This document shows positions 1 through 64,000 of a DNA stretch of 64,000 bases, one piece after another. A program made the translations under genes and the position numbers. The notes under the pieces were generated by a model. It was not told where the DNA came from. It saw only the letters and a program-made list of their open reading frames with translations, and made no database searches. Source of the stretch: Winogradskyella sp. (lineage in GTDB: Bacteria; Bacteroidota; Bacteroidia; Flavobacteriales; Flavobacteriaceae); the NCBI GenBank assembly GCA_002722255.1, contig PBLD01000001.1, positions 998,311-1,062,310 on the forward strand, read 5' to 3'. Position 1 is the stretch's first letter. Each line of letters opens with the position of its first letter.

Positions 1-2032
1 AGAATAATGGAATTGAAGGATAAAAGCCTACTACACCAGTAATATCTTGTTGTCCAGTTTCACCCCAACTTAATCTTAATTTTAAAGAATTAAAGACTTT
101 AGAATCACTTAAAAACGCTTCTTCATCAATTTGCCAAGCTAAAGCAGCTGCAGGAAAATAACCCCAACGATTATCTTCGGTAAATAATGAAGACCCATCG
201 GCTCTTACAGAAGCAGTTAATAAGAAACGCTCTAATACACTTATGTTAGCTCTCGCAAAATATGATTGTAAATTTAGAACGTTATAGTATCTAAAGTTAG
301 GATTAGCTTCGTTATATACTAATTCTCTTCTACCAGAATCTGCATTATATTGATAACGAACTTGGTTACCGTCATTTTTGAAATTTTGATAAGAATAACC
401 TGCCTGAACGTCATAGCTATCTACAATTTTACCTGTTAGCTCTTTTTTGTATTGTAAGAAAGCATCAAAGGTAGTATTAGTAATGTGTTGTTGTTCCTTG
501 TAGTTAATACCTGGATTAAATACACCTTGCCCTGTGCTATTGTCTAATCTAAACGTTTCAAACGCACCATTAGTAAAACGTTCTTCTATTTTAGAACCAG
601 ATGCATCTAAACCTAAGTTTACAACAGCTCTAAGTTCAGGTAAAAATGGCATTGTGTAGTCTAATTCAGTATTTCCTACAAAACGATAAACATTTTCTGG
701 GCGCTCTCTCTGTTCTAGTCTTGCTAATGGATTAGCTTGGAAAATACCAAAGTTACCACCTCCGTTTAGTGTTATGTAATAATTTTGAAATCTATTATTA
801 GGAGCTCTATTATAGATAGGTTTAGTAGGGTCGAAATTAAGAGCTTCACCTATAGCACCACCAGCATCAACAGCATTTTTAAAAGCAAAGATACTCTTAG
901 CGTTAACATCTAACTTAAGGTTATCATTTAGCAAACGTGGTGTAAGTTTAACAGACATTGTTAGTCTTTCATAGTCATCGTTTTTTACAACACCTTCAGC
1001 GTAGGTATAACCTACAGAACCTCTAAAAGGAATAGCATCCCAAAGATTAGCTCTTGCACTAAAGTTGGTGTTAGAGGTTGTTGCAGTTCTTGTAATAGCA
1101 TCTCTCCAATTTGTGTTGTAAATATTTCTTCCGTTTATTGTTTGTGCTATGGCTTCTGAAGTAGCAACTGTACCAGCAGGAACTCCTAAGTCATCAACAC
1201 GGTCTGGGTGATATTCTTGGATGAATCTTGTAAACTCATTTCCGTTCATCATATCTAATCCATCACCTAAAGTAGATACAGAATAGTCTGTAGAGAAATT
1301 ATATTGTGCTCCACTAGAAGTACCTTTTTTTGTGGTTATGATAATAACACCATTAGATGCTCTAGAACCATAAATTGCAGTAGCAGAAGCATCTTTTAAT
1401 ATTGAGAAACTTTCAATGTCATTAGGGTTTACCAAAGTCAATGGGTTAGATACACCAGCAGGATTATCGTTTCCAATAGGTACACCATCTATAACTATTA
1501 ATGGATTGTTTTGTGCGTTTAAGGACGATCCACCACGAATTCTAATATTTGGTGCAGCGTCTGGCGAACCTCCGTTATTGGTGATTCTAACACCAGCAGC
1601 TTTACCATTCAATAGTTGATCGGTAGAAACGATGGCACCTTGATTAAAATCCTTTGATGATACAACATCTACAGATCCTGTAGCGTCTTTCTTAGTAGTA
1701 GAACCGTAACCAATAAGTACTACTTCGTCTAATTGTGCTGCATCTTCTTCAAGTGCAATATCAAGACTAGATTGACCGCTAAATGTTATTTCTTGTGTTT
1801 TGTAACCTACATAAGAAACTACAACAGTCTCTCCTTGGTTAACTTCTAAGGTAAACTTACCGTCAAAATCGGTAGAAGCACCTCTCGAAGTTCCTTTTAC
1901 CAAGACATTTACGCCTGGTAAAGGCATAGCGTTTGCTTTATCTGTTACTGTACCTGAAACGGTTGTTTGAGCCAATAAAGTGGTAGGCATCATTATCAAA
2001 CAGAACAGTAAAGCATTTAAGAATGTTTTCAT
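1..2032 (-). CDS. susC: SusC/RagA-type TonB-dependent receptor, partial (no stop in window)
   Basis: Outer-membrane channel that, with a SusD lipoprotein, imports oligosaccharides; here most likely maltodextrins, judged from the starch genes next door. The reading frame starts at 2032 and stays open to base 1, giving about 677 codons. Visible in order: signal peptide ending near TLLAQ, a carboxypeptidase-like regulatory domain (about residues 25-110) containing GTVTDKANAMPLPGVNV, a TonB plug with the signatures GGSSLNAQNNPLIVIDGVP and SNGVIIITTKKG, then the start of the barrel. The usual length is about 1000 residues, so the C-terminus and any susD lie outside the window. It is divergent from the LacI-type regulator gene. 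Family is certain; substrate is inferred. Confidence 0.93.
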   Translation of the reverse strand, partial: MKTFLNALLFCLIMMPTTLLAQTTVSGTVTDKANAMPLPGVNVLVKGTSRGASTDFDGKFTLEVNQGETVVVSYVGYKTQEITFSGQSSLDIALEEDAAQLDEVVLIGYGSTTKKDATGSVDVVSSKDFNQGAIVSTDQLLNGKAAGVRITNNGGSPDAAPNIRIRGGSSLNAQNNPLIVIDGVPIGNDNPAGVSNPLTLVNPNDIESFSILKDASATAIYGSRASNGVIIITTKKGTSSGAQYNFSTDYSVSTLGDGLDMMNGNEFTRFIQEYHPDRVDDLGVPAGTVATSEAIAQTINGRNIYNTNWRDAITRTATTSNTNFSARANLWDAIPFRGSVGYTYAEGVVKNDDYERLTMSVKLTPRLLNDNLKLDVNAKSIFAFKNAVDAGGAIGEALNFDPTKPIYNRAPNNRFQNYYITLNGGGNFGIFQANPLARLEQRERPENVYRFVGNTELDYTMPFLPELRAVVNLGLDASGSKIEERFTNGAFETFRLDNSTGQGVFNPGINYKEQQHITNTTFDAFLQYKKELTGKIVDSYDVQAGYSYQNFKNDGNQVRYQYNADSGRRELVYNEANPNFRYYNVLNLQSYFARANISVLERFLLTASVRADGSSLFTEDNRWGYFPAAALAWQIDEEAFLSDSKVFNSLKLRLSWGETGQQDITGVVGFYPSIPLF

Positions 2033-2141
2033 ACAATGTTTTTAAGTTAATTGCTTAGTTAATTGATTTATATTTTCACTTCTTGGGTTAAATCTATGTA
2101 AAATTAGTGTGATTCATGTGTTAAAAAATATGACATAAGTC

Positions 2142-2159
2142 ACGAAAACGTTTTCGTGT
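2142..2159. promoter_or_regulatory. Perfect 18-bp palindrome, probable LacI-family operator
   Basis: The sequence CACGAAAACGTTTTCGTG is a perfect inverted repeat with a central CG, the typical form of LacI/GalR-family operators. It lies between divergent susC (start 2032) and the LacI-type regulator gene (start 2306), about 110 bp upstream of the susC start. Binding by the neighbouring regulator is inferred. The 14-bp core recurs with one change at 50962-50975, upstream of paaE. Confidence 0.75.
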
Positions 2160-2254
2160 TAAAAACTTTTTAACAATCATTAACATTTTTATTAAAATAG
2201 CAAAAAAATGAGGAATTCGCAATTAGACCTAGTTAAAATTAAGGACTTTGGAAT

Positions 2255-2282
2255 TTGAATTGTTAAAATAAGGTTATCTTCG
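2255..2282 (+). promoter_or_regulatory. Candidate flavobacterial promoter for the LacI-type regulator
   Basis: TTG at 2255-2257 is followed after 17 bases by TATCTTCG at 2275-2282. This fits the Bacteroidetes pattern TTG-N17-23-TAnnTTTG with one mismatch in the -7 box. It lies 23 bases before the ATG at 2306. No transcript start is known. Confidence 0.45.
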
Positions 2283-2305
2283 CTCAACTATATTATAGTT
2301 AAAAT

Positions 2306-3352
2306 ATGAAACGAAAAATTACATTAAAGCAAATTGCAAGGGAGTTAGATGTGTCTATTTCTACGGTGTCTAAAGCTTTGAGAAATAGTGCTGAAATAAG
2401 CGACGATACAAAACAAAAAGTGCAAGCATTCGCAAAGTTGTATAACTATAGACCTAATAATATTGCTCTAAGTTTAAAAAACCGTAAAACAAACACTATT
2501 GGGATTATTATTCCTGAGATTGTACATCATTTTTTTTCTAAGGTAATTCGTGGTGTTGAGTTGGTGGCAAATAATAGAGGTTATAACGTTATTGTTGGGC
2601 TTTCAAATGAATCTTTTTCAAAAGAGGTAATTAATATGGAAATGCTGGCAAACGGAAGTATAGATGGATTTATTCTTTCTATTTCTAAAGAAACACAGCA
2701 ATTACAAGATTATCATCACTTTAATGAAACAATGAGCCAAGGAATGCCTATTGTAATGTTTGATCGTGTAGTTTCAGATATCAATTGTGATAAAGTAATT
2801 GTAGATGATTTAAATGGCGCCAGAAATGCTGTAGAAAAATTAATTAAAAATAAATGTAAATCCATAGCATTAATAACTACTAAAGACTATGTGAGTGTTG
2901 GCAAGTTAAGAACACAGGGTTATCTAGATGCCTTAGAGAAACATCAAATACAGCCTAAGGCAGAGCTTATTTTAAAAATTGATGACACCTTAGATTATGA
3001 AACACATTTAGAAGCTTTAGAAAAAGAGATTGAGCAACTGTTTAAGTCAAATAAAAACATAGATGGCATCTTTGCAGTTAACGAGCTCTATGCCTTGTCA
3101 GCAATGAAGGTTGCAAGAAAATTAGGATTAGATATTCCAAATGATATACAGGTTATTGGTTTTACTGACGGTGTTTTGTCCAAACATTCAACTCCAAGTT
3201 TAACTACTGTAAGTCAGCATGCGCAACAGATGGGTGAGAAAGCAGCAGATCTCCTTATCAACAAGTTAGAAAATAAAATAGAAACGGAAGAAGAAGAATT
3301 TCAAACCATCGTAATTGAAACAGAATTAATTGAGCGCGAATCCACTAAATAA
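2306..3352 (+). CDS. LacI/GalR-family transcriptional regulator of the maltodextrin locus
   Basis: DNA-binding regulator, 348 aa. The helix-turn-helix occupies about residues 5-26 (ITLKQIARELDVSISTVSKA), followed by the hinge helix with NIALSLKN. The rest is a periplasmic-binding-protein-like sugar sensor domain that starts at TIGIIIPEIVHHFF and ends with the usual PSLTTVSQ segment. Full length for the family. It sits between susC and the maltose transporter/phosphorylase genes, so its inducer is probably maltose, a maltodextrin or a derivative; that is inference. The 18-bp palindrome upstream is the likely target. Whether it activates or represses cannot be read from sequence. Confidence 0.92.
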   Translation: MKRKITLKQIARELDVSISTVSKALRNSAEISDDTKQKVQAFAKLYNYRPNNIALSLKNRKTNTIGIIIPEIVHHFFSKVIRGVELVANNRGYNVIVGLSNESFSKEVINMEMLANGSIDGFILSISKETQQLQDYHHFNETMSQGMPIVMFDRVVSDINCDKVIVDDLNGARNAVEKLIKNKCKSIALITTKDYVSVGKLRTQGYLDALEKHQIQPKAELILKIDDTLDYETHLEALEKEIEQLFKSNKNIDGIFAVNELYALSAMKVARKLGLDIPNDIQVIGFTDGVLSKHSTPSLTTVSQHAQQMGEKAADLLINKLENKIETEEEEFQTIVIETELIERESTK

Positions 3353-3362
3353 TAATTTAACA

Positions 3363-3392
3363 TTGGTGTTCTAACAATCTTTTATATCTTTA
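3363..3392 (+). promoter_or_regulatory. Candidate flavobacterial promoter for the MFS-pgmB-GH65 operon
   Basis: TTG at 3363-3365, a 19-base spacer, then TATCTTTA at 3385-3392. This matches TTG-N17-23-TAnnTTTG except for the last base. It lies about 90 bases before the transporter ATG at 3483, leaving a leader that contains the 17-mer also found upstream of susC. Confidence 0.5.
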
Positions 3393-3407
3393 CCGACGAT
3401 TCAAGAC

Positions 3408-3424
3408 TTATATTTTCACTTCTT
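3408..3424 (+). repeat. 17-bp exact direct repeat (second copy at 2068-2084)
   Basis: TTATATTTTCACTTCTT occurs at 2068-2084 in the susC leader and again here in the transporter leader. Both copies have the same orientation on the + strand, so they lie opposite relative to their own genes. It may be a shared regulatory site or the relic of a duplication; function unknown. Confidence 0.55.
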
Positions 3425-3482
3425 ACATAAGTTTTGATGAGCACTGCTTATCAGAATAGTATTAATTTAAACATACTATTTA

Positions 3483-5003
3483 ATGAAAAAGCGCACACTA
3501 GGTTTCTGGGAAATTTGGAACATGAGTTTTGGGTTTCTGGGAATTCAAATGGGTTTTGCCCTCCAAAATGCCAATGTTAGTAGAATATTCCAAACACTAG
3601 GAGCAGAGATTGAAGATATTCCAATTCTTTGGGTAGCTGCACCATTAACTGGATTAATTGTTCAGCCAATTGTTGGTTATTTCAGTGATAGAACGTGGCA
3701 TCCCAAATTGGGACGTAGAAGGCCTTACTTTTTAATTGGAGCTATTTTAGCATCTACAGCATTATTTATAATGCCCAATTCTCCAGTATTGTGGTTCGCA
3801 GCAGGTATGTTGTGGATAATGGATGCGTCAATTAATGTATCAATGGAGCCCTTCAGAGCTTTTGTCGGCGATAACTTGCCGGATCATCAAGCTACTAAGG
3901 GATTTGCCATGCAAAGTTTTTTTATAGGCATCGGCGCTTACGTGGCGTCAAAACTCCCAAACATTTTAACCTATTATGGTGTTGCCAATACAGCACCGGA
4001 GGGAATAATACCTGATTCAGTAAAATATTCTTTTTACATAGGTGGTGCAGTATTTTTAATTGCTGTCCTTTGGACTGTAGTAAAATCTAAAGAGTATAGT
4101 CCTGAGGAGATAGAAGCCTTTGAAGATGTAGAATCAAACAATTATAAAGAAGAGGAGAAGTCGCAGGCTTGGTTCATTTCCAATGGAAAAACACATGTAA
4201 GAAATGGAACTATTGTTTTAATAGTAGGTTTGGCTTCTACCTATCTAATCTATAAGTATCAACTTAAAAAGGATTTGTATGTATTAACCCTTGGTTTGTT
4301 AAGTCTTGGAGGGTTGGCACTTGTTATTTCAGGCTTAATGCAAAAAAGTAGAAATTTCAAAAATGGCTTTGTAACCATTATGAACGACTTTCAAAACATG
4401 CCAAAGGTAATGAAGCAACTTGCTTGGGTGCAGTTCTTTTCTTGGTTTGCTTTGTTTTCAATGTGGATTTATATGACACCTGCTGTGACAGAACATATTT
4501 ACAATTCTGTTGATACTACATCTGTAGCCTATAATGATGGTGCAAATAGAGTTAATAATATGTTTGCTAATTATAATATTATTGCCGCAGCGGTAGCATT
4601 TCTTTTACCACTGATGGCAAAGAGGACGAGTAGGAAATTTACACATTTTTTAGCTCTAGTTTTTGGCGGATTGGGATTAATGTCGATTTATTTTATTAGT
4701 GATCCTACAACGGTTAATCTAGAGTGGTTGCCAATGATGGGTGTAGGTGTCGCTTGGGCTTCCATACTATCTATTCCCTACGCTATGCTTGCAGGTGTTT
4801 TACCTTCAAGTAAAATGGGTTATTACATGGGTGTTTTTAATTTTTTTATCGTAATTCCTCAGCTCGTTGCTGCTTCAATATTAGGCTTTTTGGTCTCAAA
4901 ATTTTTCAACAACCAACCAGTTTATGCCCTTTTCGTTGGCGGAATTTCAATGATATTCGCCGGATTACTAACGCTAAGAGTGAAGGATAAAATAACAAAA
5001 TAA
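3483..5003 (+). CDS. MFS transporter, SLC45/GPH-like, probable maltose:H+ symporter
   Basis: Polytopic inner-membrane sugar transporter of 506 aa with about 12 hydrophobic segments. The loop after TM2 carries GYFSDRTWHPKLGRRRPYF, the sugar-porter/SLC45 signature with the RRR cluster. A charged cytosolic segment near residues 205-225 separates the two halves. It precedes beta-phosphoglucomutase with no gap and maltose phosphorylase, the usual flavobacterial unit that takes periplasmic maltose into the cytoplasm. Substrate is inferred from this context. Confidence 0.88.
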   Translation: MKKRTLGFWEIWNMSFGFLGIQMGFALQNANVSRIFQTLGAEIEDIPILWVAAPLTGLIVQPIVGYFSDRTWHPKLGRRRPYFLIGAILASTALFIMPNSPVLWFAAGMLWIMDASINVSMEPFRAFVGDNLPDHQATKGFAMQSFFIGIGAYVASKLPNILTYYGVANTAPEGIIPDSVKYSFYIGGAVFLIAVLWTVVKSKEYSPEEIEAFEDVESNNYKEEEKSQAWFISNGKTHVRNGTIVLIVGLASTYLIYKYQLKKDLYVLTLGLLSLGGLALVISGLMQKSRNFKNGFVTIMNDFQNMPKVMKQLAWVQFFSWFALFSMWIYMTPAVTEHIYNSVDTTSVAYNDGANRVNNMFANYNIIAAAVAFLLPLMAKRTSRKFTHFLALVFGGLGLMSIYFISDPTTVNLEWLPMMGVGVAWASILSIPYAMLAGVLPSSKMGYYMGVFNFFIVIPQLVAASILGFLVSKFFNNQPVYALFVGGISMIFAGLLTLRVKDKITK

Positions 5004-5660
5004 ATGAAAACTAAAGGCTTCATATTCGATCTAGATGGTGTCATTGTAGACACCGCAAAATACCATTTCTTGGCGTGGAAAAAATTAGCTAATGATTTAG
5101 GTATAGACTTTACCGAAGAAGAAAACGAACAACTAAAAGGTGTAAGCCGAGTAAAATCGCTTGAAAAGATTTTAGCTTGGGGAAATAAAACCCTTTCAGA
5201 AAAAGAATTCAACGCGCAAATGGCTAAGAAAAATGAAGATTACTTAAGCCATATTGCTAAAATGGACGAATCTGAAATTCTTCCAGATGTACCAAAAGTA
5301 CTCAACTTTTTGAGTGAAAATAAACAACCTATATCCTTAGGTTCTGCAAGTAAAAATGCCAGAACCATTTTAGAGCGTGTTAATTTAAAAGAACAATTCA
5401 ATGCTATTGTAGATGGTAACGATGTTACCAAAGCAAAGCCAGACCCAGAAGTGTTTTTAATAGCTGCAAAACTGTTAAATGTAGCACCAGAGGACTGCAT
5501 CGTTTTTGAAGATTCAGTTGCTGGTGTAGAAGCAGCTAATTTTGCCAATATGATATCTATAGGTATTGGTAGCAAGGATGTATTGGGTCATGCTAAATAT
5601 GTCTTCAATGATTTTACGGAAATTTCTGAAGATTTTATAGAACAACTTATAAACGAATAA
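5004..5660 (+). CDS. pgmB: Beta-phosphoglucomutase, HAD superfamily
   Basis: Converts beta-glucose 1-phosphate, released by maltose phosphorylase, to glucose 6-phosphate. 218 aa, full length. HAD motif I is FDLDGVIVDT with nucleophile Asp9 and general acid/base Asp11. The cap domain follows, then SLGSASKNA (motif II), the lysine in KAKPDPEVFL (motif III) and VFEDSVAGVEAA (motif IV). The ATG directly follows the transporter stop codon, so the two are translationally coupled. The maltose phosphorylase gene begins 40 bases downstream, which settles the assignment over a generic HAD phosphatase. Confidence 0.93.
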   Translation: MKTKGFIFDLDGVIVDTAKYHFLAWKKLANDLGIDFTEEENEQLKGVSRVKSLEKILAWGNKTLSEKEFNAQMAKKNEDYLSHIAKMDESEILPDVPKVLNFLSENKQPISLGSASKNARTILERVNLKEQFNAIVDGNDVTKAKPDPEVFLIAAKLLNVAPEDCIVFEDSVAGVEAANFANMISIGIGSKDVLGHAKYVFNDFTEISEDFIEQLINE

Positions 5661-5700
5661 AAAATAAGCCTTTTTTTCTTGGGCTCATAAAAAGAGACAA

Positions 5701-8007
5701 ATGAATTTAGATTATATCATACCTAACGCTTGGTCAATCATCGAAGAAGGATTCGACCCAAACAAAGTTAAAGCTTCAGAAAGTATCTTTAGCTTAGGAA
5801 ATGGTGCAATGGGACAACGTGCCAATTTTGAAGAGAGGTATTCCGGACCTACGTTTCAAGGAAGTTACATTGCAGGTGTTTACTATCCAGATAAAACAAG
5901 AGTAGGTTGGTGGAAAAACGGTTATCCCGAGTATTTTGCTAAGGTGTTAAATGCACCAAGCTGGATTGGTATCAACGTTATGATTAATGATGAAACTTTA
6001 GACCTGCATACGTGTAAAAAGGTTGAAAACTTTAAGCGCGAGCTTAATATGAAAGAAGGTTGGTTGTCCAGAAGCTTTACGGCAACACTTCGAAATGATG
6101 TAGAAATCGAAGTCAATGTAAAGCGTTTTCTGAGTCTTACTGAAGATGAAGTGGGAGCAATTAATTATGAAGTAAAACCACTAAATTCTGATGCTAAGGT
6201 AACCTTTCAACCGTATTTAGATAGTGGGATTACCAATGAGGACACCAACTGGGACGACCAGTTTTGGGATACGCAAGATGTGGTTCAAGATGGAGAGAAA
6301 GCATTCATCAAAGCCAAAACGATGAAGACAGAATTCCATACCTGTACATTTATGGAATCTCGTATTTATCTTAATGGTGATTCAGTTGAAGCAAATGCAA
6401 CAGTTGATAAAACGTCAAACAAAATAGCCTTTACCTATACGCAATATGCAAAGCAAGGTGAGACGGTTGCTATTCATAAATTTGGTGGTTACACAGTAGA
6501 TAGAAATCACGATAAAGACCAATTAATCACGGCAGCAAGTTCGGTTTTAGATACGGCTGTAAATGAAGGTTTTTCAAGTTTACTAGATGCTCAAAAAGAA
6601 GCTTGGGCTAAGATTTGGGATATGGCAGACATCACTATAGATGGTGATTTAAAAGCGCAACAAGGTATTCGATTTAATATCTTTCATTTAAATCAAACCT
6701 ATTTAGGAACCGACCCTCAATTAAATATAGGTCCAAAAGGTTTTACAGGCGAGAAGTATGGTGGAAGTACCTATTGGGATACTGAAGCATATTGTATTCC
6801 ATTCTATATGGCAACCAAAGACCAAAGCGTAGCCAGAATGTTATTAACCTACAGATATAAGCACTTAGAAAAAGCCATTGAAAATGCCGAAAAATTAGGC
6901 TTCAAAAATGGTGCAGCTTTATATCCAATGGTAACAATGAATGGTGAAGAATGCCACAACGAGTGGGAAATTACCTTTGAAGAAATTCACAGAAATGGTG
7001 CTATAGCTTTCGCTATTTACAACTATTTCCGTTATACAGGAGACTTTAGTTATGTGCCAGAAATGGGACTTGAAGTATTGATCGGAATTGCAAGATTCTG
7101 GCATCAACGTGCAACCTTTTCAACATACAGAAACAAGTATGTTATTCTTGGAGTAACTGGTCCGAACGAGTATGAAAACAACATTAATAATAACTGGTAC
7201 ACCAACTACATTGCGCAGTGGTGTATTAAGTATGCAGCAGAATGTATAGATAAGGTTGAAGCTGATTATAATTCAGATTACACGCGTGTTATGAATAAGG
7301 CTAAACTCTCTAAAGCTGAAGTTAAAGAATGGTTAGAAGTGGCTAATAATATGTACTTCCCACATTCTGAAGAACACAATGTATTCTTGCAACAAGACGG
7401 TTTCTTGGACAAGGAATTAATCACTGTGGCAGATTTAGACAAGTCGCAAAGACCAATTAACCAAAAGTGGTCTTGGGATAGAATTTTACGTTCGCCATAC
7501 ATTAAACAAGCAGATACATTACAAGGGTTTTACTTCTTCGAAGATCATTTTACAACTGAAGAATTAGAGCGTCATTTCGATTTTTATGAGCCATTTACGG
7601 TTCACGAAAGTTCGTTGTCGCCTTGTGTTCATAGTATTCAGGCAGCGAAGTTAGACCGAATGGAGCAAGCATACACGTTCTACTTAAGAACATCGCGTTT
7701 AGACTTAGATGACTACAACCACGAAGTGCACGAAGGACTTCACATCACATCAATGGCTGGTACCTGGATGAGTATTGTGGAAGGTTTTGGAGGTATGCGT
7801 GTTAAGGACAATAGGCTAACTTTTGAACCTCGCATTCCTAAGCAATGGGAAGGTTATTCATTCAAAGTGAATTTTAGACATCAAATCTTAAAGGTTATCG
7901 TTAATCAAGGTAAAACACACTTTGAAGTTGATGGCGACCAAGATTTACAAATTATAGTTAATGGTGAAAACGTAACTATTTCGCCAAACAATTTAGTAAC
8001 AGTTTAA
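5701..8007 (+). CDS. Maltose phosphorylase, glycoside hydrolase family 65
   Basis: Cytoplasmic inverting phosphorylase: maltose plus phosphate gives glucose plus beta-glucose 1-phosphate. 768 aa, full length, with no signal peptide. The N-terminal beta-sandwich is followed by the (alpha/alpha)6 barrel. The GH65 signature NGEECHNEWEITFEEIHRN (about residues 413-431) carries the catalytic glutamate region, and VHESSLSPCVHS (near residue 640) contributes to the phosphate site. Kojibiose or trehalose phosphorylase activity cannot be excluded by sequence alone, but coupling to pgmB and a starch locus favours maltose. Confidence 0.92.
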   Translation: MNLDYIIPNAWSIIEEGFDPNKVKASESIFSLGNGAMGQRANFEERYSGPTFQGSYIAGVYYPDKTRVGWWKNGYPEYFAKVLNAPSWIGINVMINDETLDLHTCKKVENFKRELNMKEGWLSRSFTATLRNDVEIEVNVKRFLSLTEDEVGAINYEVKPLNSDAKVTFQPYLDSGITNEDTNWDDQFWDTQDVVQDGEKAFIKAKTMKTEFHTCTFMESRIYLNGDSVEANATVDKTSNKIAFTYTQYAKQGETVAIHKFGGYTVDRNHDKDQLITAASSVLDTAVNEGFSSLLDAQKEAWAKIWDMADITIDGDLKAQQGIRFNIFHLNQTYLGTDPQLNIGPKGFTGEKYGGSTYWDTEAYCIPFYMATKDQSVARMLLTYRYKHLEKAIENAEKLGFKNGAALYPMVTMNGEECHNEWEITFEEIHRNGAIAFAIYNYFRYTGDFSYVPEMGLEVLIGIARFWHQRATFSTYRNKYVILGVTGPNEYENNINNNWYTNYIAQWCIKYAAECIDKVEADYNSDYTRVMNKAKLSKAEVKEWLEVANNMYFPHSEEHNVFLQQDGFLDKELITVADLDKSQRPINQKWSWDRILRSPYIKQADTLQGFYFFEDHFTTEELERHFDFYEPFTVHESSLSPCVHSIQAAKLDRMEQAYTFYLRTSRLDLDDYNHEVHEGLHITSMAGTWMSIVEGFGGMRVKDNRLTFEPRIPKQWEGYSFKVNFRHQILKVIVNQGKTHFEVDGDQDLQIIVNGENVTISPNNLVTV

Positions 8008-8044
8008 GCTGCTAAGTTTTACAAGAACATTAAATACATTAATT

Positions 8045-9988
8045 ATGAAGAAACTATCATTAGTTATTACTTTTTTTTCAATCGTTTTAATGTGGTCTTG
8101 TAAAGAAAAGGCAGATTCTACTACGACTGAAACTGAAGATAAACCATTACCTGAATTTAATGATGTTGAAAAGATTGAACCGCCATTTTGGTGGACAGGC
8201 TTTAAAAACAAATCACTTCAACTTTTGGTTAAACATCCAGATATAGGGAAGTTTATTCCAGAAGTTGATTCTGGTGATGTTTCTCTGGTCAAATTTCACA
8301 AAGCAGAGAGCCCAAACTATCTATTTTTAGATTTAGAAATTGCAGAAGGAGCAAAACCTAATAAATTCAATATTATTTTTAGAGAAAACGACTCTATTGG
8401 ATTAGTGCAAACCTACGAGTTAAAAGCTCGAGAAAAATCTGCTGAAGATTATGTAGGTTTCAATAGTTCTGATGCTATTTATCTTATCACACCAGACCGT
8501 TTTGCAAATGCCAACCCAGATAACGATGAGGTTGAAGGTTTGCTGCAGCAAGGTATCGATAGAACTGATGGTTATAAGCGTCACGGTGGCGACATTCAAG
8601 GTATTACAGAGCATTTAGATTATATTGATGAAATGGGCTTTACTGCTGTTTGGCCTTGCCCAATTTTAATCAACGATATGTCAAGTGGCTCATATCACGG
8701 CTACGCAATGACCGATTTTTATAAAGTAGACCCTCGTTTCGGAACTTTAAATGAATACAAAAATTTAGCCAACCAACTTCATAATAGAGATATGAAACTT
8801 ATTATGGACCAAGTGGCTAACCACTGTGGACTAGAACATTGGTGGATGAAGGATTTACCATTCAAAGATTGGGTAAATTACCAAGAACATTACGAGCAAA
8901 ACAAGGATAATTGGGATTGGAAAACCACTAAAATGTCTAACCATAGACGTACTACAAATCAAGACCCTTATGCTTCCGAAGCAGATTACGAAGGCATGTC
9001 AAAAGGCTGGTTTGTGCCAAGTATGCCAGATTTAAATCAGAAAAATCCATTTATGGCCAAGTACATTATTCAAAATAGTATTTGGTGGGTAGAAGTTTTA
9101 GGTTTAGACGGAATTAGACAAGATACGTATCCTTATCCAGATAAAGATTTTATGAGTGATTGGGCAGGAGCCATTATGACCGAATATCCAAACTTCAGCA
9201 TCGTTGGTGAAGAGTGGAGTTTAAATCCGTTGCTAATTGCATATTGGCAAGAAGGACATCAAAATACGGATGGCTATGATTCTAATTTAACATCGTCAAT
9301 GGATTTTGCAATGCAAGCTAAATTAGTTGAGGCTTTAAACGAAGGCGAGGCTTGGAATAGTGGTTTGGTTAAAATTTACGAGGCTCTAGCAAATGACTTT
9401 GCATATACAGCACCAGAAAAGATTATGGCTTTTCCAGATAATCACGATATGAGCCGAATCTTTACACAACTTAAAGGCAATGCTACAAATACTAAAATGG
9501 CATTAAGTTACCTGTTGATGTTGCCTAGAATTCCTCAAATCTATTACGGAACAGAAATCTTAATGGATGATTTTGATAAGCCTGGAGACCACGGATTAAT
9601 CCGCACAGATTTCCCTGGAGGTTGGCAAGGCGATACTGTAAATGCATTTACAGGAGAAGGCTTAACAGAAGCACAAAAGAATATGCAATATTTCCTTAAA
9701 AAAGTACTTAACTACAGAAAATCTAGTGAAGCTATTCACAGAGGCAAGACAAAACATTTTGCACCTTTTCAAGGCACTTACTTTTTATACCGTTCTAATA
9801 GTGACGAGACAGTGGTTCATATTATGAATAAAAACGATGAACCAATTGAAATCGATTTAAAGTATCACGAAGAAATGGGATTAAAAGGTAAAACCTTAAA
9901 AAATATCATTACAGGAGAGACTTTAACTTGGGATGATAGTATAAAGCTTAACGAGAAAGGAAGTTACATTTATTCCACAAAATTGTAA
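8045..9988 (+). CDS. GH13 neopullulanase/cyclomaltodextrinase-like lipoprotein (SusA-like)
   Basis: Envelope alpha-glucan hydrolase of 647 aa. The N-terminus is a lipoprotein signal with lipobox IVLMWSC. A cyclomaltodextrinase N-domain follows (about residues 38-130, PPFWWTGFKNKSLQLLV). The catalytic barrel shows the four GH13 regions: MDQVANH (near 254), GIRQD with nucleophile Asp near 359, VGEEW with acid Glu near 389, and FPDNHD (near 463). The domain order resembles Bacteroides SusA neopullulanase. It probably cleaves cyclodextrins or linear dextrins. It starts 37 bases after maltose phosphorylase in the same operon. Confidence 0.9.
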   Translation: MKKLSLVITFFSIVLMWSCKEKADSTTTETEDKPLPEFNDVEKIEPPFWWTGFKNKSLQLLVKHPDIGKFIPEVDSGDVSLVKFHKAESPNYLFLDLEIAEGAKPNKFNIIFRENDSIGLVQTYELKAREKSAEDYVGFNSSDAIYLITPDRFANANPDNDEVEGLLQQGIDRTDGYKRHGGDIQGITEHLDYIDEMGFTAVWPCPILINDMSSGSYHGYAMTDFYKVDPRFGTLNEYKNLANQLHNRDMKLIMDQVANHCGLEHWWMKDLPFKDWVNYQEHYEQNKDNWDWKTTKMSNHRRTTNQDPYASEADYEGMSKGWFVPSMPDLNQKNPFMAKYIIQNSIWWVEVLGLDGIRQDTYPYPDKDFMSDWAGAIMTEYPNFSIVGEEWSLNPLLIAYWQEGHQNTDGYDSNLTSSMDFAMQAKLVEALNEGEAWNSGLVKIYEALANDFAYTAPEKIMAFPDNHDMSRIFTQLKGNATNTKMALSYLLMLPRIPQIYYGTEILMDDFDKPGDHGLIRTDFPGGWQGDTVNAFTGEGLTEAQKNMQYFLKKVLNYRKSSEAIHRGKTKHFAPFQGTYFLYRSNSDETVVHIMNKNDEPIEIDLKYHEEMGLKGKTLKNIITGETLTWDDSIKLNEKGSYIYSTKL

Positions 9989-9995
9989 AGTTTTT

Positions 9996-10021
9996 GTCAT
10001 TCCGCACTTGATGCGGAATCT
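9996..10021. repeat. Interspersed hairpin repeat between GH13 and GH31 genes
   Basis: GTCATTCCGCACTTGATGCGGAATCT forms an 8-bp stem (ATTCCGCA/TGCGGAAT) with loop CTTGA. It belongs to the same loose family (CATTCC...GGAATCT ends) as the palindromes that fill the paa cluster. It is the only such copy I noticed in the maltodextrin locus. Confidence 0.75.
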
Positions 10022-10032
10022 ATTTTATTATT

Positions 10033-12540
10033 ATGAAAAACATCATCCTATACATCTCAATTTTCTTCACAACGGTTTCAGTGGTTGCACAAAACCCAAA
10101 CCGTGTATACCAATCGCATCAACTTGAAAATGGAAAATTAAGCGTTACCACTAACGATGGTGAATATATATTTCAATTTTATTCTCAAAACACTATTGAG
10201 ACCACGTTTATTCCAAAAGGCGAAAGTCAAAAAAAAGAAAGTCACGCTGTAGCTCAACATACTAAAAACTCTGATGTGAGTCTTAAAATAACTGATGGTG
10301 GTATTCTAGAATTTATTGGTTCAAACAGTTTAAAGGATTGTTTGCCTTCAAACCTTAATTGCAACTATTTTACAACAGTAAAAATTCAGAAATCACCTTT
10401 CCAAATCTCATACTACTACAAAGACAAATTCATCACTTCCGAAAAACGTGGCTACTACAAAAGTAAGCACGAGCCAATGGATATGGTAAAAGGCAATGTC
10501 GTTGCCGATTCCACTGAAAAAATAGAATTCAACCTATCAAAAGAAGAAGTGCTGTATGGAGGTGGAGCAAGAGCTTTAGGTATGAATCGCAGAGGACATC
10601 GTTTACCATTGTTCAATCGAGCACACTATGGTTACGAAACGCATAGCGAGTTGATGAATTTCACAATGCCAATCGTATTGTCGTCTAATCAATATATGAT
10701 TCACTTTGATAATGCACCAATTGGGTATTTGGACTTAGATAGCAAAGGCGATAACACCTTAACTTACGAAACCGTTTCTGGTCGTAAAACTTATCAAGTT
10801 ATCGTAGGAGAATCGTGGTACGATATGTTGAATAATTACACCAATCTCACAGGAAAACAGCCAATGTTACCACGTTGGGCTTTGGGTAATTTTTCAAGCC
10901 GATTTGGATACCATTCACAAGAGGAAGTAGAACAAACTATAGCTAAATTCAAAGAAGAAAAAATTCCGGTTGATGCCATAATTCTAGATTTATATTGGTT
11001 CGGGAAAGAAGTTAAAGGCACGATGGGAAATTTGGAAGTCTTTAGAGATTCGTTTCCAGATTTTGAAGGTATGGTAAAGCGTCTCAATGATAAAGGTGTC
11101 AAAACCATCCCGATTACAGAACCTTTTGTCCTAACCACATCAAAGAAATGGGATGAGGCAGTGGCTAAAAATATATTAGCTAAAGATTCTGTTGGTAATC
11201 CTGCCAGATATGATTTTTACTTCGGAAACACAGGACTTATTGACATCTATAAACCAGAAGGCGAACAATGGTTTTGGAATATTTACAAAGATTTAACCAA
11301 CAAAGGTGTGGCTGGTGTTTGGGGAGATTTAGGTGAACCAGAAGTACATCCAGATTGGGTACAACATCATACAGGTTCAGCTTCAGAAGTGCATAATATT
11401 TACGGTCACGATTGGGCACGTTTAATTTACGAAGGTTATCAACGCGATTTTCCAAATACAAGACCATTCATTTTAATGCGCGCAGGTTATTCTGGTAGTC
11501 AACGTTATGGAATGATACCTTGGTCTGGCGATGTTAACCGAACTTGGGGAGGACTGCAAAGTCAACCAGAAATTGCGCTTCAAATGGGAATGCAAGGTTT
11601 GGCATATATGCATAGCGATTTAGGTGGTTTTGCAGGTGCAAATTTAGACGATGAGCTTTATGTGCGTTGGTTGCAGTATGGAGCGTTCAACCCAATTTTT
11701 AGACCTCACGCGCAAGAAGATGTACCAAGTGAGCCAATTTATAGAAGTGAAAAAGCCAAGCGATTAGCAAGTTTTGCCATCGCAATGCGATACAGATTGT
11801 TACCATATAACTATAATTTGGTGTACGAAAACCATAAATATGGAAAGCCGCTAATGCGTCCATTATTGTTTGAAGAACCTAGCAATCCAGAATTATTCAA
11901 TTATTCAAAAACCTATTTATGGGGAAATGATATTCTGGTCTCGCCAGTTTTAGAAGCAGGCAAAAAGGAGCAAGAAATTTACTTCCCAAAAGGTTCAAAA
12001 TGGTTTGATATCGAAACCGATAATATTACCGAAGGTGGTACAATAAAAACTGTTCAGTTGCGAGAAGATTTTATTCCGGTTTATGTCAGAGCAGGTGCAT
12101 TTATTCCGTTAACTGATATGGTTCAGACTACTGAAGATTATCGTGGTAGTGATATAGAGTTACATTATTACTATGATCTTAGTATTTCTGAGAGTAAGGG
12201 AAGTTTATATATGGACGATGGTAAGGAAACGAATCCTATTCAGAAAGAGGCTTACGAGATATTAGGCTTTGAATCTAAAATTAAGCAAAGAAATCTTTTA
12301 TTGAATTTTAAATATATCAAGAAATATAATTTTCAGCGAGATGATTTGAGGCTTAAGGTAATATCTGGTCATAAAAAAATTACTTTGATTGTTCATAATG
12401 TTAAAAGCCAACCAAAAAAAATCAAAGTAGGAAGAGAAAAGGTTCAAGGGACATACAATTCAAAGTATAAAACCTTAACCCTAAATGTGAGTTGGGATAC
12501 TTCAACCGAAAAAGAAATTAAAATAAAGCTTAACAAATAG
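10033..12540 (+). CDS. GH31 alpha-glucosidase-family protein, secreted
   Basis: Releases glucose from the non-reducing end of maltodextrins (family inference). 835 aa. A Sec signal peptide ends near SVVAQ. The N-terminal GH31 domain is followed by the barrel that starts at LPRWALGNFSSRFGY. The nucleophile motif WGDLGEP places Asp near residue 431, and SGDVNRTW places the acid/base Asp near 499. The C-terminal beta domains end in a lysine-rich tail. It sits 45 bases after the GH13 gene across a hairpin repeat and one base before the next GH13 gene. alpha-Xylosidase is possible in this family but unlikely here. Confidence 0.9.
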   Translation: MKNIILYISIFFTTVSVVAQNPNRVYQSHQLENGKLSVTTNDGEYIFQFYSQNTIETTFIPKGESQKKESHAVAQHTKNSDVSLKITDGGILEFIGSNSLKDCLPSNLNCNYFTTVKIQKSPFQISYYYKDKFITSEKRGYYKSKHEPMDMVKGNVVADSTEKIEFNLSKEEVLYGGGARALGMNRRGHRLPLFNRAHYGYETHSELMNFTMPIVLSSNQYMIHFDNAPIGYLDLDSKGDNTLTYETVSGRKTYQVIVGESWYDMLNNYTNLTGKQPMLPRWALGNFSSRFGYHSQEEVEQTIAKFKEEKIPVDAIILDLYWFGKEVKGTMGNLEVFRDSFPDFEGMVKRLNDKGVKTIPITEPFVLTTSKKWDEAVAKNILAKDSVGNPARYDFYFGNTGLIDIYKPEGEQWFWNIYKDLTNKGVAGVWGDLGEPEVHPDWVQHHTGSASEVHNIYGHDWARLIYEGYQRDFPNTRPFILMRAGYSGSQRYGMIPWSGDVNRTWGGLQSQPEIALQMGMQGLAYMHSDLGGFAGANLDDELYVRWLQYGAFNPIFRPHAQEDVPSEPIYRSEKAKRLASFAIAMRYRLLPYNYNLVYENHKYGKPLMRPLLFEEPSNPELFNYSKTYLWGNDILVSPVLEAGKKEQEIYFPKGSKWFDIETDNITEGGTIKTVQLREDFIPVYVRAGAFIPLTDMVQTTEDYRGSDIELHYYYDLSISESKGSLYMDDGKETNPIQKEAYEILGFESKIKQRNLLLNFKYIKKYNFQRDDLRLKVISGHKKITLIVHNVKSQPKKIKVGREKVQGTYNSKYKTLTLNVSWDTSTEKEIKIKLNK

Positions 12541-12541
12541 T

Positions 12542-14422
12542 ATGCGTTCAAAATATATAATTGCTTTAATTTTACTTGTATCGCTTATTTTTAGTTGCAA
12601 AAACGAGCCAAAACAAACTATAAAAACTGAAGAAACTAAATCAGTGATGAAAAAGAAAGAAGTCGTATATCAGGTATTTACACGTTTATTCGGAAATACC
12701 AATACCAACAATAAACCGTGGGGAACTTTAGAAGAAAATGGAGTTGGTAAATTCAACGATTTCACGGATAAAGCACTTGCTGAAATTAAGGATTTAGGAG
12801 TGACACATATTTGGTACACAGGTGTACCACATCACGGTGTAATTACTGACTATTCAAAATACGGAATTTCTAACGATGATCCTGATGTCGTTAAAGGTCG
12901 TGCAGGTTCGCCTTATGCGGTTAAGGATTATTATAATGTAAATCCAGATTTGGCTGAAAATGTAGAAAACCGATTACAAGAGTTTGAAGCCTTAATCGAG
13001 CGTTCGCACAACGCAGGTTTAAAAGTGTTAATAGATATTGTGCCAAACCACGTGGCTCGAAATTATCAGAGTTTAACTAATCCTGAAGGCACAACGGATT
13101 TTGGAGCAGAAGATGACAAAACCGTGACTTACAAAGTTAATAACAACTTTTATTACAATCCAGGAGAATCGTTTAAAGTGCCCAATTGGGAAAACGGCTA
13201 TCAACCGTTAGGTGGCGAAAATCATCCCAAAGCTGACGGAAAGTTTGAAGAAATTCCCGCAAAATGGACAGGCAATGGTTCAAGAGCGTCGCAGCCCAAT
13301 ATGAACGATTGGTACGAAACAGTAAAAGTTAACTATGGAATCAATCCTGAAGGTCAAAAAGATTTTGATGAATTACCTGAAGGTTTCGATAACGAAGATT
13401 ACAAAGCACATTATAACTTTTGGAAAGACAAAACAGTACCTAGTTCTTGGGTAAAGTTCAAAGACATTGCCCTGTATTGGACAGCCAAAGGCGTTGATGG
13501 TTTCCGATTTGATATGGCAGAAATGGTACCTGTAGAATTTTGGAGTTATATGAATTCGCACATCAAAATGAAGAATCCAAACGCATTTTTATTGGCTGAG
13601 GTTTACCAACCGCATTTGTATAGAGCTTACATCAAAAAAGGAAAAATGGATTACTTGTACGACAAGGTACAATTGTATGATACCTTAAAGCACGTAATGC
13701 AAGGTCACGGAAGTACGTACAACATTCCTCCAATTCAAGAGGATTTAAAAGATATTGAGCATCATATGCTTCACTTTTTAGAAAATCACGACGAGCAACG
13801 TATTGCGAGTACAGATTTTGCTGGTAATGCTGAAAAAGGAAAGCCAGCAATGGTGGTGTCTGCAACTATAAGCACATCGCCAACAATGGTATATTTTGGT
13901 CAGGAATTTGGCGAAAAAGCCGAAGAAGATTTAGGTTTTGGAGACCCAACCCGAACCTCGATTTTCGATTATGGAAGCGTACCAAGCGTAGTACGTTGGG
14001 TAAACAACAAACAGTTTGATAGTGGCCAATCTACCGAAGATGAAAAAGTATTACGAGACTTTTATAAGCGCTTATTAAACTTCACGATTACCAGTGAAGC
14101 TTTAATGGGAGACTATCAAGATTTGCAACATTACAATCAGCAACATACTGAGTGGTATAACGATAAGGTCTTAAGTTTTGCACGTTGGAGTGAAGATGAA
14201 AAACTCATTGTAATTTCAAACTTTAATGCCGAAAACACCTATGGTTTTGAATTGCAATTACCAGAAGATTTGGTCTCAAAATTAGGTTTGAAAGATGGAG
14301 ATTATCAAGTTGAAGATCAGTTGTACAAGAATTATACGTCAACTTTAAAAGTTGAAAATGGCAAAGCCCAAGTACGTATTGATATAAAACCTTTAGAATC
14401 ATTCATACTTAAAATAAAGTAA
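12542..14422 (+). CDS. GH13 alpha-amylase-family lipoprotein
   Basis: Alpha-amylase-type enzyme of 626 aa with lipobox SLIFSC, so anchored in the envelope. GH13 regions: IDIVPNH (near 163), GFRFDMAE with nucleophile Asp near 322, LAEVY with acid Glu near 351, and ENHDEQ (near 413). A long insertion (about residues 195-290) lies between regions I and II. The gene begins one base after the GH31 stop codon, so it is cotranscribed. Preferred chain length and surface versus periplasmic side are not readable from sequence. Confidence 0.9.
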   Translation: MRSKYIIALILLVSLIFSCKNEPKQTIKTEETKSVMKKKEVVYQVFTRLFGNTNTNNKPWGTLEENGVGKFNDFTDKALAEIKDLGVTHIWYTGVPHHGVITDYSKYGISNDDPDVVKGRAGSPYAVKDYYNVNPDLAENVENRLQEFEALIERSHNAGLKVLIDIVPNHVARNYQSLTNPEGTTDFGAEDDKTVTYKVNNNFYYNPGESFKVPNWENGYQPLGGENHPKADGKFEEIPAKWTGNGSRASQPNMNDWYETVKVNYGINPEGQKDFDELPEGFDNEDYKAHYNFWKDKTVPSSWVKFKDIALYWTAKGVDGFRFDMAEMVPVEFWSYMNSHIKMKNPNAFLLAEVYQPHLYRAYIKKGKMDYLYDKVQLYDTLKHVMQGHGSTYNIPPIQEDLKDIEHHMLHFLENHDEQRIASTDFAGNAEKGKPAMVVSATISTSPTMVYFGQEFGEKAEEDLGFGDPTRTSIFDYGSVPSVVRWVNNKQFDSGQSTEDEKVLRDFYKRLLNFTITSEALMGDYQDLQHYNQQHTEWYNDKVLSFARWSEDEKLIVISNFNAENTYGFELQLPEDLVSKLGLKDGDYQVEDQLYKNYTSTLKVENGKAQVRIDIKPLESFILKIK

Positions 14423-14424
14423 TC

Positions 14425-15849
14425 ATGAAAAAATTAATATTTACCTTTTTTGCAATTGCTCTGTTTGCAAGTTGCAAAGAAGAAAAAAAGGAAACTAAAA
14501 TAGCAGAGGACGAGCCAAAAACCAGTGTTGAAATTGAACCGATTTCAGATGAGATTTTGGAAACGGCAGTAATCTATGAAGCAAATATTCGTCAATATTC
14601 TCCGGAAGGTACTTTTGATGAATTCACTAAAGATATTCCAACTTTAAAAGAATTAGGAGTAAAAGTCATTTGGCTAATGCCAGTCTTTCCTATTTCTGAA
14701 ACCAAACGAAAAGCTACAGGTGGTGAAAATAGCAAATTTGCTTCTGATTTTCCAGAAGAAGAACAAGCTAAATACTTAGGGAGTTATTATGCGGTAACCG
14801 ATTTCACAAAGATCAATCCTGAATTTGGAACTAAAGAAGACTTTAGAGAATTGGTCAATGCAGCTCATGAAAACGGAATCTATGTCATTTTAGATTGGGT
14901 TCCAAATCACACAGGTTGGGACCACGAGTGGTTAAAAAATCATCCAGATTATTACACCCAAGATGAATCGGGTGAGATTGTACATCCTGAAGGAACTGAT
15001 TGGACAGATGTTGCAGATTTAAACTATGACAATCAAAATATGCGTAAGGAAATGATTGAAGATATGCTGTATTGGGTAAAAGATGAAGGTGTAGATGGTT
15101 TTAGATGTGATGTTGCAGGTTCTGTGCCTGTCGATTTTTGGGAAACGGCTATTTCTGAATTAAGAAGTGAAAAGAATGTGTTTATGCTAGCTGAAGCTTG
15201 GGAGCCAGAATTGCTGAAAGGCGAATTGTTTGATATGGCTTATGCTTGGAATGGACATCACTTAATGAATGACTTAGCAAAAGGTGAAAAATCACCTGAA
15301 GATTTTTATGAGTATATGACTAAAGTTTCAACGGATTATGAAGCAAATGATATTCTTATGAATTTTGTTACCAATCATGATGAAAACTCGTGGAGCGGAA
15401 CCATAAAAGAACGTATGGGAGATAAAAAAGACATATTTACTGCACTAGAATATATGATGCCAGGAATGCCATTAATTTATAGTGGACAGGAGTATGATAT
15501 GGAACATCGCCTTAAGTTTTTTGAAAAAGATTCTATTCCAAAAGAAAAAGGAGAGTATTTCGACCTGTTGAAGAAATTAGGAGAGCTTAAAAGTACTAAT
15601 GTAGCTTTGAATGGTGGTAAAGATGCAGCTTCATATAAAGCGATGCCATACTCAGATAGTATCTTAATGTTTGAAAGAAGTAAAGGTGAAGAAATCATAA
15701 TTTTTGTTGGAAACTTTACAGGTAGTGGCAATAGAGTTGTAATTCCTAAAGGGAAATATAAAAACTATCTAACTGGCGAGATTGAAACAATTACACCACA
15801 AGCCCAGCCAATAGAAGCTTGGGAATATAAAATCTTAATTAAACAATAA
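14425..15849 (+). CDS. GH13 alpha-amylase-family lipoprotein
   Basis: 474-aa alpha-amylase-family enzyme and the shortest of the GH13 set. Lipobox LFASC. GH13 regions: LDWVPNH (near 155), GFRCDVAG with nucleophile Asp near 228, LAEAWEP with acid Glu near 256, and TNHDEN (near 315). It starts two bases after the previous stop, and its own stop codon overlaps the next ATG by one base (TAATG), so the tandem GH13 genes are translationally coupled. Confidence 0.9.
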   Translation: MKKLIFTFFAIALFASCKEEKKETKIAEDEPKTSVEIEPISDEILETAVIYEANIRQYSPEGTFDEFTKDIPTLKELGVKVIWLMPVFPISETKRKATGGENSKFASDFPEEEQAKYLGSYYAVTDFTKINPEFGTKEDFRELVNAAHENGIYVILDWVPNHTGWDHEWLKNHPDYYTQDESGEIVHPEGTDWTDVADLNYDNQNMRKEMIEDMLYWVKDEGVDGFRCDVAGSVPVDFWETAISELRSEKNVFMLAEAWEPELLKGELFDMAYAWNGHHLMNDLAKGEKSPEDFYEYMTKVSTDYEANDILMNFVTNHDENSWSGTIKERMGDKKDIFTALEYMMPGMPLIYSGQEYDMEHRLKFFEKDSIPKEKGEYFDLLKKLGELKSTNVALNGGKDAASYKAMPYSDSILMFERSKGEEIIIFVGNFTGSGNRVVIPKGKYKNYLTGEIETITPQAQPIEAWEYKILIKQ

Positions 15850-17504
15850 TGTACAGATATTTTTTAGTAACCATTATAGCTTTTTCAATGCTTAGCTGTA
15901 AAGAAAATAAAAATGTAGTCAAAGAAAAACCAAAGGCACCATTTGTTTGGGAAGGAGCGAATCTCTATTTTCTGTTAACCGACAGATTCAATAATGGTGA
16001 CACATCGAACGATGTTAATTTTGATAGAACCAAAGAAACAGGAAAACTTAGAGGTTTTGAAGGAGGAGATATCAAAGGCATCACCCAAAAAGTAAAAGAA
16101 GGCTACTTCACTGATTTAGGGATAAATGCCATTTGGATGACTCCAATTGTTGAACAAATTCATGGAGGAACTGATGAAGGTACAGGTGTAACGTATGGTT
16201 TTCATGGGTATTGGGCAAAGGACTGGACAAGCATAGATCCAAATTATGGTACTAAAGAAGATTTGCATGAATTAGTAAAAGAAGCGCATTCGAGAGGCAT
16301 TCGCATTGTGCTAGATGCAGTGATTAATCACACAGGTCCTGTTACGGAAAAAGATCCTGTTTGGCCAGAAGATTGGGTTCGTACAGATGTGCAATGTTCT
16401 TATGACAATTACGAACACACTGTCAGTTGTACTTTGGTAAAAAACTTACCAGATATCAGAACTGAAAGCAATGAAAATGTAGAGTTACCTCCGCAATTGG
16501 TTGAAAAATGGAAAGCAGAAGGACGTTATGAGCAAGAAGTAAAAGAGTTAGACGAGTTCTTTGAAAGAACAGGCCATCCAAGAGCTCCACGTTTTTATAT
16601 CATGAAGTGGCTTACAGATTATATTACTGAATTTGGTGTGGATGGTTACAGATGTGATACGGTAAAGCATACAGAAGCCTATGTTTGGGAAGAATTCAAA
16701 AAAGAGTGTGATTATGCTTTTACGGAATTCAAAAAGAACAATCCAGAAAAAGTTATGGATGATAATGATTTTTATCTGGTAGGTGAAGTTTACAACTATG
16801 GCATCAGTGGAGGAAAACTATTTGATTATGGTGACAAAAAAGTCAATTATTATGATGATATGTTCAATGCGCAAATCAATTTCGAATTCAAATGGAATGC
16901 TAAAGAGAATGGTTACGAAGATTTATTCAAACGCTATTCAGGTATTTTAAATGACGAGTTGAAAGGATTCGGCGTACTAAATTATTTAAGCTCTCATGAT
17001 GATGGTGGTCCATTTGATCCTAAAAGGGAAAAACCATTTGAGACAGCAAATAAATTATTATTGTCACCAGGAACATCGCAAGTATATTATGGTGATGAAT
17101 CTGCAAGATCTTTAGTGGTTGAAGACACTCAAGGAGATGCAACCTTACGTTCGTTCATGAACTGGGATGCTGTAAAATCAGATGCAAAAACAAATAAAGT
17201 CTTAGAGCACTGGCAAAAATTGGGTAAATTCAGAGAGCGTCATCCAGCTGTCGGTGCTGGGATGCATCAAATGATAACTAAAGAGCCTTATCTGTTTTAC
17301 CGAAGTTATTATAAAGGAGATTTCAAAGATCTAGTTGTTATAGGTTTAGACTTGTTAAAAGGAGAAAAAGTCATTGATGTTTCTAAAGTATTTGAAGAAG
17401 GCGAATTGCTTCAAGATGCATATTCTGGTGTTAAAGCAACAGTAGAAAACGGAAAAATTACCATAAATTCGAATGCTAATATCATTTTAATCGAAAGACA
17501 ATAA
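15849..17504 (+). CDS. GH13 alpha-amylase-family lipoprotein (SusG-like)
   Basis: 551-aa envelope alpha-amylase-family protein with lipobox FSMLSC. The segment NLYFLLTDRFNNGDTSND at the start of the barrel is typical of secreted amylases. Regions: LDAVINH (near 153), GYRCDTVKH with nucleophile Asp near 268, VGEVYNYG with acid Glu near 312, and SSHDDGG (near 381). Of the four GH13 enzymes here this one looks most like a starch-attacking SusG-type amylase, but that is a judgement from motifs only. The GH97 gene follows 10 bases later. Confidence 0.88.
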   Translation: MYRYFLVTIIAFSMLSCKENKNVVKEKPKAPFVWEGANLYFLLTDRFNNGDTSNDVNFDRTKETGKLRGFEGGDIKGITQKVKEGYFTDLGINAIWMTPIVEQIHGGTDEGTGVTYGFHGYWAKDWTSIDPNYGTKEDLHELVKEAHSRGIRIVLDAVINHTGPVTEKDPVWPEDWVRTDVQCSYDNYEHTVSCTLVKNLPDIRTESNENVELPPQLVEKWKAEGRYEQEVKELDEFFERTGHPRAPRFYIMKWLTDYITEFGVDGYRCDTVKHTEAYVWEEFKKECDYAFTEFKKNNPEKVMDDNDFYLVGEVYNYGISGGKLFDYGDKKVNYYDDMFNAQINFEFKWNAKENGYEDLFKRYSGILNDELKGFGVLNYLSSHDDGGPFDPKREKPFETANKLLLSPGTSQVYYGDESARSLVVEDTQGDATLRSFMNWDAVKSDAKTNKVLEHWQKLGKFRERHPAVGAGMHQMITKEPYLFYRSYYKGDFKDLVVIGLDLLKGEKVIDVSKVFEEGELLQDAYSGVKATVENGKITINSNANIILIERQ

Positions 17505-17514
17505 ATCAATCTTA

Positions 17515-19632
17515 ATGAAATTCAATCTTATCCCATTAATCCTTGCAGTCCTTTTCTTTTCTTGTAATCAAAAAGAAAAACATATTACTGAAGTGACTTC
17601 GCCAAATAGTGAAGTGAAAGTAAATTTCAACCTTAATGCTCAGGGACAACCGTTTTATACCGTAATGTTCAATAACAAAACCGTAGTAGATAGCTCTTAC
17701 TTAGGGTTTGAGTTTACAAATGCTGAAGCTTTAAAGGATAATTTCAATATTGTAAATACAACATCAAGTACATTCAATGAGACGTGGCAAATGCCTTGGG
17801 GAGAACAAGTCGATGTGGTAAATCATTACAATGAATTAAGAGTTGAATTACAAGAAACATCAGAATTAAAACGAAAACTAAACCTTGTTTTTAAAGTATA
17901 TGACGATGGTATTGGATTCAGATACGAATTCCCAGAACAAGCTAATTTTAAAGAAGCATTAATTAAAGACGAGCATACAGAGTTCAATTTAACCGAAGAC
18001 TATAAAACGTTTTGGATTTCTGGTGATTGGGATATTTACGAGCATTTATATAACACAACTAAGCTTTCAGAAATAGATGCTTTACAATTTGCTAATCATA
18101 AGAATTTAGCACAAACCTATATTCCTGAAAATGCTGTAAATACACCAGTTACTATGGTTGGCGCAGATGGTACACACTTAAGTTTTCACGAGGCAGCGTT
18201 GATAGATTATTCAGGAATGACTTTAAAAGTAGATACTGAAAATCTTGATTTAAAGAGTAATTTAGTAGGTTCAGAGAATACTGATTATAAGGTAAAACGA
18301 ATGTTACCTTTTGAGACACCTTGGAGAACCATTCAAATTTCAGATAACGCACCAGAACTCATAGAATCAAAGTTAATCGTAAACCTAAACGAACCAAATA
18401 AACTTGGAAATGTATCTTGGTTTACACCAATGAAGTACACAGGTGTTTGGTGGGAAATGCACTTAGGGAAATCGTCTTGGGATTACGGTATGACTCAAAA
18501 TATGAGTACTTGGACAGATACAGGAGGTGCACACGGAAAGCACGGAGCAAATACTGAAAATGTAAAACGTTTTATAGACTTTTCGGCAAAAAATAACATT
18601 GGTGGTGTTTTAGTTGAAGGTTGGAATACTGGTTGGGAACATTGGATTGGTTTTGAAGATCGAGAAGGCGTATTCGATTTTGTAACACCTTATCCAGATT
18701 ATGATATTGATGAGGTAACACGATATGCTAAAGAAAAAGGTGTAGAAATTATAATGCACCACGAAACCTCTGCGGCAACCGAAACGTATACCAAACAACA
18801 AGACACAGCTTACGCCTTAATGCAGAAATACGGTATGCACTCAGTAAAATCTGGTTATGTTGGCAAAATTCTTCCGAAAGGTGAATACCATCACGGACAG
18901 TATATGGTGAATCATTACAACAATGCAGCCATTAAAGCTGCTGAATACGACGTTGCAGTTAATGCGCACGAGCCAATTAAAGCAACGGGTTTACGTAGAA
19001 CTTATCCAAATATCATTTCTCGTGAAGGTTTAAGAGGTCAAGAATTTAATGCTTGGGCAAGCGATGGAGGTAATCCACCAGAGCATTTGCCAATAGTTGC
19101 TTTTACAAGAATGTTGTCTGGTCCTATAGATTACACACCAGGAATTTTCAATATTAAGTTTGATGAATACAAACCAGACAATCAGGTAAACACTACGATT
19201 GCTCAACAATTAGCATTGTATGTGGTGATTTATAGTCCAATACAAATGGCTGCCGATTTAGTTGAGCATTATGAGGCGAACCCAGAGCCACTTCAATTTA
19301 TAAAAGATGTTGGTGTAGATTGGCAACAGACTAAAGTCTTAAATGGCGAGGTTGGCGATTATGTAACTATAGCAAGACAAGAGCGAGAAACAGGAGATTG
19401 GTTTGTTGGTGGTATTACAGATGAAAATGCAAGAACAATAGACTTAACTTTCGACTTTTTAGACGATAACCAAAGCTATGAAGCTATAATTTATAAAGAT
19501 GGAGATAACGCACATTGGGATGAAAATCCGCTAGATATTATTATCGAAAAAATTGAAGTGTCAAAAGGCTCAAATCTTTCAGTAAAATTAGCAGAGGGAG
19601 GAGGTTTTGCAATTAGCATAAAGAAAGTTTAG
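17515..19632 (+). CDS. GH97 alpha-glucosidase lipoprotein (SusB-like)
   Basis: Exo-acting alpha-glucosidase of 705 aa with lipobox AVLFFSC. A large N-terminal beta-sandwich (about residues 25-290) precedes the barrel that begins near GVWWEMHLG. Glutamates matching the inverting SusB type are visible: HHETSAATETY (near 414), AHEPIKATG (near 483) and EGLRGQEFNAW (near 503). Presence of the base glutamates favours the inverting alpha-glucoside branch over retaining alpha-galactosidases. Last gene of the maltodextrin operon. Confidence 0.9.
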   Translation: MKFNLIPLILAVLFFSCNQKEKHITEVTSPNSEVKVNFNLNAQGQPFYTVMFNNKTVVDSSYLGFEFTNAEALKDNFNIVNTTSSTFNETWQMPWGEQVDVVNHYNELRVELQETSELKRKLNLVFKVYDDGIGFRYEFPEQANFKEALIKDEHTEFNLTEDYKTFWISGDWDIYEHLYNTTKLSEIDALQFANHKNLAQTYIPENAVNTPVTMVGADGTHLSFHEAALIDYSGMTLKVDTENLDLKSNLVGSENTDYKVKRMLPFETPWRTIQISDNAPELIESKLIVNLNEPNKLGNVSWFTPMKYTGVWWEMHLGKSSWDYGMTQNMSTWTDTGGAHGKHGANTENVKRFIDFSAKNNIGGVLVEGWNTGWEHWIGFEDREGVFDFVTPYPDYDIDEVTRYAKEKGVEIIMHHETSAATETYTKQQDTAYALMQKYGMHSVKSGYVGKILPKGEYHHGQYMVNHYNNAAIKAAEYDVAVNAHEPIKATGLRRTYPNIISREGLRGQEFNAWASDGGNPPEHLPIVAFTRMLSGPIDYTPGIFNIKFDEYKPDNQVNTTIAQQLALYVVIYSPIQMAADLVEHYEANPEPLQFIKDVGVDWQQTKVLNGEVGDYVTIARQERETGDWFVGGITDENARTIDLTFDFLDDNQSYEAIIYKDGDNAHWDENPLDIIIEKIEVSKGSNLSVKLAEGGGFAISIKKV

Positions 19633-19734
19633 TTTTTTGTCAAAATATGTAACAAAATCATGTGTAAGTTCGTCTACTAATAAACGACTACAATTAAAAT
19701 TTTGTAACTTAGGAAATAAAACTACTTTAATTCA

Positions 19735-22113
19735 TTGAATATTAATAACCACATTGAGTCACCTTTAAATGTAAAGGTTAGCTTTAATAAGCTATTAGAA
19801 AAGTACGAACTGCTTATGCATTCCGATAAAAAAGCAGTGGTTTCTAATGCAAAACGTGTATTGCAGATCGCTAAGGATAATCCTATTCTTAGAGAGGGTT
19901 TTAGCGATTTGTCGTTGTTTGAAAAGTATGAAGATGAGATTGCAGGTATTCTTCAGGATTCCTTTAGTCCTATTTTAACACAAAATGAAATAAAAACAGC
20001 TTCTATACCTTTACAAGATGTTATTTTTAATTCATCAGAACGTTTTAATTCAATTTTGAAAGATGCTGGAGAGGACTTTGAATTAGAAATTAAAAACCTT
20101 CCAGAAGATCATAATTATATAATTGCATGTTCAATTATTTTGAAGTTCTGTTATGGTTATGACCTTAGTTTTAAACGACCTTTCTTCTATGAAATTCCAG
20201 ATAAAAATGGTGTTATGCGTTACTATAAAATTCTGTACAATGCAGACTTTATAGAAATTACACCAAATGAGCATGCTCCAAATATTACACCAGAAGATTA
20301 TGATCAACTGATAGATAATTTTGAGGATTTAGAGTTATGGAAATCAAAGTTTCCACCAAATAGTTATGATTTTAAAGGATTTGTAATTTCAAATATTTTT
20401 GATGTAACTGATGATCAGTCTATTTCCAATATTAAGTCTTCTCTTTTAGGTAAAGGAAAACGAAAGGACCAAGCCTTTATGGAAGACTTTCATGAAATCT
20501 TTCGTTCGCTCCTTGGTATAAAGGATATAAAAGTTGGGTTCTCTATCTACAATAAAGATGATGATTCATTTATGAGAGTCTATGGTGCTGGTATGACGAG
20601 TTATCTTCTTAATGAATTAGAAGCATCTTATTGCACAGATGCGCTGTGTGATTGGTCATATAATAGATTGCTTAAAGAGAAAAAATACTTCACAATTTCA
20701 AATGTAGAAGAGGTTTATGAAAGTAGAGATTGTGATGTACCTCATATTAAAGTTTTAAAAGAGCAAGGTATACAAAGTGCAATTTTTGCACCAATTGCTA
20801 ATGACCAAGGGTTAATGGGAATACTAGAATTAGTATCTGATAAACCTAAGGTTCTAAATAGTGTTAATGCTAATAAACTTGTAGACGTAATGCCTTTTAT
20901 TGTCTCGGCTGTAGAACGATCTAAGGCAGAGGAAGAAAATTTAATTGAAGCTGTAATACAGAAAGAATGTACCTCTATTCACTCTAGTGTACATTGGAAA
21001 TTTGTGCAGGAAGCCAGAAATTATATCAAAGCGCAGTACAATAAAGAAGAATCAGCAACATTTAGAAAGATTGCTTTTGATAATGTGTATCCGCTATTTG
21101 GACAAATAGATGTTAAAGGTTCTTCAAATGCTAGAAATGAAGCTACCAAGAAAGATTTGCTAATGCAATTAAATCTTGCTGAGAAAATTCTCGATAAAAG
21201 TCTTGAGGAAAAACACTTGCCAATATTTGAGAAAATAAGGTTTCAGATTATAAAGCATAGTTCTGATATTAAGGATAATTTTAAGGTAGATAGTGAGCAT
21301 GCCATTTCTGTCTTTTTAAAAGAAGAAGTAAAGCCAGCTTTTCAGCTCATAGCTAAAAGTCAAGAATCGCTTAAAGATGATATTGAAGATTACTTTAAAA
21401 AGATAGATGAAGATCTTAACGTTATTTATTTCTATCGAAAGCATTACGACGACACGGTAAAGCTTATAAATACCAATATGTCATCACTATTAGACGAAAA
21501 ACAGATTGAGGCACAAAAAATGTATCCACACTTTTTTGAGCGTTTTAAAACTGACGGAGTAGAGCATAATATGTATATAGGTGAATCTATTACTAAACTA
21601 GATAGCTTTGATGTGATTTACCTTTATAATTTAAGACTGTGGCAATTACAGGTAATGTGCGAAATGGAGAACGCGTACTATCAAAACCAGCATGAATATC
21701 CAATAAGTTTAGATGTAGCTTCAATGGTGTTAGTGTTTAATCAGCCACTTTCAATTCGTTTTAGAATGGACGAAAAACGCTTTGATGTTGATGGTACTTA
21801 TAACGCACGTTATGAGGTGGTTAAAAAACGTGTCGATAAAGCTTTTATAAAAGGTACTGAAGAGCGAATTACTGAAAAAGGAAAACTAACCATTGTGTAT
21901 TCTCAAAAAGAAGATGAGGAGGAATACAAAACATACATAAGTTTTTTACAATCTAAAAACGTACTTGATAATGATTTAGAAGTCTTAGAGTTAGAGGACT
22001 TGCAAGGAGTAACCGGACTTAAGGCGTTAAGGGTTAGTATTCTTTACCATAATGAAAATGATGATAAGAATTTCTACACTTACAACGATTTAATGGAAAC
22101 TATTAAATCCTAA
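19735..22113 (+). CDS. Large GAF-domain protein, TTG start
   Basis: 792-aa cytosolic protein of unknown function. A GAF sensor domain lies at about residues 250-395, ending with APIANDQGLMGILELVSDK; the flanking regions are long, mostly helical and unassigned. No kinase, cyclase or HTH motif is seen. The best start is TTG at 19735; the next ATG would remove 27 residues. The 3' end overlaps by 11 bases the 3' end of the convergent HD/PycTM-like gene. A shared signalling role with that gene is only a guess from position. Confidence 0.75.
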   Translation: MNINNHIESPLNVKVSFNKLLEKYELLMHSDKKAVVSNAKRVLQIAKDNPILREGFSDLSLFEKYEDEIAGILQDSFSPILTQNEIKTASIPLQDVIFNSSERFNSILKDAGEDFELEIKNLPEDHNYIIACSIILKFCYGYDLSFKRPFFYEIPDKNGVMRYYKILYNADFIEITPNEHAPNITPEDYDQLIDNFEDLELWKSKFPPNSYDFKGFVISNIFDVTDDQSISNIKSSLLGKGKRKDQAFMEDFHEIFRSLLGIKDIKVGFSIYNKDDDSFMRVYGAGMTSYLLNELEASYCTDALCDWSYNRLLKEKKYFTISNVEEVYESRDCDVPHIKVLKEQGIQSAIFAPIANDQGLMGILELVSDKPKVLNSVNANKLVDVMPFIVSAVERSKAEEENLIEAVIQKECTSIHSSVHWKFVQEARNYIKAQYNKEESATFRKIAFDNVYPLFGQIDVKGSSNARNEATKKDLLMQLNLAEKILDKSLEEKHLPIFEKIRFQIIKHSSDIKDNFKVDSEHAISVFLKEEVKPAFQLIAKSQESLKDDIEDYFKKIDEDLNVIYFYRKHYDDTVKLINTNMSSLLDEKQIEAQKMYPHFFERFKTDGVEHNMYIGESITKLDSFDVIYLYNLRLWQLQVMCEMENAYYQNQHEYPISLDVASMVLVFNQPLSIRFRMDEKRFDVDGTYNARYEVVKKRVDKAFIKGTEERITEKGKLTIVYSQKEDEEEYKTYISFLQSKNVLDNDLEVLELEDLQGVTGLKALRVSILYHNENDDKNFYTYNDLMETIKS

Positions 22114-23374
22114 AAATACCTTTTTCATCTTCCTTTGATTTTATAAAACCAGTCTCTTCATTAGTTTCTGGTAAAACATCCTCAATATTTACGTTAGGAT
22201 TATCTTTTACCGCAATAGCAAAAGATATTAAAGAGATAATGATACCAATCATAAATACAGTATAGGTAATACGTAATAGTCTGTATTTGCGTTCTAGAAC
22301 TTTACCTAAAAAGTATAAATCTTTTGTGAGTGCTTTATAGATATAGTCTTTATCTTTTACCATTTCTCCAATAGCCCATTCAAATTCTTTTAATTCCATT
22401 TTGTGGAAATTACCAAAAAAACTAAGGTTAACCTCTTGGTTTTCAACATCCTCTTTGGTAAACTCCCCACTTGTTACATTTGGTCGCGTAGCAATGATTG
22501 ATAGTACCATAGAAATAACACAGAATGATAAAAATATAATGGTAGGCCAAGTTAAATAAGGGTTGGTGTCTAGCTTAGAAATTAGATTGGCAAGTACAAC
22601 CGAAATAATAATGGCATTAACCGATAGCAATATGTTGGCTTTTGTATCGGCAATATCGCTTAGTTTAATATGGTTTCTTAATGCAGTTCTGTAAAATGTT
22701 TGTACACCACGTTCTGGGCTTTCGTTTTTATATTGAGCTTTGTATTTAGCTTTAAGTTTTTCAACATCAAGTTTCTTTTTACGCTTTTTCTTTTTGCCCA
22801 TTAACTTTGCTAAGTTCTTTTCTTTTCGTGGTTGCCATTTTTTTAAAGCATATTCTGTATAAAAACTATGTTCCGTTAATACTTTTATATTTTCGGCTCG
22901 CCATTCAGCAGGCGTATAATTTTTAATACCACGCAGTTCTAGTTCTTTTCTAAGAAACTCGCTAGCTTCATTAAAATATTTTTTTCCAAAGTGAGAAGCG
23001 TCAGCATCTCGTATAATTTCTTCAAGTTTATTGGATGGTTCTTCATCAAACTTTGTTGCCATTATACAACTTGAAACAGCATTGATAATGTTTTCTTCAA
23101 CCCCTTTTTCTTTCAAAAAAGCTTGGGCAAGTTTTACACTTTCAGCTTCGTGATTTTCAGAATTTACAGTGTAACCAATATCATGCAACAGGGCTGTTAA
23201 CTCAAGTATATGAGACTCTTCTTTTGAGATTTTTGAGTTTTCTATAAGTTCTTTAGTGCTCTTTACTACGCGCTGTGTGTGCGTGTAGTTATGATATATA
23301 AAAGTGTTAGGAAGTTTGTCTGATAATAGGTTAAAAACATATTCCTGTGTGTCTTCAATAAGAGACTTTGCCAT
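22103..23374 (-). CDS. HD phosphohydrolase fused to Pycsar-effector-like transmembrane domain
   Basis: 423 aa in two halves. The N-terminal half (about 1-185) is an HD-family phosphohydrolase: metal ligands appear as HNYTHT, LLHDIGY (the HD pair), NHEAES and DADASHFG. A basic KKKKRKKK linker (about 195-203) follows. The C-terminal half has RNHIKLSDIADTKANILLS, two membrane segments, a soluble stretch and a final pair of hydrophobic stretches, matching the PycTM/DUF5706 effector family. This suggests a nucleotide-responsive membrane protein carrying its own phosphodiesterase. No cyclase gene is adjacent, so a complete Pycsar system is not shown. Confidence 0.75.
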   Translation of the reverse strand: MAKSLIEDTQEYVFNLLSDKLPNTFIYHNYTHTQRVVKSTKELIENSKISKEESHILELTALLHDIGYTVNSENHEAESVKLAQAFLKEKGVEENIINAVSSCIMATKFDEEPSNKLEEIIRDADASHFGKKYFNEASEFLRKELELRGIKNYTPAEWRAENIKVLTEHSFYTEYALKKWQPRKEKNLAKLMGKKKKRKKKLDVEKLKAKYKAQYKNESPERGVQTFYRTALRNHIKLSDIADTKANILLSVNAIIISVVLANLISKLDTNPYLTWPTIIFLSFCVISMVLSIIATRPNVTSGEFTKEDVENQEVNLSFFGNFHKMELKEFEWAIGEMVKDKDYIYKALTKDLYFLGKVLERKYRLLRITYTVFMIGIIISLISFAIAVKDNPNVNIEDVLPETNEETGFIKSKEDEKGIFRI

Positions 23375-23539
23375 AAGTAACGTACATTATTAATTAGGTC
23401 TAAATTACGAAAATTACAAGACTTAACATTTAATTAGAGCTAATAGTAATTACTAAGTTGTATTTTTATAAAAATGATAAAGCAATAAGTTGTAACTACC
23501 ATTTTAAATCCTAGACCAAAAAGCCTTCTTCATAACTAT

Positions 23540-25102
23540 ATGCAATTAAAAATAGCCGATACTTTTAATAAAGAATTACCGTCTGACACTAACTTAAGTA
23601 ATACTAGAAGAAAAGTATTTGGTGCCATGTACTCTTATGTAAAACCCAGAGTACCTAAATCACCAAAGCTAATTCATGTATCACCAGAAATGTGTGAAAA
23701 CATAGGAATTCATGAAGACGAAGTAGGTTCTGAGGAGTTTTTAAATATTTTTTCAGGCTCTGAATTGTACAAAGAAACGCAGCCTTATGCCATGGCTTAT
23801 GCAGGACACCAATTTGGGAATTGGGCAGGACAGCTAGGTGATGGAAGAGCAATAAATTTATTCGAGGTACAGCACAACAAAAAACGATGGGCAATGCAAC
23901 TAAAGGGAGCTGGTGAAACGCCATATTCTAGACAAGGAGATGGCTTAGCTGTTTTAAGGTCTTCCGTAAGAGAGTACTTGTGTAGTGAGGCAATGCATCA
24001 TTTGGGAGTGCCAACAACAAGAGTTTTAAGTCTTATGCTTTCTGGAGATGAGGTGTTAAGAGATATGTTGTACAATGGTAATGCAGCTTATGAAAAAGGA
24101 GCTATTGTATGCAGAGTGGCGCCAACATTTATTCGTTTTGGTAATTTTGAATTGTTTGCTTCCAGAAATGATATAGACAATCTCAAAAAACTTACAGATT
24201 ACACTATAAAGCATTTTTATCCAGAACTTGGAGCACCTTCAAAAGAAGTCTATATTCAGTTCTTTAAAGCAGTTACAGATAAAACTTTAGAAATGATTAT
24301 TCATTGGCAACGTGTCGGTTTTGTACATGGTGTTATGAATACAGATAATATGTCTATTTTAGGACAAACCATAGATTATGGGCCTTATGGTTGGTTAGAA
24401 GGTTTTGATTTTGGCTGGACACCAAACACTACAGACAGAGAACATAAACGTTATCGATACGGCAATCAGCCAAACATAGCACTTTGGAATTTGCTACAAC
24501 TTGCCAATGCTTTGTACCCTCTGGTTGAAGAGGCTGAACCATTTGAAACAATTCTAAATCAGTATCAAAAAGATTTTGAAGATGAATTTTTAGACATGAT
24601 GCGTTCAAAATTAGGATTAGATACAAAAGTTGAAGGAGATAAACAATTAATTGAAGACTTAGAAGATTGCCTTTTAATCTCAGAAACTGATATGACGATT
24701 TTCTATCGTTTATTGTCTAATTATCAGAAGGGTAATATTGATGAAGGATTGAAAATTGTTGAAGATGCTTTTTACAATTCAGAAGAAATAAAGGGTGATA
24801 AGAAAAAAAAATGGGAGGCATGGTTTAATGCATACGATAAAAGAGTAAATTCAGAACCATTAACAGATTCAGAGCGACGATTGAAAATGGATGCGGTAAA
24901 TCCTAAATACGTACTTAGAAATTACATGGCACAGTTGGCCATAGATAAGGCCAATGAAGGAGATTATGGTTTAATTGACGACATGTTTAAAATGTTGAAA
25001 AATCCATATAGAAATCAACCAGAATATCAAAAATGGTTCGCCAAAAGACCAGAATGGGCAAGACATAAAGTAGGATGCTCTATGTTATCTTGCAGCTCTT
25101 AA
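23540..25102 (+). CDS. selO: SelO/YdiU-family protein adenylyltransferase
   Basis: 520-aa pseudokinase-fold AMPylase, known in the family to transfer AMP to Ser/Thr/Tyr of redox proteins. Motifs visible: GDGRAINLFEV, QLKGAGETPYSRQGDG (ATP-binding loop), RSSVREYLCSEAMHHLGVP, and VHGVMNTDNMSI followed by IDYGPYGWLE in the active site. The C-terminus CSMLSCSS has the conserved cysteine pair; in animals one of these is selenocysteine, here both are Cys. Full length. A separate transcription unit starting 165 bases from the divergent HD gene. Confidence 0.93.
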   Translation: MQLKIADTFNKELPSDTNLSNTRRKVFGAMYSYVKPRVPKSPKLIHVSPEMCENIGIHEDEVGSEEFLNIFSGSELYKETQPYAMAYAGHQFGNWAGQLGDGRAINLFEVQHNKKRWAMQLKGAGETPYSRQGDGLAVLRSSVREYLCSEAMHHLGVPTTRVLSLMLSGDEVLRDMLYNGNAAYEKGAIVCRVAPTFIRFGNFELFASRNDIDNLKKLTDYTIKHFYPELGAPSKEVYIQFFKAVTDKTLEMIIHWQRVGFVHGVMNTDNMSILGQTIDYGPYGWLEGFDFGWTPNTTDREHKRYRYGNQPNIALWNLLQLANALYPLVEEAEPFETILNQYQKDFEDEFLDMMRSKLGLDTKVEGDKQLIEDLEDCLLISETDMTIFYRLLSNYQKGNIDEGLKIVEDAFYNSEEIKGDKKKKWEAWFNAYDKRVNSEPLTDSERRLKMDAVNPKYVLRNYMAQLAIDKANEGDYGLIDDMFKMLKNPYRNQPEYQKWFAKRPEWARHKVGCSMLSCSS

Positions 25103-25116
25103 CTTTTTAAAAAGTT
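25101..25116. other. 16-bp AT-only palindrome after selO
   Basis: AACTTTTTAAAAAGTT is a perfect palindrome overlapping the selO stop codon. It could stop transcription weakly or bind a protein. The stem has almost no G or C, so terminator function is doubtful. Confidence 0.3.
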
Positions 25117-25141
25117 TATATTTTTAGTTATAATAATACAC

Positions 25142-28100
25142 ATGAAACATATTTACAAAAGAATTACAATACTAGTTTTAATCCTTTTAAGTCATGCTTG
25201 TGCCACATACAAAGAACAATATGCTGAGGATGATTTTACAGTACAAACTTTACCAGATAAACCAATAGACAATGTGTTTTATTTAGTTGGTGATGCTGGT
25301 AAATCTCCAATGAATGGATATTCTGATGCTTTAATGGCATTTAAAAAATATTTAGCAGAACAAAAAGTTTCAAAAGAAGATTATACATTGTATTTGGGTG
25401 ATAATATCTATCCAGCAGGATTACCTAAAAAAGAGCACAAGGACCGAGCATCTGCCGAAAATGCGCTTAAAGCACAATTCGGTGCAGTAGAAGAATTTAA
25501 AGGTAAAACCATATTTATACCAGGTAATCATGAGTGGTATGCTGGTGGATTAAAAGGTGTGAAACGTCAAGAAAAATACGTTGAAGATGCTTTAGGTAAA
25601 AATACCTTTCAACCAGAAAATGGTTGTCCTTTAGAAAGTATAGATGTTAGTGAAACAGTTCAGCTTATAATTATAGATACGCAATGGTATTTAGAAAATT
25701 GGAATGATAATCCTGGTATAAATGACGAATGCGAAATAAAAACAAGAGAACGTTTTTTCTTAGAAGTCGAAGGTGAATTAAAAAAAGCGCAAAACAAAAC
25801 TATTGTATTTGCGATGCATCACCCAATGTATACCAATGGAGTACATGGTGGACAATTTGCTGCTTCAAAACACTTGTTTCCTGGGCAGAAGAAAATACCA
25901 TTTCCAGGTTTGGCTTCTGTAGTTGCGCAAATTAGAACACAAGGAGGTGTTTCTATTCAAGATCGATATAACGAGCGTTATAATGAGTTAATGAAGCGTT
26001 TAGAAACCCTTGCTGTAGATAGTCCTAAATTAGTATTTGTGTCCGGTCATGAACATACGTTGCAATATATAGAAGAAGGCAGAATAAAACAGATAGTTTC
26101 TGGTTCTGGTGCAAAGGAGTCTTATGCTACGCTTAGTGATAATGGTTTGTTTTCCTATGGAAAACAAGGCTTTGCTAAACTCGTAGTGTATAAAGATGGT
26201 AGTTCTTGGGTACAGTTTTTTAGCGCCGAAAATGGAGAGCCAGAAGCCATGTTTCAAAAAGAAGTTATACCTCCAAACAAACCAGATTTTGATATTTCTA
26301 CTTTACCAGATAGCTTTCCAAATACAGTTGAGGTTTCTATTTATTCAAAAGAAGAAACTGATAAAACGGACTTTTTTGAAGCTATTTGGGGAGAAAATTA
26401 TAGAGATGTTTATAGTAAAAAAATTACGGCAAAAGTAGCCACTTTAGATACCCTTTACGGTGGATTAGAGGTAGTCCGAAAAGGTGGCGGGCATCAAACA
26501 CGTTCTTTAAGATTAAAACTAAAAGACGGTAGAGAATTAAATATGCGAGCACTTAGAAAAAGTGCGACACAATACATTCAAACTGTTGTATTTAAAGATA
26601 ATTTTATTAAGAATGAATTTGATGAAACCATAGTAGAAGATCTTATTTTAGATTTTTACACGGCAGCACATCCTTATGCGTTTTTAGTAGTGCCTAAACT
26701 TTCTGATGCTGCGCAGGTGTTACATACCAATCCAAAATTATATTACATTCCAAAACATAAGCATTTAGGAAAATATAACGATGAGTATGGTGGAGAACTG
26801 TATATGATAGAAGAACGTCCGGAGGACAACTATTCTAACGACAGAAATTTCGGATATGCAGATGATATAGAAAGTACCCATGATATCATCGAGAAAATAA
26901 GAAAAGATGAAGAGTATAAAATAGACGAAGTCGCTTTTGTTAGGGCAAGATTGTTTGATATGCTTTTGGGAGATTGGGATAGACACCAGGATCAATGGAG
27001 ATGGGCACAATTTGATCAACCAAATGGAGACAAACTTTACAGAGCAATACCAAGAGATAGAGATCAGGTGTTTTCTAATTTTGATGGAACTTTGCTCGAT
27101 ATAGGAAGAACGATTTCTAGCTCTACAAAGCAACTTCAAGTATATGATTCAGAGTTAAAAGATATAAAATGGATGAATAGTGCTGGTCATAAATTAGATA
27201 AAGCATTATTAAAACAATCTGATAAGTCAGTTTGGTTAGAACAGGCTAAATTTCTTCAGACAGAAATAACAGATGAAGTTATAGAAGACGCATTTTCAAA
27301 TTTACCTAAAGAAATTCAAGACGAAACTATAGAAGACATTAAAACCAAATTAAGAGGAAGACGAGATAATCTGGTAGATATTGCGACGCGTTATTCTAAC
27401 TATTTAGATGAGTTGGTAATACTTACAGCAACCGACAAAGATGATTTTATTGAGATTACAAGAACAGCAGATAAAGAGACCAGAGTACAGATCTGGAGAA
27501 ATAAAGGAGGCGAAAAAGCAGATGTCATTGTAGATAGAACGTATCACAGAGATGTCACTAAAGAGATTTGGGTGTATGGTCTAGATGATGATGATATTTT
27601 TGAAGTTAATGGTAAAGCAAATAATTTAATCTATACAAGACTTATAGGTGGGCAGGGAAATGATATCTATATTATAAATGAAGGAAGACGTATTAAGGTT
27701 TACGATCATAAGTCTAAAAAAAATACTATCGAAAAAAACAAGGGAGGTCAAATAAAGTTTACAGATAATTACAAATCTAATTTATACGATTTTCAAAAGT
27801 TTATAACAAAGACAGGTGTTATAACACCAAGTCTTGGTTTTAATCCAGATGATGGACTAAAAGTAGGAGTAAGCCTTGTTAAAACTACAAAAGGCTTTGA
27901 ACGCAATCCATTTTCACAACAACACAAGTTTAATGCTGGTTATTATTTTGCTACAGAAGGCTTCGATATTAGGTATAACGGTCAGTTTGCGAATATTTTT
28001 AATGATTGGAACTTAAAAGTAGGTGGTGTTTTTACAAGTGCCAATTTTACAAATAACTTCTTTGGTATAGGTAACGAAACGGTAAATAACGATGACGATT

Positions 28101-28858
28101 TAACTTTAGATTATAACCGAGTTAAGACCAGTATTATTGGATTAGATGTAGGTGCCATTAAGTCTTCGGGCTATGGAAGTGAATATGGGTTTAGAGCTAT
28201 TTTTGAAGGTATAGAATTAGACGAAACCGATAATAGATTTATTACAGATTTTATGCCTACAGCAGATGAAGAATTTTATGAAAGGAGATTGTTTACAGCT
28301 TTAGAGGCGGAATATGATTACCATAGTGCAGATGACGAAATAGCAACCTCTAGAGGAATGGATTTTAATATTGTCGCAGGTGCTAAAACAGAGATAGAAG
28401 AGTTTAAAAATGTTTTTGGTTATGTAAATGCACATCTAGGATTCTATAATGCTTTGAGTGTAAATAGAAAACTGGTTCTAAAGACAGATATTAGAACTCA
28501 ATTGCGTTTTGGTGATGACTTTTTATTTTATCAGGGAGCAAATATTGGAGATGGAGGAGCAGGACTAAGAGGATATAGAACAGAACGATTTACAGGTAAA
28601 AATTCTTTAGTAACCAATGCAGATTTAAGATATAGTTTTAATAGTTTTAAAACAGGTTGGTTCCCTATGCAGATAGGTGTTTTTTCAGGAATTGATGTAG
28701 GTAGAGTTTGGGTGAAAAACGACACTTCAGAAAAGTGGCATAACTCTTACGGAGGTGGCTTTTGGGTAGCAGCTGCAGATTCTGTTGCAGGTACATTTAA
28801 CCTATTTAATGGTGAAGATGGTTTGAGATTTTCATTTGGTTTTGGTTTAAACTTTTAG
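25142..28858 (+). CDS. Giant lipoprotein: metallophosphoesterase + kinase-like domain + outer-membrane beta-barrel
   Basis: 1238 aa. Lipobox LLSHAC. Calcineurin-type phosphoesterase at about residues 40-335: VGDAG, LGDNIYP, PGNHEWYAGG, AMHHPMY and SGHEHTLQ give the metal ligands. The middle (about 430-760) is unusual: LLGDWDRHQDQWRWA followed by YRAIPRDRDQVF resembles the catalytic and metal-binding motifs of CotH/FAM20-like secretory kinases. The last 350 or so residues form a beta-barrel ending in aromatic FGLNF, like surface-antigen barrels. Known in Bacteroidetes as metallophosphoesterase; the kinase-like reading is my inference. Its 3' end overlaps the convergent lipoprotein gene by 4 bases. 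Confidence 0.82.
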   Translation: MKHIYKRITILVLILLSHACATYKEQYAEDDFTVQTLPDKPIDNVFYLVGDAGKSPMNGYSDALMAFKKYLAEQKVSKEDYTLYLGDNIYPAGLPKKEHKDRASAENALKAQFGAVEEFKGKTIFIPGNHEWYAGGLKGVKRQEKYVEDALGKNTFQPENGCPLESIDVSETVQLIIIDTQWYLENWNDNPGINDECEIKTRERFFLEVEGELKKAQNKTIVFAMHHPMYTNGVHGGQFAASKHLFPGQKKIPFPGLASVVAQIRTQGGVSIQDRYNERYNELMKRLETLAVDSPKLVFVSGHEHTLQYIEEGRIKQIVSGSGAKESYATLSDNGLFSYGKQGFAKLVVYKDGSSWVQFFSAENGEPEAMFQKEVIPPNKPDFDISTLPDSFPNTVEVSIYSKEETDKTDFFEAIWGENYRDVYSKKITAKVATLDTLYGGLEVVRKGGGHQTRSLRLKLKDGRELNMRALRKSATQYIQTVVFKDNFIKNEFDETIVEDLILDFYTAAHPYAFLVVPKLSDAAQVLHTNPKLYYIPKHKHLGKYNDEYGGELYMIEERPEDNYSNDRNFGYADDIESTHDIIEKIRKDEEYKIDEVAFVRARLFDMLLGDWDRHQDQWRWAQFDQPNGDKLYRAIPRDRDQVFSNFDGTLLDIGRTISSSTKQLQVYDSELKDIKWMNSAGHKLDKALLKQSDKSVWLEQAKFLQTEITDEVIEDAFSNLPKEIQDETIEDIKTKLRGRRDNLVDIATRYSNYLDELVILTATDKDDFIEITRTADKETRVQIWRNKGGEKADVIVDRTYHRDVTKEIWVYGLDDDDIFEVNGKANNLIYTRLIGGQGNDIYIINEGRRIKVYDHKSKKNTIEKNKGGQIKFTDNYKSNLYDFQKFITKTGVITPSLGFNPDDGLKVGVSLVKTTKGFERNPFSQQHKFNAGYYFATEGFDIRYNGQFANIFNDWNLKVGGVFTSANFTNNFFGIGNETVNNDDDLTLDYNRVKTSIIGLDVGAIKSSGYGSEYGFRAIFEGIELDETDNRFITDFMPTADEEFYERRLFTALEAEYDYHSADDEIATSRGMDFNIVAGAKTEIEEFKNVFGYVNAHLGFYNALSVNRKLVLKTDIRTQLRFGDDFLFYQGANIGDGGAGLRGYRTERFTGKNSLVTNADLRYSFNSFKTGWFPMQIGVFSGIDVGRVWVKNDTSEKWHNSYGGGFWVAAADSVAGTFNLFNGEDGLRFSFGFGLNF

Positions 28859-29679
28859 TTGAGTTTAAAACTGTAAATATTGCCTCCTTCATCGCCATTG
28901 CGTTCATCTGTTATGTAAACCATTGCGTCATTTTTAAAGCAAATACCCTCTTTTTGAGAGTTATGGTCAAAAGGTAGCTCTTCGATATTACCAGAAAAGA
29001 AATCATCATTTTTAAAATCAGTGATTTTCCATACTTTATCATGGTTTAGTAGTACGATGCTTTTACCATCATCACTAATATCTGCAGCAGTAATTTTATT
29101 GTTTTTACCATCTAAATTAAAGTCAGATCTTAACACGGCTTCATGTTTTCCGGGTATGTTAGGAACTTTTAAGGTGATGAATTTCTTCGTTTCTTTACTA
29201 AAAATATAGAATGAATTATTATGCAAAAAGAATGCTTCAAAATCTTTAGAATACTTCTTTTTAGGTACAGTAAAGTCAATAATTTCAGCTTCAGCAGTAG
29301 CGTTATCTAAGTCGTTATGATTTATTTTCAAAATCCTAAAATGCTTTCGCTTTTCATTGTTGTTTCCAAAGTCACCAATGTAAATATTACCGTCTTTATC
29401 AGAAGTTAAATCTTCCCAATCAATATTGCTGGCGTTAGTAATTGCTACTTTTTTTACAATTTTCCCACTAGAGTCTAATCCGAATAAGTCACTGTCATTT
29501 CCAGAGTCTTCAATAGTCCAAATTAAATTCGAATGAGGTGTGGTTTCTGCAGCCGAAGCCTCTTTTATAGAATTATTAATGCTACCTTCTATTTTAAGTT
29601 GACCAGCAGATTGGCAAGAAACCGCAATCAGCGTTATTAATATTAATCTTTTAAAGTGTATCATTGTAAATATTTTCAT
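28855..29679 (-). CDS. Secreted beta-propeller-like lipoprotein
   Basis: 274 aa at most; the likelier start is the second Met (29664), directly before the signal MIHFKRLILITLIAVSC with its lipobox. The mature protein has repeating strand units such as TSDKDGNIYIGDFGNNNEKR, AADISDDGKSIVLLNHD and DAMVYITDERNG, typical of SdiA-regulated/NHL-like propellers. No catalytic motif is recognised. Convergent with, and overlapping by 4 bases, the large phosphoesterase gene; divergent from the flavoprotein gene. Confidence 0.7.
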   Translation of the reverse strand: MKIFTMIHFKRLILITLIAVSCQSAGQLKIEGSINNSIKEASAAETTPHSNLIWTIEDSGNDSDLFGLDSSGKIVKKVAITNASNIDWEDLTSDKDGNIYIGDFGNNNEKRKHFRILKINHNDLDNATAEAEIIDFTVPKKKYSKDFEAFFLHNNSFYIFSKETKKFITLKVPNIPGKHEAVLRSDFNLDGKNNKITAADISDDGKSIVLLNHDKVWKITDFKNDDFFSGNIEELPFDHNSQKEGICFKNDAMVYITDERNGDEGGNIYSFKLN

Positions 29680-29749
29680 AGGTTAAGAATAGCTATAGAA
29701 GTTAATTTTAACAAAGATTTACTCATAAAATCTTCTTAAATCATCATTT

Positions 29750-30967
29750 TTGAACGCACAAAAGGACATAATTGTAATTGGTGGAGGTGCAGCCGGATTT
29801 TTTGCTGCAATAAACATAGCACAAGAACATCCCGAATTATCAGTTGCTATTTTAGAGCGTGGTAAGGAAGGTCTGCAAAAGGTGAAAATTTCTGGCGGTG
29901 GACGCTGCAACGTTACACATGCAGAGTTTATACCTTCAGAGTTGGTGCAAAATTATCCAAGAGGCGAAAAGGAATTACTTGGTCCCTTTCACACCTTTAT
30001 GACAGGAGATACTATTGCCTGGTTTGAAGAACGTGGAGTAGAATTAAAGATAGAAGAAGATGGCAGGATGTTTCCGGTCTCAAATTCATCTCAGACTATC
30101 ATAGATTGCTTTTTGTTTGAAGCCAAAAAACATAAGGTTGAGGTTTTATATAATCACTCTGTAAAAACTATAAAACCTATTGAAAATGGATTTAAAGTTA
30201 GTACAACTCAAGGGGATGTTGAAGCAAAAAAAATAGTTTTAGCAACAGGAAGCAACCCGAAAGTATGGAAGCTTTTAGGGAGTTTGGGTCATACCATTGT
30301 TCCGCCAGTTCCATCACTATTTACGTTTGATATAAAAGACAAACGCATAAAAGATATACCAGGCGTTGTGGCACAAAATGTAGAAGTGAAAGTTTTAGAT
30401 ACAGATCTTTTTTCTGAAGGTCCTTTACTTATAACACATGTTGGTATGAGTGCGCCAGCGATCTTAAAATTATCGGCTTATGGAGCGGTTGAGCTAGCAA
30501 AGCTTAATTACAATTTTAAGATTGAAATTAACTTTATAAAACAAGATTTTGAAGATTGTCTAGATCAATTAAAAGATTTAAAACAAGATTTAGCCAAGAA
30601 ACAGATTTATGGTACTGCTCAGTTCGATTTGCCAAAGCGATTGTGGAGGAAATTAGTTGTAGCTTCAAATATCTCAGAAAACGAACGTTGGGCAGATCTC
30701 AATAAAGAGCAACTGACAGCTCTAGCAGTGCAGTTAACACAAGCGGTTTTTCAGGTAACAGGCAAAAGTACCTTTAAAGAAGAATTTGTTACAGCAGGAG
30801 GAGTAGACTTAAAAGAAGTAAACTTTAAAACGTTTGAAAGTAAATTAGTACCCAATTTATTTTTTGCAGGAGAAGTTATTAATGTAGATGCAGTAACAGG
30901 TGGTTTTAATTTTCAGAATGCTTGGACAGGAGCATACATTGTGTCGCAATCAATAGCAAAATCATGA
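29750..30967 (+). CDS. HI0933/BaiN-family NAD(P)/FAD-dependent oxidoreductase, TTG start
   Basis: 405-aa flavoprotein. The Rossmann motif IIVIGGGAAGFFAAI starts within 10 residues of the TTG start, which supports that start since no ATG lies upstream in frame. SGGGRCNVTH is the family signature after the dinucleotide-binding loop, and LFFAGEVINVDAVTGGFN near the C-terminus contacts FAD. The physiological substrate is unknown. The stop codon overlaps the ATG of the next gene (ATGA), so the two are coupled. Confidence 0.88.
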   Translation: MNAQKDIIVIGGGAAGFFAAINIAQEHPELSVAILERGKEGLQKVKISGGGRCNVTHAEFIPSELVQNYPRGEKELLGPFHTFMTGDTIAWFEERGVELKIEEDGRMFPVSNSSQTIIDCFLFEAKKHKVEVLYNHSVKTIKPIENGFKVSTTQGDVEAKKIVLATGSNPKVWKLLGSLGHTIVPPVPSLFTFDIKDKRIKDIPGVVAQNVEVKVLDTDLFSEGPLLITHVGMSAPAILKLSAYGAVELAKLNYNFKIEINFIKQDFEDCLDQLKDLKQDLAKKQIYGTAQFDLPKRLWRKLVVASNISENERWADLNKEQLTALAVQLTQAVFQVTGKSTFKEEFVTAGGVDLKEVNFKTFESKLVPNLFFAGEVINVDAVTGGFNFQNAWTGAYIVSQSIAKS

Positions 30968-31500
30968 AAACGCAGATCGCTTTATTAAGAGGCATTAACG
31001 TTGGCGGACACAGAAAGGTGCCAATGGTAGAGTTAAGAGAGCTACTAACTAAGACAGGGTTTTCTGATGTAAAAACTTACATACAAAGTGGTAATGTGAT
31101 TTTTAAAGTTGCAGAAACTAATGCTCAAAAGATAGAAAATTCAATTCAAAAGTCTATTGCTAATCATTTTGGTTTTGAAGTTTCAGTAATGGTAAGAACC
31201 AGGCAACAATTGCAAAAAATATTTGACGACTGTCCGTTTTCCGAAGACAAAAAAAGCAACAGTTATTTTGCCATATTATCTCATGTTCCACAAGAAGATT
31301 TAGTTGAGGTAGCTTACGAAAAAGTCTATGAACACGAGGAATATAAAATTGTAAATGATTGTCTTTATTTCTATTCAGACAAGGGTTATGGAAATGCAAA
31401 ATTCAGTCTTAACTACTTTGAGAAAAAACTTAATGTCGATGCCACAGCAAGAAACTATAAAACTATGCTAAAGTTACTATCTTTGTCGGCAGAAAATTAA
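30964..31500 (+). CDS. DUF1697 family protein
   Basis: 178 aa from the ATG at 30964 (a TTG 42 bases upstream is in frame but lies inside the previous gene). It begins with the family hallmark IALLRGINVGGHRKVPM, followed by LRELLTKTGFSDVKTYIQSGN and ending with RNYKTMLKL. The fold is known for the family but the biochemical role is not. It overlaps the flavoprotein stop by 4 bases and precedes mvaD by 3 bases, so it is in the same transcript as the start of the mevalonate cluster. Confidence 0.88.
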   Translation: MKTQIALLRGINVGGHRKVPMVELRELLTKTGFSDVKTYIQSGNVIFKVAETNAQKIENSIQKSIANHFGFEVSVMVRTRQQLQKIFDDCPFSEDKKSNSYFAILSHVPQEDLVEVAYEKVYEHEEYKIVNDCLYFYSDKGYGNAKFSLNYFEKKLNVDATARNYKTMLKLLSLSAEN

Positions 31501-31503
31501 AAA

Positions 31504-32586
31504 ATGAAGGCTGAAGATTTTATCCTTAAAAATTATAATTCAAGTGTAGAAAGTGGCTCAGTAAAATGGGAATCACCAAGTAATATTGCCCTAATAAAAT
31601 ATTGGGGAAAAAAGGAAAATCAAATTCCAGAAAACCCATCAATAAGCTTTACACTGTCTAATTGTAAGACCATTACAAAGCTTACTTACACTAAAAAAGA
31701 AACTAAAGATTTTAGTTTTGATGTGTATTTTGAAGGAGAGCAAAACGAAGCCTTCAAACCAAAAATTCAAACATTTTTTGAGCGTATCGAAGCATACGTC
31801 CCTTTTTTAAGAGAATATCATTTTAAGATAGAAACTTCTAATACTTTTCCACACAGTTCTGGTATTGCGTCTTCTGCATCAGGTATGAGTGCTTTGGCGT
31901 TGTGTTTAATGAGTATTGAACGGTCGCTGAGTGTAGTTGAAGTGACAGATAAGGCATTCTATCAAAAAGCATCGTTCTTAGCTAGATTAGGCTCTGGTAG
32001 TGCATGTAGAAGTATCGAAGGGGAGTTGGTGGTTTGGGGACAAAATGAAAGCACAGAAAGTTCAGATTTATATGGAATTAAATTTGAAGGTGAAGTGCAT
32101 TCTAACTTCAATAATTATCAAGATACTATACTTTTAGTTGATAAGGGAGAAAAGCAAGTGAGCAGTACAGTTGGTCATAAATTAATGTTTGGTCATCCTT
32201 TTGCACAGCAACGTTTTGCACAAGCGCACGATAATTTAGCAAAACTTAAGGCAGTTTTAGCTTCTGGTGATTTGCAAGGCTTTGTGAAAATTGTTGAAAG
32301 TGAGGCTTTAACGCTTCATGCAATGATGATGACAAGTATGCCTTATTTTATTTTAATGAAGCCTAATACGTTAGAGATAATTAATAAAATCTGGAAGTAT
32401 AGAGAAGAAAATAATTCTAATGTATGTTTTACTTTAGATGCAGGTGCTAACGTACATGTGTTATATCCTGAAAATGAAAAAGAAAGTGTGCTAAAATTTA
32501 TAAATAATGAATTGGCTGATTATTGTCAAAACGGTCATTTTATTACAGATTTTGTAGGTAATGGCGCACAATTAATTGAAAATTAA
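31504..32586 (+). CDS. mvaD: Diphosphomevalonate decarboxylase
   Basis: Makes isopentenyl diphosphate from mevalonate 5-diphosphate with ATP. 360 aa. Family motifs: SNIALIKYWGKKE with PSISFTLS near the N-terminus, the GHMP phosphate-binding loop PHSSGIASSASGMSALA, and RLGSGSACRSIEGELVVWG. FTLDAGANVHVLYP, near the end, contains the catalytic-region Asp. Next to a GHMP kinase and a UbiA-type prenyltransferase, it forms part of a mevalonate-to-prenyl-lipid cluster. Confidence 0.93.
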   Translation: MKAEDFILKNYNSSVESGSVKWESPSNIALIKYWGKKENQIPENPSISFTLSNCKTITKLTYTKKETKDFSFDVYFEGEQNEAFKPKIQTFFERIEAYVPFLREYHFKIETSNTFPHSSGIASSASGMSALALCLMSIERSLSVVEVTDKAFYQKASFLARLGSGSACRSIEGELVVWGQNESTESSDLYGIKFEGEVHSNFNNYQDTILLVDKGEKQVSSTVGHKLMFGHPFAQQRFAQAHDNLAKLKAVLASGDLQGFVKIVESEALTLHAMMMTSMPYFILMKPNTLEIINKIWKYREENNSNVCFTLDAGANVHVLYPENEKESVLKFINNELADYCQNGHFITDFVGNGAQLIEN

Positions 32587-32603
32587 TCTAGCTTAGATGT
32601 TGA

Positions 32604-32638
32604 TTGCAAACCAAATAGCATATTAATCCGTATATTTG
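32604..32638 (+). promoter_or_regulatory. Candidate flavobacterial promoter before the mevalonate kinase gene
   Basis: TATATTTG at 32631-32638 is a full match to the -7 box TAnnTTTG. TTG at 32604-32606 lies 24 bases upstream, one more than the usual maximum spacing. The ATG follows 24 bases after the -7 box. Confidence 0.5.
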
Positions 32639-32662
32639 TTAAAAGAAATTGTTTAAAGCACG

Positions 32663-33592
32663 ATGAAAGGACCCCTTTTCTATTCAAAAATTTTACTCTT
32701 TGGAGAGTATGGAATCATTAAAGATTCTAAGGGATTATCTATACCTTATAATTTTTATAATGGCGCTCTAAAGGTTGACGAAAATCCATCTGAAGAAGCT
32801 ATTAAATCTAACGAAAGTCTAAAACGTTTTGCATCTTATTTAGCAAATTTAGATAAAGATTTAGTGTCTTTTGATATAGAAAAGCTTAAGGAAGATGTTG
32901 ATTCAGGTATGTACTTCGATTCATCCATACCTCAAGGCTATGGTGTAGGAAGTAGTGGAGCTTTAGTAGCGGCTATTTATGATAAGTATGCTACCGAAAA
33001 AATTACCGTTTTAGAAAACCTTACGCGCGAAAAACTATTAAGGTTGAAAGTTATTTTTTCTGAAATGGAATCGTTCTTTCATGGTAAATCTTCAGGATTA
33101 GATCCTTTAAACAGTTACTTAAGTCTACCAATATTAATCAACTCTAAAGATAATATTGAGGCAACAGGCATACCATCTCAAAGTACAGAAGGTAAAGGAG
33201 CTGTATTTTTATTAGATAGTGGTATTGTTGGCGAAACAGCACCTATGGTTAGTATTTTTATGGAAAACATGAGGAATGAAGGATTCCGCAGTATGCTAAA
33301 GGAGCAGTTTATTAAACACACAGATGCATGCGTTGATGATTTCCTAAAAGGTGACATTAAATCATTATTCAGAAATACAAAGCAGCTTTCTAAAATTGTA
33401 TTAAATAATTTTAAGCCTATGATACCTAATCAATTCCATGAATTATGGAAAAAAGGTATCGAAACCAATGACTATTACCTTAAACTATGTGGCTCTGGAG
33501 GTGGTGGCTACATCTTAGGTTTTACGGAAGATATAGAAAGAGCAAAAGCAGCTTTACAAGGTCAGAAATTAGAAGTTGTTTATAATTTTTAA
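32663..33592 (+). CDS. Mevalonate kinase (GHMP kinase family)
   Basis: 309 aa GHMP-fold kinase, most likely phosphorylating mevalonate. ILLFGEYGIIKDSKGLSIPY is the substrate-binding N-terminal motif, PQGYGVGSSGALVAAIY the ATP loop, HGKSSGLDPLNSYLSLPIL carries the catalytic Asp, and LCGSGGGGYILGF is motif 3. Phosphomevalonate kinase belongs to the same fold, but the adjacent mvaD and the motif pattern favour mevalonate kinase. A 40-codon gene starts 4 bases after its stop. Confidence 0.85.
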   Translation: MKGPLFYSKILLFGEYGIIKDSKGLSIPYNFYNGALKVDENPSEEAIKSNESLKRFASYLANLDKDLVSFDIEKLKEDVDSGMYFDSSIPQGYGVGSSGALVAAIYDKYATEKITVLENLTREKLLRLKVIFSEMESFFHGKSSGLDPLNSYLSLPILINSKDNIEATGIPSQSTEGKGAVFLLDSGIVGETAPMVSIFMENMRNEGFRSMLKEQFIKHTDACVDDFLKGDIKSLFRNTKQLSKIVLNNFKPMIPNQFHELWKKGIETNDYYLKLCGSGGGGYILGFTEDIERAKAALQGQKLEVVYNF

Positions 33593-33596
33593 TAAT

Positions 33597-33719
33597 ATGA
33601 GTTATTTAATAAAATCAGGTGAAGAAATATTAATATGGCAATTATTATTAATTGCTTTTTTTGTGTTCTTGGCTTGGTTATGCTACAAAGTAGTTAAAGC
33701 TATTACTTCTAAAAAGTAA
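33597..33719 (+). CDS. 40-residue single-pass membrane peptide
   Basis: ATG at 33597, stop at 33717-33719. It encodes MSYLIKSGEEILIWQLLLIA followed by FFVFLAWLCYKVVKAITSKK: a short polar start, one strong hydrophobic helix of about 20 residues, and a basic tail, consistent with an N-out, positive-inside membrane peptide. It sits 4 bases after the mevalonate kinase stop and 9 bases before the UbiA gene, in tight operon spacing. I know no family. Coding status rests on spacing, clean start and membrane-protein composition. Confidence 0.6.
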   Translation: MSYLIKSGEEILIWQLLLIAFFVFLAWLCYKVVKAITSKK

Positions 33720-33728
33720 TTTTTAATA

Positions 33729-34631
33729 ATGCTATCAAGAAGGCAGAAACATATTCTGTTAAAATTCTTCAGCCTGTTTTCGGTAGTGCGTGGTTACAAT
33801 ATTTTGGTTGTAGTTATTGCACAATACTTAGCATCAATTTACATTTTTGCGCACGATAAGCCTTTAAAAGAAGTACTATTTGATGTTAACTTGTTAATGT
33901 TAGTTTTAGCATCATCAGCAACAATTGCAGCAGGCTACATTATCAATAACTTTTATGATTCTGAAAAAGATTTAATCAATAGACCAAGAAAAACCATGTT
34001 AGATCGCTTGGTAAGTCAAAATACAAAGTTGTCATTTTACTTTGTTTTGAATTTCTTAGCAGTGGTTTTTGCAAGTTATGTTTCATTTAAGGCTGTATTA
34101 TTTTTTGCACTTTATATTTTTGCGATTTGGTTGTATTCTCATAGATTCAAAAAACAGCCAATGACAGGTAATTTGGTGTCTGCCATCCTTGCTGTAACAC
34201 CATTCTTTGTAATATTTATTTATTACCAAAACTTTGAATTGGTGATTTTTGCTCATGGTATATTCTTATTCTTGTTAATTTCTATGCGAGAGTTAACCAA
34301 GGATTTAGAAAATATTAAAGGAGATTTGGCTTTAAATTATAAAACAGTTCCGGTAGTACATGGTGAGCGGACTTCTAAAATTATGCTTACTGTTTTAGCT
34401 TTATTAACTATAATTTCTGGTATTGTGCTCGTTTTGTTTTTTAAAATAGGTCACATGTATTATTTCTTTTATCTAAGTATAGTGTTACTTTTTCTTTTTT
34501 TATTCATTCTTTGGAAGTCTAATAAAAAAACACATTACTTGATTCTTCACAATATTTTAAAATTTATTATTGTAGTTGGTGTGTTTTCTATTTTGCTCAT
34601 AGATGTTTCTGTGGTTTTAAATCGCTTGTAA
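33729..34631 (+). CDS. UbiA-family prenyltransferase, GGGP-geranylgeranyltransferase-like
   Basis: 300-aa integral membrane prenyltransferase with about 8-9 hydrophobic segments. The first Asp-rich motif is NNFYDSEKDLINRPRKTM, the second is RELTKDLENIKGD; together they bind the prenyl diphosphate through magnesium. Flavobacterial homologues are usually labelled geranylgeranylglycerol-phosphate geranylgeranyltransferase, but the acceptor here is not known. Clustered with mvaD and mevalonate kinase, which make the prenyl precursor. Confidence 0.85.
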   Translation: MLSRRQKHILLKFFSLFSVVRGYNILVVVIAQYLASIYIFAHDKPLKEVLFDVNLLMLVLASSATIAAGYIINNFYDSEKDLINRPRKTMLDRLVSQNTKLSFYFVLNFLAVVFASYVSFKAVLFFALYIFAIWLYSHRFKKQPMTGNLVSAILAVTPFFVIFIYYQNFELVIFAHGIFLFLLISMRELTKDLENIKGDLALNYKTVPVVHGERTSKIMLTVLALLTIISGIVLVLFFKIGHMYYFFYLSIVLLFLFLFILWKSNKKTHYLILHNILKFIIVVGVFSILLIDVSVVLNRL

Positions 34632-34690
34632 TGTTTTTATTGTCGCAACAAACAACTATAGAAATTAATAGTTCGTATTAACTAATGTTA

Positions 34691-34698
34691 TACCTTTG
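34691..34698 (+). promoter_or_regulatory. Flavobacterial -7 box upstream of the pseudouridine synthase gene
   Basis: TACCTTTG matches TAnnTTTG exactly, 14 bases before the ATG at 34713. No TTG lies at the usual -33 spacing; TTC at 34672 is the nearest. The downstream leader would be only about 10 bases. Confidence 0.4.
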
Positions 34699-34712
34699 CC
34701 AAAAATTTTAAT

Positions 34713-35552
34713 ATGAGCAGACATCAAGATAGCAAAGGAAAAGGAAAAACTTCGGGAAGAGGACAAGCTAACAGCAAATCTAAAAGTTTTGCGAGAGGTA
34801 ATGCTCCTTTCAAAAAGAAATCAAAACCAAAAACAGCATCAAACCCAGACGAAATACGCTTAAACAAATACATAGCCAATTCTGGTATTTGTTCGCGTAG
34901 AGAAGCTGATGAAAATATAGCCATTGGCTTGGTAACGGTAAACGGAAAGGTTGTAACAGAAATGGGTTACAAAGTAAAACGCACAGACGATGTGCGTTTT
35001 GATGGTCAGCGTATTGCGCCAGAACCTAAGGTATATGTGCTACTAAATAAACCAAAAGGGTTTGCAACAACTACGGCAGAAGGTAAAGGTAGAACAGTAA
35101 TGGATCTAGTGGCTAATGCTACCAATGCTAATATTAGACCAATAGGTCGTTTGGGCAGAAATTCACTCGGACTATTATTATTTACTAATGATGATAAGGT
35201 GGTACAGAAATTCACCAATTCTAAGAATGGTGTTGCACGATTATTTCAGGTGGAGTTAGATAAAAACTTAAAGTTTGAGGACTTAAAAAAGATACAAGAA
35301 GGTTTTAATGTGGACGGTAATTTAATTACTGTGGAAGAAATCAGCTACATCGAAGGTGAGTCTAAGAATAAAATTGGTGTAAAAATAAAAAATACAGGAA
35401 ACTCAATCTTAAGAACTATTTTTGAAACCTTTAAGTACGATTTAGTAAAGATAGATTGTGTAGCCATAGGTCACTTAACCAAAAAAGACATTCCACGTGG
35501 TCATTGGAAGCATCTTACAGAACAAGAGATTAATACCTTAAAGATGTTATAA
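34713..35552 (+). CDS. rRNA pseudouridine synthase, RsuA/RluB family
   Basis: 279 aa. The first 55 residues are a basic, Ser/Gly/Lys-rich tail. Then comes an S4 RNA-binding domain (RLNKYIANSGICSRREADE) and the catalytic domain, with GRLGRNSLGLLLFTNDD holding the family motif region. In the RluB/RsuA family the catalytic Asp is normally in GRLDxxSxGLLLLTNDG; here the aligned residue is Gly or Asn (GRLGRNSLG), which is odd (see findings). It modifies 23S or 16S rRNA by family. Convergent with cysM, with only 2 bases between stops. Confidence 0.85.
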   Translation: MSRHQDSKGKGKTSGRGQANSKSKSFARGNAPFKKKSKPKTASNPDEIRLNKYIANSGICSRREADENIAIGLVTVNGKVVTEMGYKVKRTDDVRFDGQRIAPEPKVYVLLNKPKGFATTTAEGKGRTVMDLVANATNANIRPIGRLGRNSLGLLLFTNDDKVVQKFTNSKNGVARLFQVELDKNLKFEDLKKIQEGFNVDGNLITVEEISYIEGESKNKIGVKIKNTGNSILRTIFETFKYDLVKIDCVAIGHLTKKDIPRGHWKHLTEQEINTLKML

Positions 35553-35554
35553 TC

Positions 35555-36433
35555 TTAGAGAAATAAACCTGAAGACAAATACCGATCTCCACGATCACAG
35601 ATAATACTAACTATAACACCGCTTTCTAACTCGTTAGCAAGTTTTAAAGCGGCAGTTGTAGCTCCACCGCTACTCATACCAGCTAAAATTCCTTCTTCTT
35701 TTGCCAATCTACGAGCCATAGTAATGGCTTCTTCTTGGCTAACTTCTATAACACGATCTACTTTGGAAGCATCAAAAATTTTAGGTAAATAAGCTTCTGG
35801 CCATTTTCTAATACCAGGTATTTTAGAATCGTCAGTAGGTTGCACACCAACAATCTCAATACCTTTGTTTTGTTCTTTTAAAAATGTTGAAGTACCCATA
35901 ATCGTACCAGTGGTTCCCATGGCAGATACAAAATGCGTCACAGTACCTCCAGTATCTCTCCAAATTTCTAGACCAGTAGATTTATAATGCGCTTTCCAGT
36001 TGTCATTATTTTCAAACTGATTAAATGAAAAGTAACCTTCATTTTCAACCTTGTCTATGGCATAATCGCGAGCACCTTCTATACCATCAGGATGTAAAGT
36101 TACTTTAGCTCCATAAGCTTTCATGGTTTGCACACGTTCCTTTGTTGCTGTCTCTGGCATAACAAGTTCTATGTCTAATCCGTAGATAGCAGCAATCATA
36201 GCAAGGGCAATACCTGTATTTCCGCTTGTGGCTTCAATTAATTTTGAAGATTTGTTTATTCGCTTAGCTTCCAAGGCAGTTTTAATCATGTTGTGGGCAG
36301 CTCTATCCTTAACACTGCCACCAGGATTATTACCTTCTAGCTTAAAATAAAGACTCACATTAGGGTTAGTATTTAAAGCAATGGATTTTACAAGAGGAGT
36401 ATTTCCTATTCTATCAATTAAGGTCTTGTTCAT
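35555..36433 (-). CDS. cysM: Cysteine synthase (O-acetylserine sulfhydrylase), PLP-dependent
   Basis: 292 aa. PLP-binding Lys in [16 protein letters not shown], phosphate and substrate loop [16 protein letters not shown], and GTTGTIMG binding the cofactor phosphate. The C-terminal [16 protein letters not shown] closes the fold. It makes cysteine from O-acetylserine and sulfide or thiosulfate. Its ATG overlaps the stop of the serine acetyltransferase gene by 4 bases, so acetylation and sulfhydrylation are coupled in one operon. CysK/CysM assignment is by overall resemblance. Confidence 0.9.
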
Positions 36434-37224
36434 TTAGCTTGTGTTTTTTTAGAGTAAATTTCAACTTTATGATTGTGGATTACTGTAGAGTTTTTCGGTA
36501 CTGAGGTTGTTAGCCAAGTATTGCCACCAATAACGCTATTTTCGCCAATAACAGTATCACCTCCAAGGATTGTTGCATTAGCGTAAATCGTTACATTATT
36601 TTTTATTGTTGGGTGACGTTTCGTAAACTGATCTTGTTTCCTTACGATTAATGCACCTAAGGTAACACCCTGATATATCTTTACATTATCGTGTATTTCT
36701 GTGGTTTCACCAATGACAACACCTGTACCATGATCTATAAAAAAAGAATTGCCTATGGTTGCTCCAGGATGAATGTCTATACCTGTTATTTGATGCGCAT
36801 ATTCAGTCATTAACCTAGGAATTATAGGGAGCTTTAAGTTGTGAAAAATTCTTGCCATTCTATAGATAGAAATAGCAAAAAAGCCAGGATAAGCCATATA
36901 GATTTCTTCGAGCGATTTTGCAGCAGGATCGTTATTAAGAATAGCTTCAGCATCTTTTTTTAAACTGCAATACAAATCTGGAATATTAGTTAGAAAGTCA
37001 GTCCAGCGTTTGCAAGGTTTACCTTTGGTTTTTGGGCAGGCAATATCTCTTAAAGCTATAAATAGAGGCTCTAAAACAGTAAATGCCTCTTCGGTATTAG
37101 TGTCGCTATCAAAAAAAGCTTTAAAGAGTAATTTGGTAAAACGTTGAGATTCCTCTTTTAAAATCATAGGTACTTTAATAGCAGATTTCTGCTCATTTAT
37201 TACCATTAATAACTTCTTATCCAT
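36430..37224 (-). CDS. cysE: Serine O-acetyltransferase
   Basis: 264 aa; gives O-acetylserine for the next gene. The N-terminal helical domain (about 1-140) is followed by the left-handed beta-helix of hexapeptide repeats. [24 protein letters not shown] carries the catalytic His in [10 protein letters not shown], and GVTLGAL plus [20 protein letters not shown] continue the repeats. The longer N-terminal region resembles the EpsC/SAT subtype. First gene of a two-gene leftward operon. Confidence 0.9.
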
Positions 37225-37346
37225 TCTTGCCTTTTCTGTGCGTTAACGACACTTATAAGTGTCTAAATAACGAATTTAGTGAAAGTGAAGTTGAAAGGAA
37301 AAAGCTTAACACTAATTTATTATTGATAATGTAAAGAAGAACGAGT

Positions 37347-38369
37347 CTATTTTTTAACGTCAACGGTGTAAGTTGATATTAAATCATCATCGATATACAG
37401 ATGCACATCATAAAAACCAGTTTGGTTAAACTGATGTTCCAACTCTAGAGATTTATCATTTATAGAAATTGAAGTGGGTTGGTCTTTCCAGGTGCTAAAA
37501 CCGTTGTCAAAACCAAGTTTTACATTTTCTGGCTTTGTGTTGTTTTTTAATTGATACTTAAACACCACTTTTTGATGTGGCTTTATAGTATGATGCATTT
37601 GCTGAGGCGCATTATGCAACTCTAGATTTTTATAGGCATTACCATACAATACTGGCGCTTTTAAAAAAGTATCAAATGTAGGAATCTCATTATCATCTAA
37701 AAGCCACCAACGCTCATCAACAGGAAAATGATTTACAGCAAATAGTTTTGGGTTTGCCAAAAAGAAGCCATCATTATATTGAAAACTAAATTTATTGGTC
37801 TTAGGATTTGGAATACCACTAGCCCAAGTAGGATCACACAAATACCATTTGTCATTAAGTTTTACAGCATTCCATGAGTGGTTGGGTAAATCTAAAGTTT
37901 CAATATTTGTGGTGCTTACACGCCCAAAACCTTGTACAATCTCACATTCCAGATTGGCAAAATCAGCTAAAGTTTTTACCAAATAAGCATAACCTGTACA
38001 AATAGTTCGTTTTTTCTTAAGTAGCCTACTAAAAAGCTTAGTTCTAAATTTTGTATTCCAGGCATCAAGCTTTAGGCTATCATCTTTAAAACGTTGTCGT
38101 TGTCGGTCGTTTTTTAGGTAAAGCGAATAATCATTAGCAATATTATCGCAAACCCACTTATAAATAGCTCTAAACTTTTCTACATCTGTGTTTAACGTAC
38201 TGGTAAGTTTAAAAGAAAGTTCAGGTAGATTTGTAAGGTTCTCACCTTTTAATGATAAGGCAATACTATCTGCTTTTTTAAAATCTATATGGTCAAAGTC
38301 TGCTATTTGAGCATTAAGCCTACATAAACTTAAAAAAAGCAGTAGTAATAATAGAAGCGTTTTTTGCAA
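37347..38369 (-). CDS. Secreted transglutaminase-like protein
   Basis: 340 aa with a signal peptide (MQKTLLLLLLLFLSLCRLNA). Transglutaminase-core fold: YKWVCDNIANDYSLY, then Cys of TICTGYAYLVKTLA, His of LPNHSWNAVKL and Asp of WYLCDPTWASG give the catalytic triad. A C-terminal domain of about 90 residues looks like a beta-sandwich. It could act as peptidase or cross-linker in the periplasm; the substrate is unknown. It starts 9 bases after the next leftward gene upstream, forming a pair with it. Confidence 0.82.
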   Translation of the reverse strand: MQKTLLLLLLLFLSLCRLNAQIADFDHIDFKKADSIALSLKGENLTNLPELSFKLTSTLNTDVEKFRAIYKWVCDNIANDYSLYLKNDRQRQRFKDDSLKLDAWNTKFRTKLFSRLLKKKRTICTGYAYLVKTLADFANLECEIVQGFGRVSTTNIETLDLPNHSWNAVKLNDKWYLCDPTWASGIPNPKTNKFSFQYNDGFFLANPKLFAVNHFPVDERWWLLDDNEIPTFDTFLKAPVLYGNAYKNLELHNAPQQMHHTIKPHQKVVFKYQLKNNTKPENVKLGFDNGFSTWKDQPTSISINDKSLELEHQFNQTGFYDVHLYIDDDLISTYTVDVKK

Positions 38370-38378
38370 AACTTACAC

Positions 38379-38795
38379 TTAATTCTTTTTGCGTTTAGAC
38401 TTGTAAGGTTTGTTGGTGTCTACAGCACCAATCATTTCTACCATATCTGGTGTAAGCTCTAAAGTAATAAAGCTTGTTTTGTCTGTTATAGATACCTTTT
38501 GGGTTTCGTAACCAAGATAGCTAAAGACCAGTACATCACCAGTTTTTAATTTCTTTGGAAATGTAAATTTACCCTCATCATCTGTTACAGCGCCAACTCT
38601 GGTACCATCTAATGTAATGTTAGCACCAGGTAAAGGGCCTTCTTCGTTAGATACGAGACCGGTTATGGTACGCTCTTGTGTAGTCTCATTAGTTTGACCA
38701 AAGGTGGCATTAAACGTAAATAATGTCATCATAAAAACCAATGCAAAACCAAAAGTTTTGAATGTGTTGCTCTGTGTTAATGTTTGTGTTTTCAT
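38379..38795 (-). CDS. Secreted carboxypeptidase-regulatory-like domain protein
   Basis: 138 aa. A signal peptide (ending near TFGQ) is followed by a single CarboxypepD-regulatory-like domain: ITGLVSNEEGPLPGANITLD, GAVTDDEGKFTFP, VFSYLGYETQKV. This is the module found at the N-terminus of SusC-type receptors, but here it stands alone with no plug or barrel and a short lysine-rich tail. It lies upstream of the transglutaminase-like gene in the same direction. It could be an isolated surface domain or the remnant of a receptor. Confidence 0.78.
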   Translation of the reverse strand: MKTQTLTQSNTFKTFGFALVFMMTLFTFNATFGQTNETTQERTITGLVSNEEGPLPGANITLDGTRVGAVTDDEGKFTFPKKLKTGDVLVFSYLGYETQKVSITDKTSFITLELTPDMVEMIGAVDTNKPYKSKRKKN

Positions 38796-38965
38796 AAAAT
38801 CTAGGTTTTGTTTACCTCTAAACTAAAGCGTTTGGTTAAAGATATAAAATAGGCTTGAGTTATTAATGTCTTTGGTTGAGTAAAGTTGTGGTTGTAGTGA
38901 GGGATTTTTTTGTCTTAAACAGCAAAAGCTCCTTAATGGTCTAAAAATCTTGTTTGAATTTTGAA

Positions 38966-38991
38966 TGTCTCGTCCTGAAATATGGCTACAG
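38966..38991. repeat. IS3-family terminal inverted repeat, left
   Basis: Begins TGTCTCGTCCTGAAATATGG. It matches the reverse complement of 40241-40266 at 21 of 26 bases and starts with TG as expected for this family. Confidence 0.88.
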
Positions 38992-39004
38992 GTTAAACTT
39001 GATT

Positions 39005-39882
39005 TTAAGCAGTTAATTTGTATACCATATTTGGTGTTTTAAAATTTAAAGATAAGTGTAATCTTACTTCATTGTATAGTTTAATTGCATTTTTTGTAGC
39101 TCTCTTAGCGTGAGCTGTATTCATAAAAGTTTGATCCAGATAAAATTCGTCTTTTAAGATACCGTTTACACGTTCAGCCATAGCGTTTTCGTAGCAATGA
39201 TTTTCTTCTGTCATGCTTATAGCAATGTGTTTTCTTTTCAGTATCTGGGTGTATACATTGCTGCAATATTGTATGCCCCTGTCCGAATGATGGATGAGTC
39301 CGTCTATGTTTTTTGCCTGATATAAAGCTTTATTTAAGGCCCTGACACAACCGCTGAGTTCTAAGCTATCACTTAGGTCGTAACCTACTATTTTTCTTGA
39401 ATAGGCATCGGTAATCAAAGCCAGATAACAAAATCCTTTTAAGGTTCTGATGTAGGTAATATCGCTTACCCAAATCTGATTAGGTTTTGTTACACTTACA
39501 TCTTTAGCTATGTTTTTGTACTTACGGAACCTGTGCAAAGAATTCGTTGTTCTAGCACTATATTTTTTGCGTAAGGTCAGCATATTATGAGCTCTAAGCA
39601 CATTGAACAGTGTATCTCTTCCCATTTTGATATTGGCTTTATCAAACTCAATATCTAATGATCTTATCATTTTACGAACCCCTTCTCTAGGTAAGGATTT
39701 GCGTCGCTTTTTTACAATTTGAATAACTTGCCTTTCCAGTTCCAGACGTTTTATTTCTCTAGCTTGGTATTTATAAAAGGCATCTCTTTTGAGTCCAAAA
39801 CAAGCACAAATAGTAGTGAGTGAAGCAAATCCATTACACTTGATTTTAGCTTTGATTAAGGCTTGGTATTTAGTTTTTTTTT
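39005..39882 (-). CDS. IS3-family transposase OrfB (made by -1 frameshift from orfA)
   Basis: DDE integrase domain of the IS. It has no good start of its own: its frame opens just after a TGA beside the nine-A run (39874-39882 on the + strand), and slipping back one base there continues orfA into this frame, giving a fused protein of about 407 aa. DDE residues: Asp in NQIWVSDITYIR, Asp in LIHHSDRGIQY, Glu in CYENAMAERVNG. An internal ATG at 39670 would give only a truncated form. No disabling mutation was seen. Confidence 0.9.
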
Positions 39883-40227
39883 GAGTTCAATGACACTCTT
39901 ATAGCCTAGTTTCTCAGCAGCCACTTCTAGGTAGGATTCTTCAACCATAGCATCAAGATCTTTCTTGAGCAATAGTTTTTTCAGCTGTTCTATTTTCTTT
40001 TGCAGCTCTTTGATACGTGTTATTTCATCTTTTGTTTCCACTTTAATTCTGGTGTTCATGAGGTCTTTACGTTCATATTTCCTAATCCATTCATTAATGG
40101 TAGTAGGGTTTATTCCGTAGAGTTTTCCTAATTGGTTCTTGTTGAGTTTTCCCGTGGTAAGTTCGTCTAAAATTTTCAATTTAAACGATTCACTGTAACG
40201 TCTAATTACTTTGTCATTTTTGTACAT
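39856..40227 (-). CDS. IS3-family transposase OrfA (helix-turn-helix protein)
   Basis: 123 aa. N-terminal HTH, FKLKILDELTTGKLNKNQLG followed by INPTTINEWIRKYER, then a leucine-zipper-like coiled coil (ITRIKELQKKIEQLKKLLLK) typical of OrfA oligomerisation. The end of the gene contains nine consecutive A residues (CTC-AAA-AAA-AAA-CTA), the frameshift site into orfB, 27 bases before the orfA stop. Confidence 0.9.
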   Translation of the reverse strand: MYKNDKVIRRYSESFKLKILDELTTGKLNKNQLGKLYGINPTTINEWIRKYERKDLMNTRIKVETKDEITRIKELQKKIEQLKKLLLKKDLDAMVEESYLEVAAEKLGYKSVIELKKKLNTKP

Positions 40228-40240
40228 AATTATTAAAATT

Positions 40241-40266
40241 ATGTAGCCTTATTTCCGGACGGGTCA
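40241..40266. repeat. IS3-family terminal inverted repeat, right
   Basis: Right end of the IS, ending GGACGGGTCA and followed by the GAA duplication at 40267-40269. Confidence 0.88.
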
Positions 40267-40273
40267 GAATTGC

Positions 40274-40407
40274 GTACAACGGCTCGTATAACTGTCAGTT
40301 ACGGATTTAAAGTTAATAATTTTCGGTTTAGAACTGGCGTTAGCAATTCCGAGTGGATTCGGACGTAGTCGAATCCGCCGTAATTTCAGTTATACATTGT
40401 TGTGCAC
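40274..40407. repeat. Large imperfect palindrome, cassette-end (attC-like) structure
   Basis: The outer arms are GTACAACGGCTCGTATAACTG (40274-40294) and CAGTTATACATTGTTGTGCAC (40387-40407), which pair over about 20 bases with bulges. Inner arms around CAGTTACGGATTT and AATCCGCCGTAATTTCAG extend the stem. The shape (long imperfect hairpin with ACAAC/GTTGT ends just after a gene) is that of an integron attC site, but the exact RYYYAAC/GTTRRRY core is not present. It lies downstream of the orphan gene 40414-41139, and the IS inserted next to it. Confidence 0.6.
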
Positions 40408-40413
40408 TGGCTT

Positions 40414-41139
40414 TTATTTTACATTAGCGTAATATTCCAATAGTTCATAAGTTAATTTTGGAATGTTTTTTCGCGTATCTCTTTCAATTCCTTTTACATT
40501 TTGTAATTCCGATTTCAGCTTTAAATATGTTTCGTTTTTTATATTCGATATTAAATGTCCACCAGAATTCAAATCCTTTTCCAGTTGGTCATTCAGTTCC
40601 GCCTTATCAATTTCAAGTTTTTCAACAAAACTAAATCCACATTTTAAAAGGTCACTCTTCTTAAATTGATTCGCTTGTTTTTGAAGAAACGTTTTTCCGA
40701 ATTTTTTAAAGTCCTTAACTATTTGTTCAATAATTTTCTTTGTGGTTTTTACTCGTCCGTTGTGAAAGTAATAGGCTTCTTCAACAGGTATTACTCCAGT
40801 CCCTTTTTTCAGGACAATTAAGTTGATATGTCTATTAATTAGTCCTGTGTTGTAGCTGTTAGACCTTAAATAGTTCTTATTAATTCTTGAGGCTACAGAA
40901 CAGCTAAAATTCCTGTCTTTTAAAGCAAATGTTATATGTAGATGTTCATACACATTTCGACCATTGATTACTTGAACATTCTCGAAAGTGTAACAGCCAT
41001 TTCTATATTCTAAAAAGTCAAATTCAGGTAATGCTTTACCAATTTCTGAAATCAAAATCTGTTTCACCTGACCTCGTTTTAATTCAGGTGAATCGTCATT
41101 CTTTTCAATTTTCGATTTGATTTTTGAATACCAGCTCAT
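40414..41139 (-). CDS. Orphan hypothetical protein in a cassette-like module
   Basis: 241 aa, no family recognised. No signal peptide or membrane segment. The N-terminal half (about 25-130) looks mixed alpha/beta (ALPEFDFLEYRNGCYTFENV, YEHLHITFALKDRNFSCSVA); the C-terminal half is helical and lysine-rich (EIDKAELNDQLEKDL). Flanked by GTTGTGCAC-type repeats upstream (41144-41168) and a large palindrome downstream (40274-40407), with no promoter-like box close to the start. It looks like a captured cassette gene; function unknown. Confidence 0.65.
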   Translation of the reverse strand: MSWYSKIKSKIEKNDDSPELKRGQVKQILISEIGKALPEFDFLEYRNGCYTFENVQVINGRNVYEHLHITFALKDRNFSCSVASRINKNYLRSNSYNTGLINRHINLIVLKKGTGVIPVEEAYYFHNGRVKTTKKIIEQIVKDFKKFGKTFLQKQANQFKKSDLLKCGFSFVEKLEIDKAELNDQLEKDLNSGGHLISNIKNETYLKLKSELQNVKGIERDTRKNIPKLTYELLEYYANVK

Positions 41140-41143
41140 TTTT

Positions 41144-41168
41144 CAGCTTGTGCACAACAGTTATATAT
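41144..41168. repeat. Cassette boundary repeat upstream of the 241-aa orphan
   Basis: It contains TTGTGCACAACAGTTATATA. Read on the minus strand it is TATATAACTGTTGTGCACAA, matching the TATAACTG...GTTGTGC arms of the palindrome at 40274-40407 on the other side of the gene. Confidence 0.55.
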
Positions 41169-41240
41169 ACAAACCTAACCAAAAAAGTAAGTATATACAA
41201 TCCTAATGATGTGCTATTCAGTACCTTTTTGTGGCTTGGG

Positions 41241-41266
41241 GCATAACCTATAAAGATGAGTTATGC
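41241..41266. repeat. Short hairpin GCATAAC/GTTATGC
   Basis: GCATAAC at 41241-41247 and GTTATGC at 41260-41266 form a 7-bp stem with a 12-base loop. ATGAGTTATGC recurs at the boundary of the second orphan cassette (about 42567-42577). It may be the remnant of another cassette end. Confidence 0.4.
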
Positions 41267-41301
41267 TGTACCTTTACAGATTCAAAATCGTTTTAAAGCA
41301 A

Positions 41302-42321
41302 TTATTTTTGGTTCTTAATGATCTTAACAATACGATTAATCGAAATCTCAGATAAATTCCATTCGTAGCCATTAAAATCTGTAGTGTTTAAAAACTGTAT
41401 AACCACAGTGTCTATATCTTCATGGTATTCGGCAAGGCTTTGGTAACCAGGTACCAATCCACCATGTTCAAACTCATAAATAGACGCATAGATGTCTCGT
41501 TCTCCTTCATTAAAAACAGAACCATCGTTTAGAGCGCGTAAGAATGTGCCAACATCTTCTGCGGTAGCCAACATGCCATATTCATTGGTTTTAAAATCTT
41601 GGTCTATACCAACATAATAGCCACTCATTACATCGTCTAAGTTAACTTCTTTAAGAGAAAAAAACGTGTTTTTAAGATTTAGTGGACGCAATATGGTTTC
41701 TTTGATGTACTGTTCGTGGCTATAGCCTAAAACCTTATCAATAATTCTACGAAGTAGCAGGTAGTTGGTGTTAGAGTATTCGTAGCCTTTATCTGGTTTA
41801 AAACTTGCTGGCAAATCCAAGGCAAAGTCAAGCGCCCTTTTACCATTTTCTTGTTCGTCTTCCCAATACGCAGGATTATCTGTGAAATTTGGAATACCAC
41901 TTCGATGCTGCACCATCATTTTTAGAGTAATGGTCTCTGCGTTTTCAATTCTACCAACCAATTCCGGAAAGTAATCTGCAAGTGTGTCATCTAACGACAA
42001 TTCATTGGCTTTATCGAGTTTAGCAATAGAAACTGCAGTGTAGAGTTTACTTATACTCGCAATTTTAAATAAAGACTTAGGGTCTGCAGGTATTTTGTTT
42101 TCTCTGTCTTTCCAGCCACCAGTATAAAATGCAGGAGGTTTGCCGGCTTGGTCTACGTAAACAATCATGCCTTCAAAACCATGAGATAAGGTTTCGTCTA
42201 CTTGTTCTTGTACGGTGTTTGGTAAGGGTAAAATCCAGGCCCAAACTAAAATCCATGGCACGTAGAATAGGGAAATTATGGTACCAACCAACAAGACGAC
42301 TCTAAATATGTTTTTTTTCAT
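41302..42321 (-). CDS. Serine hydrolase, class C beta-lactamase/DD-peptidase-like family
   Basis: 339 aa with one N-terminal hydrophobic segment (VVLLVGTIISLFYVPWILVW). Catalytic SxxK is SISK in KIASISKLYTAVSI, the YxN motif is YSN in YEYSNTNYLLLRRI, and the third motif is HGG in FEHGGLVPGYQS. Homologues are penicillin-binding-protein-like esterases or peptidases; antibiotic resistance should not be assumed. It lies between the two orphan cassette-like genes. Confidence 0.85.
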   Translation of the reverse strand: MKKNIFRVVLLVGTIISLFYVPWILVWAWILPLPNTVQEQVDETLSHGFEGMIVYVDQAGKPPAFYTGGWKDRENKIPADPKSLFKIASISKLYTAVSIAKLDKANELSLDDTLADYFPELVGRIENAETITLKMMVQHRSGIPNFTDNPAYWEDEQENGKRALDFALDLPASFKPDKGYEYSNTNYLLLRRIIDKVLGYSHEQYIKETILRPLNLKNTFFSLKEVNLDDVMSGYYVGIDQDFKTNEYGMLATAEDVGTFLRALNDGSVFNEGERDIYASIYEFEHGGLVPGYQSLAEYHEDIDTVVIQFLNTTDFNGYEWNLSEISINRIVKIIKNQK

Positions 42322-42570
42322 GATGTCATTTGCTTATAGTAGAACAAGCTACCAATATTTTTACAGTTGCAAATTTCTATTAATATGCTAAGAGTAAAAA
42401 CTATATAGCTCTGAATTGTTGAATTGTCTTGATGAGTTGTTTAATATTCAAAAAAGTTTCAGTCTTTAAAGTTAAAAAGCCGAAAAAAGAAATTGAGTTT
42501 TTTGAATTGATATTATCGTTTTGTTTGTGAAAATTTACGAAGAATTCATGAGGGAATTCATCTGTAATGA

Positions 42571-42594
42571 GTTATGCACGTTGTTGTGGTGTCG
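42571..42594. repeat. Cassette boundary repeat downstream of the 177-aa orphan
   Basis: GTTATGCACGTTGTTGTGGT plus GTCG. On the minus strand it reads CACCACAACAACGTGCATAAC and overlaps the last codons and stop of the orphan gene, so the protein ends in repeat-encoded PQQRA. It pairs with the CACCACAAC copy near 43140. Confidence 0.6.
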
Positions 42595-43105
42595 TTTTTT
42601 TTATTTTTATTGTCCAATCATTTGTATTTAATTCCATCAATTCATTTCTTTCGTAATTGGCAATTTCGGTGCATTCAAATTCCAATATATTTCCGTTCCA
42701 GCTTTTAAATTCTATCATATCCATTTCAAAGGGACTTTTGATAATTTGTATATCAGAAAGTGAATTTTCCAATTTATAAATGTCGCTATATTCAGAAAGG
42801 ATAAAAGTTCCATTTGGTGTTACTTCCAAGTTTCCATAATCAGCTTGTTTTTCCGATTCGATAACATTCAATTCAAGCGAATCCAAACGAAATGCACAAT
42901 CAGAAGTCAAAACAAAAATTTCGTTTTTCTGCTTAGATACTTTTACATCTTTAGGAAATCCACGAAATTGTCCGACTTTTGTTATTCCGCTTTCGTCCGT
43001 AAACTTAATACAAGTCCAAGATTGGGAATTCCACACGCTTTCTACGTCATAAATTCGTTCTTCAAATTTGCCAGAGTATGGTTGATTTATTATTTCAGCT
43101 TTCAC
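42572..43105 (-). CDS. Orphan hypothetical protein in a second cassette-like module
   Basis: 177 aa, no family recognised. No signal peptide. The sequence alternates short strands (ESVWNSQSWTCIKFTDE, NEIFVLTSDCAFRLDSLEL, NGTFILSEYSDIYKLEN, NILEFECTEIANY), so it may be a small beta-propeller or beta-barrel-like protein. The final residues TTPQQRA lie within the CACCACAACAACG boundary repeat, as expected if the gene and its end travelled together. Confidence 0.62.
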   Translation of the reverse strand: MKAEIINQPYSGKFEERIYDVESVWNSQSWTCIKFTDESGITKVGQFRGFPKDVKVSKQKNEIFVLTSDCAFRLDSLELNVIESEKQADYGNLEVTPNGTFILSEYSDIYKLENSLSDIQIIKSPFEMDMIEFKSWNGNILEFECTEIANYERNELMELNTNDWTIKIKKTTPQQRA

Positions 43106-43136
43106 TTAATGTTCTTTGTTTCGAAATGGTTGCTTA

Positions 43137-43170
43137 AATGCACCACAACCCGTTATATAATAATAAATAT
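43137..43170. repeat. Cassette boundary repeat upstream of the 177-aa orphan
   Basis: AATGCACCACAACCCGTTAT followed by ATAATAATAAATAT. On the minus strand GGGTTGTGGTGC precedes the orphan gene and is inverted relative to CACCACAACAACG at its far end. Confidence 0.5.
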
Positions 43171-43325
43171 AATCATTATCCAAATAAGAGAAGTTTTGGC
43201 TAGTTCTCAAATTCAATCTGAAATAACTTTCTGCTAGCTTTTTTTTAAACAAATAGATTGTATTAATTTTACACGCTTGTCATTATTAAAAAGTTTAAAG
43301 GATTCCTAATCTCACAGGAAGTTAT

Positions 43326-45293
43326 ATGATCTCACAAAATTCCATATCTCAAGTTTTTGAAACTGCTCGCGTAGAGGAGGTTATTGGAGATTTTGTACAG
43401 TTAAAAAAAGCAGGTAGCAACTTTAAAGGTCTCAGTCCATTCAGTGAGGAGCGTACTCCAAGCTTTATGGTCTCTCCAGTAAAACAAATCTGGAAAGATT
43501 TCTCAACAGGCAAAGGTGGTAATGCCATTACCTTTTTAATGGAGCATGAGCATTTTACCTATCCAGAAGCCATACGCTACTTAGCTAAAAAGTACAATAT
43601 AGAGATTGAAGAAACTGAACGTACAGACGAGGAAAAAGAGCAAGCCAATGCCAAAGAAAGTTTGTATTTGGTTAGTGAGTACGCTAATGAGTATTTTCAG
43701 AAAGTTTTACAAAAAACAGATCAAGGACAAGCCATTGGTAAGAGCTATTTTAAAGAGCGTGGTTTTACAGAAGACACGATTAAAAAGTTTCAACTCGGTT
43801 ATTCCTTAGACGAATGGCAAGCCTTTACAGATGATGCTTTGGGTAAAGGTTATAAGCTAGAGTTTTTAGAAAAAACTGGGCTTACCATAGTAAAGGATGA
43901 GCGTCGTTTCGATAGATTTAAAGGTCGTGTGATGTTTCCTATTCATAGTATGAGCGGGAGAGTGCTTGGTTTTGGTGGTCGTATCCTAACCAACGACAAA
44001 AAAGCTGCAAAGTACTTAAACTCTCCAGAGAGCGATATTTACCATAAAAGTAATGTGCTTTACGGATTGTATTTTGCAAAGCAAACCATTGCAAAAGAAG
44101 ACAATTGCTTTTTGGTAGAAGGTTACACAGATGTTATTCAGTTTTACCAAACTGGAGTAAAAAATGTGGTATCATCTTCTGGTACAGCATTAACCTCTCA
44201 GCAAATACGGCTCATTAATAGGCTAACCAATAATATCACGGTACTTTTTGATGGTGATGCTGCTGGTATAAGAGCATCTATTCGTGGTATAGATTTAATC
44301 TTGGAGCAAGGTATGAATGTTAAGGTCTGTACTTTTCCAGATGGTGAAGATCCAGACAGTTTTGCAAAGTCTAATACCTTAGAAGAGCTTACTGAATATC
44401 TTAATGAAAATGCTAAGGATTTTATTCAGTTTAAGGCATCGCTTTTGGTTAAAGAAGCTAATAACGATCCTATTAAAAAAGCTGAAACCATTAGAGATAT
44501 TGTAAATAGTATTGCTAAAATTCCTGATGCCATTAAGCGTGAAATCTATGTAAGAGAGTGTGCCTCTATTATGGATATTAGTGAGAGTGTGCTTTTTACT
44601 ACCTTAGCACAGATTGGTAAAAAGGAAGCTCAGGAGGCCAACAAACAATATAAGCAAGAGCAAAGAGCTTTTGAAGTTGTAAAGAGTGAGCAGCAAAAAA
44701 AGCCAAGGGTAGATGTACAGTACGAATTAGAGCGAAAGATTATAGAAATCTTGATGCTTTATGGAGATAGAGTAGAGCAGTTTGAAGATTTAATCTTAAA
44801 AGAAGATGAAGCATCTGGTGATTTAATTTTAGAGCCAGCAATGCATGAGGCTCGTGTATTTGAAAAAATATATTTAGACCTTCAGGAAGATGAAATGATG
44901 TTTTCTAATGAAAAATTTAGGGAGTTGTACTATGCCATTATAGACAGATTAAACCAAGATGAAAATTTTTCAACTAAAGATTTTATAAATCAATTAGATC
45001 AGAAACACGCAACCGAGGTTACCAGTATTTTAATGGAAGATGAAAAGTACAATCTACACGATTGGCATCGAAATAATATTGTGCCCAAAGAAAAGGAACA
45101 TGCTATTGCTCAGTTAGTAAGTCAGACAATTTTAAGTTTACGTTGCTATCTCATCGACCAAAAAGTGGCAGAGTATAAAAATGAAACTTTAAGAGAAAAT
45201 GTAGATACGCGCTCTGTAATGGAGGATGTAAAAGATTATCTTGGTCTTAAAATGTTATTGTCTCGTAAATTAGGTAAAGTTATTGGCGGATAA
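43326..45293 (+). CDS. dnaG: DNA primase lacking zinc ligands
   Basis: 655-aa replicative primase. The N-terminal domain aligns with the zinc-binding domain (FKGLSPFSEERTPSFMV then IWKDFSTGKGGNAI), but the four zinc ligands of E. coli DnaG are replaced by Ser37, Ser40, Asp58 and Thr61. The catalytic Toprim domain is intact: FLVEGYTDVIQFYQTGVKNV, SSSGTALTSQQ and LFDGDAAGIRASIRG. A long C-terminal region binds helicase by family. I recall the same zinc-less pattern in other flavobacteria, so this is a lineage trait rather than a broken gene. Confidence 0.95.
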   Translation: MISQNSISQVFETARVEEVIGDFVQLKKAGSNFKGLSPFSEERTPSFMVSPVKQIWKDFSTGKGGNAITFLMEHEHFTYPEAIRYLAKKYNIEIEETERTDEEKEQANAKESLYLVSEYANEYFQKVLQKTDQGQAIGKSYFKERGFTEDTIKKFQLGYSLDEWQAFTDDALGKGYKLEFLEKTGLTIVKDERRFDRFKGRVMFPIHSMSGRVLGFGGRILTNDKKAAKYLNSPESDIYHKSNVLYGLYFAKQTIAKEDNCFLVEGYTDVIQFYQTGVKNVVSSSGTALTSQQIRLINRLTNNITVLFDGDAAGIRASIRGIDLILEQGMNVKVCTFPDGEDPDSFAKSNTLEELTEYLNENAKDFIQFKASLLVKEANNDPIKKAETIRDIVNSIAKIPDAIKREIYVRECASIMDISESVLFTTLAQIGKKEAQEANKQYKQEQRAFEVVKSEQQKKPRVDVQYELERKIIEILMLYGDRVEQFEDLILKEDEASGDLILEPAMHEARVFEKIYLDLQEDEMMFSNEKFRELYYAIIDRLNQDENFSTKDFINQLDQKHATEVTSILMEDEKYNLHDWHRNNIVPKEKEHAIAQLVSQTILSLRCYLIDQKVAEYKNETLRENVDTRSVMEDVKDYLGLKMLLSRKLGKVIGG

Positions 45294-45298
45294 TAATT

Positions 45299-45928
45299 CT
45301 AAGTTAAGTTATGATGCTTAGCCTGATGAATTAAATCTACAATATTATTTACGTTAAGTTTCTTAAAAAGTCTGGCCTTGTAAGTACTTACAGTTTTTTC
45401 GTTAATATCTAGCTCTTCCGCAATTTCCTTGTTTTTTCGTCCTATGGACAAAAGTTTTAAAACTTCAACCTCTCTGGTAGAGAGCTTTTTAAACATACGG
45501 CTTCTACTCTTTCGAGTATCTTCATAGCGCAAATGCTTATCCATTTTTTCGCTTAGAGACACTTCACCACCATGTATTTTTCTAACAGCAGCTTCTATGG
45601 CTTCAACATCGGCAGTTTTGTTTAAGTAGCCAGAGGCTCCTGCTTTTAGTGTGCTAATAGCATAGATTTCTTCGGGCTGATGACTAAAAATTAGCACATT
45701 AACCGACTGGTTTTCTTTTTTAATGGCCCTTAATGCGGTAATACCATTCAGTTCTGGTAAATCAATTTCTGATATAATTACATCAACTTCATGACGTCTT
45801 ACAAATTCAAAAATTTCTATACCACTACTTAGCTTACCTACAACTTTTAAATCGGGCTTACTGTTTAAGAATAGTTCAAGACCTGTTCTTACAATAGGGT
45901 GATTGTCAACAATCAAAATACGTATCAT
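45299..45928 (-). CDS. NarL/LuxR-type response regulator with Glu at the phosphoacceptor site
   Basis: 209 aa. The receiver domain (1-120) begins IRILIVDNHPIVRTGL. The usual phosphoacceptor position reads VIISEIDLPELNG, placing Glu54 where D is expected, while the conserved Lys in GYLNKTADVEAI is kept. The C-terminal LuxR HTH is LSTREVEVLKLLSIGRKNKE then DINEKTVSTYKARL. No histidine kinase gene is adjacent. The Glu may mimic phosphorylation, making the regulator constitutively active or controlled by level. Convergent with dnaG, 5 bases apart. Confidence 0.88.
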   Translation of the reverse strand: MIRILIVDNHPIVRTGLELFLNSKPDLKVVGKLSSGIEIFEFVRRHEVDVIISEIDLPELNGITALRAIKKENQSVNVLIFSHQPEEIYAISTLKAGASGYLNKTADVEAIEAAVRKIHGGEVSLSEKMDKHLRYEDTRKSRSRMFKKLSTREVEVLKLLSIGRKNKEIAEELDINEKTVSTYKARLFKKLNVNNIVDLIHQAKHHNLT

Positions 45929-46067
45929 GACAATTGATTTTGGTTTGGTTAGGGTTAATCAGTGTAATAACAATATTACTAAGTCAAGATTCTTAACGGA
46001 GTGATGGCTTAGTAAAGATAGTTAAAAAATAAGCAGGATTAGCAAATTATTCGATAAACTGTAATAA

Positions 46068-46856
46068 TTATCTTAAATTTTTAGGAATTTCACAAATTGG
46101 AATCGGAATCATTTTGTGTTGATTTCGGGTGTTATAACTCATAAAAATACTAAAAACCTCTTTCTCTCTTCCTGTAAAGTCGTTAATGGTTTTACCCTCG
46201 TCTTTCATTTTCATCGCCCATTCTAGCTCTGGGTAAGAAGCACCAATTTGGTCTTCATCGCTTCGGGCATCACCAAATAAACCATCACTAGGCGCAGCTT
46301 TCATTATAGATTCTGGTACGCCGAGATAATCGCCAATATCGTATACTTCAGACTTTAATAAATCTGCAATTGGGCTTAAATCTACACCTCCATCTCCATA
46401 TTTAGTGTAGAAACCAACTCCGAAATCTTCAACTTTGTTTCCTGTTCCTGCAACAAGGCGTCCTTGTAAGCCAGCATAGTAGTAAAGTGTTGTCATACGC
46501 AATCTGGCTCTTGTGTTCGCTAAAGCCATATCTACAGTAGCTTGTTTACCATCAAGGCTTACTTCGGTTTTAAATTCTTCAAAAACAGGAGTTAAGTCCA
46601 CTCGAGCATCGCTAACATTTGAAAAACGTTTTTTTAACTGCGCAATGTGTTCTTGTGCTCTGGTGACATGACTTGTAGCTTGGTGAATAGGCATTTCTAT
46701 ACATAAAAGGTCTAAACCAGTTTTAGCACAGAGTGTTGAGGTTACGGCAGAGTCTATTCCGCCAGATATACCAACAACAAAACCATTTACTTTGGCATTA
46801 TTTGCATAGTCTTTTAACCAATCTACAATATAATCTACAACCTTTTCTGTTTGCAT
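46068..46856 (-). CDS. nadE: NH3-dependent NAD+ synthetase
   Basis: 262 aa; amidates nicotinate adenine dinucleotide in the last step of NAD synthesis. The ATP pyrophosphatase P-loop is GFVVGISGGIDSAVTSTL. Further motifs are NTRARLRMTTLYYYAG, GTGNKVEDFGVGFYTKYGDG and DLLKSEVYDIGDYLGVPE. No glutaminase domain, so it uses ammonia. Divergent from gldB, an arrangement known in Flavobacterium. Confidence 0.94.
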   Translation of the reverse strand: MQTEKVVDYIVDWLKDYANNAKVNGFVVGISGGIDSAVTSTLCAKTGLDLLCIEMPIHQATSHVTRAQEHIAQLKKRFSNVSDARVDLTPVFEEFKTEVSLDGKQATVDMALANTRARLRMTTLYYYAGLQGRLVAGTGNKVEDFGVGFYTKYGDGGVDLSPIADLLKSEVYDIGDYLGVPESIMKAAPSDGLFGDARSDEDQIGASYPELEWAMKMKDEGKTINDFTGREKEVFSIFMSYNTRNQHKMIPIPICEIPKNLR

Positions 46857-46884
46857 AATATTTATAATTTAAAACAAAGAAACG

Positions 46885-46892
46885 TACCTTTG
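46885..46892 (+). promoter_or_regulatory. Flavobacterial -7 box for gldB
   Basis: TACCTTTG, an exact TAnnTTTG match, 36 bases before the preferred gldB ATG at 46929. Its location argues against translation starting at the upstream TTG (46851), which would lie before the promoter. Confidence 0.5.
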
Positions 46893-46928
46893 CACAACAA
46901 AAATAACGGAAACGTGTTAGGATTAAAA

Positions 46929-47903
46929 ATGTTTCGTAAAATGTCGTTGAGAATTTTCATTTTGTTAATATTGAGTCTGGCTTTGGTATCTTGTAATGAG
47001 GATAATAAGCTCGAAGAAGAAATTTCAAATATCAACGTAGACTTTATTGTTGAGCGGTTTGACAAGGCTTACGCTGATGCAAAACCAGCTGACTTACCTA
47101 AATTAAAGGAAGCTTATCCGTTTTTGTTTTCTAAGCATGTGCCAGATTCGGTTTGGATTGAAAGAATTAATGATACACTGCAAAATCAATTACTGATAGA
47201 AGTTGGTAAGGCTTACGGAGATTTTAAAGATGTGGATTTTGATTTTGAAAGATTATTCCAACACTTAAAATATTACGATAAAACATTTAGTGTGCCTCGT
47301 ATAGTTACACTAACTAATGATGTAGATTATAGAAATAAAACTATTGTTACAGACTCGCTATTACTTGTAGCTCTAGATAATTTTTTGGGTGAAGATCATG
47401 AGTTTTATCAAAATATACCAAGATACTTAGCACAAAACATGCGTAGAGGCCAAATAATTCCTGAGGTTGCGGAGGCTTACGCTAAAAAGTATGCTTTTCA
47501 GTCTAATCGCAAGACGCTTTTGGATGAAATGATCTACCACGGAAAGTTACTTTATTTCAAAGATATTATGATTCCGTTTAAGTCTGATGAAGAAAAAATA
47601 GGGTATACAGAGCAAGAGCTAAAATGGGCAGAAGCCAACGAGAGTCCAATATGGAGCTATTTTATAGAGAAGGAACTACTTTTTAGTACCGATAGTAAGT
47701 TGCCAAGTCGTTTTATAGCAGATGCACCTTATTCTAAGTTTTATTTAGAGTTAGATAACGAATCACCAGGACGATTAGGGCAATATATGGGTTGGCAAAT
47801 TGTTAGGGCTTATGCGGAAGCTACGGACGAAAATGTACTGACTATTTTAAAAAAGGAACCCGAAGAAATTTTTAACAAAGCAAAATTTAAACCAAAGAAA
47901 TAA
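46929..47903 (+). CDS. gldB: Gliding motility lipoprotein GldB
   Basis: 324 aa from the ATG at 46929. The frame extends upstream to a TTG at 46851, but that lies inside nadE's start and upstream of the -7 box. A lipoprotein signal (MSLRIFILLILSLALVSC) follows at once, which supports this start or the ATG at 46941. Mature protein features include FDKAYADAKPADLPKLKEAY and GRLGQYMGWQIVRAYAE, the conserved C-terminal part of GldB. Required for gliding and linked to type IX secretion in Flavobacterium; gldC follows 7 bases later. Confidence 0.93.
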   Translation: MFRKMSLRIFILLILSLALVSCNEDNKLEEEISNINVDFIVERFDKAYADAKPADLPKLKEAYPFLFSKHVPDSVWIERINDTLQNQLLIEVGKAYGDFKDVDFDFERLFQHLKYYDKTFSVPRIVTLTNDVDYRNKTIVTDSLLLVALDNFLGEDHEFYQNIPRYLAQNMRRGQIIPEVAEAYAKKYAFQSNRKTLLDEMIYHGKLLYFKDIMIPFKSDEEKIGYTEQELKWAEANESPIWSYFIEKELLFSTDSKLPSRFIADAPYSKFYLELDNESPGRLGQYMGWQIVRAYAEATDENVLTILKKEPEEIFNKAKFKPKK

Positions 47904-47910
47904 AGAAATA

Positions 47911-48246
47911 ATGTCTAAAACCATAACATCTAAAATAGAATTAAACGTTGAACTTGACGAGAATAGAGTGCCAGAAAAATTAAATTGGTCTGCTGAAGAT
48001 GGTGGAGTAAAAAATGAAGAAGCTAAAGCTATAATGCTCTCGGTTTGGGATAGTAATGCTCAAGAAACATTAAAAATAGATTTATGGACTAAAGATATGC
48101 CTGTAGATGAAATGAAACAGTTTTTTCATCAGACTTTAGTAACCATGAGCGATACATTTTTAAGAGCTACTCAAGACGAAAAAATGACGGCTACAATGAA
48201 AGATTTCTGCGATTACTTTGCTGAAAAGTTAGAGTTAAAAAAATAG
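47911..48246 (+). CDS. gldC: Gliding motility protein GldC
   Basis: 111 aa, full length, no signal peptide. The start TSKIELNVELDENRVPEKLN and the segment NEEAKAIMLSVWD plus DLWTKDMPVDEMKQFFHQTL match GldC. It improves gliding efficiency in Flavobacterium johnsoniae; the molecular role is not well defined. Cotranscribed with gldB. Confidence 0.93.
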   Translation: MSKTITSKIELNVELDENRVPEKLNWSAEDGGVKNEEAKAIMLSVWDSNAQETLKIDLWTKDMPVDEMKQFFHQTLVTMSDTFLRATQDEKMTATMKDFCDYFAEKLELKK

Positions 48247-48259
48247 TGAATTTTAAACT

Positions 48260-49036
48260 TTAGATCCCTTCAGATTCATAAAAAGGGTTGGTGTTAAAAC
48301 AATCGGCTTTTTTTAAGGTTGCGTAATTTGGGTTTTGTCTTTTAAAACGTAAAAATTTTGAAGTGTCATAAACTTCCCAAATTGTTAATTTGTTGTGTTT
48401 TCCCGCTTTAGATTTTAAATCTATTTTATGTTGGGCAATCATTTTGTCAACAACTTCCTTATCACCAATTCGCATTTTTTTGCTAGAGCTGTGGCCTTTA
48501 TTAATTTGTTTTACAATCCAATAAAATCTTACAGGTTTTTTTGTGGGTTCTTCCAGTTTTTCTTTAACGTCAGAGGACGCTATAGATTTTCCTTCAGATT
48601 TGTTTTCGTAGGTTGATTGTCTAAAAATACTATTCTGCTCTTCAGTATCTATTTCTGTTGTTTCGGTAGTTTCAATCTTCTCTTCAAAAGTTTCATGTCT
48701 TAAAAGCGTTATGATAATTAACTTATCGTTTACCTTTACTTCGGTAACAAATCTGCCAACAGGAATATCAGCCAAAGATATTTTAGTATCTAAACTATTT
48801 ACAATGTAAGCCTTCTGAAAATCACTGTTAAAAATCTCAACTTTGTCAATATTGCGTTCTCCTCTTAAAATTAAGGTGTCTCCTGTTTTATTTAGACTGT
48901 GATGCAACTCACTAGCTCGGTAATTTATGTTTTTTAATAATGTTGATTTTTGACCATGGATAAATGGAGCCAAAAACAATAGAAGAATGGTTAATAGTCT
49001 AGTCATCATAAGTAGGTTTTTGTTTTGGGGAAACAA
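48260..49036 (-). CDS. Secreted hypothetical protein
   Basis: Up to 258 aa. The true start is probably MMTRLLTILLLFLAP (about 49009), a clean signal peptide that ends near FIHGQ; the first 9 residues of the longer frame are atypical. The mature protein has a short beta-rich domain (about 30-110) that resembles a small T9SS-style adhesion module, an acidic Thr/Glu-rich linker (TFEEKIETTETTEIDTEEQN) and a basic C-terminal part. No family recognised. Convergent with gldC. Confidence 0.6.
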   Translation of the reverse strand: MFPQNKNLLMMTRLLTILLLFLAPFIHGQKSTLLKNINYRASELHHSLNKTGDTLILRGERNIDKVEIFNSDFQKAYIVNSLDTKISLADIPVGRFVTEVKVNDKLIIITLLRHETFEEKIETTETTEIDTEEQNSIFRQSTYENKSEGKSIASSDVKEKLEEPTKKPVRFYWIVKQINKGHSSSKKMRIGDKEVVDKMIAQHKIDLKSKAGKHNKLTIWEVYDTSKFLRFKRQNPNYATLKKADCFNTNPFYESEGI

Positions 49037-49363
49037 ATAGTATTTATTTCTAATACTTAGTGTAAAGATAAGTTGAGGTAATGAGTTGTCTATATTCTCA
49101 AGATATAAGGTGTTTTTTTAAGTTGAAAAGCTTGAGTGTTCGATATATGTTTAAAAAAAACCGTTGAAGTTAAACAGTGTAATATAGATTTAATATACTA
49201 GTAAGGATTTGGTAATCTCAATTCTAAATAAGTGCTATACATTTGTAATGCTATTAACCAGAACTTAAACATTAGTCAGGCTTTCATCATGAGAAAGAAA
49301 CTAGTGTTTTTTTTATTAAAAACTAGTTTGAAATTAAGTAAGTATATTTTTTTAAATTAGCTT
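49037..49363. other. 327-base gene-free interval
   Basis: Between a leftward secreted-protein gene and the DUF4230 gene. It holds a full -7 box match (TACATTTG, 49238-49245) with a TTG 26 bases upstream, longer than usual, and a hairpin with arms AAACTAGT (49298-49305) and ACTAGTTT (49322-49329). A 23-codon frame at 49289-49360 overlaps this hairpin, but coding is not convincing. Otherwise AT-rich sequence with nothing recognisable. Confidence 0.5.
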
Positions 49364-49978
49364 ATGCGAAAAATCTTATTCGGAGTTATTATTACGTTGA
49401 TTGTTCTCTTCACATTTAAATATTGTGGAGATAGAAAAAAAGAACAAACTATTTTAAAGGAAAACTCTGCCCTAATACAAGAACAGTTAAAAAACGTTAG
49501 CAAACTTGTGGTTACCGAAGGCCATTTTAGTGAGGTTTTTACATACGATAATTCTAAGCGAATTTTTGGAGATTTGTTAGAGGTTGAAAAGAAAGCAATT
49601 GTGGTAGTCAATGCAGATGTAACTGTAGCTTATGATTTATCTAAAATTGAATATAACGTAGATGAAACCACAAAAACACTGCAAATTTTGAGTATTCCAA
49701 AGGAGGAAATCAAAATAAGTCCAGATTTTGAATATTACGATATCCAAGCAGATTATCTCAATCCTTTTGAAGCTAAGGACTACAACGAAATCAAAAAAAC
49801 AGTGCGAAAACAATTAATGAAGAAAATTGAAGCTTCAGATTTAAAGTCTAACGCACAAAATAGATTATTAAGCGAACTTTCTAAATTTTATATTCTTACC
49901 AATTCCTTAGGTTGGAAACTAGAGTATAATCAAACACCAGTTGAAAGTCTTGAGGGTTTAAACACGCTTAAACTATAA
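49364..49978 (+). CDS. DUF4230 membrane-anchored protein
   Basis: 204 aa. One N-terminal membrane segment (ILFGVIITLIVLFTFKYC) anchors an extracytoplasmic domain. KLVVTEGHFSEVFTYD and VVVNADVTVAYDLSKIEY are the DUF4230 hallmarks. Function unknown for the family. Its 3' end overlaps by 6 bases the convergent rhodanese gene. Confidence 0.82.
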   Translation: MRKILFGVIITLIVLFTFKYCGDRKKEQTILKENSALIQEQLKNVSKLVVTEGHFSEVFTYDNSKRIFGDLLEVEKKAIVVVNADVTVAYDLSKIEYNVDETTKTLQILSIPKEEIKISPDFEYYDIQADYLNPFEAKDYNEIKKTVRKQLMKKIEASDLKSNAQNRLLSELSKFYILTNSLGWKLEYNQTPVESLEGLNTLKL

Positions 49979-50278
49979 CTTATTACTCAAGGAAACCCAA
50001 CCACCACCATTAGTAGCTTCAATGTTGTTCAAATTCAGAAACCTGGCGGCTTTAGCGGAACGTACACCACTGGCACAGCAAGTGACCACTGGTTTGTTTA
50101 GTTTTTTTACTTCGTCAACTCTGTTGTTCAATTGATCTAGTGGAATGTGCACAGCATTTGTAATATGGCCAGCATCCCATTCACGTTCACTACGTACATC
50201 AAGAATTACAGCACCATTTTCTAAAAATTCTTCAACTTGTCGTTTTTTACTGCCAAAAATAAAATCCAAAAATCCCAT
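49973..50278 (-). CDS. Rhodanese-like sulfurtransferase domain protein
   Basis: 101 aa single-domain rhodanese. Asp-rich entry VILDVRSEREWDAGHITNAV and the active-site loop CCASGVRSAKAARFL with the catalytic Cys. A short N-terminal tail (MGFLDFIFGSKKRQ) may contact the membrane. Probably handles sulfane sulfur in the cytosol; no partner gene is adjacent. Confidence 0.9.
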   Translation of the reverse strand: MGFLDFIFGSKKRQVEEFLENGAVILDVRSEREWDAGHITNAVHIPLDQLNNRVDEVKKLNKPVVTCCASGVRSAKAARFLNLNNIEATNGGGWVSLSNKL

Positions 50279-50326
50279 AGTTTTACTTTTTGCATAAATT
50301 TACGTTGAATTAATTATGTTCTAAAA

Positions 50327-50905
50327 TTGAAAGCGGAAACACGAAAAGACGAAATCATAAAAACAGCAGCCAAATTATTTAAAGAAAAGGGTTTTAGCGC
50401 AGTAACGATGCGCGATTTGGCGTCTGCTATGGGAATGAAAGCAGCTAGTTTGTACAATCATATAAAATCTAAACAAGAAATCTTAAAAGAGATTATTATT
50501 TCACTGGCAGAAGAGTTTACTCATGGTTTAGAGTTAATTCAAAAGTCAGATATTTCTAGTATTCAAAAAATAGAAGAGGTCGTAAAATTGCATGTTAATA
50601 TTACCTCCCAGAATACGTTTGGTATGGCGTCTTTAAATAACGATTGGATGCATCTTGAAGAAAAATTAGATTATTATCTCGAACTACGCTCTAATTACGA
50701 AGAAGAGTTAAGGCAAATAATAGCAGATGGAGTCAAAAAGGGAGAAATAATAGATGAAAATATTGAGATTATGTTGTTTTCTATCTTATCAACCTTAAGG
50801 TCTTTGTATTTGTGGATCCCTAAAAAGGACTATTTAAATCCAGAAAAATTATCACAAGAGTTAAGTACAGTTCTTGTTAAAGGTATTAACAAAAAAATCG
50901 ATTAA
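50327..50905 (+). CDS. TetR-family regulator of the paa cluster, TTG start
   Basis: 192 aa. TTG is the start, since the only near upstream ATG (50316) runs into a stop after one codon. The N-terminal TetR HTH (about 8-55) includes AAKLFKEKGFSAVTMRDLAS and SLYNHIKSKQEILKEI; the C-terminal ligand domain is helical. It lies directly upstream of paaE in the same direction and next to a 9-2-9 inverted repeat, so it likely represses the cluster until phenylacetyl-CoA or a later CoA intermediate is present. That function is inferred; call it PaaR-like. Confidence 0.85.
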   Translation: MKAETRKDEIIKTAAKLFKEKGFSAVTMRDLASAMGMKAASLYNHIKSKQEILKEIIISLAEEFTHGLELIQKSDISSIQKIEEVVKLHVNITSQNTFGMASLNNDWMHLEEKLDYYLELRSNYEEELRQIIADGVKKGEIIDENIEIMLFSILSTLRSLYLWIPKKDYLNPEKLSQELSTVLVKGINKKID

Positions 50906-50912
50906 TTTTTTG

Positions 50913-50920
50913 TAAATTTG
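50913..50920 (+). promoter_or_regulatory. Flavobacterial -7 box upstream of paaE
   Basis: TAAATTTG, an exact match to TAnnTTTG, 7 bases before the TetR-type operator. No TTG at standard -33 spacing. Transcription from here would start within or next to the operator, fitting repression by blocking. Confidence 0.5.
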
Positions 50921-50926
50921 TCAAGT

Positions 50927-50946
50927 AAACTAACAACTGTTAGTTT
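50927..50946. promoter_or_regulatory. TetR-type operator (9-2-9 perfect inverted repeat)
   Basis: AAACTAACA-AC-TGTTAGTTT: both 9-base arms pair perfectly. It sits between the TetR-family gene and paaE, right after the -7 box. Binding by the adjacent regulator is inferred. Confidence 0.72.
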
Positions 50947-50960
50947 TTTTAGTTTGTAAT

Positions 50961-50976
50961 TCGAAATCGTTTTCGA
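50961..50976. promoter_or_regulatory. LacI-type operator-like palindrome in the paaE leader
   Basis: TCGAAATCGTTTTCGA. Its 14-base core CGAAATCGTTTTCG differs by one base from CGAAAACGTTTTCG, the core of the perfect palindrome at 2142-2159 in the maltose locus. It could let a LacI-family regulator modulate paa expression; not demonstrated. Confidence 0.45.
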
Positions 50977-51017
50977 GTTAAGCTTAAAAAGTTTTAAAGT
51001 TTAGATTATAACTGTTA

Positions 51018-52091
51018 ATGGCAGATTTTCATAAATTAAGAATAAAAGATATTTATAAGGAAACTAAAGATACATCCGTTGTAACTTTTGATATTCCTGA
51101 AGCGTTGCAAGACGAATTTAAATTCTCGCAAGGGCAACATTTAACGCTTAAGGCACTAATTAATGGCGAAGATGTGCGTCGTTCATACTCGTTATGTTCT
51201 AATCCATTTGATAACGAATGGAAAGTGGCAGTCAAAGAAATTCCAGGAGGGAAATTCTCAACCTTTGTCAATAGCACTTTAAAAACAGGAGACGAGCTAG
51301 ATGTTATGGCACCTAGCGGAACATTTGGCGTAGATTGTAATGCAGACAATGCTAAAAACTATCTGTTCTTTGCAGCAGGAAGTGGTATCACACCAATTCT
51401 TTCAATGATTAAAGCGCATTTGGCAGCAGAGCCAAACTCAACTTGTAAGCTGTTTTATGTCAATAGAACAGCAAAATCCATTATCTTTAAGGAAGCCTTA
51501 GAGCAATTAAGAAATGCCTATTTCGGTCGTTTGGAAATCTATTATTTCCTAACCAAAGAAAAGCGAGATATTGAGTTGTTCAATGGTCGTTTTGATGATG
51601 AAAAAATGAAAGTGCTCACCAAAACATTCATTGATATTCCAGATACAAGCGAAGTGTTTTTATGTGGACCAGAAGATATGGTCAATTACGTGAGTAATTA
51701 TCTGGCTGAAGCAGGTTTACCAAAAGATTTAATTCATTTCGAATTATTTGTAAAAGGCCTAACCGAAGAAGATAAAAAACGTGTTGAGCGTTTATCAGAA
51801 CAAAAAATTGATGGTGTCGAAGTTGTTGTTATCGATGGCGGAAAAGAATTCCGTTTTACAATGCAGCAAGACGATGATAATATTTTAGATGGAGCACTTA
51901 TAGCAGGAGCAGATTTACCATTTGCGTGCAAAGGAGGCGTTTGTAGTACCTGTAAGTGTCAAGTAATGGAAGGTGAAGTTGAAATGAAAATCAACTATGC
52001 GCTAGAAGAAGATGAAGTTGCACAAAACTATGTATTAAGCTGTCAAGCAGTCCCAACTACTAAAAGAGTAGTGGTCGATTTCGACGTTTAA
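51018..52091 (+). CDS. paaE: Phenylacetyl-CoA epoxidase reductase subunit
   Basis: 357 aa electron-transfer subunit of the ring epoxidase. Domains in order: FAD-binding (about 5-110, RRSYSLCSNPF), NAD(P)H-binding (GSGITPILSMIKA, about 118-235), and a C-terminal plant-type [2Fe-2S] domain, CKGGVCSTCKCQ plus the distal Cys in LSCQAVP. It carries electrons from NADPH to the PaaA di-iron centre. First structural gene, 112 bases after the TetR gene, with operators between. In E. coli paaE follows paaD, so the gene order here is different. Confidence 0.93.
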   Translation: MADFHKLRIKDIYKETKDTSVVTFDIPEALQDEFKFSQGQHLTLKALINGEDVRRSYSLCSNPFDNEWKVAVKEIPGGKFSTFVNSTLKTGDELDVMAPSGTFGVDCNADNAKNYLFFAAGSGITPILSMIKAHLAAEPNSTCKLFYVNRTAKSIIFKEALEQLRNAYFGRLEIYYFLTKEKRDIELFNGRFDDEKMKVLTKTFIDIPDTSEVFLCGPEDMVNYVSNYLAEAGLPKDLIHFELFVKGLTEEDKKRVERLSEQKIDGVEVVVIDGGKEFRFTMQQDDDNILDGALIAGADLPFACKGGVCSTCKCQVMEGEVEMKINYALEEDEVAQNYVLSCQAVPTTKRVVVDFDV

Positions 52092-52104
52092 ATAAAGATT
52101 TGTT

Positions 52105-52126
52105 ATTCCTACTTAGGTTGGAATCT
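52105..52126. repeat. Degenerate hairpin of the interspersed palindrome family
   Basis: ATTCCTACTTAGGTTGGAAT followed by CT. It resembles the ATTCC...GGAATCT palindromes elsewhere in the cluster, with imperfect arms. Lies in the paaE-paaA gap. Confidence 0.5.
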
Positions 52127-52161
52127 CAATATATATTGAAAAAGAAAAATTAAGTTTCACC

Positions 52162-52196
52162 AGCTAAAAGCAATAAGCTAATAGCCAAAAGCTAAA
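52162..52196 (+). repeat. Heptamer array abutting the paaA start (5 units)
   Basis: Five consecutive 7-base units: AGCTAAA, AGCAATA, AGCTAAT, AGCCAAA, AGCTAAA, followed by AGAA and then the paaA ATG at 52201. Period 7 is continuous. It replaces any Shine-Dalgarno sequence. Confidence 0.85.
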
Positions 52197-52200
52197 AGAA

Positions 52201-53157
52201 ATGAGTGAAGAACAAATAAAAAACCTAGAAGAGCAATTTGAAGAGCGTATCGCTCGCGACGAAAAAATTGAACCTAAAGACTGGATGCCAGAAAAATATC
52301 GTCAAACGCATATTAGGCAAATCAGTCAGCACGCACATTCCGAAATTGTAGGAATGTTACCAGAAGGAAACTGGATTACTCGTGCGCCATCCTTACGTCG
52401 TAAAGTAGCCTTATTGGCAAAAGTGCAAGACGAAGCTGGCCACGGATTATACTTATACAGTGCTTGCGAAACATTAGGAATCTCGCGAGACGAGTTATAC
52501 GAACAATTGCATTCAGGTAAGGCAAAATATTCTTCCATATTCAATTACCCAACAGTAACTTGGGCAGATATGGGAGCTATAGGTTGGTTGGTAGATGGTG
52601 CAGCCATTATCAATCAAGTGCCACTTTGCAGTACCTCTTTTGGTCCTTATGCAAGAGCAATGGTGCGCGTGTGTAAAGAAGAAAGTTTTCACCAGCGTCA
52701 AGGTTACGAAATTATGCTAAAGCTTTGTAATGGAACACCGGAACAAAAAGAAATGGCGCAAGATGCACTTAACCGTTGGTGGTGGCCAAGTTTAATGATG
52801 TTAGGTCCAACTGATGATATGTCAGTTCACACCGAACAATCAATGAAATGGAAATTGAAACGAAAAACCAATGACGAGTTACGTCAGCAGTTTATTGACC
52901 AAACAGTGCCACAAGCTGATATTTTAGGATTAACAATTCCAGACCCAGATTTAAAATGGAACGAAGAGCGTCAGAGCTATGATTTCGGAGAAATTGATTG
53001 GGATGAATTCTGGCAAGTCGTAAAAGGTCACGGACCAATGAACAAAGCACGAATGAAAGCAAGAGTTGGCGCTTGGGAACGTGGCGAATGGGTTAGAGAC
53101 GCAGCAATGGCTCACGCAGAAAAACAACAAGAAAGAAAAAACAAACAAGTAGTATAA
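52201..53157 (+). CDS. paaA: Phenylacetyl-CoA epoxidase catalytic subunit
   Basis: 318 aa ferritin-like di-iron oxygenase subunit that epoxidises the aromatic ring of phenylacetyl-CoA. Iron ligands fall in [16 protein letters not shown] and [33 protein letters not shown] and [12 protein letters not shown] are strongly conserved in PaaA. The C-terminus is lysine/glutamine-rich. Full length. The start is preceded directly by a five-unit heptamer array. Confidence 0.95.
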
Positions 53158-53164
53158 TCAGAAG

Positions 53165-53207
53165 GTTAGACTCGAGAAATGAGAAATGTATACTGAAAAA
53201 GTCTAAC
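53165..53207. repeat. Inverted repeat in the paaA-paaB gap
   Basis: GTTAGACT (53165-53172) and AGTCTAAC (53200-53207) form an 8-bp stem around a 27-base loop. The right arm overlaps the first unit of the paaB heptamer array. Confidence 0.6.
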
Positions 53208-53236
53208 ATCTAACATCTAATATCTAATGTCTAATA
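53174..53236 (+). repeat. Heptamer array running through the paaB start codon (9 units)
   Basis: Units in phase: GAGAAAT, GAGAAAT, GTATACT, GAAAAAG, then TCTAACA, TCTAACA, TCTAATA, TCTAATG, TCTAATA. The last five are near-identical. The ATG of paaB (53227) is made by the end of unit eight, so codons 1-3 are repeat-derived. Confidence 0.85.
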
Positions 53237-53517
53237 AAAAGAACTGGCCACTTTGGGAGGTTTTCGTAAGAAGTAAAAACGGATTAGAACATCGTCATTT
53301 CGGAAGTCTTCACGCAGCAGATGCAGAAATGGCTTTAGAAAATGCAAGAGATGTTTACACAAGACGTAACGAAGGCGTAAGCATTTGGGTTGTAGAAAGT
53401 AAGCATATTACAGCATCAAACCCAGAGCATAATGGCGAATTATTTGAACCAGCACAAGACAAGGTGTATCGTCATCCAACATTTTATGATTTACCAGACG
53501 ACGTAAAACATATGTAA
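53227..53517 (+). CDS. paaB: Phenylacetyl-CoA epoxidase subunit B
   Basis: 96 aa small structural subunit of the epoxidase. WPLWEVFVRSKNGLEHRHFG, then SLHAADAEMALENARDVYTR and the end DKVYRHPTFYDLPDDVKHM are diagnostic. The start codon lies inside a 7-base tandem repeat, and the next upstream in-frame start is not better. Confidence 0.94.
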   Translation: MSNKKNWPLWEVFVRSKNGLEHRHFGSLHAADAEMALENARDVYTRRNEGVSIWVVESKHITASNPEHNGELFEPAQDKVYRHPTFYDLPDDVKHM

Positions 53518-53530
53518 CAAAGCAAGGCTT

Positions 53531-53558
53531 TGTCATCCTGAACTCGTTTCAGGATCTC
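53531..53558. repeat. Simple hairpin, outer module of the composite palindrome
   Basis: ATCCTGAA (53535-53542) pairs with TTCAGGAT (53548-53555) around loop CTCGT, then CTC. The same arms enclose a second hairpin in the composites at 54431 and 55078. Confidence 0.8.
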
Positions 53559-53574
53559 TTTATTTATGTTAAAT

Positions 53575-53601
53575 GTCACCTTAGCGCAGTCGAAAGGTCT
53601 C
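53575..53601. repeat. Simple hairpin, inner module of the composite palindrome
   Basis: GTCACCTTAGCGCAGTCGAA then AGGTCTC. Arms ACCTT/AAGGT enclose AGCGCAGTCGA. This core AGCGCAGTCGA recurs inside the composites at 54431, 55078 and 55945. Confidence 0.78.
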
Positions 53602-53614
53602 AATTTGATTAAAA

Positions 53615-54370
53615 ATGAAAAACAAAAACCTATATAACTACATCCTAGGAATCGCAGACAACAGCCTAATTCTCGGTCAGAGATTAGGAGAGCTTTGCGG
53701 TCACGGACCAAGTTTAGAAACAGATATCGCGTGCACTAATATGTCGTTAGATTTATTAGGGCAAGTGCGTAGTTATTATCAATATGCAGCGAAGATAGCC
53801 GGAGATGGTAGAACAGAAGATGATATCGCAATGCTTCGTAAAGAACGCGAATACTTCAATGTGTTATTGGTAGAGCAACCAAATACCGATTTTGGGTACA
53901 CAATGGCAAGACAATTCTTATTCGATGTATATCATTTTTTAATGCTAACCGAATTAGAAAAAAGTACTGATTTAAATCTGTCTGCAATTGCAAAAAAATC
54001 CATCAAAGAAGTGAGTTACCACAAGCGTTTCTCATCCGATTGGATTAAGCGATTAGGAGATGGTACTGAAGAAAGTCATAGTCGTATTCAAACCGCAATA
54101 AATGATTTATGGACGTATACCGATGAGTTATTCCATCAAACCGAAGCTGATAAAGCTATGGTTGCTGAAGGCGTTGGAGTAGATGTTACTAAATTAAAAG
54201 ATGCTTATTACGAAGAAGTAAATGCAGTTTTAGAAGAAGCAACGTTAAGCGTTCCAGAAAGCAAATATTTTCAAAAAGGAGGAAAGCAAGGCATTCATAC
54301 CGAACATATGGGTTACTTGCTAGCCGATTTACAATATATGCAACGCACCTATCCAAATATGGAATGGTAA
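53615..54370 (+). CDS. paaC: Phenylacetyl-CoA epoxidase subunit C
   Basis: 251 aa structural subunit, a ferritin-fold partner that stabilises PaaA but lacks catalytic iron by family knowledge. YILGIADNSLILGQRLGELC, ISYH-like segment EVSYHKRFSSDWIKRLGDGT and the end HTEHMGYLLADLQYMQRTYP are characteristic. Full length. Two hairpin repeats precede it and two follow it. Confidence 0.94.
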   Translation: MKNKNLYNYILGIADNSLILGQRLGELCGHGPSLETDIACTNMSLDLLGQVRSYYQYAAKIAGDGRTEDDIAMLRKEREYFNVLLVEQPNTDFGYTMARQFLFDVYHFLMLTELEKSTDLNLSAIAKKSIKEVSYHKRFSSDWIKRLGDGTEESHSRIQTAINDLWTYTDELFHQTEADKAMVAEGVGVDVTKLKDAYYEEVNAVLEEATLSVPESKYFQKGGKQGIHTEHMGYLLADLQYMQRTYPNMEW

Positions 54371-54373
54371 CAA

Positions 54374-54393
54374 ATTCCTGCGAAAGCAGGAAT
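54374..54393. repeat. Perfect hairpin ATTCCTGC-GAAA-GCAGGAAT
   Basis: 8-bp arms and a GAAA tetraloop, followed by CT. The same palindrome, with loop GAAG, stands before the GIY-YIG gene (59019), and in inverted form after it (59384). Here it has no nuclease gene beside it. Confidence 0.85.
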
Positions 54394-54430
54394 CTAAAAA
54401 AGAGAAATTGAATTTTGTTTAGAAACAATA

Positions 54431-54483
54431 TGTCATCCTGAACTGTCACACTGAGCGCAGTCGAAGTGTTGTTTCAGGATCTC
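54431..54483. repeat. Composite (hairpin-within-hairpin) palindrome, copy 1
   Basis: Outer arms ATCCTGAA (54435-54442) and TTCAGGAT (54473-54480); inside the loop, arms ACACT (54448-54452) and AGTGT (54465-54469) enclose GAGCGCAGTCGA. Ends in CTC. Lies between paaC and paaD. Confidence 0.85.
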
Positions 54484-54568
54484 ATTCGTCAATTCGAGTG
54501 ATTTGTGAAGAATGAACAAATTGTATCGAGAAGCATTTTAGTGAAAATTCCTGTTTTAAGAAAAAATA

Positions 54569-55069
54569 ATGACAACAACGGAGGAGCATATCAACCCAAA
54601 ACTGGTTTCAATTCTAGAGTCTATTTCAGACCCAGAAATCCCAGTATTATCCATTATGGATATGGGTGTTGTGCGTTCTGCTGTTATCGAAAATGATATT
54701 GTAAAAATCGAAATCACACCAACGTATAGTGGCTGTCCTGCAATGGATGTTATCGGAGACGATATCAAGCGCGCAATGCAAAAAGCAGGTTATAAAGCTG
54801 AAGTAGATTTGATTTTACATCCAGCTTGGACAACCGATTGGATTACGCCAAGAGGCAGAAAAGCACTCGAAGATTACGGAATTGCAGCACCATTAGATGC
54901 CGAAGCCGATAAGTCCGTGTTACTAGAAGGAAAACAATTAGTAAAATGTCCGCAATGCGGAAGTAAAAATACAAAAATGGTAAGTCAATTTGGTTCAACA
55001 GCCTGCAAAGCACAATTTCAGTGTGAGGACTGCCAAGAACCATTTGATTATTTTAAATGTTTGAAGTGA
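54569..55069 (+). CDS. paaD: Phenylacetate pathway protein PaaD (MIP18/DUF59 plus zinc ribbon)
   Basis: 166 aa. The N-terminal DUF59 domain (about 8-95): ESISDPEIPVLSIMDMGVV and TPTYSGCPAMDVIGDD. The C-terminal Cys pairs CPQCGSKNT and CEDCQEPFDYFKC form a zinc- or cluster-binding ribbon. By family it helps mature the iron centre of the epoxidase. The 198-base gap before it contains two palindromes and no gene. Confidence 0.93.
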   Translation: MTTTEEHINPKLVSILESISDPEIPVLSIMDMGVVRSAVIENDIVKIEITPTYSGCPAMDVIGDDIKRAMQKAGYKAEVDLILHPAWTTDWITPRGRKALEDYGIAAPLDAEADKSVLLEGKQLVKCPQCGSKNTKMVSQFGSTACKAQFQCEDCQEPFDYFKCLK

Positions 55070-55077
55070 CAACTTGT

Positions 55078-55130
55078 TGTCATCCTGAACTGTCACACTG
55101 AGCGCAGTCGAAGTGTTGTTTCAGGATCTC
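55078..55130. repeat. Composite palindrome, copy 2
   Basis: Identical over its full length to copy 1 (54431-54483): same outer ATCCTGAA/TTCAGGAT and inner ACACT/AGTGT arms. It lies between paaD and paaG. Identity suggests recent spread. Confidence 0.88.
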
Positions 55131-55156
55131 ATTAAGATTAATAATTATAAAAAAAT

Positions 55157-55936
55157 ATGAGTTCAATAGAACTAAAAATAGAAAACAACATAGCCTACAT
55201 CACACTAAACCGACCAGAAGTTTTTAACAGCTTCAACCGTGAAATGGCATTAAACCTACAGCAAGTTTTTGACGATTGCGAAAGTAATTCAGAAGTAAGA
55301 GCAATAGTACTAACCGGAAATGGAAAAGCATTTTGCGCAGGTCAAGACTTAAAAGAAGTGACGAGTCCGGAGTTAAATCCAGGATTCAAGAAAATTCTAG
55401 AAGAGCATTACAACCCAATCATTACCAGAATTAGAAACATTAAGAAACCAATCATTGGTGCGATAAATGGCGTAGCAGCTGGTGCAGGAGCAAACATCGC
55501 ATTGGCTTGTGATATCGTTGTGGCTCACGAAAAAGTAAGTTTCATTCAAGCGTTCAGTTTAATAGGTTTGATTCCTGATAGTGCAGGAACGTTCTTTTTG
55601 CCACGATTAATAGGTTTTCAAAAAGCATCAGCATTAGCGATGTTAGGCGATAAAGTGTCTGCCGATGAAGCTGAAAAAATGGGAATGATTTACAAAGTGT
55701 TGCCATTAGAAAACTTTGAAGAAGACGTGAATAAGTTAGCCTTGAAACTTGCTAATATGCCAACATTAGCTTTAGGGAAAATAAAGGAAGCGTTTAATCA
55801 ATCTTTAACCAATAATTTGGAGGAGCAATTAGCTCTAGAATCAAAATTACAAATAGAAGCAGCCCAAACGAAAGATTACGAAGAAGGTGTTTCAGCATTT
55901 GTAGAAAAACGTAAACCAACTTTTAAAGGAAAATAA
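55157..55936 (+). CDS. paaG: Enoyl-CoA hydratase/isomerase, probable epoxyphenylacetyl-CoA isomerase
   Basis: 259 aa crotonase-fold enzyme. Oxyanion-hole segments are AFCAGQDLKEV and GVAAGAGANIALACDIVVA. LIPDSAGTFFLPRLIGFQKA matches the PaaG type, which isomerises the ring epoxide to the oxepin, rather than PaaF, which hydrates 2,3-dehydroadipyl-CoA. PaaG is preferred by resemblance; a separate PaaF is not in the window. Confidence 0.87.
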   Translation: MSSIELKIENNIAYITLNRPEVFNSFNREMALNLQQVFDDCESNSEVRAIVLTGNGKAFCAGQDLKEVTSPELNPGFKKILEEHYNPIITRIRNIKKPIIGAINGVAAGAGANIALACDIVVAHEKVSFIQAFSLIGLIPDSAGTFFLPRLIGFQKASALAMLGDKVSADEAEKMGMIYKVLPLENFEEDVNKLALKLANMPTLALGKIKEAFNQSLTNNLEEQLALESKLQIEAAQTKDYEEGVSAFVEKRKPTFKGK

Positions 55937-55944
55937 TTTAGGTC

Positions 55945-55998
55945 TGTCATCCCGAAATGTCGCACTGAGCGCAGTCGAAGTGTTGAATACAGGATCTC
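55945..55998. repeat. Composite palindrome, copy 3, decayed outer stem
   Basis: TGTCATCCCGAAATGTCGCA then the shared core CTGAGCGCAGTCGAAGTGTTG and CAGGATCTC. The inner stem and core are kept; the outer arms no longer pair fully (ATCCCGAA versus TACAGGAT). Lies between paaG and the PLP-lyase gene. Confidence 0.8.
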
Positions 55999-56005
55999 AC
56001 CAATT

Positions 56006-56941
56006 ATGAACAAAGAACTTCTCATACAAACCCACCAAAGAATAAAACCATTTATTCACAAAACACCTATGTTAACATCACAATTATTAGATGAAATAGC
56101 AGGTTGTAATGTGTTTTTTAAATGCGAAAACTTTCAGAAAATGGGTGCGTTTAAAATGAGAGGTGCTGCAAACGCGATTTTATCGCTTTCTGATGAAGAA
56201 AGACAAAACGGAGTCGTAACACATTCTTCAGGTAATTTTGCTCAAGCTGTTTCATTGGCAGCTAATAAAATTGGTGTTAAGGCATATATCGTGATGCCAG
56301 AAAATGCGCCACAAGCAAAAAAGAATGGTGTTAAAACCTATGGAGGCGAAATTATAGAATGTGAATCCACAGCCGAAGCGAGAGAGTTCACGGCCAATAA
56401 AATTCAGAAAGAAACCAAAGCCTCATTTCTACATCCATCTAATCAAGATGAAGTCATATACGGCAATGCGACAGCAGCAATGGAGTTGTTAGAGGCGCAG
56501 CCTAATCTTAATGTAGTTATAACCCCAGTTGGAGGTGGTGGATTATTAGCAGGTACAGCTTTAGCTGTTAATCAGTTTACATCAAATTGCAAAATAATAG
56601 GTGCAGAACCAATGGAAGTCGATGATGCGTATCGTTCTTTAAAATCAGGTAAGATTGAAAAAAACGAAAGCACAAATACCATTGCAGATGGTTTAAAAAC
56701 CTATTTAGGCGACCGTAATTTTCCAATTATAAAAACTTTGGTTGATAAAATTATCAGAGTTGAAGAACAAGAAATTAAAGAGGCTATGCGACTCATTTGG
56801 GAACGAATGAAAATAGTTGTAGAGCCGTCAAGCGCAGTAGCTTTTGCGGCTGTTTTAAAGAACAAAGAAGAATTTAAAAATAAAAACGTCGGAATTATCA
56901 TTTCTGGCGGAAATGTAGATGTGAAGAATTTACCATTCTGA
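56006..56941 (+). CDS. PLP-dependent threonine/serine dehydratase or serine racemase-like enzyme
   Basis: 311 aa fold-type II PLP enzyme. PLP Lys is in KCENFQKMGAFKMRGAANAI, the substrate loop is THSSGNFAQAV, and the phosphate loop is VVITPVGGGGLLAGTALA. No ACT regulatory domain, so it is catabolic or racemase-like. It makes 2-oxoacids from Thr/Ser or interconverts Ser isomers. It has no obvious step in phenylacetate degradation, though it is embedded in the cluster. Confidence 0.87.
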   Translation: MNKELLIQTHQRIKPFIHKTPMLTSQLLDEIAGCNVFFKCENFQKMGAFKMRGAANAILSLSDEERQNGVVTHSSGNFAQAVSLAANKIGVKAYIVMPENAPQAKKNGVKTYGGEIIECESTAEAREFTANKIQKETKASFLHPSNQDEVIYGNATAAMELLEAQPNLNVVITPVGGGGLLAGTALAVNQFTSNCKIIGAEPMEVDDAYRSLKSGKIEKNESTNTIADGLKTYLGDRNFPIIKTLVDKIIRVEEQEIKEAMRLIWERMKIVVEPSSAVAFAAVLKNKEEFKNKNVGIIISGGNVDVKNLPF

Positions 56942-56982
56942 TTAACGATTGTAGATTTTTGATGTTAGAATTAAGATTTTAA
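56941..56982 (+). repeat. Heptamer array upstream of the four-helix-bundle gene
   Basis: Units in phase: ATTAACG, ATTGTAG, ATTTTTG, ATGTTAG, AATTAAG, ATTTTAA (pattern ATnnnnG). The first units recur downstream of the gene at 57357. Confidence 0.75.
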
Positions 56983-56997
56983 ACGAATAGTAATATA

Positions 56998-57357
56998 ATG
57001 AGGCCAAATCAGTTAGAAGATAGACTTATTCAATTTGCAATAGATGTTATTCTTTTATGTAAATCTATTGATAAATCCTTTGCTTCCGAGCATTTGACAA
57101 AGCAATTAATTCGTTCAGCGACATCTTCAGCATTGAATTATGGCGAAGCTAGAAGTGGAGAATCTACAAGGGATTTTTTACATAAAATGAAAATTTGTCT
57201 GAAAGAGTTGAGAGAATCTTACATAAATCTTAGAATTCAGAAAGGGGCTAAAATACTTTCAGATGTGCAAAATCTAGAAAAATTAATGAAAGAAAATGAT
57301 GAGTTGATTTCAATATTTGTTTCGAGTATCAAAACAGCGTCAAATAAATTAAAATGA
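56998..57357 (+). CDS. Four-helix-bundle protein (23S rRNA intervening-sequence family)
   Basis: 119 aa. RLIQFAIDVILLCKSIDKSF, SATSSALNYGEARSGESTRD and LRESYINLRIQKGAK match the four-helix-bundle family first known from intervening sequences in bacterial 23S rRNA. The family also includes diversity-retroelement accessory proteins (Avd). Here it stands alone, with no reverse transcriptase and no rRNA, between a PLP-lyase gene and paaH, flanked by directly repeated heptamer arrays. Probably an inserted accessory unit. Confidence 0.88.
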   Translation: MRPNQLEDRLIQFAIDVILLCKSIDKSFASEHLTKQLIRSATSSALNYGEARSGESTRDFLHKMKICLKELRESYINLRIQKGAKILSDVQNLEKLMKENDELISIFVSSIKTASNKLK

Positions 57358-57405
57358 TTAACGATTGGCGATTTTAGAAGTGAAATCAAAAAATCAAAAA
57401 TTTTA
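57357..57405 (+). repeat. Heptamer array downstream of the four-helix-bundle gene
   Basis: ATTAACG, ATTGGCG, ATTTTAG in phase, then AAGTGAA, ATCAAAA, AATCAAA, AATTTTA. GATTAACGATTG (57356) also occurs at 56940, forming a 12-bp direct repeat that brackets the gene; over 20 bases 17 or 18 match. Confidence 0.7.
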
Positions 57406-57424
57406 TGGAAATAACTAAGGAAAA

Positions 57425-57459
57425 TCAAAAATCAAAAATCAAAAATCAGCAATCGACAA
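57425..57459 (+). repeat. Heptamer array abutting the paaH start (5 units)
   Basis: TCAAAAA three times, TCAGCAA, TCGACAA; the last A is the first base of the paaH ATG (57459). An ATG at 57405 in the same frame would translate the array as NQKSKIKNQQST. Confidence 0.85.
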
Positions 57460-58613
57460 TGGTTGTCGGAATAATAGGTTCAGGAACAATGGGAAGCGGT
57501 ATCGCTCAAGTAGCGGCAACTGCTGGTTGTTGTGTAAAATTATACGATACTAACCAAGCGGCTTTAGACAAAGCTAAAGCAAGTCTTGAAAAAATATTAA
57601 ATAGACTCATAGAAAAAGGTCGAATAGATACTGAAGAAAAAAACAGAATTCAGTCAAATATCAGGTATGTCGATAGTGTAAAAGCATTAGCAGATTCAAA
57701 TCTTACGATTGAAGCTATCGTCGAAAATATCGATATCAAGAAGAAAGTCTTTTCAGAATTGGAAAGCTATGTTGCGGAAGATTGTATTATCGCTTCAAAC
57801 ACATCAAGCTTATCCATAGCATCCATAGCATCATCATTGCAAAAACCAGAGCGCTGCATCGGAATTCACTTTTTCAACCCAGCACCATTAATGAAATTGG
57901 TTGAGGTCATTCCAGCAGTACAAACCTCAAAAGAAGTTTTAGATAAGTCTGTTGAAACCATAAAAAGTTGGAAGAAAACAGTAGCTGTTGCCAAGGATAC
58001 ACCAGGTTTTATCGTAAACCGTGTGGCGCGACCATTTTACGGAGAAGCCCTACGTATTTATGAAGAAGGCATTGCTGATTTTGAAACCATTGACCATAGT
58101 TTAAAAACATTGGGAGGTTTCAGAATGGGACCATTCGAATTAATGGATTTTATAGGAAACGATGTTAATTACACAGTAACGGAAACCGTATTTACAGCCT
58201 TTTATTTCGACCCAAGATACAAACCGAGTTTCACACAAAAGCGTTTAAGTGAAGCAGGCTATTTAGGAAGAAAAACAGGAAAAGGTTACTATGATTATTC
58301 TGAAGGTGCTGTAAAGCAAGAACCAAAACAAGATAAAGAATTAGCACAAACCATTTTCGACCGTGTTCTAGTAATGCTCATCAACGAAGCAGCAGACGCT
58401 TTGTTTTTAAACATCGCATCAGCAGAAGATATAGACAACGCAATGACTAAAGGTGTTAATTATCCAAAAGGATTATTAGCTTGGGCAGATGAAAAAGGCA
58501 TTGATTGGTGCGTAGCTAAACTAGATGAATTATACAATGAATATCACGAAGACCGTTACCGTTGCAGTCCATTGTTGCGTAAAATGAATAAAGAAAATAA
58601 AACATTCTTTTAA
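57459..58613 (+). CDS. paaH: 3-hydroxyacyl-CoA dehydrogenase of the phenylacetate pathway
   Basis: 384 aa from the ATG at 57459. The frame opens earlier (ATG 57405), but those 18 residues come from a tandem repeat and the NAD motif VVGIIGSGTMGSGIAQVAA should start at the N-terminus. CIGIHFFNPAPLMKLVEVIP and DTPGFIVNRVARPFYGEAL are the family signatures, and two C-terminal helical domains follow (GRKTGKGYYDYS at the junction). Oxidises 3-hydroxyadipyl-CoA. It overlaps paaI by one base. Confidence 0.92.
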   Translation: MVVGIIGSGTMGSGIAQVAATAGCCVKLYDTNQAALDKAKASLEKILNRLIEKGRIDTEEKNRIQSNIRYVDSVKALADSNLTIEAIVENIDIKKKVFSELESYVAEDCIIASNTSSLSIASIASSLQKPERCIGIHFFNPAPLMKLVEVIPAVQTSKEVLDKSVETIKSWKKTVAVAKDTPGFIVNRVARPFYGEALRIYEEGIADFETIDHSLKTLGGFRMGPFELMDFIGNDVNYTVTETVFTAFYFDPRYKPSFTQKRLSEAGYLGRKTGKGYYDYSEGAVKQEPKQDKELAQTIFDRVLVMLINEAADALFLNIASAEDIDNAMTKGVNYPKGLLAWADEKGIDWCVAKLDELYNEYHEDRYRCSPLLRKMNKENKTFF

Positions 58614-59017
58614 TGCAAGGAGAACAAATTCCACATAAAATGTTAAGTCAAGATGCATTCAGTACTTGGTTAGGCATCGAAATTCTAGAATGCGAAATTG
58701 GTCGTTGTCGCGTGGCAATGACGGTTCGTAAGGAAATGCTTAATAGTATGGGGAAAGCCCACGGAGGCATAAGTTATGCGTTGGCAGATACTGCTTTCGG
58801 ATTTGCGGCAAACACACATGGTAAATATGCTGTGTCCATAGAAACTAGTATTAATCATATTGAAGCATTAAATGAAGGAGATTATTTAGTGGCAGAATCT
58901 GTGATAGAAAACGTAAAAAATAAACTCGGATTCAATATTATAGAAGTAAAACGAGGAGATGAACTGGTAGCACTTTTTAAAGGTGTTGTTTATCGCACTC
59001 AAAAAGATTGGGAATAA
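58613..59017 (+). CDS. paaI: Hydroxyphenylacetyl-CoA thioesterase, hotdog fold
   Basis: 134 aa hotdog-fold thioesterase. The active-site segment NSMGKAHGGISYALADTAFG has the HGG and Asp of the PaaI family. By family it removes CoA from dead-end intermediates, freeing CoA when the pathway stalls. Its ATG overlaps the paaH stop (TAATG), so it is coupled to paaH. Confidence 0.93.
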   Translation: MQGEQIPHKMLSQDAFSTWLGIEILECEIGRCRVAMTVRKEMLNSMGKAHGGISYALADTAFGFAANTHGKYAVSIETSINHIEALNEGDYLVAESVIENVKNKLGFNIIEVKRGDELVALFKGVVYRTQKDWE

Positions 59018-59018
59018 A

Positions 59019-59038
59019 ATTCCTGCGAAGGCAGGAAT
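59019..59038. repeat. Hairpin before the GIY-YIG gene
   Basis: ATTCCTGC-GAAG-GCAGGAAT, 8-bp perfect stem. It is inverted relative to the hairpin at 59384-59397 on the other side of the nuclease gene. Confidence 0.85.
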
Positions 59039-59055
59039 CTCATAATAAAGAATAA

Positions 59056-59379
59056 ATGAAATATTGGTACGTCTATATTATGGCAAACAAGCCAAATGGA
59101 GTAATTTATATAGGAGTAACTGATAATTTAGATGAAAGAGTTAAAGAACATAAATTAAAAGTTTATCCAAAATCTTTTACAGCTAGATACAATTGTGAGA
59201 TTCTAGTTTATTTTGAAGAATTTGAAAATGGTGAAAAGGCGTCAATTAGAGAAGTTCAATTCAAGAAATGGAAGAGAGATTGGAAAATTAAATTAATAGA
59301 AGAAATGAATCCGAGTTGGGCTGATTTAAGTTTGAACTGGAATTTAGGAAATAAAATATTTAGGAATAACAAAAAATAA
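59056..59379 (+). CDS. GIY-YIG endonuclease-family protein
   Basis: 107 aa single-domain nuclease. The start YWYVYIMANKPNGVIYIGVT is the GIY-YIG motif (YVYI...YIGVT), followed by the conserved Arg in LDERVKEHKL and the C-terminal Glu in SIREVQFKKWKRDWK. Family members cut or repair DNA; the small stand-alone type is common and of unknown role in Bacteroidetes. The gene is embedded in the paa cluster and bracketed by inverted copies of an interspersed hairpin, suggesting a mobile unit. Confidence 0.9.
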   Translation: MKYWYVYIMANKPNGVIYIGVTDNLDERVKEHKLKVYPKSFTARYNCEILVYFEEFENGEKASIREVQFKKWKRDWKIKLIEEMNPSWADLSLNWNLGNKIFRNNKK

Positions 59380-59383
59380 GATA

Positions 59384-59397
59384 CCTGCTTTCGCAGG
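59384..59397. repeat. Inverted hairpin after the GIY-YIG gene
   Basis: CCTGC-TTTC-GCAGG followed by CATTAG. It is the reverse-strand form of the 54374 palindrome (TGCCTGCGAAAGCAGG read on the minus strand). It ends 8 bases before the thiolase ATG. Confidence 0.8.
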
Positions 59398-59405
59398 CAT
59401 TAGTT

Positions 59406-60617
59406 ATGAAACAAGCATACATAATAGACGGCATAAGAACACCAATAGGAAATTACAAAGGCACATTATCGGCTGTAAGAACAGACGATTTAGCAGCTTT
59501 GGTAATTAAAGAAATCGTAAAACGAAACCCAAGCATTCCAAAAGAAGCATACGACGATGTTATTCTGGGTTGTGCTAATCAAGCCGGAGAAGATAATCGT
59601 AACGTAGCTCGTATGGCATCACTTTTAGCAGGATTGCCATTTACAGTTCCAGGAGAAACTGTAAACAGATTATGTAGTTCTGGTTTGTCAGCAATTATTC
59701 ACGCAAACAGAGCGATAAAAGCAGGAGATGGCGATGTGTTTATTTCAGGAGGTGTTGAGAATATGACACGCGGCCCTTATGTTATTGCAAAACCATCGAG
59801 TGCATTTGGTACTGATGCTAAAATGTACGACAGTAGTTTTGGATGGAGATTTGTAAATCCAAAAATGCACGAAATGTACGGTACGGACGGCATGGGAGTT
59901 ACTGCTGAAAATCTTGTAGAGAAATATAATATTTCACGAGAAGATCAAGATGAATTCGCCTATTGGAGCCAGGTGAAAGCGTCTAAAGCACAGGAAAACG
60001 GACGATTAGAAAAAGAAATTCTTCCTGTCGAAATTCCTCAACGTAAAAAAGACCCAATCGTTTTTGCAAAAGACGAATTTGTAAAACCAACAACATCAAA
60101 AGAGATTTTAGCCAAATTACGACCAGCCTTTAAAAAAGAAGGCGGAAGCGTAACCGCAGGAAATGCATCAGGATTAAACGACGGAGCAGCAGCAACCATT
60201 ATCGCTTCAGAAGAGGCAGTAAAAAAATACAATCTAAAGCCTTTAGCGCGCATCGTGAGTTCTGCTGTCGTGGGTGTAGAGCCGCGAATTATGGGCATCG
60301 GTCCAGTTGAGGCGTCCAACAAAGCTTTGGCAAAAGCCGGATTAACAATGGACGATATCGACGTTATAGAGCTCAATGAAGCCTTTGCTGCGCAAGCATT
60401 GGCGTGCACCAGAGCTTGGGGATTGGCAGACAATGATCCAAGAATCAACCCTAATGGAGGCTCTATCGCAATTGGCCATCCGCTTGGCGTTACAGGCACT
60501 AGAATCGCCTATTCAGCGGCTTTAGAGCTCAAAGAGCAAAACAAGCGCTACGCATTGGTAACGATGTGTATTGGCGTAGGGCAAGGCTATGCAGCTATTA
60601 TTGAAAATATGAGTTAA
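59406..60617 (+). CDS. paaJ: Acetyl-CoA acyltransferase, probable 3-oxoadipyl-CoA thiolase
   Basis: 403 aa thiolase. The nucleophile Cys lies in VNRLCSSGLSAIIHANRAIK, the His region is NGGSIAIGHPLGVTGTRI, and the second catalytic Cys is in VTMCIGVGQGYA. NEAFAAQALACTRAWGL is also typical. In the pathway it cleaves 3-oxoadipyl-CoA and 3-oxo-5,6-dehydrosuberyl-CoA. Immediate upstream DNA is the inverted hairpin. Confidence 0.92.
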   Translation: MKQAYIIDGIRTPIGNYKGTLSAVRTDDLAALVIKEIVKRNPSIPKEAYDDVILGCANQAGEDNRNVARMASLLAGLPFTVPGETVNRLCSSGLSAIIHANRAIKAGDGDVFISGGVENMTRGPYVIAKPSSAFGTDAKMYDSSFGWRFVNPKMHEMYGTDGMGVTAENLVEKYNISREDQDEFAYWSQVKASKAQENGRLEKEILPVEIPQRKKDPIVFAKDEFVKPTTSKEILAKLRPAFKKEGGSVTAGNASGLNDGAAATIIASEEAVKKYNLKPLARIVSSAVVGVEPRIMGIGPVEASNKALAKAGLTMDDIDVIELNEAFAAQALACTRAWGLADNDPRINPNGGSIAIGHPLGVTGTRIAYSAALELKEQNKRYALVTMCIGVGQGYAAIIENMS

Positions 60618-60635
60618 ATTATTGTTTTTCGTTAC

Positions 60636-61802
60636 ATGAATAAAATTCTGATTTTATTAATTCTATTATTTACTAATATATCCTCTGGTCAGGATAAAAG
60701 CTGTGATTGCCTAAATAGTTTAGAAGAGGTTTCCAAAAAGATTAAGGTAGCCAAGAGCTATAAGTCTCAGATTAAAACTAAATCAGATGAATTCAGGTTT
60801 GAAGAATGGAAAAGTCAAATAATAAAGGAAATTAATGAAGATAGTCTAAAGGATTATTTTTGTTTAGGGTATCTTCAAAAATACATTTCCTTTATAAAAG
60901 ATAATCACAATATAATTTATCAAAAGACTGAAGCCGATTTATTTAAGCCTTTGTTTTATGAAAGAGAAGTTGATGATGTTATTGACTCAGACTCAATTTC
61001 TGGAATTTACTATTCGGGTAACGAAACTATAAAACTTATAAAACATTCAAATTCGAGTTGGTTGGGTGTTATGGATACTTCAGATTCTGATATTTGGAAA
61101 AATGGAACCATAAGATTAAAGCTCAACAAAACTTCAAAAGGGAAATTTGAAATATTCGAGCATTATAAAAACGGCTTACTCGTATACAATAACAATATTG
61201 AAATAAAGAACAATAGAATAGGAAACACCTTTTGGAATAAAGACAATACATATCATTTTTATAAACAACACGAAGAAAATTTCGGCTTTAAATCTTTAGA
61301 CGCTAATCATGACTATATAAATATCAAATCCCTTAAGCGAACATATGAGCTAATGGATGAAGCTGATACGTTTTACAACGATTTAAAGCAAAAATTAGTC
61401 AAGCCTTACTTAATTATAGATTTAAGAAACAATGGAGGTGGTTCTTTATTACAAACAAAATCACTTATTAGACTTTTAAGAAAGACAAAAGAAATAAAGA
61501 GAATTTATGTGCTTATCAATTTTTTAACAGCTAGTGCTGCTGAAATAAGTACACTTCGGCTAAAAGACGATAAGCGCACTGTTATTGTTGGTGAGAATTC
61601 AAAAGGGGCAGTATCATATGGTTATGGAAATGAAGGGATAGCAGGAAGATTAAATTGTAATTCTATTCAATATGCGTTTTCCATAGAAGTGATTAAAAAT
61701 GATTATTTAAAGTACGAACAAGTTGGCATAAGACCAGATGTCCTACTAAACAATGATAAAGATTGGATAAAAAAGATAATTGAGTTAAATGCAAACGATT
61801 AA
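60636..61802 (+). CDS. Secreted S41-family (C-terminal-processing) peptidase
   Basis: 388 aa with signal peptide MNKILILLILLFTNISSGQ. The S41 core (about 210-375) has LIIDLRNNGGGSLLQTK, catalytic Ser in FLTASAAEISTLRL and Lys in VGENSKGAVSYGYG. The first 200 residues are a mixed domain with no clear PDZ. Target unknown. It interrupts the paa genes between thiolase and paaZ and has no evident link to phenylacetate breakdown. Composition looks more AT-rich than the paa genes around it. Confidence 0.85.
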   Translation: MNKILILLILLFTNISSGQDKSCDCLNSLEEVSKKIKVAKSYKSQIKTKSDEFRFEEWKSQIIKEINEDSLKDYFCLGYLQKYISFIKDNHNIIYQKTEADLFKPLFYEREVDDVIDSDSISGIYYSGNETIKLIKHSNSSWLGVMDTSDSDIWKNGTIRLKLNKTSKGKFEIFEHYKNGLLVYNNNIEIKNNRIGNTFWNKDNTYHFYKQHEENFGFKSLDANHDYINIKSLKRTYELMDEADTFYNDLKQKLVKPYLIIDLRNNGGGSLLQTKSLIRLLRKTKEIKRIYVLINFLTASAAEISTLRLKDDKRTVIVGENSKGAVSYGYGNEGIAGRLNCNSIQYAFSIEVIKNDYLKYEQVGIRPDVLLNNDKDWIKKIIELNAND

Positions 61803-61876
61803 AGATAGTAGATTAATGATAGGGGAACTGCTCCAAAAAAATACAAAGTCGATAATACATAATCTTAAACAGTAAG

Positions 61877-64000
61877 ATGAAGAACAAAATTCAACACTAC
61901 GTCCAAGGACAGTGGACTACAGGAAAAGAAGAAGGAGCACCAATTTACGACGCCATAACAGGCGAACACTTCACAAATTGGGCTGTTGAAGGATTAGATA
62001 TTCCTGAAGTTCTTAATTACGGACGCACTAAAGGAGGCGAAGTACTTCGTAAAATGACGTTTCAAGAGCGTGGTAATATGCTCAAAAAATTGGCACTTTA
62101 CCTTACAAAACGCAAAGAACAATTTTACGATTTAAGTTACAGAACTGGTGCAACGCGTGTAGATAGTTGGATAGATATTGAAGGTGGTTTTGGTAACTTG
62201 TTTGCCAACGCATCATTACGAAAATTGTTTCCAAACAAACCGTTTCACGTAGAAGGCGACCCAATCGATTTATCTCGTGGAGGACGCTTTATGGCGCATC
62301 ATATAATGGTGCCAAAAAAAGGTGTTGCAGTACATATCAACGCATTTAACTTCCCAGTTTGGGGAATGTTAGAAAAGTGTGCTGTAAACTGGATGGCTGG
62401 TGTGCCAGCAGTGGTTTTACCAGCACCATCATCATCTTATTTGGCTGAAGCTGTAGCGAGAGAAATTATCAATTCAGGTATTTTACCAGAAGGCGCACTT
62501 CAAATCATAAACGGAACCGTAAAAACTGTTTTAGATACGGTTGAATCTCAAGATGTCGTAACTTTTACGGGTTCGGCAGCAACAGGTCGCTTATTAAAAG
62601 CGCATCCAAGATTAATTGAAGAATCTGTGCCTTTTACTATGGAAGCCGATTCGTTAAATGCGTCAATTTTAGGGGAAGATGCAGTTCCTGGAACACCAGA
62701 ATTCGACTTGTTTGTTAAGGAAGTTCGAAAGGAAATGACGGTAAAGGCCGGACAAAAATGTACAGCCATCCGACGCATTATCGTTCCAGAAAATTTAGTT
62801 GAAGATGTTCAAATTGCATTAGCAAAAGAACTCGATAAAGTAACCATTGGAGACCCAAGACTTAAAGAAGTACGGATGGGCTCATTGGTAAGCAAACAAC
62901 AAGTTGAAGCTGTAAAAAGTTCTATTGCAGATATCAGCAAAGAAGCTGAAATGGTTTATGGCAATTTAGATAATATTGAAACCATTGGAGCAGATGCTAA
63001 TAAAGGTGCATTCATCAGTCCAGTGGTGTTTAGAACAGATAATCCTTTCCGAAATAATGTTGTTCACGAGCGCGAAGCGTTTGGGCCAGTAAGTACCATT
63101 ATGCCATACAAGTCAATGGACGAAGCTGTGCAATTAGCGCAAATGGGTAAAGGGTCGTTAGTGTCTTCTATTGCAACTTATGATGATAACATTGCAACTG
63201 ATTATGTTGTAAATGCCGCAAGTCATCACGGAAGAATTTTGGTGATTAATCGCGAAATGGCAAAACAAAGTACAGGTCACGGTTCGCCGTTACCGTACTT
63301 GGTTCACGGAGGTCCAGGACGTGCTGGTGGTGGAGAAGAAATGGGAGGAATGCGTGGTATTAAACACTATTTGCAACGTACAGCCATTCAAGGAACACCA
63401 TCAACAATTACAGAAATCACTGGCATATATCAGCAAAATGCAAAATATAAGGAAGCTGAAGACCATCCGTTTAAGTACCATTGGGAAGATATTCAACCAG
63501 GAATGTCTTTAAAAACGCATAAGCGTACACTTACGGATACTGATATTCAGAATTTTGCCAATTTAACTTGGGACCATTTTTACGCACATACAGATATTAC
63601 TTCTTTAGATGGAAGTATTTTTGAAAAACGAACAGCGCACGGTTATTTTATAATTTCGGCTGCAGCTGGATTGTTTGTGTATCCAAATAAAGGTCCTGTA
63701 GCGGCAAATTACGGTTTGGATTCTATCCGATTTTTAAGACCATTATACCACAATGATACCATTTATGTGCGTTTAACCTGTAAGGAAAAAGTGGATAGAG
63801 ATGTCTCATCAACCGAGCATCCAAGTGGTATTGTAAAATGGCACGTTGAGGTTTTTGATGCTAATTTTGAAAACCGACCAGAAAGTCAAAAAACAGACAA
63901 AGACAGTCCGTTGGTTGCCGTGGCTACCATCTTAACAATGGTTCAGAAAAAGCAAGAAACCTTTGTTGAAATGACCGAAGAAAAAATCAACGAATGCTTA
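61877..64000 (+). CDS. paaZ: Oxepin-CoA hydrolase / semialdehyde dehydrogenase, partial (no stop in window)
   Basis: Bifunctional ring-opening enzyme, 708 codons visible. An aldehyde dehydrogenase domain (about 1-520) has the Cys loop MTVKAGQKCTAIRRI and VTFTGSAATG. A MaoC-type hotdog hydratase domain follows (about 535-690), FANLTWDHFYAHTD with the Asp and His of the R-hydratase site. It opens the oxepin ring and oxidises the aldehyde. The frame is still open at the window end, beyond the approximately 681 residues of E. coli PaaZ. Start chosen at ATG 61877 from the KIQHYVQGQW beginning. Confidence 0.93.
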   Translation, partial: MKNKIQHYVQGQWTTGKEEGAPIYDAITGEHFTNWAVEGLDIPEVLNYGRTKGGEVLRKMTFQERGNMLKKLALYLTKRKEQFYDLSYRTGATRVDSWIDIEGGFGNLFANASLRKLFPNKPFHVEGDPIDLSRGGRFMAHHIMVPKKGVAVHINAFNFPVWGMLEKCAVNWMAGVPAVVLPAPSSSYLAEAVAREIINSGILPEGALQIINGTVKTVLDTVESQDVVTFTGSAATGRLLKAHPRLIEESVPFTMEADSLNASILGEDAVPGTPEFDLFVKEVRKEMTVKAGQKCTAIRRIIVPENLVEDVQIALAKELDKVTIGDPRLKEVRMGSLVSKQQVEAVKSSIADISKEAEMVYGNLDNIETIGADANKGAFISPVVFRTDNPFRNNVVHEREAFGPVSTIMPYKSMDEAVQLAQMGKGSLVSSIATYDDNIATDYVVNAASHHGRILVINREMAKQSTGHGSPLPYLVHGGPGRAGGGEEMGGMRGIKHYLQRTAIQGTPSTITEITGIYQQNAKYKEAEDHPFKYHWEDIQPGMSLKTHKRTLTDTDIQNFANLTWDHFYAHTDITSLDGSIFEKRTAHGYFIISAAAGLFVYPNKGPVAANYGLDSIRFLRPLYHNDTIYVRLTCKEKVDRDVSSTEHPSGIVKWHVEVFDANFENRPESQKTDKDSPLVAVATILTMVQKKQETFVEMTEEKINECL

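Follow-up and report, generated by a model that had tools for sequence, protein, structure and literature searches.

In the window, the whole 64,000-nt stretch of Winogradskyella sp. DNA analysed here, arrays of 7-nt units adjoin the starts of paaA, paaB, and paaH. Comparable arrays in relatives frequently form one of the two arms of a hairpin that is specific to the species, fills the space between two genes, and possibly links the translation of the neighbours. Our tentative reading, held at just under even confidence, is that the window's arrays are members of a class of intercistronic sequences with period 7, present across the Bacteroidota sampled, whose hairpin would couple the translation of neighbouring genes.

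All three arrays lie on the forward strand, and Tandem Repeats Finder assigned period 7 to each, confirming the sequence-only reading in which they were first noticed at these starts. The paaA array (AGCTAAA-like, 52162..52198) is degenerate, with 5.3 copies and 73% matches, and ends 2 nt 5' of the ATG at 52201. The paaB array (TCTAACA-like, 53202..53236; 5.0 copies, 89% matches) is clean and spans the ATG at 53227. The paaH array (57421..57459) is composed of four exact AAAATCA units (57421-57448, 4.0 copies, 100% matches) and a decayed stretch that continues to the ATG at 57459 and touches it. Given these copy numbers, the original count of exactly five units in each array is loose. A lag scan of the window, requiring 23/28 matches at lags 2 to 20, found two places, the paaB and paaH arrays, both at lag 7.

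The genes concerned are paaA (52201..53157; NCBIfam TIGR02156, 530 bits, cut-off 280), paaB (53227..53517; TIGR02157, 154.5 bits, cut-off 85.45), and a paaH-type 3-hydroxyacyl-CoA dehydrogenase gene (57459..58613), all on the forward strand. PaaA, PaaB, PaaC, and PaaD score above their NCBIfam cut-offs and PaaE falls 1.5 bits short of its own. The paaH gene exceeds the cut-off of NF006124, a 3-hydroxyacyl-CoA dehydrogenase subfamily, and reaches 479 bits with TIGR02279 (PaaH), below the cut-off of 669. It has an alternative in-frame start at 57405; since the array lies in frame downstream of this ATG, it may be N-terminal coding sequence if that start is used. Rfam at gathering score gave no match in the window and two matches elsewhere among the seven sources searched.

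What the sequence-only reading overlooked is a second, inverted arm, often located just 3' of the upstream stop codon. Many gaps are filled by an imperfect, heptad-phased inverted repeat whose right arm is the start-side array, with a G/T-richer arm beginning about 3 nt past the upstream stop and an A/C-richer arm reaching to about 8 nt before the ATG. Pairing of the downstream-start region with the upstream-stop side, as in coupling by RNA unfolding, is strong across species; within the window, paaH shows it moderately, paaB weakly, and paaA not at all. The gap between a four-helix-bundle gene and paaH (57358..57458, forward strand) contains a left arm (ttaaCGATTGgcGATTTT) that pairs with AAAATCagCAATCG, the end of the array, and the ends pair with -14.6 kcal/mol at a fold z of -2.05 (both on 57358-57461). 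In the paaA-paaB gap (53158..53226, forward strand; -12.2 kcal/mol end to end), the left arm AGA..GTTAGACT, 2 nt past the stop, pairs with AGTCTAAC.TCT at the beginning of the array, and folding of the whole gap does not surpass that of shuffles (z -0.26). The paaE-paaA gap (52092..52200, forward strand) pairs end to end with only -5.3 kcal/mol, its array being a right arm for which this gap holds no matching left arm. A separate small hairpin (tattcctacttaggttggaatc) is also located in this gap.

Other gaps of the operon are likewise given on the forward strand. The gap 3' of the dehydratase gene (56942..56997) opens with a similar GATT-heptad sequence (TTAACGATTGTAGATTTTTGATG), and its end-to-end pairing amounts to only -5.4. 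The non-heptad paaB-paaC gap (53518..53614) contains hairpins along with short segments found again at other places in the sampled genome. A palindromic repeat of about 55 nt, dispersed and also present elsewhere in the sampled genome, has copies at 54431..54486 in the paaC-paaD gap, at 55078..55133 in the paaD-paaG gap (100% identical to the preceding copy), and at 55945..55999 in the gap 3' of paaG (89% identical). For the three heptad gaps, no full-length copy was found in 464 kb of the organism's own DNA, out of a genome of 3.2 Mb, and the paaH gap gave short partial matches only.

In relatives, the same paa gaps carry other heptamers and retain the period of 7. As corresponding sites carry different heptamers in different species but keep the period, and as full-length copies were not found in the 464 kb, the arrays are not one copied repeat; the earlier suggestion of a common process or constraint is thereby supported. 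Slippage growth as an ongoing process, which had been proposed along with it, was not seen, array lengths being constant in the few nearest species compared: the paaA array shows no length change in G000 or G036, nor does the paaB array differ in any of G000, G036, and G025, all of which are different species. The gaps are entirely different in G025 at paaA and in G027 at paaB.

The predominance of period 7 was assessed in the regions from -60 to +10 around 1,491 predicted starts in six same-genus samples (1.9 Mb). At a lag score of at least 16/21, lag 7 was reached in 12 regions, compared with 2, 3, 2, 5, and 2 regions for lags 4, 5, 6, 8, and 9 and with 0.7 for lag 7 in composition shuffles. 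At the looser threshold of at least 15/21 the lead is smaller, with 22 regions for lag 7 (shuffles 6.0), 17 for lag 8, and 6 to 10 for lags 4, 5, 6, and 9. Autocorrelation around starts, put forward at the outset as a check, thus places lag 7 above lags 5, 6, 8, and 9 and above shuffled sequence. In the same samples, lag 7 scored at least 15 in only 1/1,341 regions inside genes, and after stops in 18/949, where lags 5, 6, 8, and 9 gave 6, 4, 6, and 4. Among 166 dereplicated paa gaps, the heptad-type score identified 3, 12, 40, 9, and 0 gaps for lags 5, 6, 7, 8, and 9. Units of 7 nt are hence repeated head to tail beyond chance. Period 8 is also seen, before three starts of the G053 paa region and in 10/178 divergent gaps.

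Each arm matches its partner in the same gap, not the arms of other species. A paa gap was regarded as heptad when its last 60 nt reached a lag-7 score of at least 14/21, which applied to 40 of the 166 gaps that measured 66 nt or more and remained after dereplication; shorter gaps, gap types with fewer than six dereplicated members, and near-duplicates (8-mer Jaccard of at least 0.25) were left out, and the set includes loci labelled as proteobacterial, among them L095 and L107. In these 40 gaps, the summed energy of each gap's own arms is -526, compared with -307 +/- 24 for swapped arms, and none of 20,000 permutations was as good; the own arm pairs better than the swapped mean in 28/40. Restriction to one gap per genome (n = 30) again gave 0/20,000, and the 14 gaps of Winogradskyella and near genera gave 59/20,000. 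Over all 166 gaps, own arms reach -11.8 and swapped arms -7.6 kcal/mol (p 1e-8), and swaps within one genome, which control for composition, yield p 1.5e-5 for 142 gaps and p 0.007 for 33 heptad gaps. The left part shows a lag-7 periodicity of its own in 40% of heptad and 3% of non-heptad gaps, and the 5' strand is richer in G/T in 19/25 bridging heptad stems (p 0.015), compared with 27/53 non-heptad stems. Judged by reading, the right arms lead into A/C-rich sequence and the ATG and carry no T run as in intrinsic terminators.

Arm matching is far from universal. Among the best 80 of 592 relatives, a clear inverted match is present in only 12/26 heptad paa gaps and 3/7 other heptad gaps. The paaE-paaA gap type overall pairs no better than shuffles (-7.3 and -7.1), and the ends of heptad paaE-paaA gaps in Winogradskyella and near genera reach about -9 kcal/mol or weaker in 10/12 cases. 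Whole-gap folding proved too blunt as a detector, with a mean z of -2.9 in 17 array gaps and -2.0 in 80 control gaps; four gaps chosen as the strongest have fold z of -9.75, -6.27, -5.25, and -3.76. Terminator hairpins are expected in convergent gaps, and bridging energies below z -3 were found in 8% of co-directional, 2% of divergent, and 16% of convergent gaps of the same genus; bridging energy alone was therefore rejected as a specific mark on account of the convergent gaps. So was stem geometry, as strongly pairing non-heptad gaps (43/100) have almost the medians of the heptad ones, at 3 nt and 7 nt.

The arrays obey an orientation rule. In a sample of 60 loci (30 from a genus search and 30 of 42 own matches) with 43 distinct arrays, CTAANNN arrays lying no more than 15 nt from a start read CTAA in the sense direction in 9/9 cases and those within 15 nt of a stop read TTAG in 16/20. 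These counts leave out 14 of the 43 arrays, which have no gene border within 15 nt; paaB and atpA each contribute three of the 9, and the rpsM/rpsK element contributes three of the 16. Many arrays are located after stops, without a start within 60 nt. The pre-start ends of heptad gaps are G-poor, with 0.10 compared with 0.20 in the initial 35 nt of those gaps. Units phase-locked to the ATG, with A at -6 and -13, were apparent in a pooled profile, which was driven by the homologous paaE-paaA gaps: for G, the phase relative to the ATG gave p 0.003 with these gaps and p 0.2-0.5 without them, and 27 heptad gaps outside paa gave p 0.06-0.16. A unit phase fixed relative to the ATG is hence not supported and was rejected. 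A at -6 and -13 would agree with the preferences of F. johnsoniae.

Within the loci sampled, paa gaps are a hotspot, about five times richer in heptad gaps than the other gaps there: 26/103 paa gaps and 7/150 other gaps are heptad in the same named Bacteroidota loci, which represent the best 80 of 592 confirmed relatives, in counts that were not dereplicated. With paa included, heptad gaps make up 51/750 co-directional and 5/270 other gaps (p 0.0015); outside paa, the co-directional excess is not significant (15/450 and 3/202, p 0.30).

Ribosomal protein gaps provide a conserved case. A heptad element is carried by 13/33 rpsM-rpsK gaps examined, in several genera, with nearly invariant TTAG/CTAA pairs and variable 3-nt spacers. 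Aligned, 97% of cells are paired, compared with 18-46% when slid, and among 13 sequences and 22 pairs no compensatory double change was observed. The element is compatible with pairing and is not evidence for selection on pairing. The swap test for rpsM-rpsK (p 0.06, 6 sequences) is uninformative because the gaps are homologous to each other, and in that for rpsK-rpsD (p 0.04, 18 sequences) the known S4-Flavobacteria leader is a confounder.

Neutral mutation is a serious rival, which we hold to be quite possible while well short of probable. Polymerase slippage would make the heptamer arrays and template switching across a hairpin would mirror them (quasi-palindrome conversion); the arrays would persist in long intercistronic gaps because a 7-base unit is not keepable inside genes, and their orientation would be a by-product of base composition before starts and after stops. 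The long pure arrays beyond stops, the period-8 arrays, and the missing compensatory changes in rpsM-rpsK suit this account, as does the statement, in PMC4679880, that among long simple repeats heptanucleotides prevailed in most of the genomes surveyed and that a polymerase interaction favouring slippage has been proposed (Mrazek 2007). Plain slippage, however, predicts neither the flip of orientation between stop side and start side nor the paa enrichment among the best 80 of 592 relatives, and the constant array length in the nearest species and the retention of the rpsM-rpsK cores amid variable spacers likewise speak against it. REP and REPIN are palindromic intergenic repeats, and remnants of such mobile elements (REPIN or MITE type), inserting in operon gaps, are an unlikely origin of the arrays. 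Palindromic repeats do reside in three neighbouring gaps of the same operon, and many non-heptad bridging hairpins resemble them by eye; yet the heptad gaps of the window are not members of a single repeat family in the 464 kb examined, and heptad gaps vary in sequence both among one another and among species, with the two near-copies before rpsM and rpsK as the exception.

The idea of the sequence-only reading that the array alone matters, as an A/C-rich, G-poor, unstructured leader for initiation independent of a Shine-Dalgarno (SD) sequence, likewise appears improbable to us. It draws on the G-poor pre-start ends, on the paaA array, which lacks a left arm and whose place and period are kept with different units in several relatives, and on the taste of Bacteroidia for upstream A and low structure described in PMC9976891, but it explains neither the matching of arms nor the arrays after stops, and unit phase is not fixed relative to the ATG outside the paaE-paaA gaps. 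An RNA- or DNA-binding protein reading one heptamer per monomer, e.g., a cold shock protein, would fit the rpsM-rpsK tetranucleotide cores with their variable spacers, and the S1, Csp, and CsrA families are named as candidates for TAACTGA arrays in MacGregor 2015 (PMC4679880); as the unit varies at a single gene even among members of one genus, a sequence-specific binder is very unlikely.

The arrays, their period and orientation, the matching of arms, and the paa enrichment are observations; folding of the RNA in the cell, coupling, and selection are inferred. In the coupling hairpin that we tentatively favour, the complete form is a co-directional gap consisting of a heptad-phased imperfect inverted repeat between the stop and the next ATG. 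Folded in the mRNA, it would juxtapose the upstream stop and the downstream start. A terminating ribosome would cover or open the left arm and free the G-poor right arm, which could then serve as a good SD-independent initiation site; alternatively, the ribosome might pass the short base of the hairpin and reinitiate. Tandem heptads would allow pairing of the arms in several registers, so that fast sequence turnover could be tolerated. Bacteroidia ribosomes generally do without SD use and favour upstream adenines and low structure (PMC9976891). A library screen counts against the proposal, in that structure just 3' of the stop was correlated with less coupling (Chemla et al., as cited in PMC12548453). 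A doubtful, though possible, extension is a Bacteroidota-wide coupling device of sequence-unconstrained, heptad-phased stop-start hairpins, which would replace SD-based reinitiation, be rebuilt repeatedly from heptamer slippage, and be densest in the phenylacetate operon.

Several known systems share features with these arrays. According to MacGregor 2015 (PMC4679880), direct repeats of the heptamer TAACTGA precede starts in Beggiatoaceae, some Cyanobacteria, and five Bacteroidetes; like the arrays here, they have period 7, are mostly intergenic and in one orientation, end near the start codon, mostly lack SD sites, and include ribosomal genes among their targets. The window arrays and the nine CTAANNN arrays near starts likewise end a few nt from a start in one orientation. 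In contrast, that system has one fixed heptamer, predicted not to fold alone, with a single inverted repeat in the main genome as described there, whereas the arrays here have many unit sequences and often a matched inverted arm 3' of the upstream stop; exact TAACTGA tandem repeats do not occur in the window arrays. With the long simple repeats of 5-11 nt units, among which heptanucleotides are most abundant (Mrazek 2007, via PMC4679880), they share the 7-nt unit and the non-coding location, but they are short, degenerate, placed at gene borders, and subject to the orientation rule and arm matching. Coupling by RNA unfolding, as described in PMC12548453, similarly involves structure by the downstream start that a ribosome finishing the upstream gene could open; the cases described are individual gene pairs, whereas here a candidate coupling structure, built of heptads and lacking sequence conservation, recurs in many species.

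If the coupling reading is true, a recurrent stop-to-start hairpin, recognisable even where sequence is not conserved, would offer a testable explanation of how genes within operons are started in Bacteroidota. If the arrays are neutral, they would clearly document, in natural genomes, a process of 7-nt slippage and template switching. In both cases, period 7 together with matched arms is a signature by which such gaps can be found computationally.

The sequence-only reading had placed period-7 arrays at the starts of paaA, paaB and paaH, three genes of phenylacetate degradation, and all three arrays were recovered. The one at 52162-52198, just before the paaA start, is degenerate (73% match); that at 53202-53236 runs through the paaB start in five units (89% match), and the paaH-type array at 57421-57459 consists of four exact units whose decayed continuation reaches the start codon. 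At a stringent lag threshold, matches in the whole window occur at lag 7 alone, the sole sites being those of paaB and paaH. The gene names are based on NCBIfam models: PaaA to PaaD score above their own cut-offs, PaaE falls 1.5 bits short, and paaH passes solely for a broader dehydrogenase subfamily.

Comparing lag 7 with other lags around starts had been proposed in the same reading, and the comparison bears it out. Among 1,491 start regions from six same-genus samples, 12 show at least 16 matches in 21 positions at lag 7, against 2, 3, 2, 5 and 2 at lags 4, 5, 6, 8 and 9, respectively, and 0.7 in shuffled sequence. At 15/21, lag 7 leads with 22 regions and lag 8 comes close with 17 (shuffles 6.0 and 4.3). 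The 949 post-stop regions give 18 at 15/21 for lag 7 versus 4-6 for the other lags, while within genes no lag-7 lead was found (1/1,341 regions). Four consecutive CTAANNN units occur in 38 of 41 genomes drawn from the genus, the same word at period 6 in 4 and at period 8 in 18; a reversed-pattern control also matches, because the reversed word is another heptamer.

The units at a given site differ between relatives. Arrays preceding paaA are AGCTAAA-like, ACTAAAC-like or AATCAAA-like. Ahead of paaB we found AATCAAC in five copies in Bizionia myxarmorum, CTACAAC in four copies in Flavobacterium lacus, and CTCA-based heptads in three sampled genomes, G016 and G035 (loci L009 and L010) and G027 (L005); many other relatives are without an array before paaB. 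Array length does not vary among the few nearest species compared. A genome from a different family, G053, carries period-8 units ahead of three starts in the paa region. Heptad arrays also stand at genes which we take to be rpsM, rpsK and atpA, their translations having been recognised on sight without a family search. In the assembly containing the window, two contigs open inside CTAACCT arrays (G000:C6:4-63 and G000:C11:4-63; L283), as if a long heptamer array had broken the assembly there.

In many intercistronic gaps the array before the start codon is mirrored by the sequence following the upstream stop codon, as GATT/AATC, TTAG/CTAA or GTAGG/CCTAC heptads. We retain the arrays at starts as real and widen their reading to that of arms of heptad hairpins, often incomplete, which bridge the gap from stop to start. 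Matching of the two arms was assessed free of sequence assumptions, by pairing the first 35 with the last 35 nt of each of 166 paa gaps, dereplicated and no shorter than 66 nt. Mean end pairing is -11.8 kcal/mol, compared with -7.6 once the right end is exchanged for that of the same gap in another species (p 1e-8), and 62 of the 166 gaps beat at least 90% of their swaps (expected 16.6); in the paaE-paaA and dehydratase-paaH gap types, own ends have little if any advantage. For the 40 gaps whose right end is periodic at 7 nt (heptad gaps), own pairing exceeds the swapped mean in 28, and none of 20,000 permutations of right ends reached the observed sum, nor did any when a single heptad gap per genome was kept (n = 30). 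When the test was confined to the 14 heptad gaps from Winogradskyella and near genera, the sum was reached in 59 of 20,000 permutations. Swaps within a genome, which control for base composition, gave p 1.5e-5 (142 gaps) and p 0.007 (33 heptad gaps).

In the 25 strongly pairing of the 40 heptad gaps, the stem starts a median 3 nt past the stop and ends 8 nt ahead of the ATG, a geometry expected of any gap-filling palindrome and also seen in non-heptad pairing gaps. Four whole-gap hairpins, chosen as extreme examples, lie at L052:12101-12191 (z -9.75), L096:10646-10738 (z -6.27), L060:9650-9748 (z -5.25) and L063:8275-8355 (z -3.76). The first, from the F. lacus paa locus, is a near-perfect 28-bp heptad hairpin with a G/U-rich left and an A/C-rich right arm; the second comes from Hymenobacter. 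A hairpin of roughly 100 nt, built of TTAG and CTAA heptads, stands in two closely similar copies before rpsK and rpsM (G000:C9 about 78250-78330 and 78715-78800; L298 and L301), and the rpsK copy recurs in 13 of 33 rpsM-rpsK gaps examined, across several Flavobacteriaceae genera. A class of heptad hairpins is supported across species. The window holds a moderate member at paaH (end-to-end pairing -14.6 kcal/mol, fold z -2.05), a weak one at paaB, where 8 bp and a further 3 bp pair (-12.2) but the gap folds no better than shuffles (z -0.26), and a one-armed one at paaA, lacking a left arm (ends pair at -5.3; fold z -0.88). Of 12 heptad paaE-paaA gaps from Winogradskyella and near genera, 10 have an end pairing no stronger than about -9, so the right arm might play a part alone.

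The paa operon is a hotspot for such gaps. In the samples, heptad gaps make up 9 of the 62 co-directional gaps 66-250 nt long within the 11-20 kb stretches around paaA, versus 15 of 450 elsewhere (p 0.001); in named Bacteroidota loci, the best 80 of 592 relatives, the figures are 26/103 for paa gaps and 7/150 for others (p 2e-6, related gaps retained).

Other repeats and RNAs were also noted. The gaps after paaC (54431-54486), paaD (55078-55133) and paaG (55945-55999) are each filled by a copy of a dispersed palindromic repeat some 55 nt long; these copies are 100% and 89% identical, with more elsewhere in the sampled 464 kb. An Rfam search of the window returned no match; among the loci, Flavo-1 RNA was matched at L063:13674-13741 and the S4-Flavobacteria ribosomal protein leader at L325:1994-2032. 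Between the dehydratase and paaH genes the window carries a four-helix-bundle gene (56998-57357; TIGR02436); in G036 and G027 the two genes are close neighbours, separated by a gap of ~70 nt with a palindromic repeat. An in-frame ATG lies upstream of the paaH array at 57405, from which 57405-57461 would encode MEITKENQKSKIKNQQST, and a nearly identical array precedes a paaH-like gene in Aequorivita antarctica (L046, gap from 11340). Thus, the paaH array may be N-terminal coding sequence, or may have been inherited or transferred along with its gene.

Initiation by Bacteroidia ribosomes, which fail at Shine-Dalgarno recognition, relies on adenines upstream and a low degree of structure (PMC9976891). 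A hairpin from stop to start could tie the second gene to ribosomes finishing the first, which would unfold it, or could shorten the path of reinitiation; models of both types exist for other systems (PMC12548453). Nearly as likely is an origin by slippage and template switching with survival in gaps, which needs no function and accounts for both period and mirroring. Against coupling, structure right after the stop correlated with less coupling in a library screen cited in PMC12548453; no compensatory changes were found in the conserved rpsM-rpsK element, and outside paa the co-directional preference of heptad gaps is not significant. Of the CTAANNN arrays no more than 15 nt from a gene border, all 9 at starts read CTAA in sense and 16 of 20 at stops read TTAG (contrast p 7e-5, too small a value since some loci are counted repeatedly), and the 5' strand is G/T-richer in 19 of 25 bridging heptad stems (p 0.015) versus 27 of 53 other bridging stems. 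Strand-specific mutation bias alone would yield the same orientation at both borders, unlike the opposite ones observed, which are expected from the two arms of a hairpin or from compositional preferences that differ between pre-start and post-stop sequence.

MacGregor (2015; PMC4679880) describes TAACTGA arrays ahead of start codons, further intergenic heptamer repeats in Gramella, Aequorivita and Elizabethkingia, and a single inverted repeat in its main genome; the matches listed from the open-licence literature, available as excerpts, hold no description of heptad-phased inverted arrays bridging operon gaps. That heptad-phased hairpins are a general coupling device is a bold but unproven proposal; two known kinds of element, heptamer repeats at starts and intercistronic structure, are extended here.
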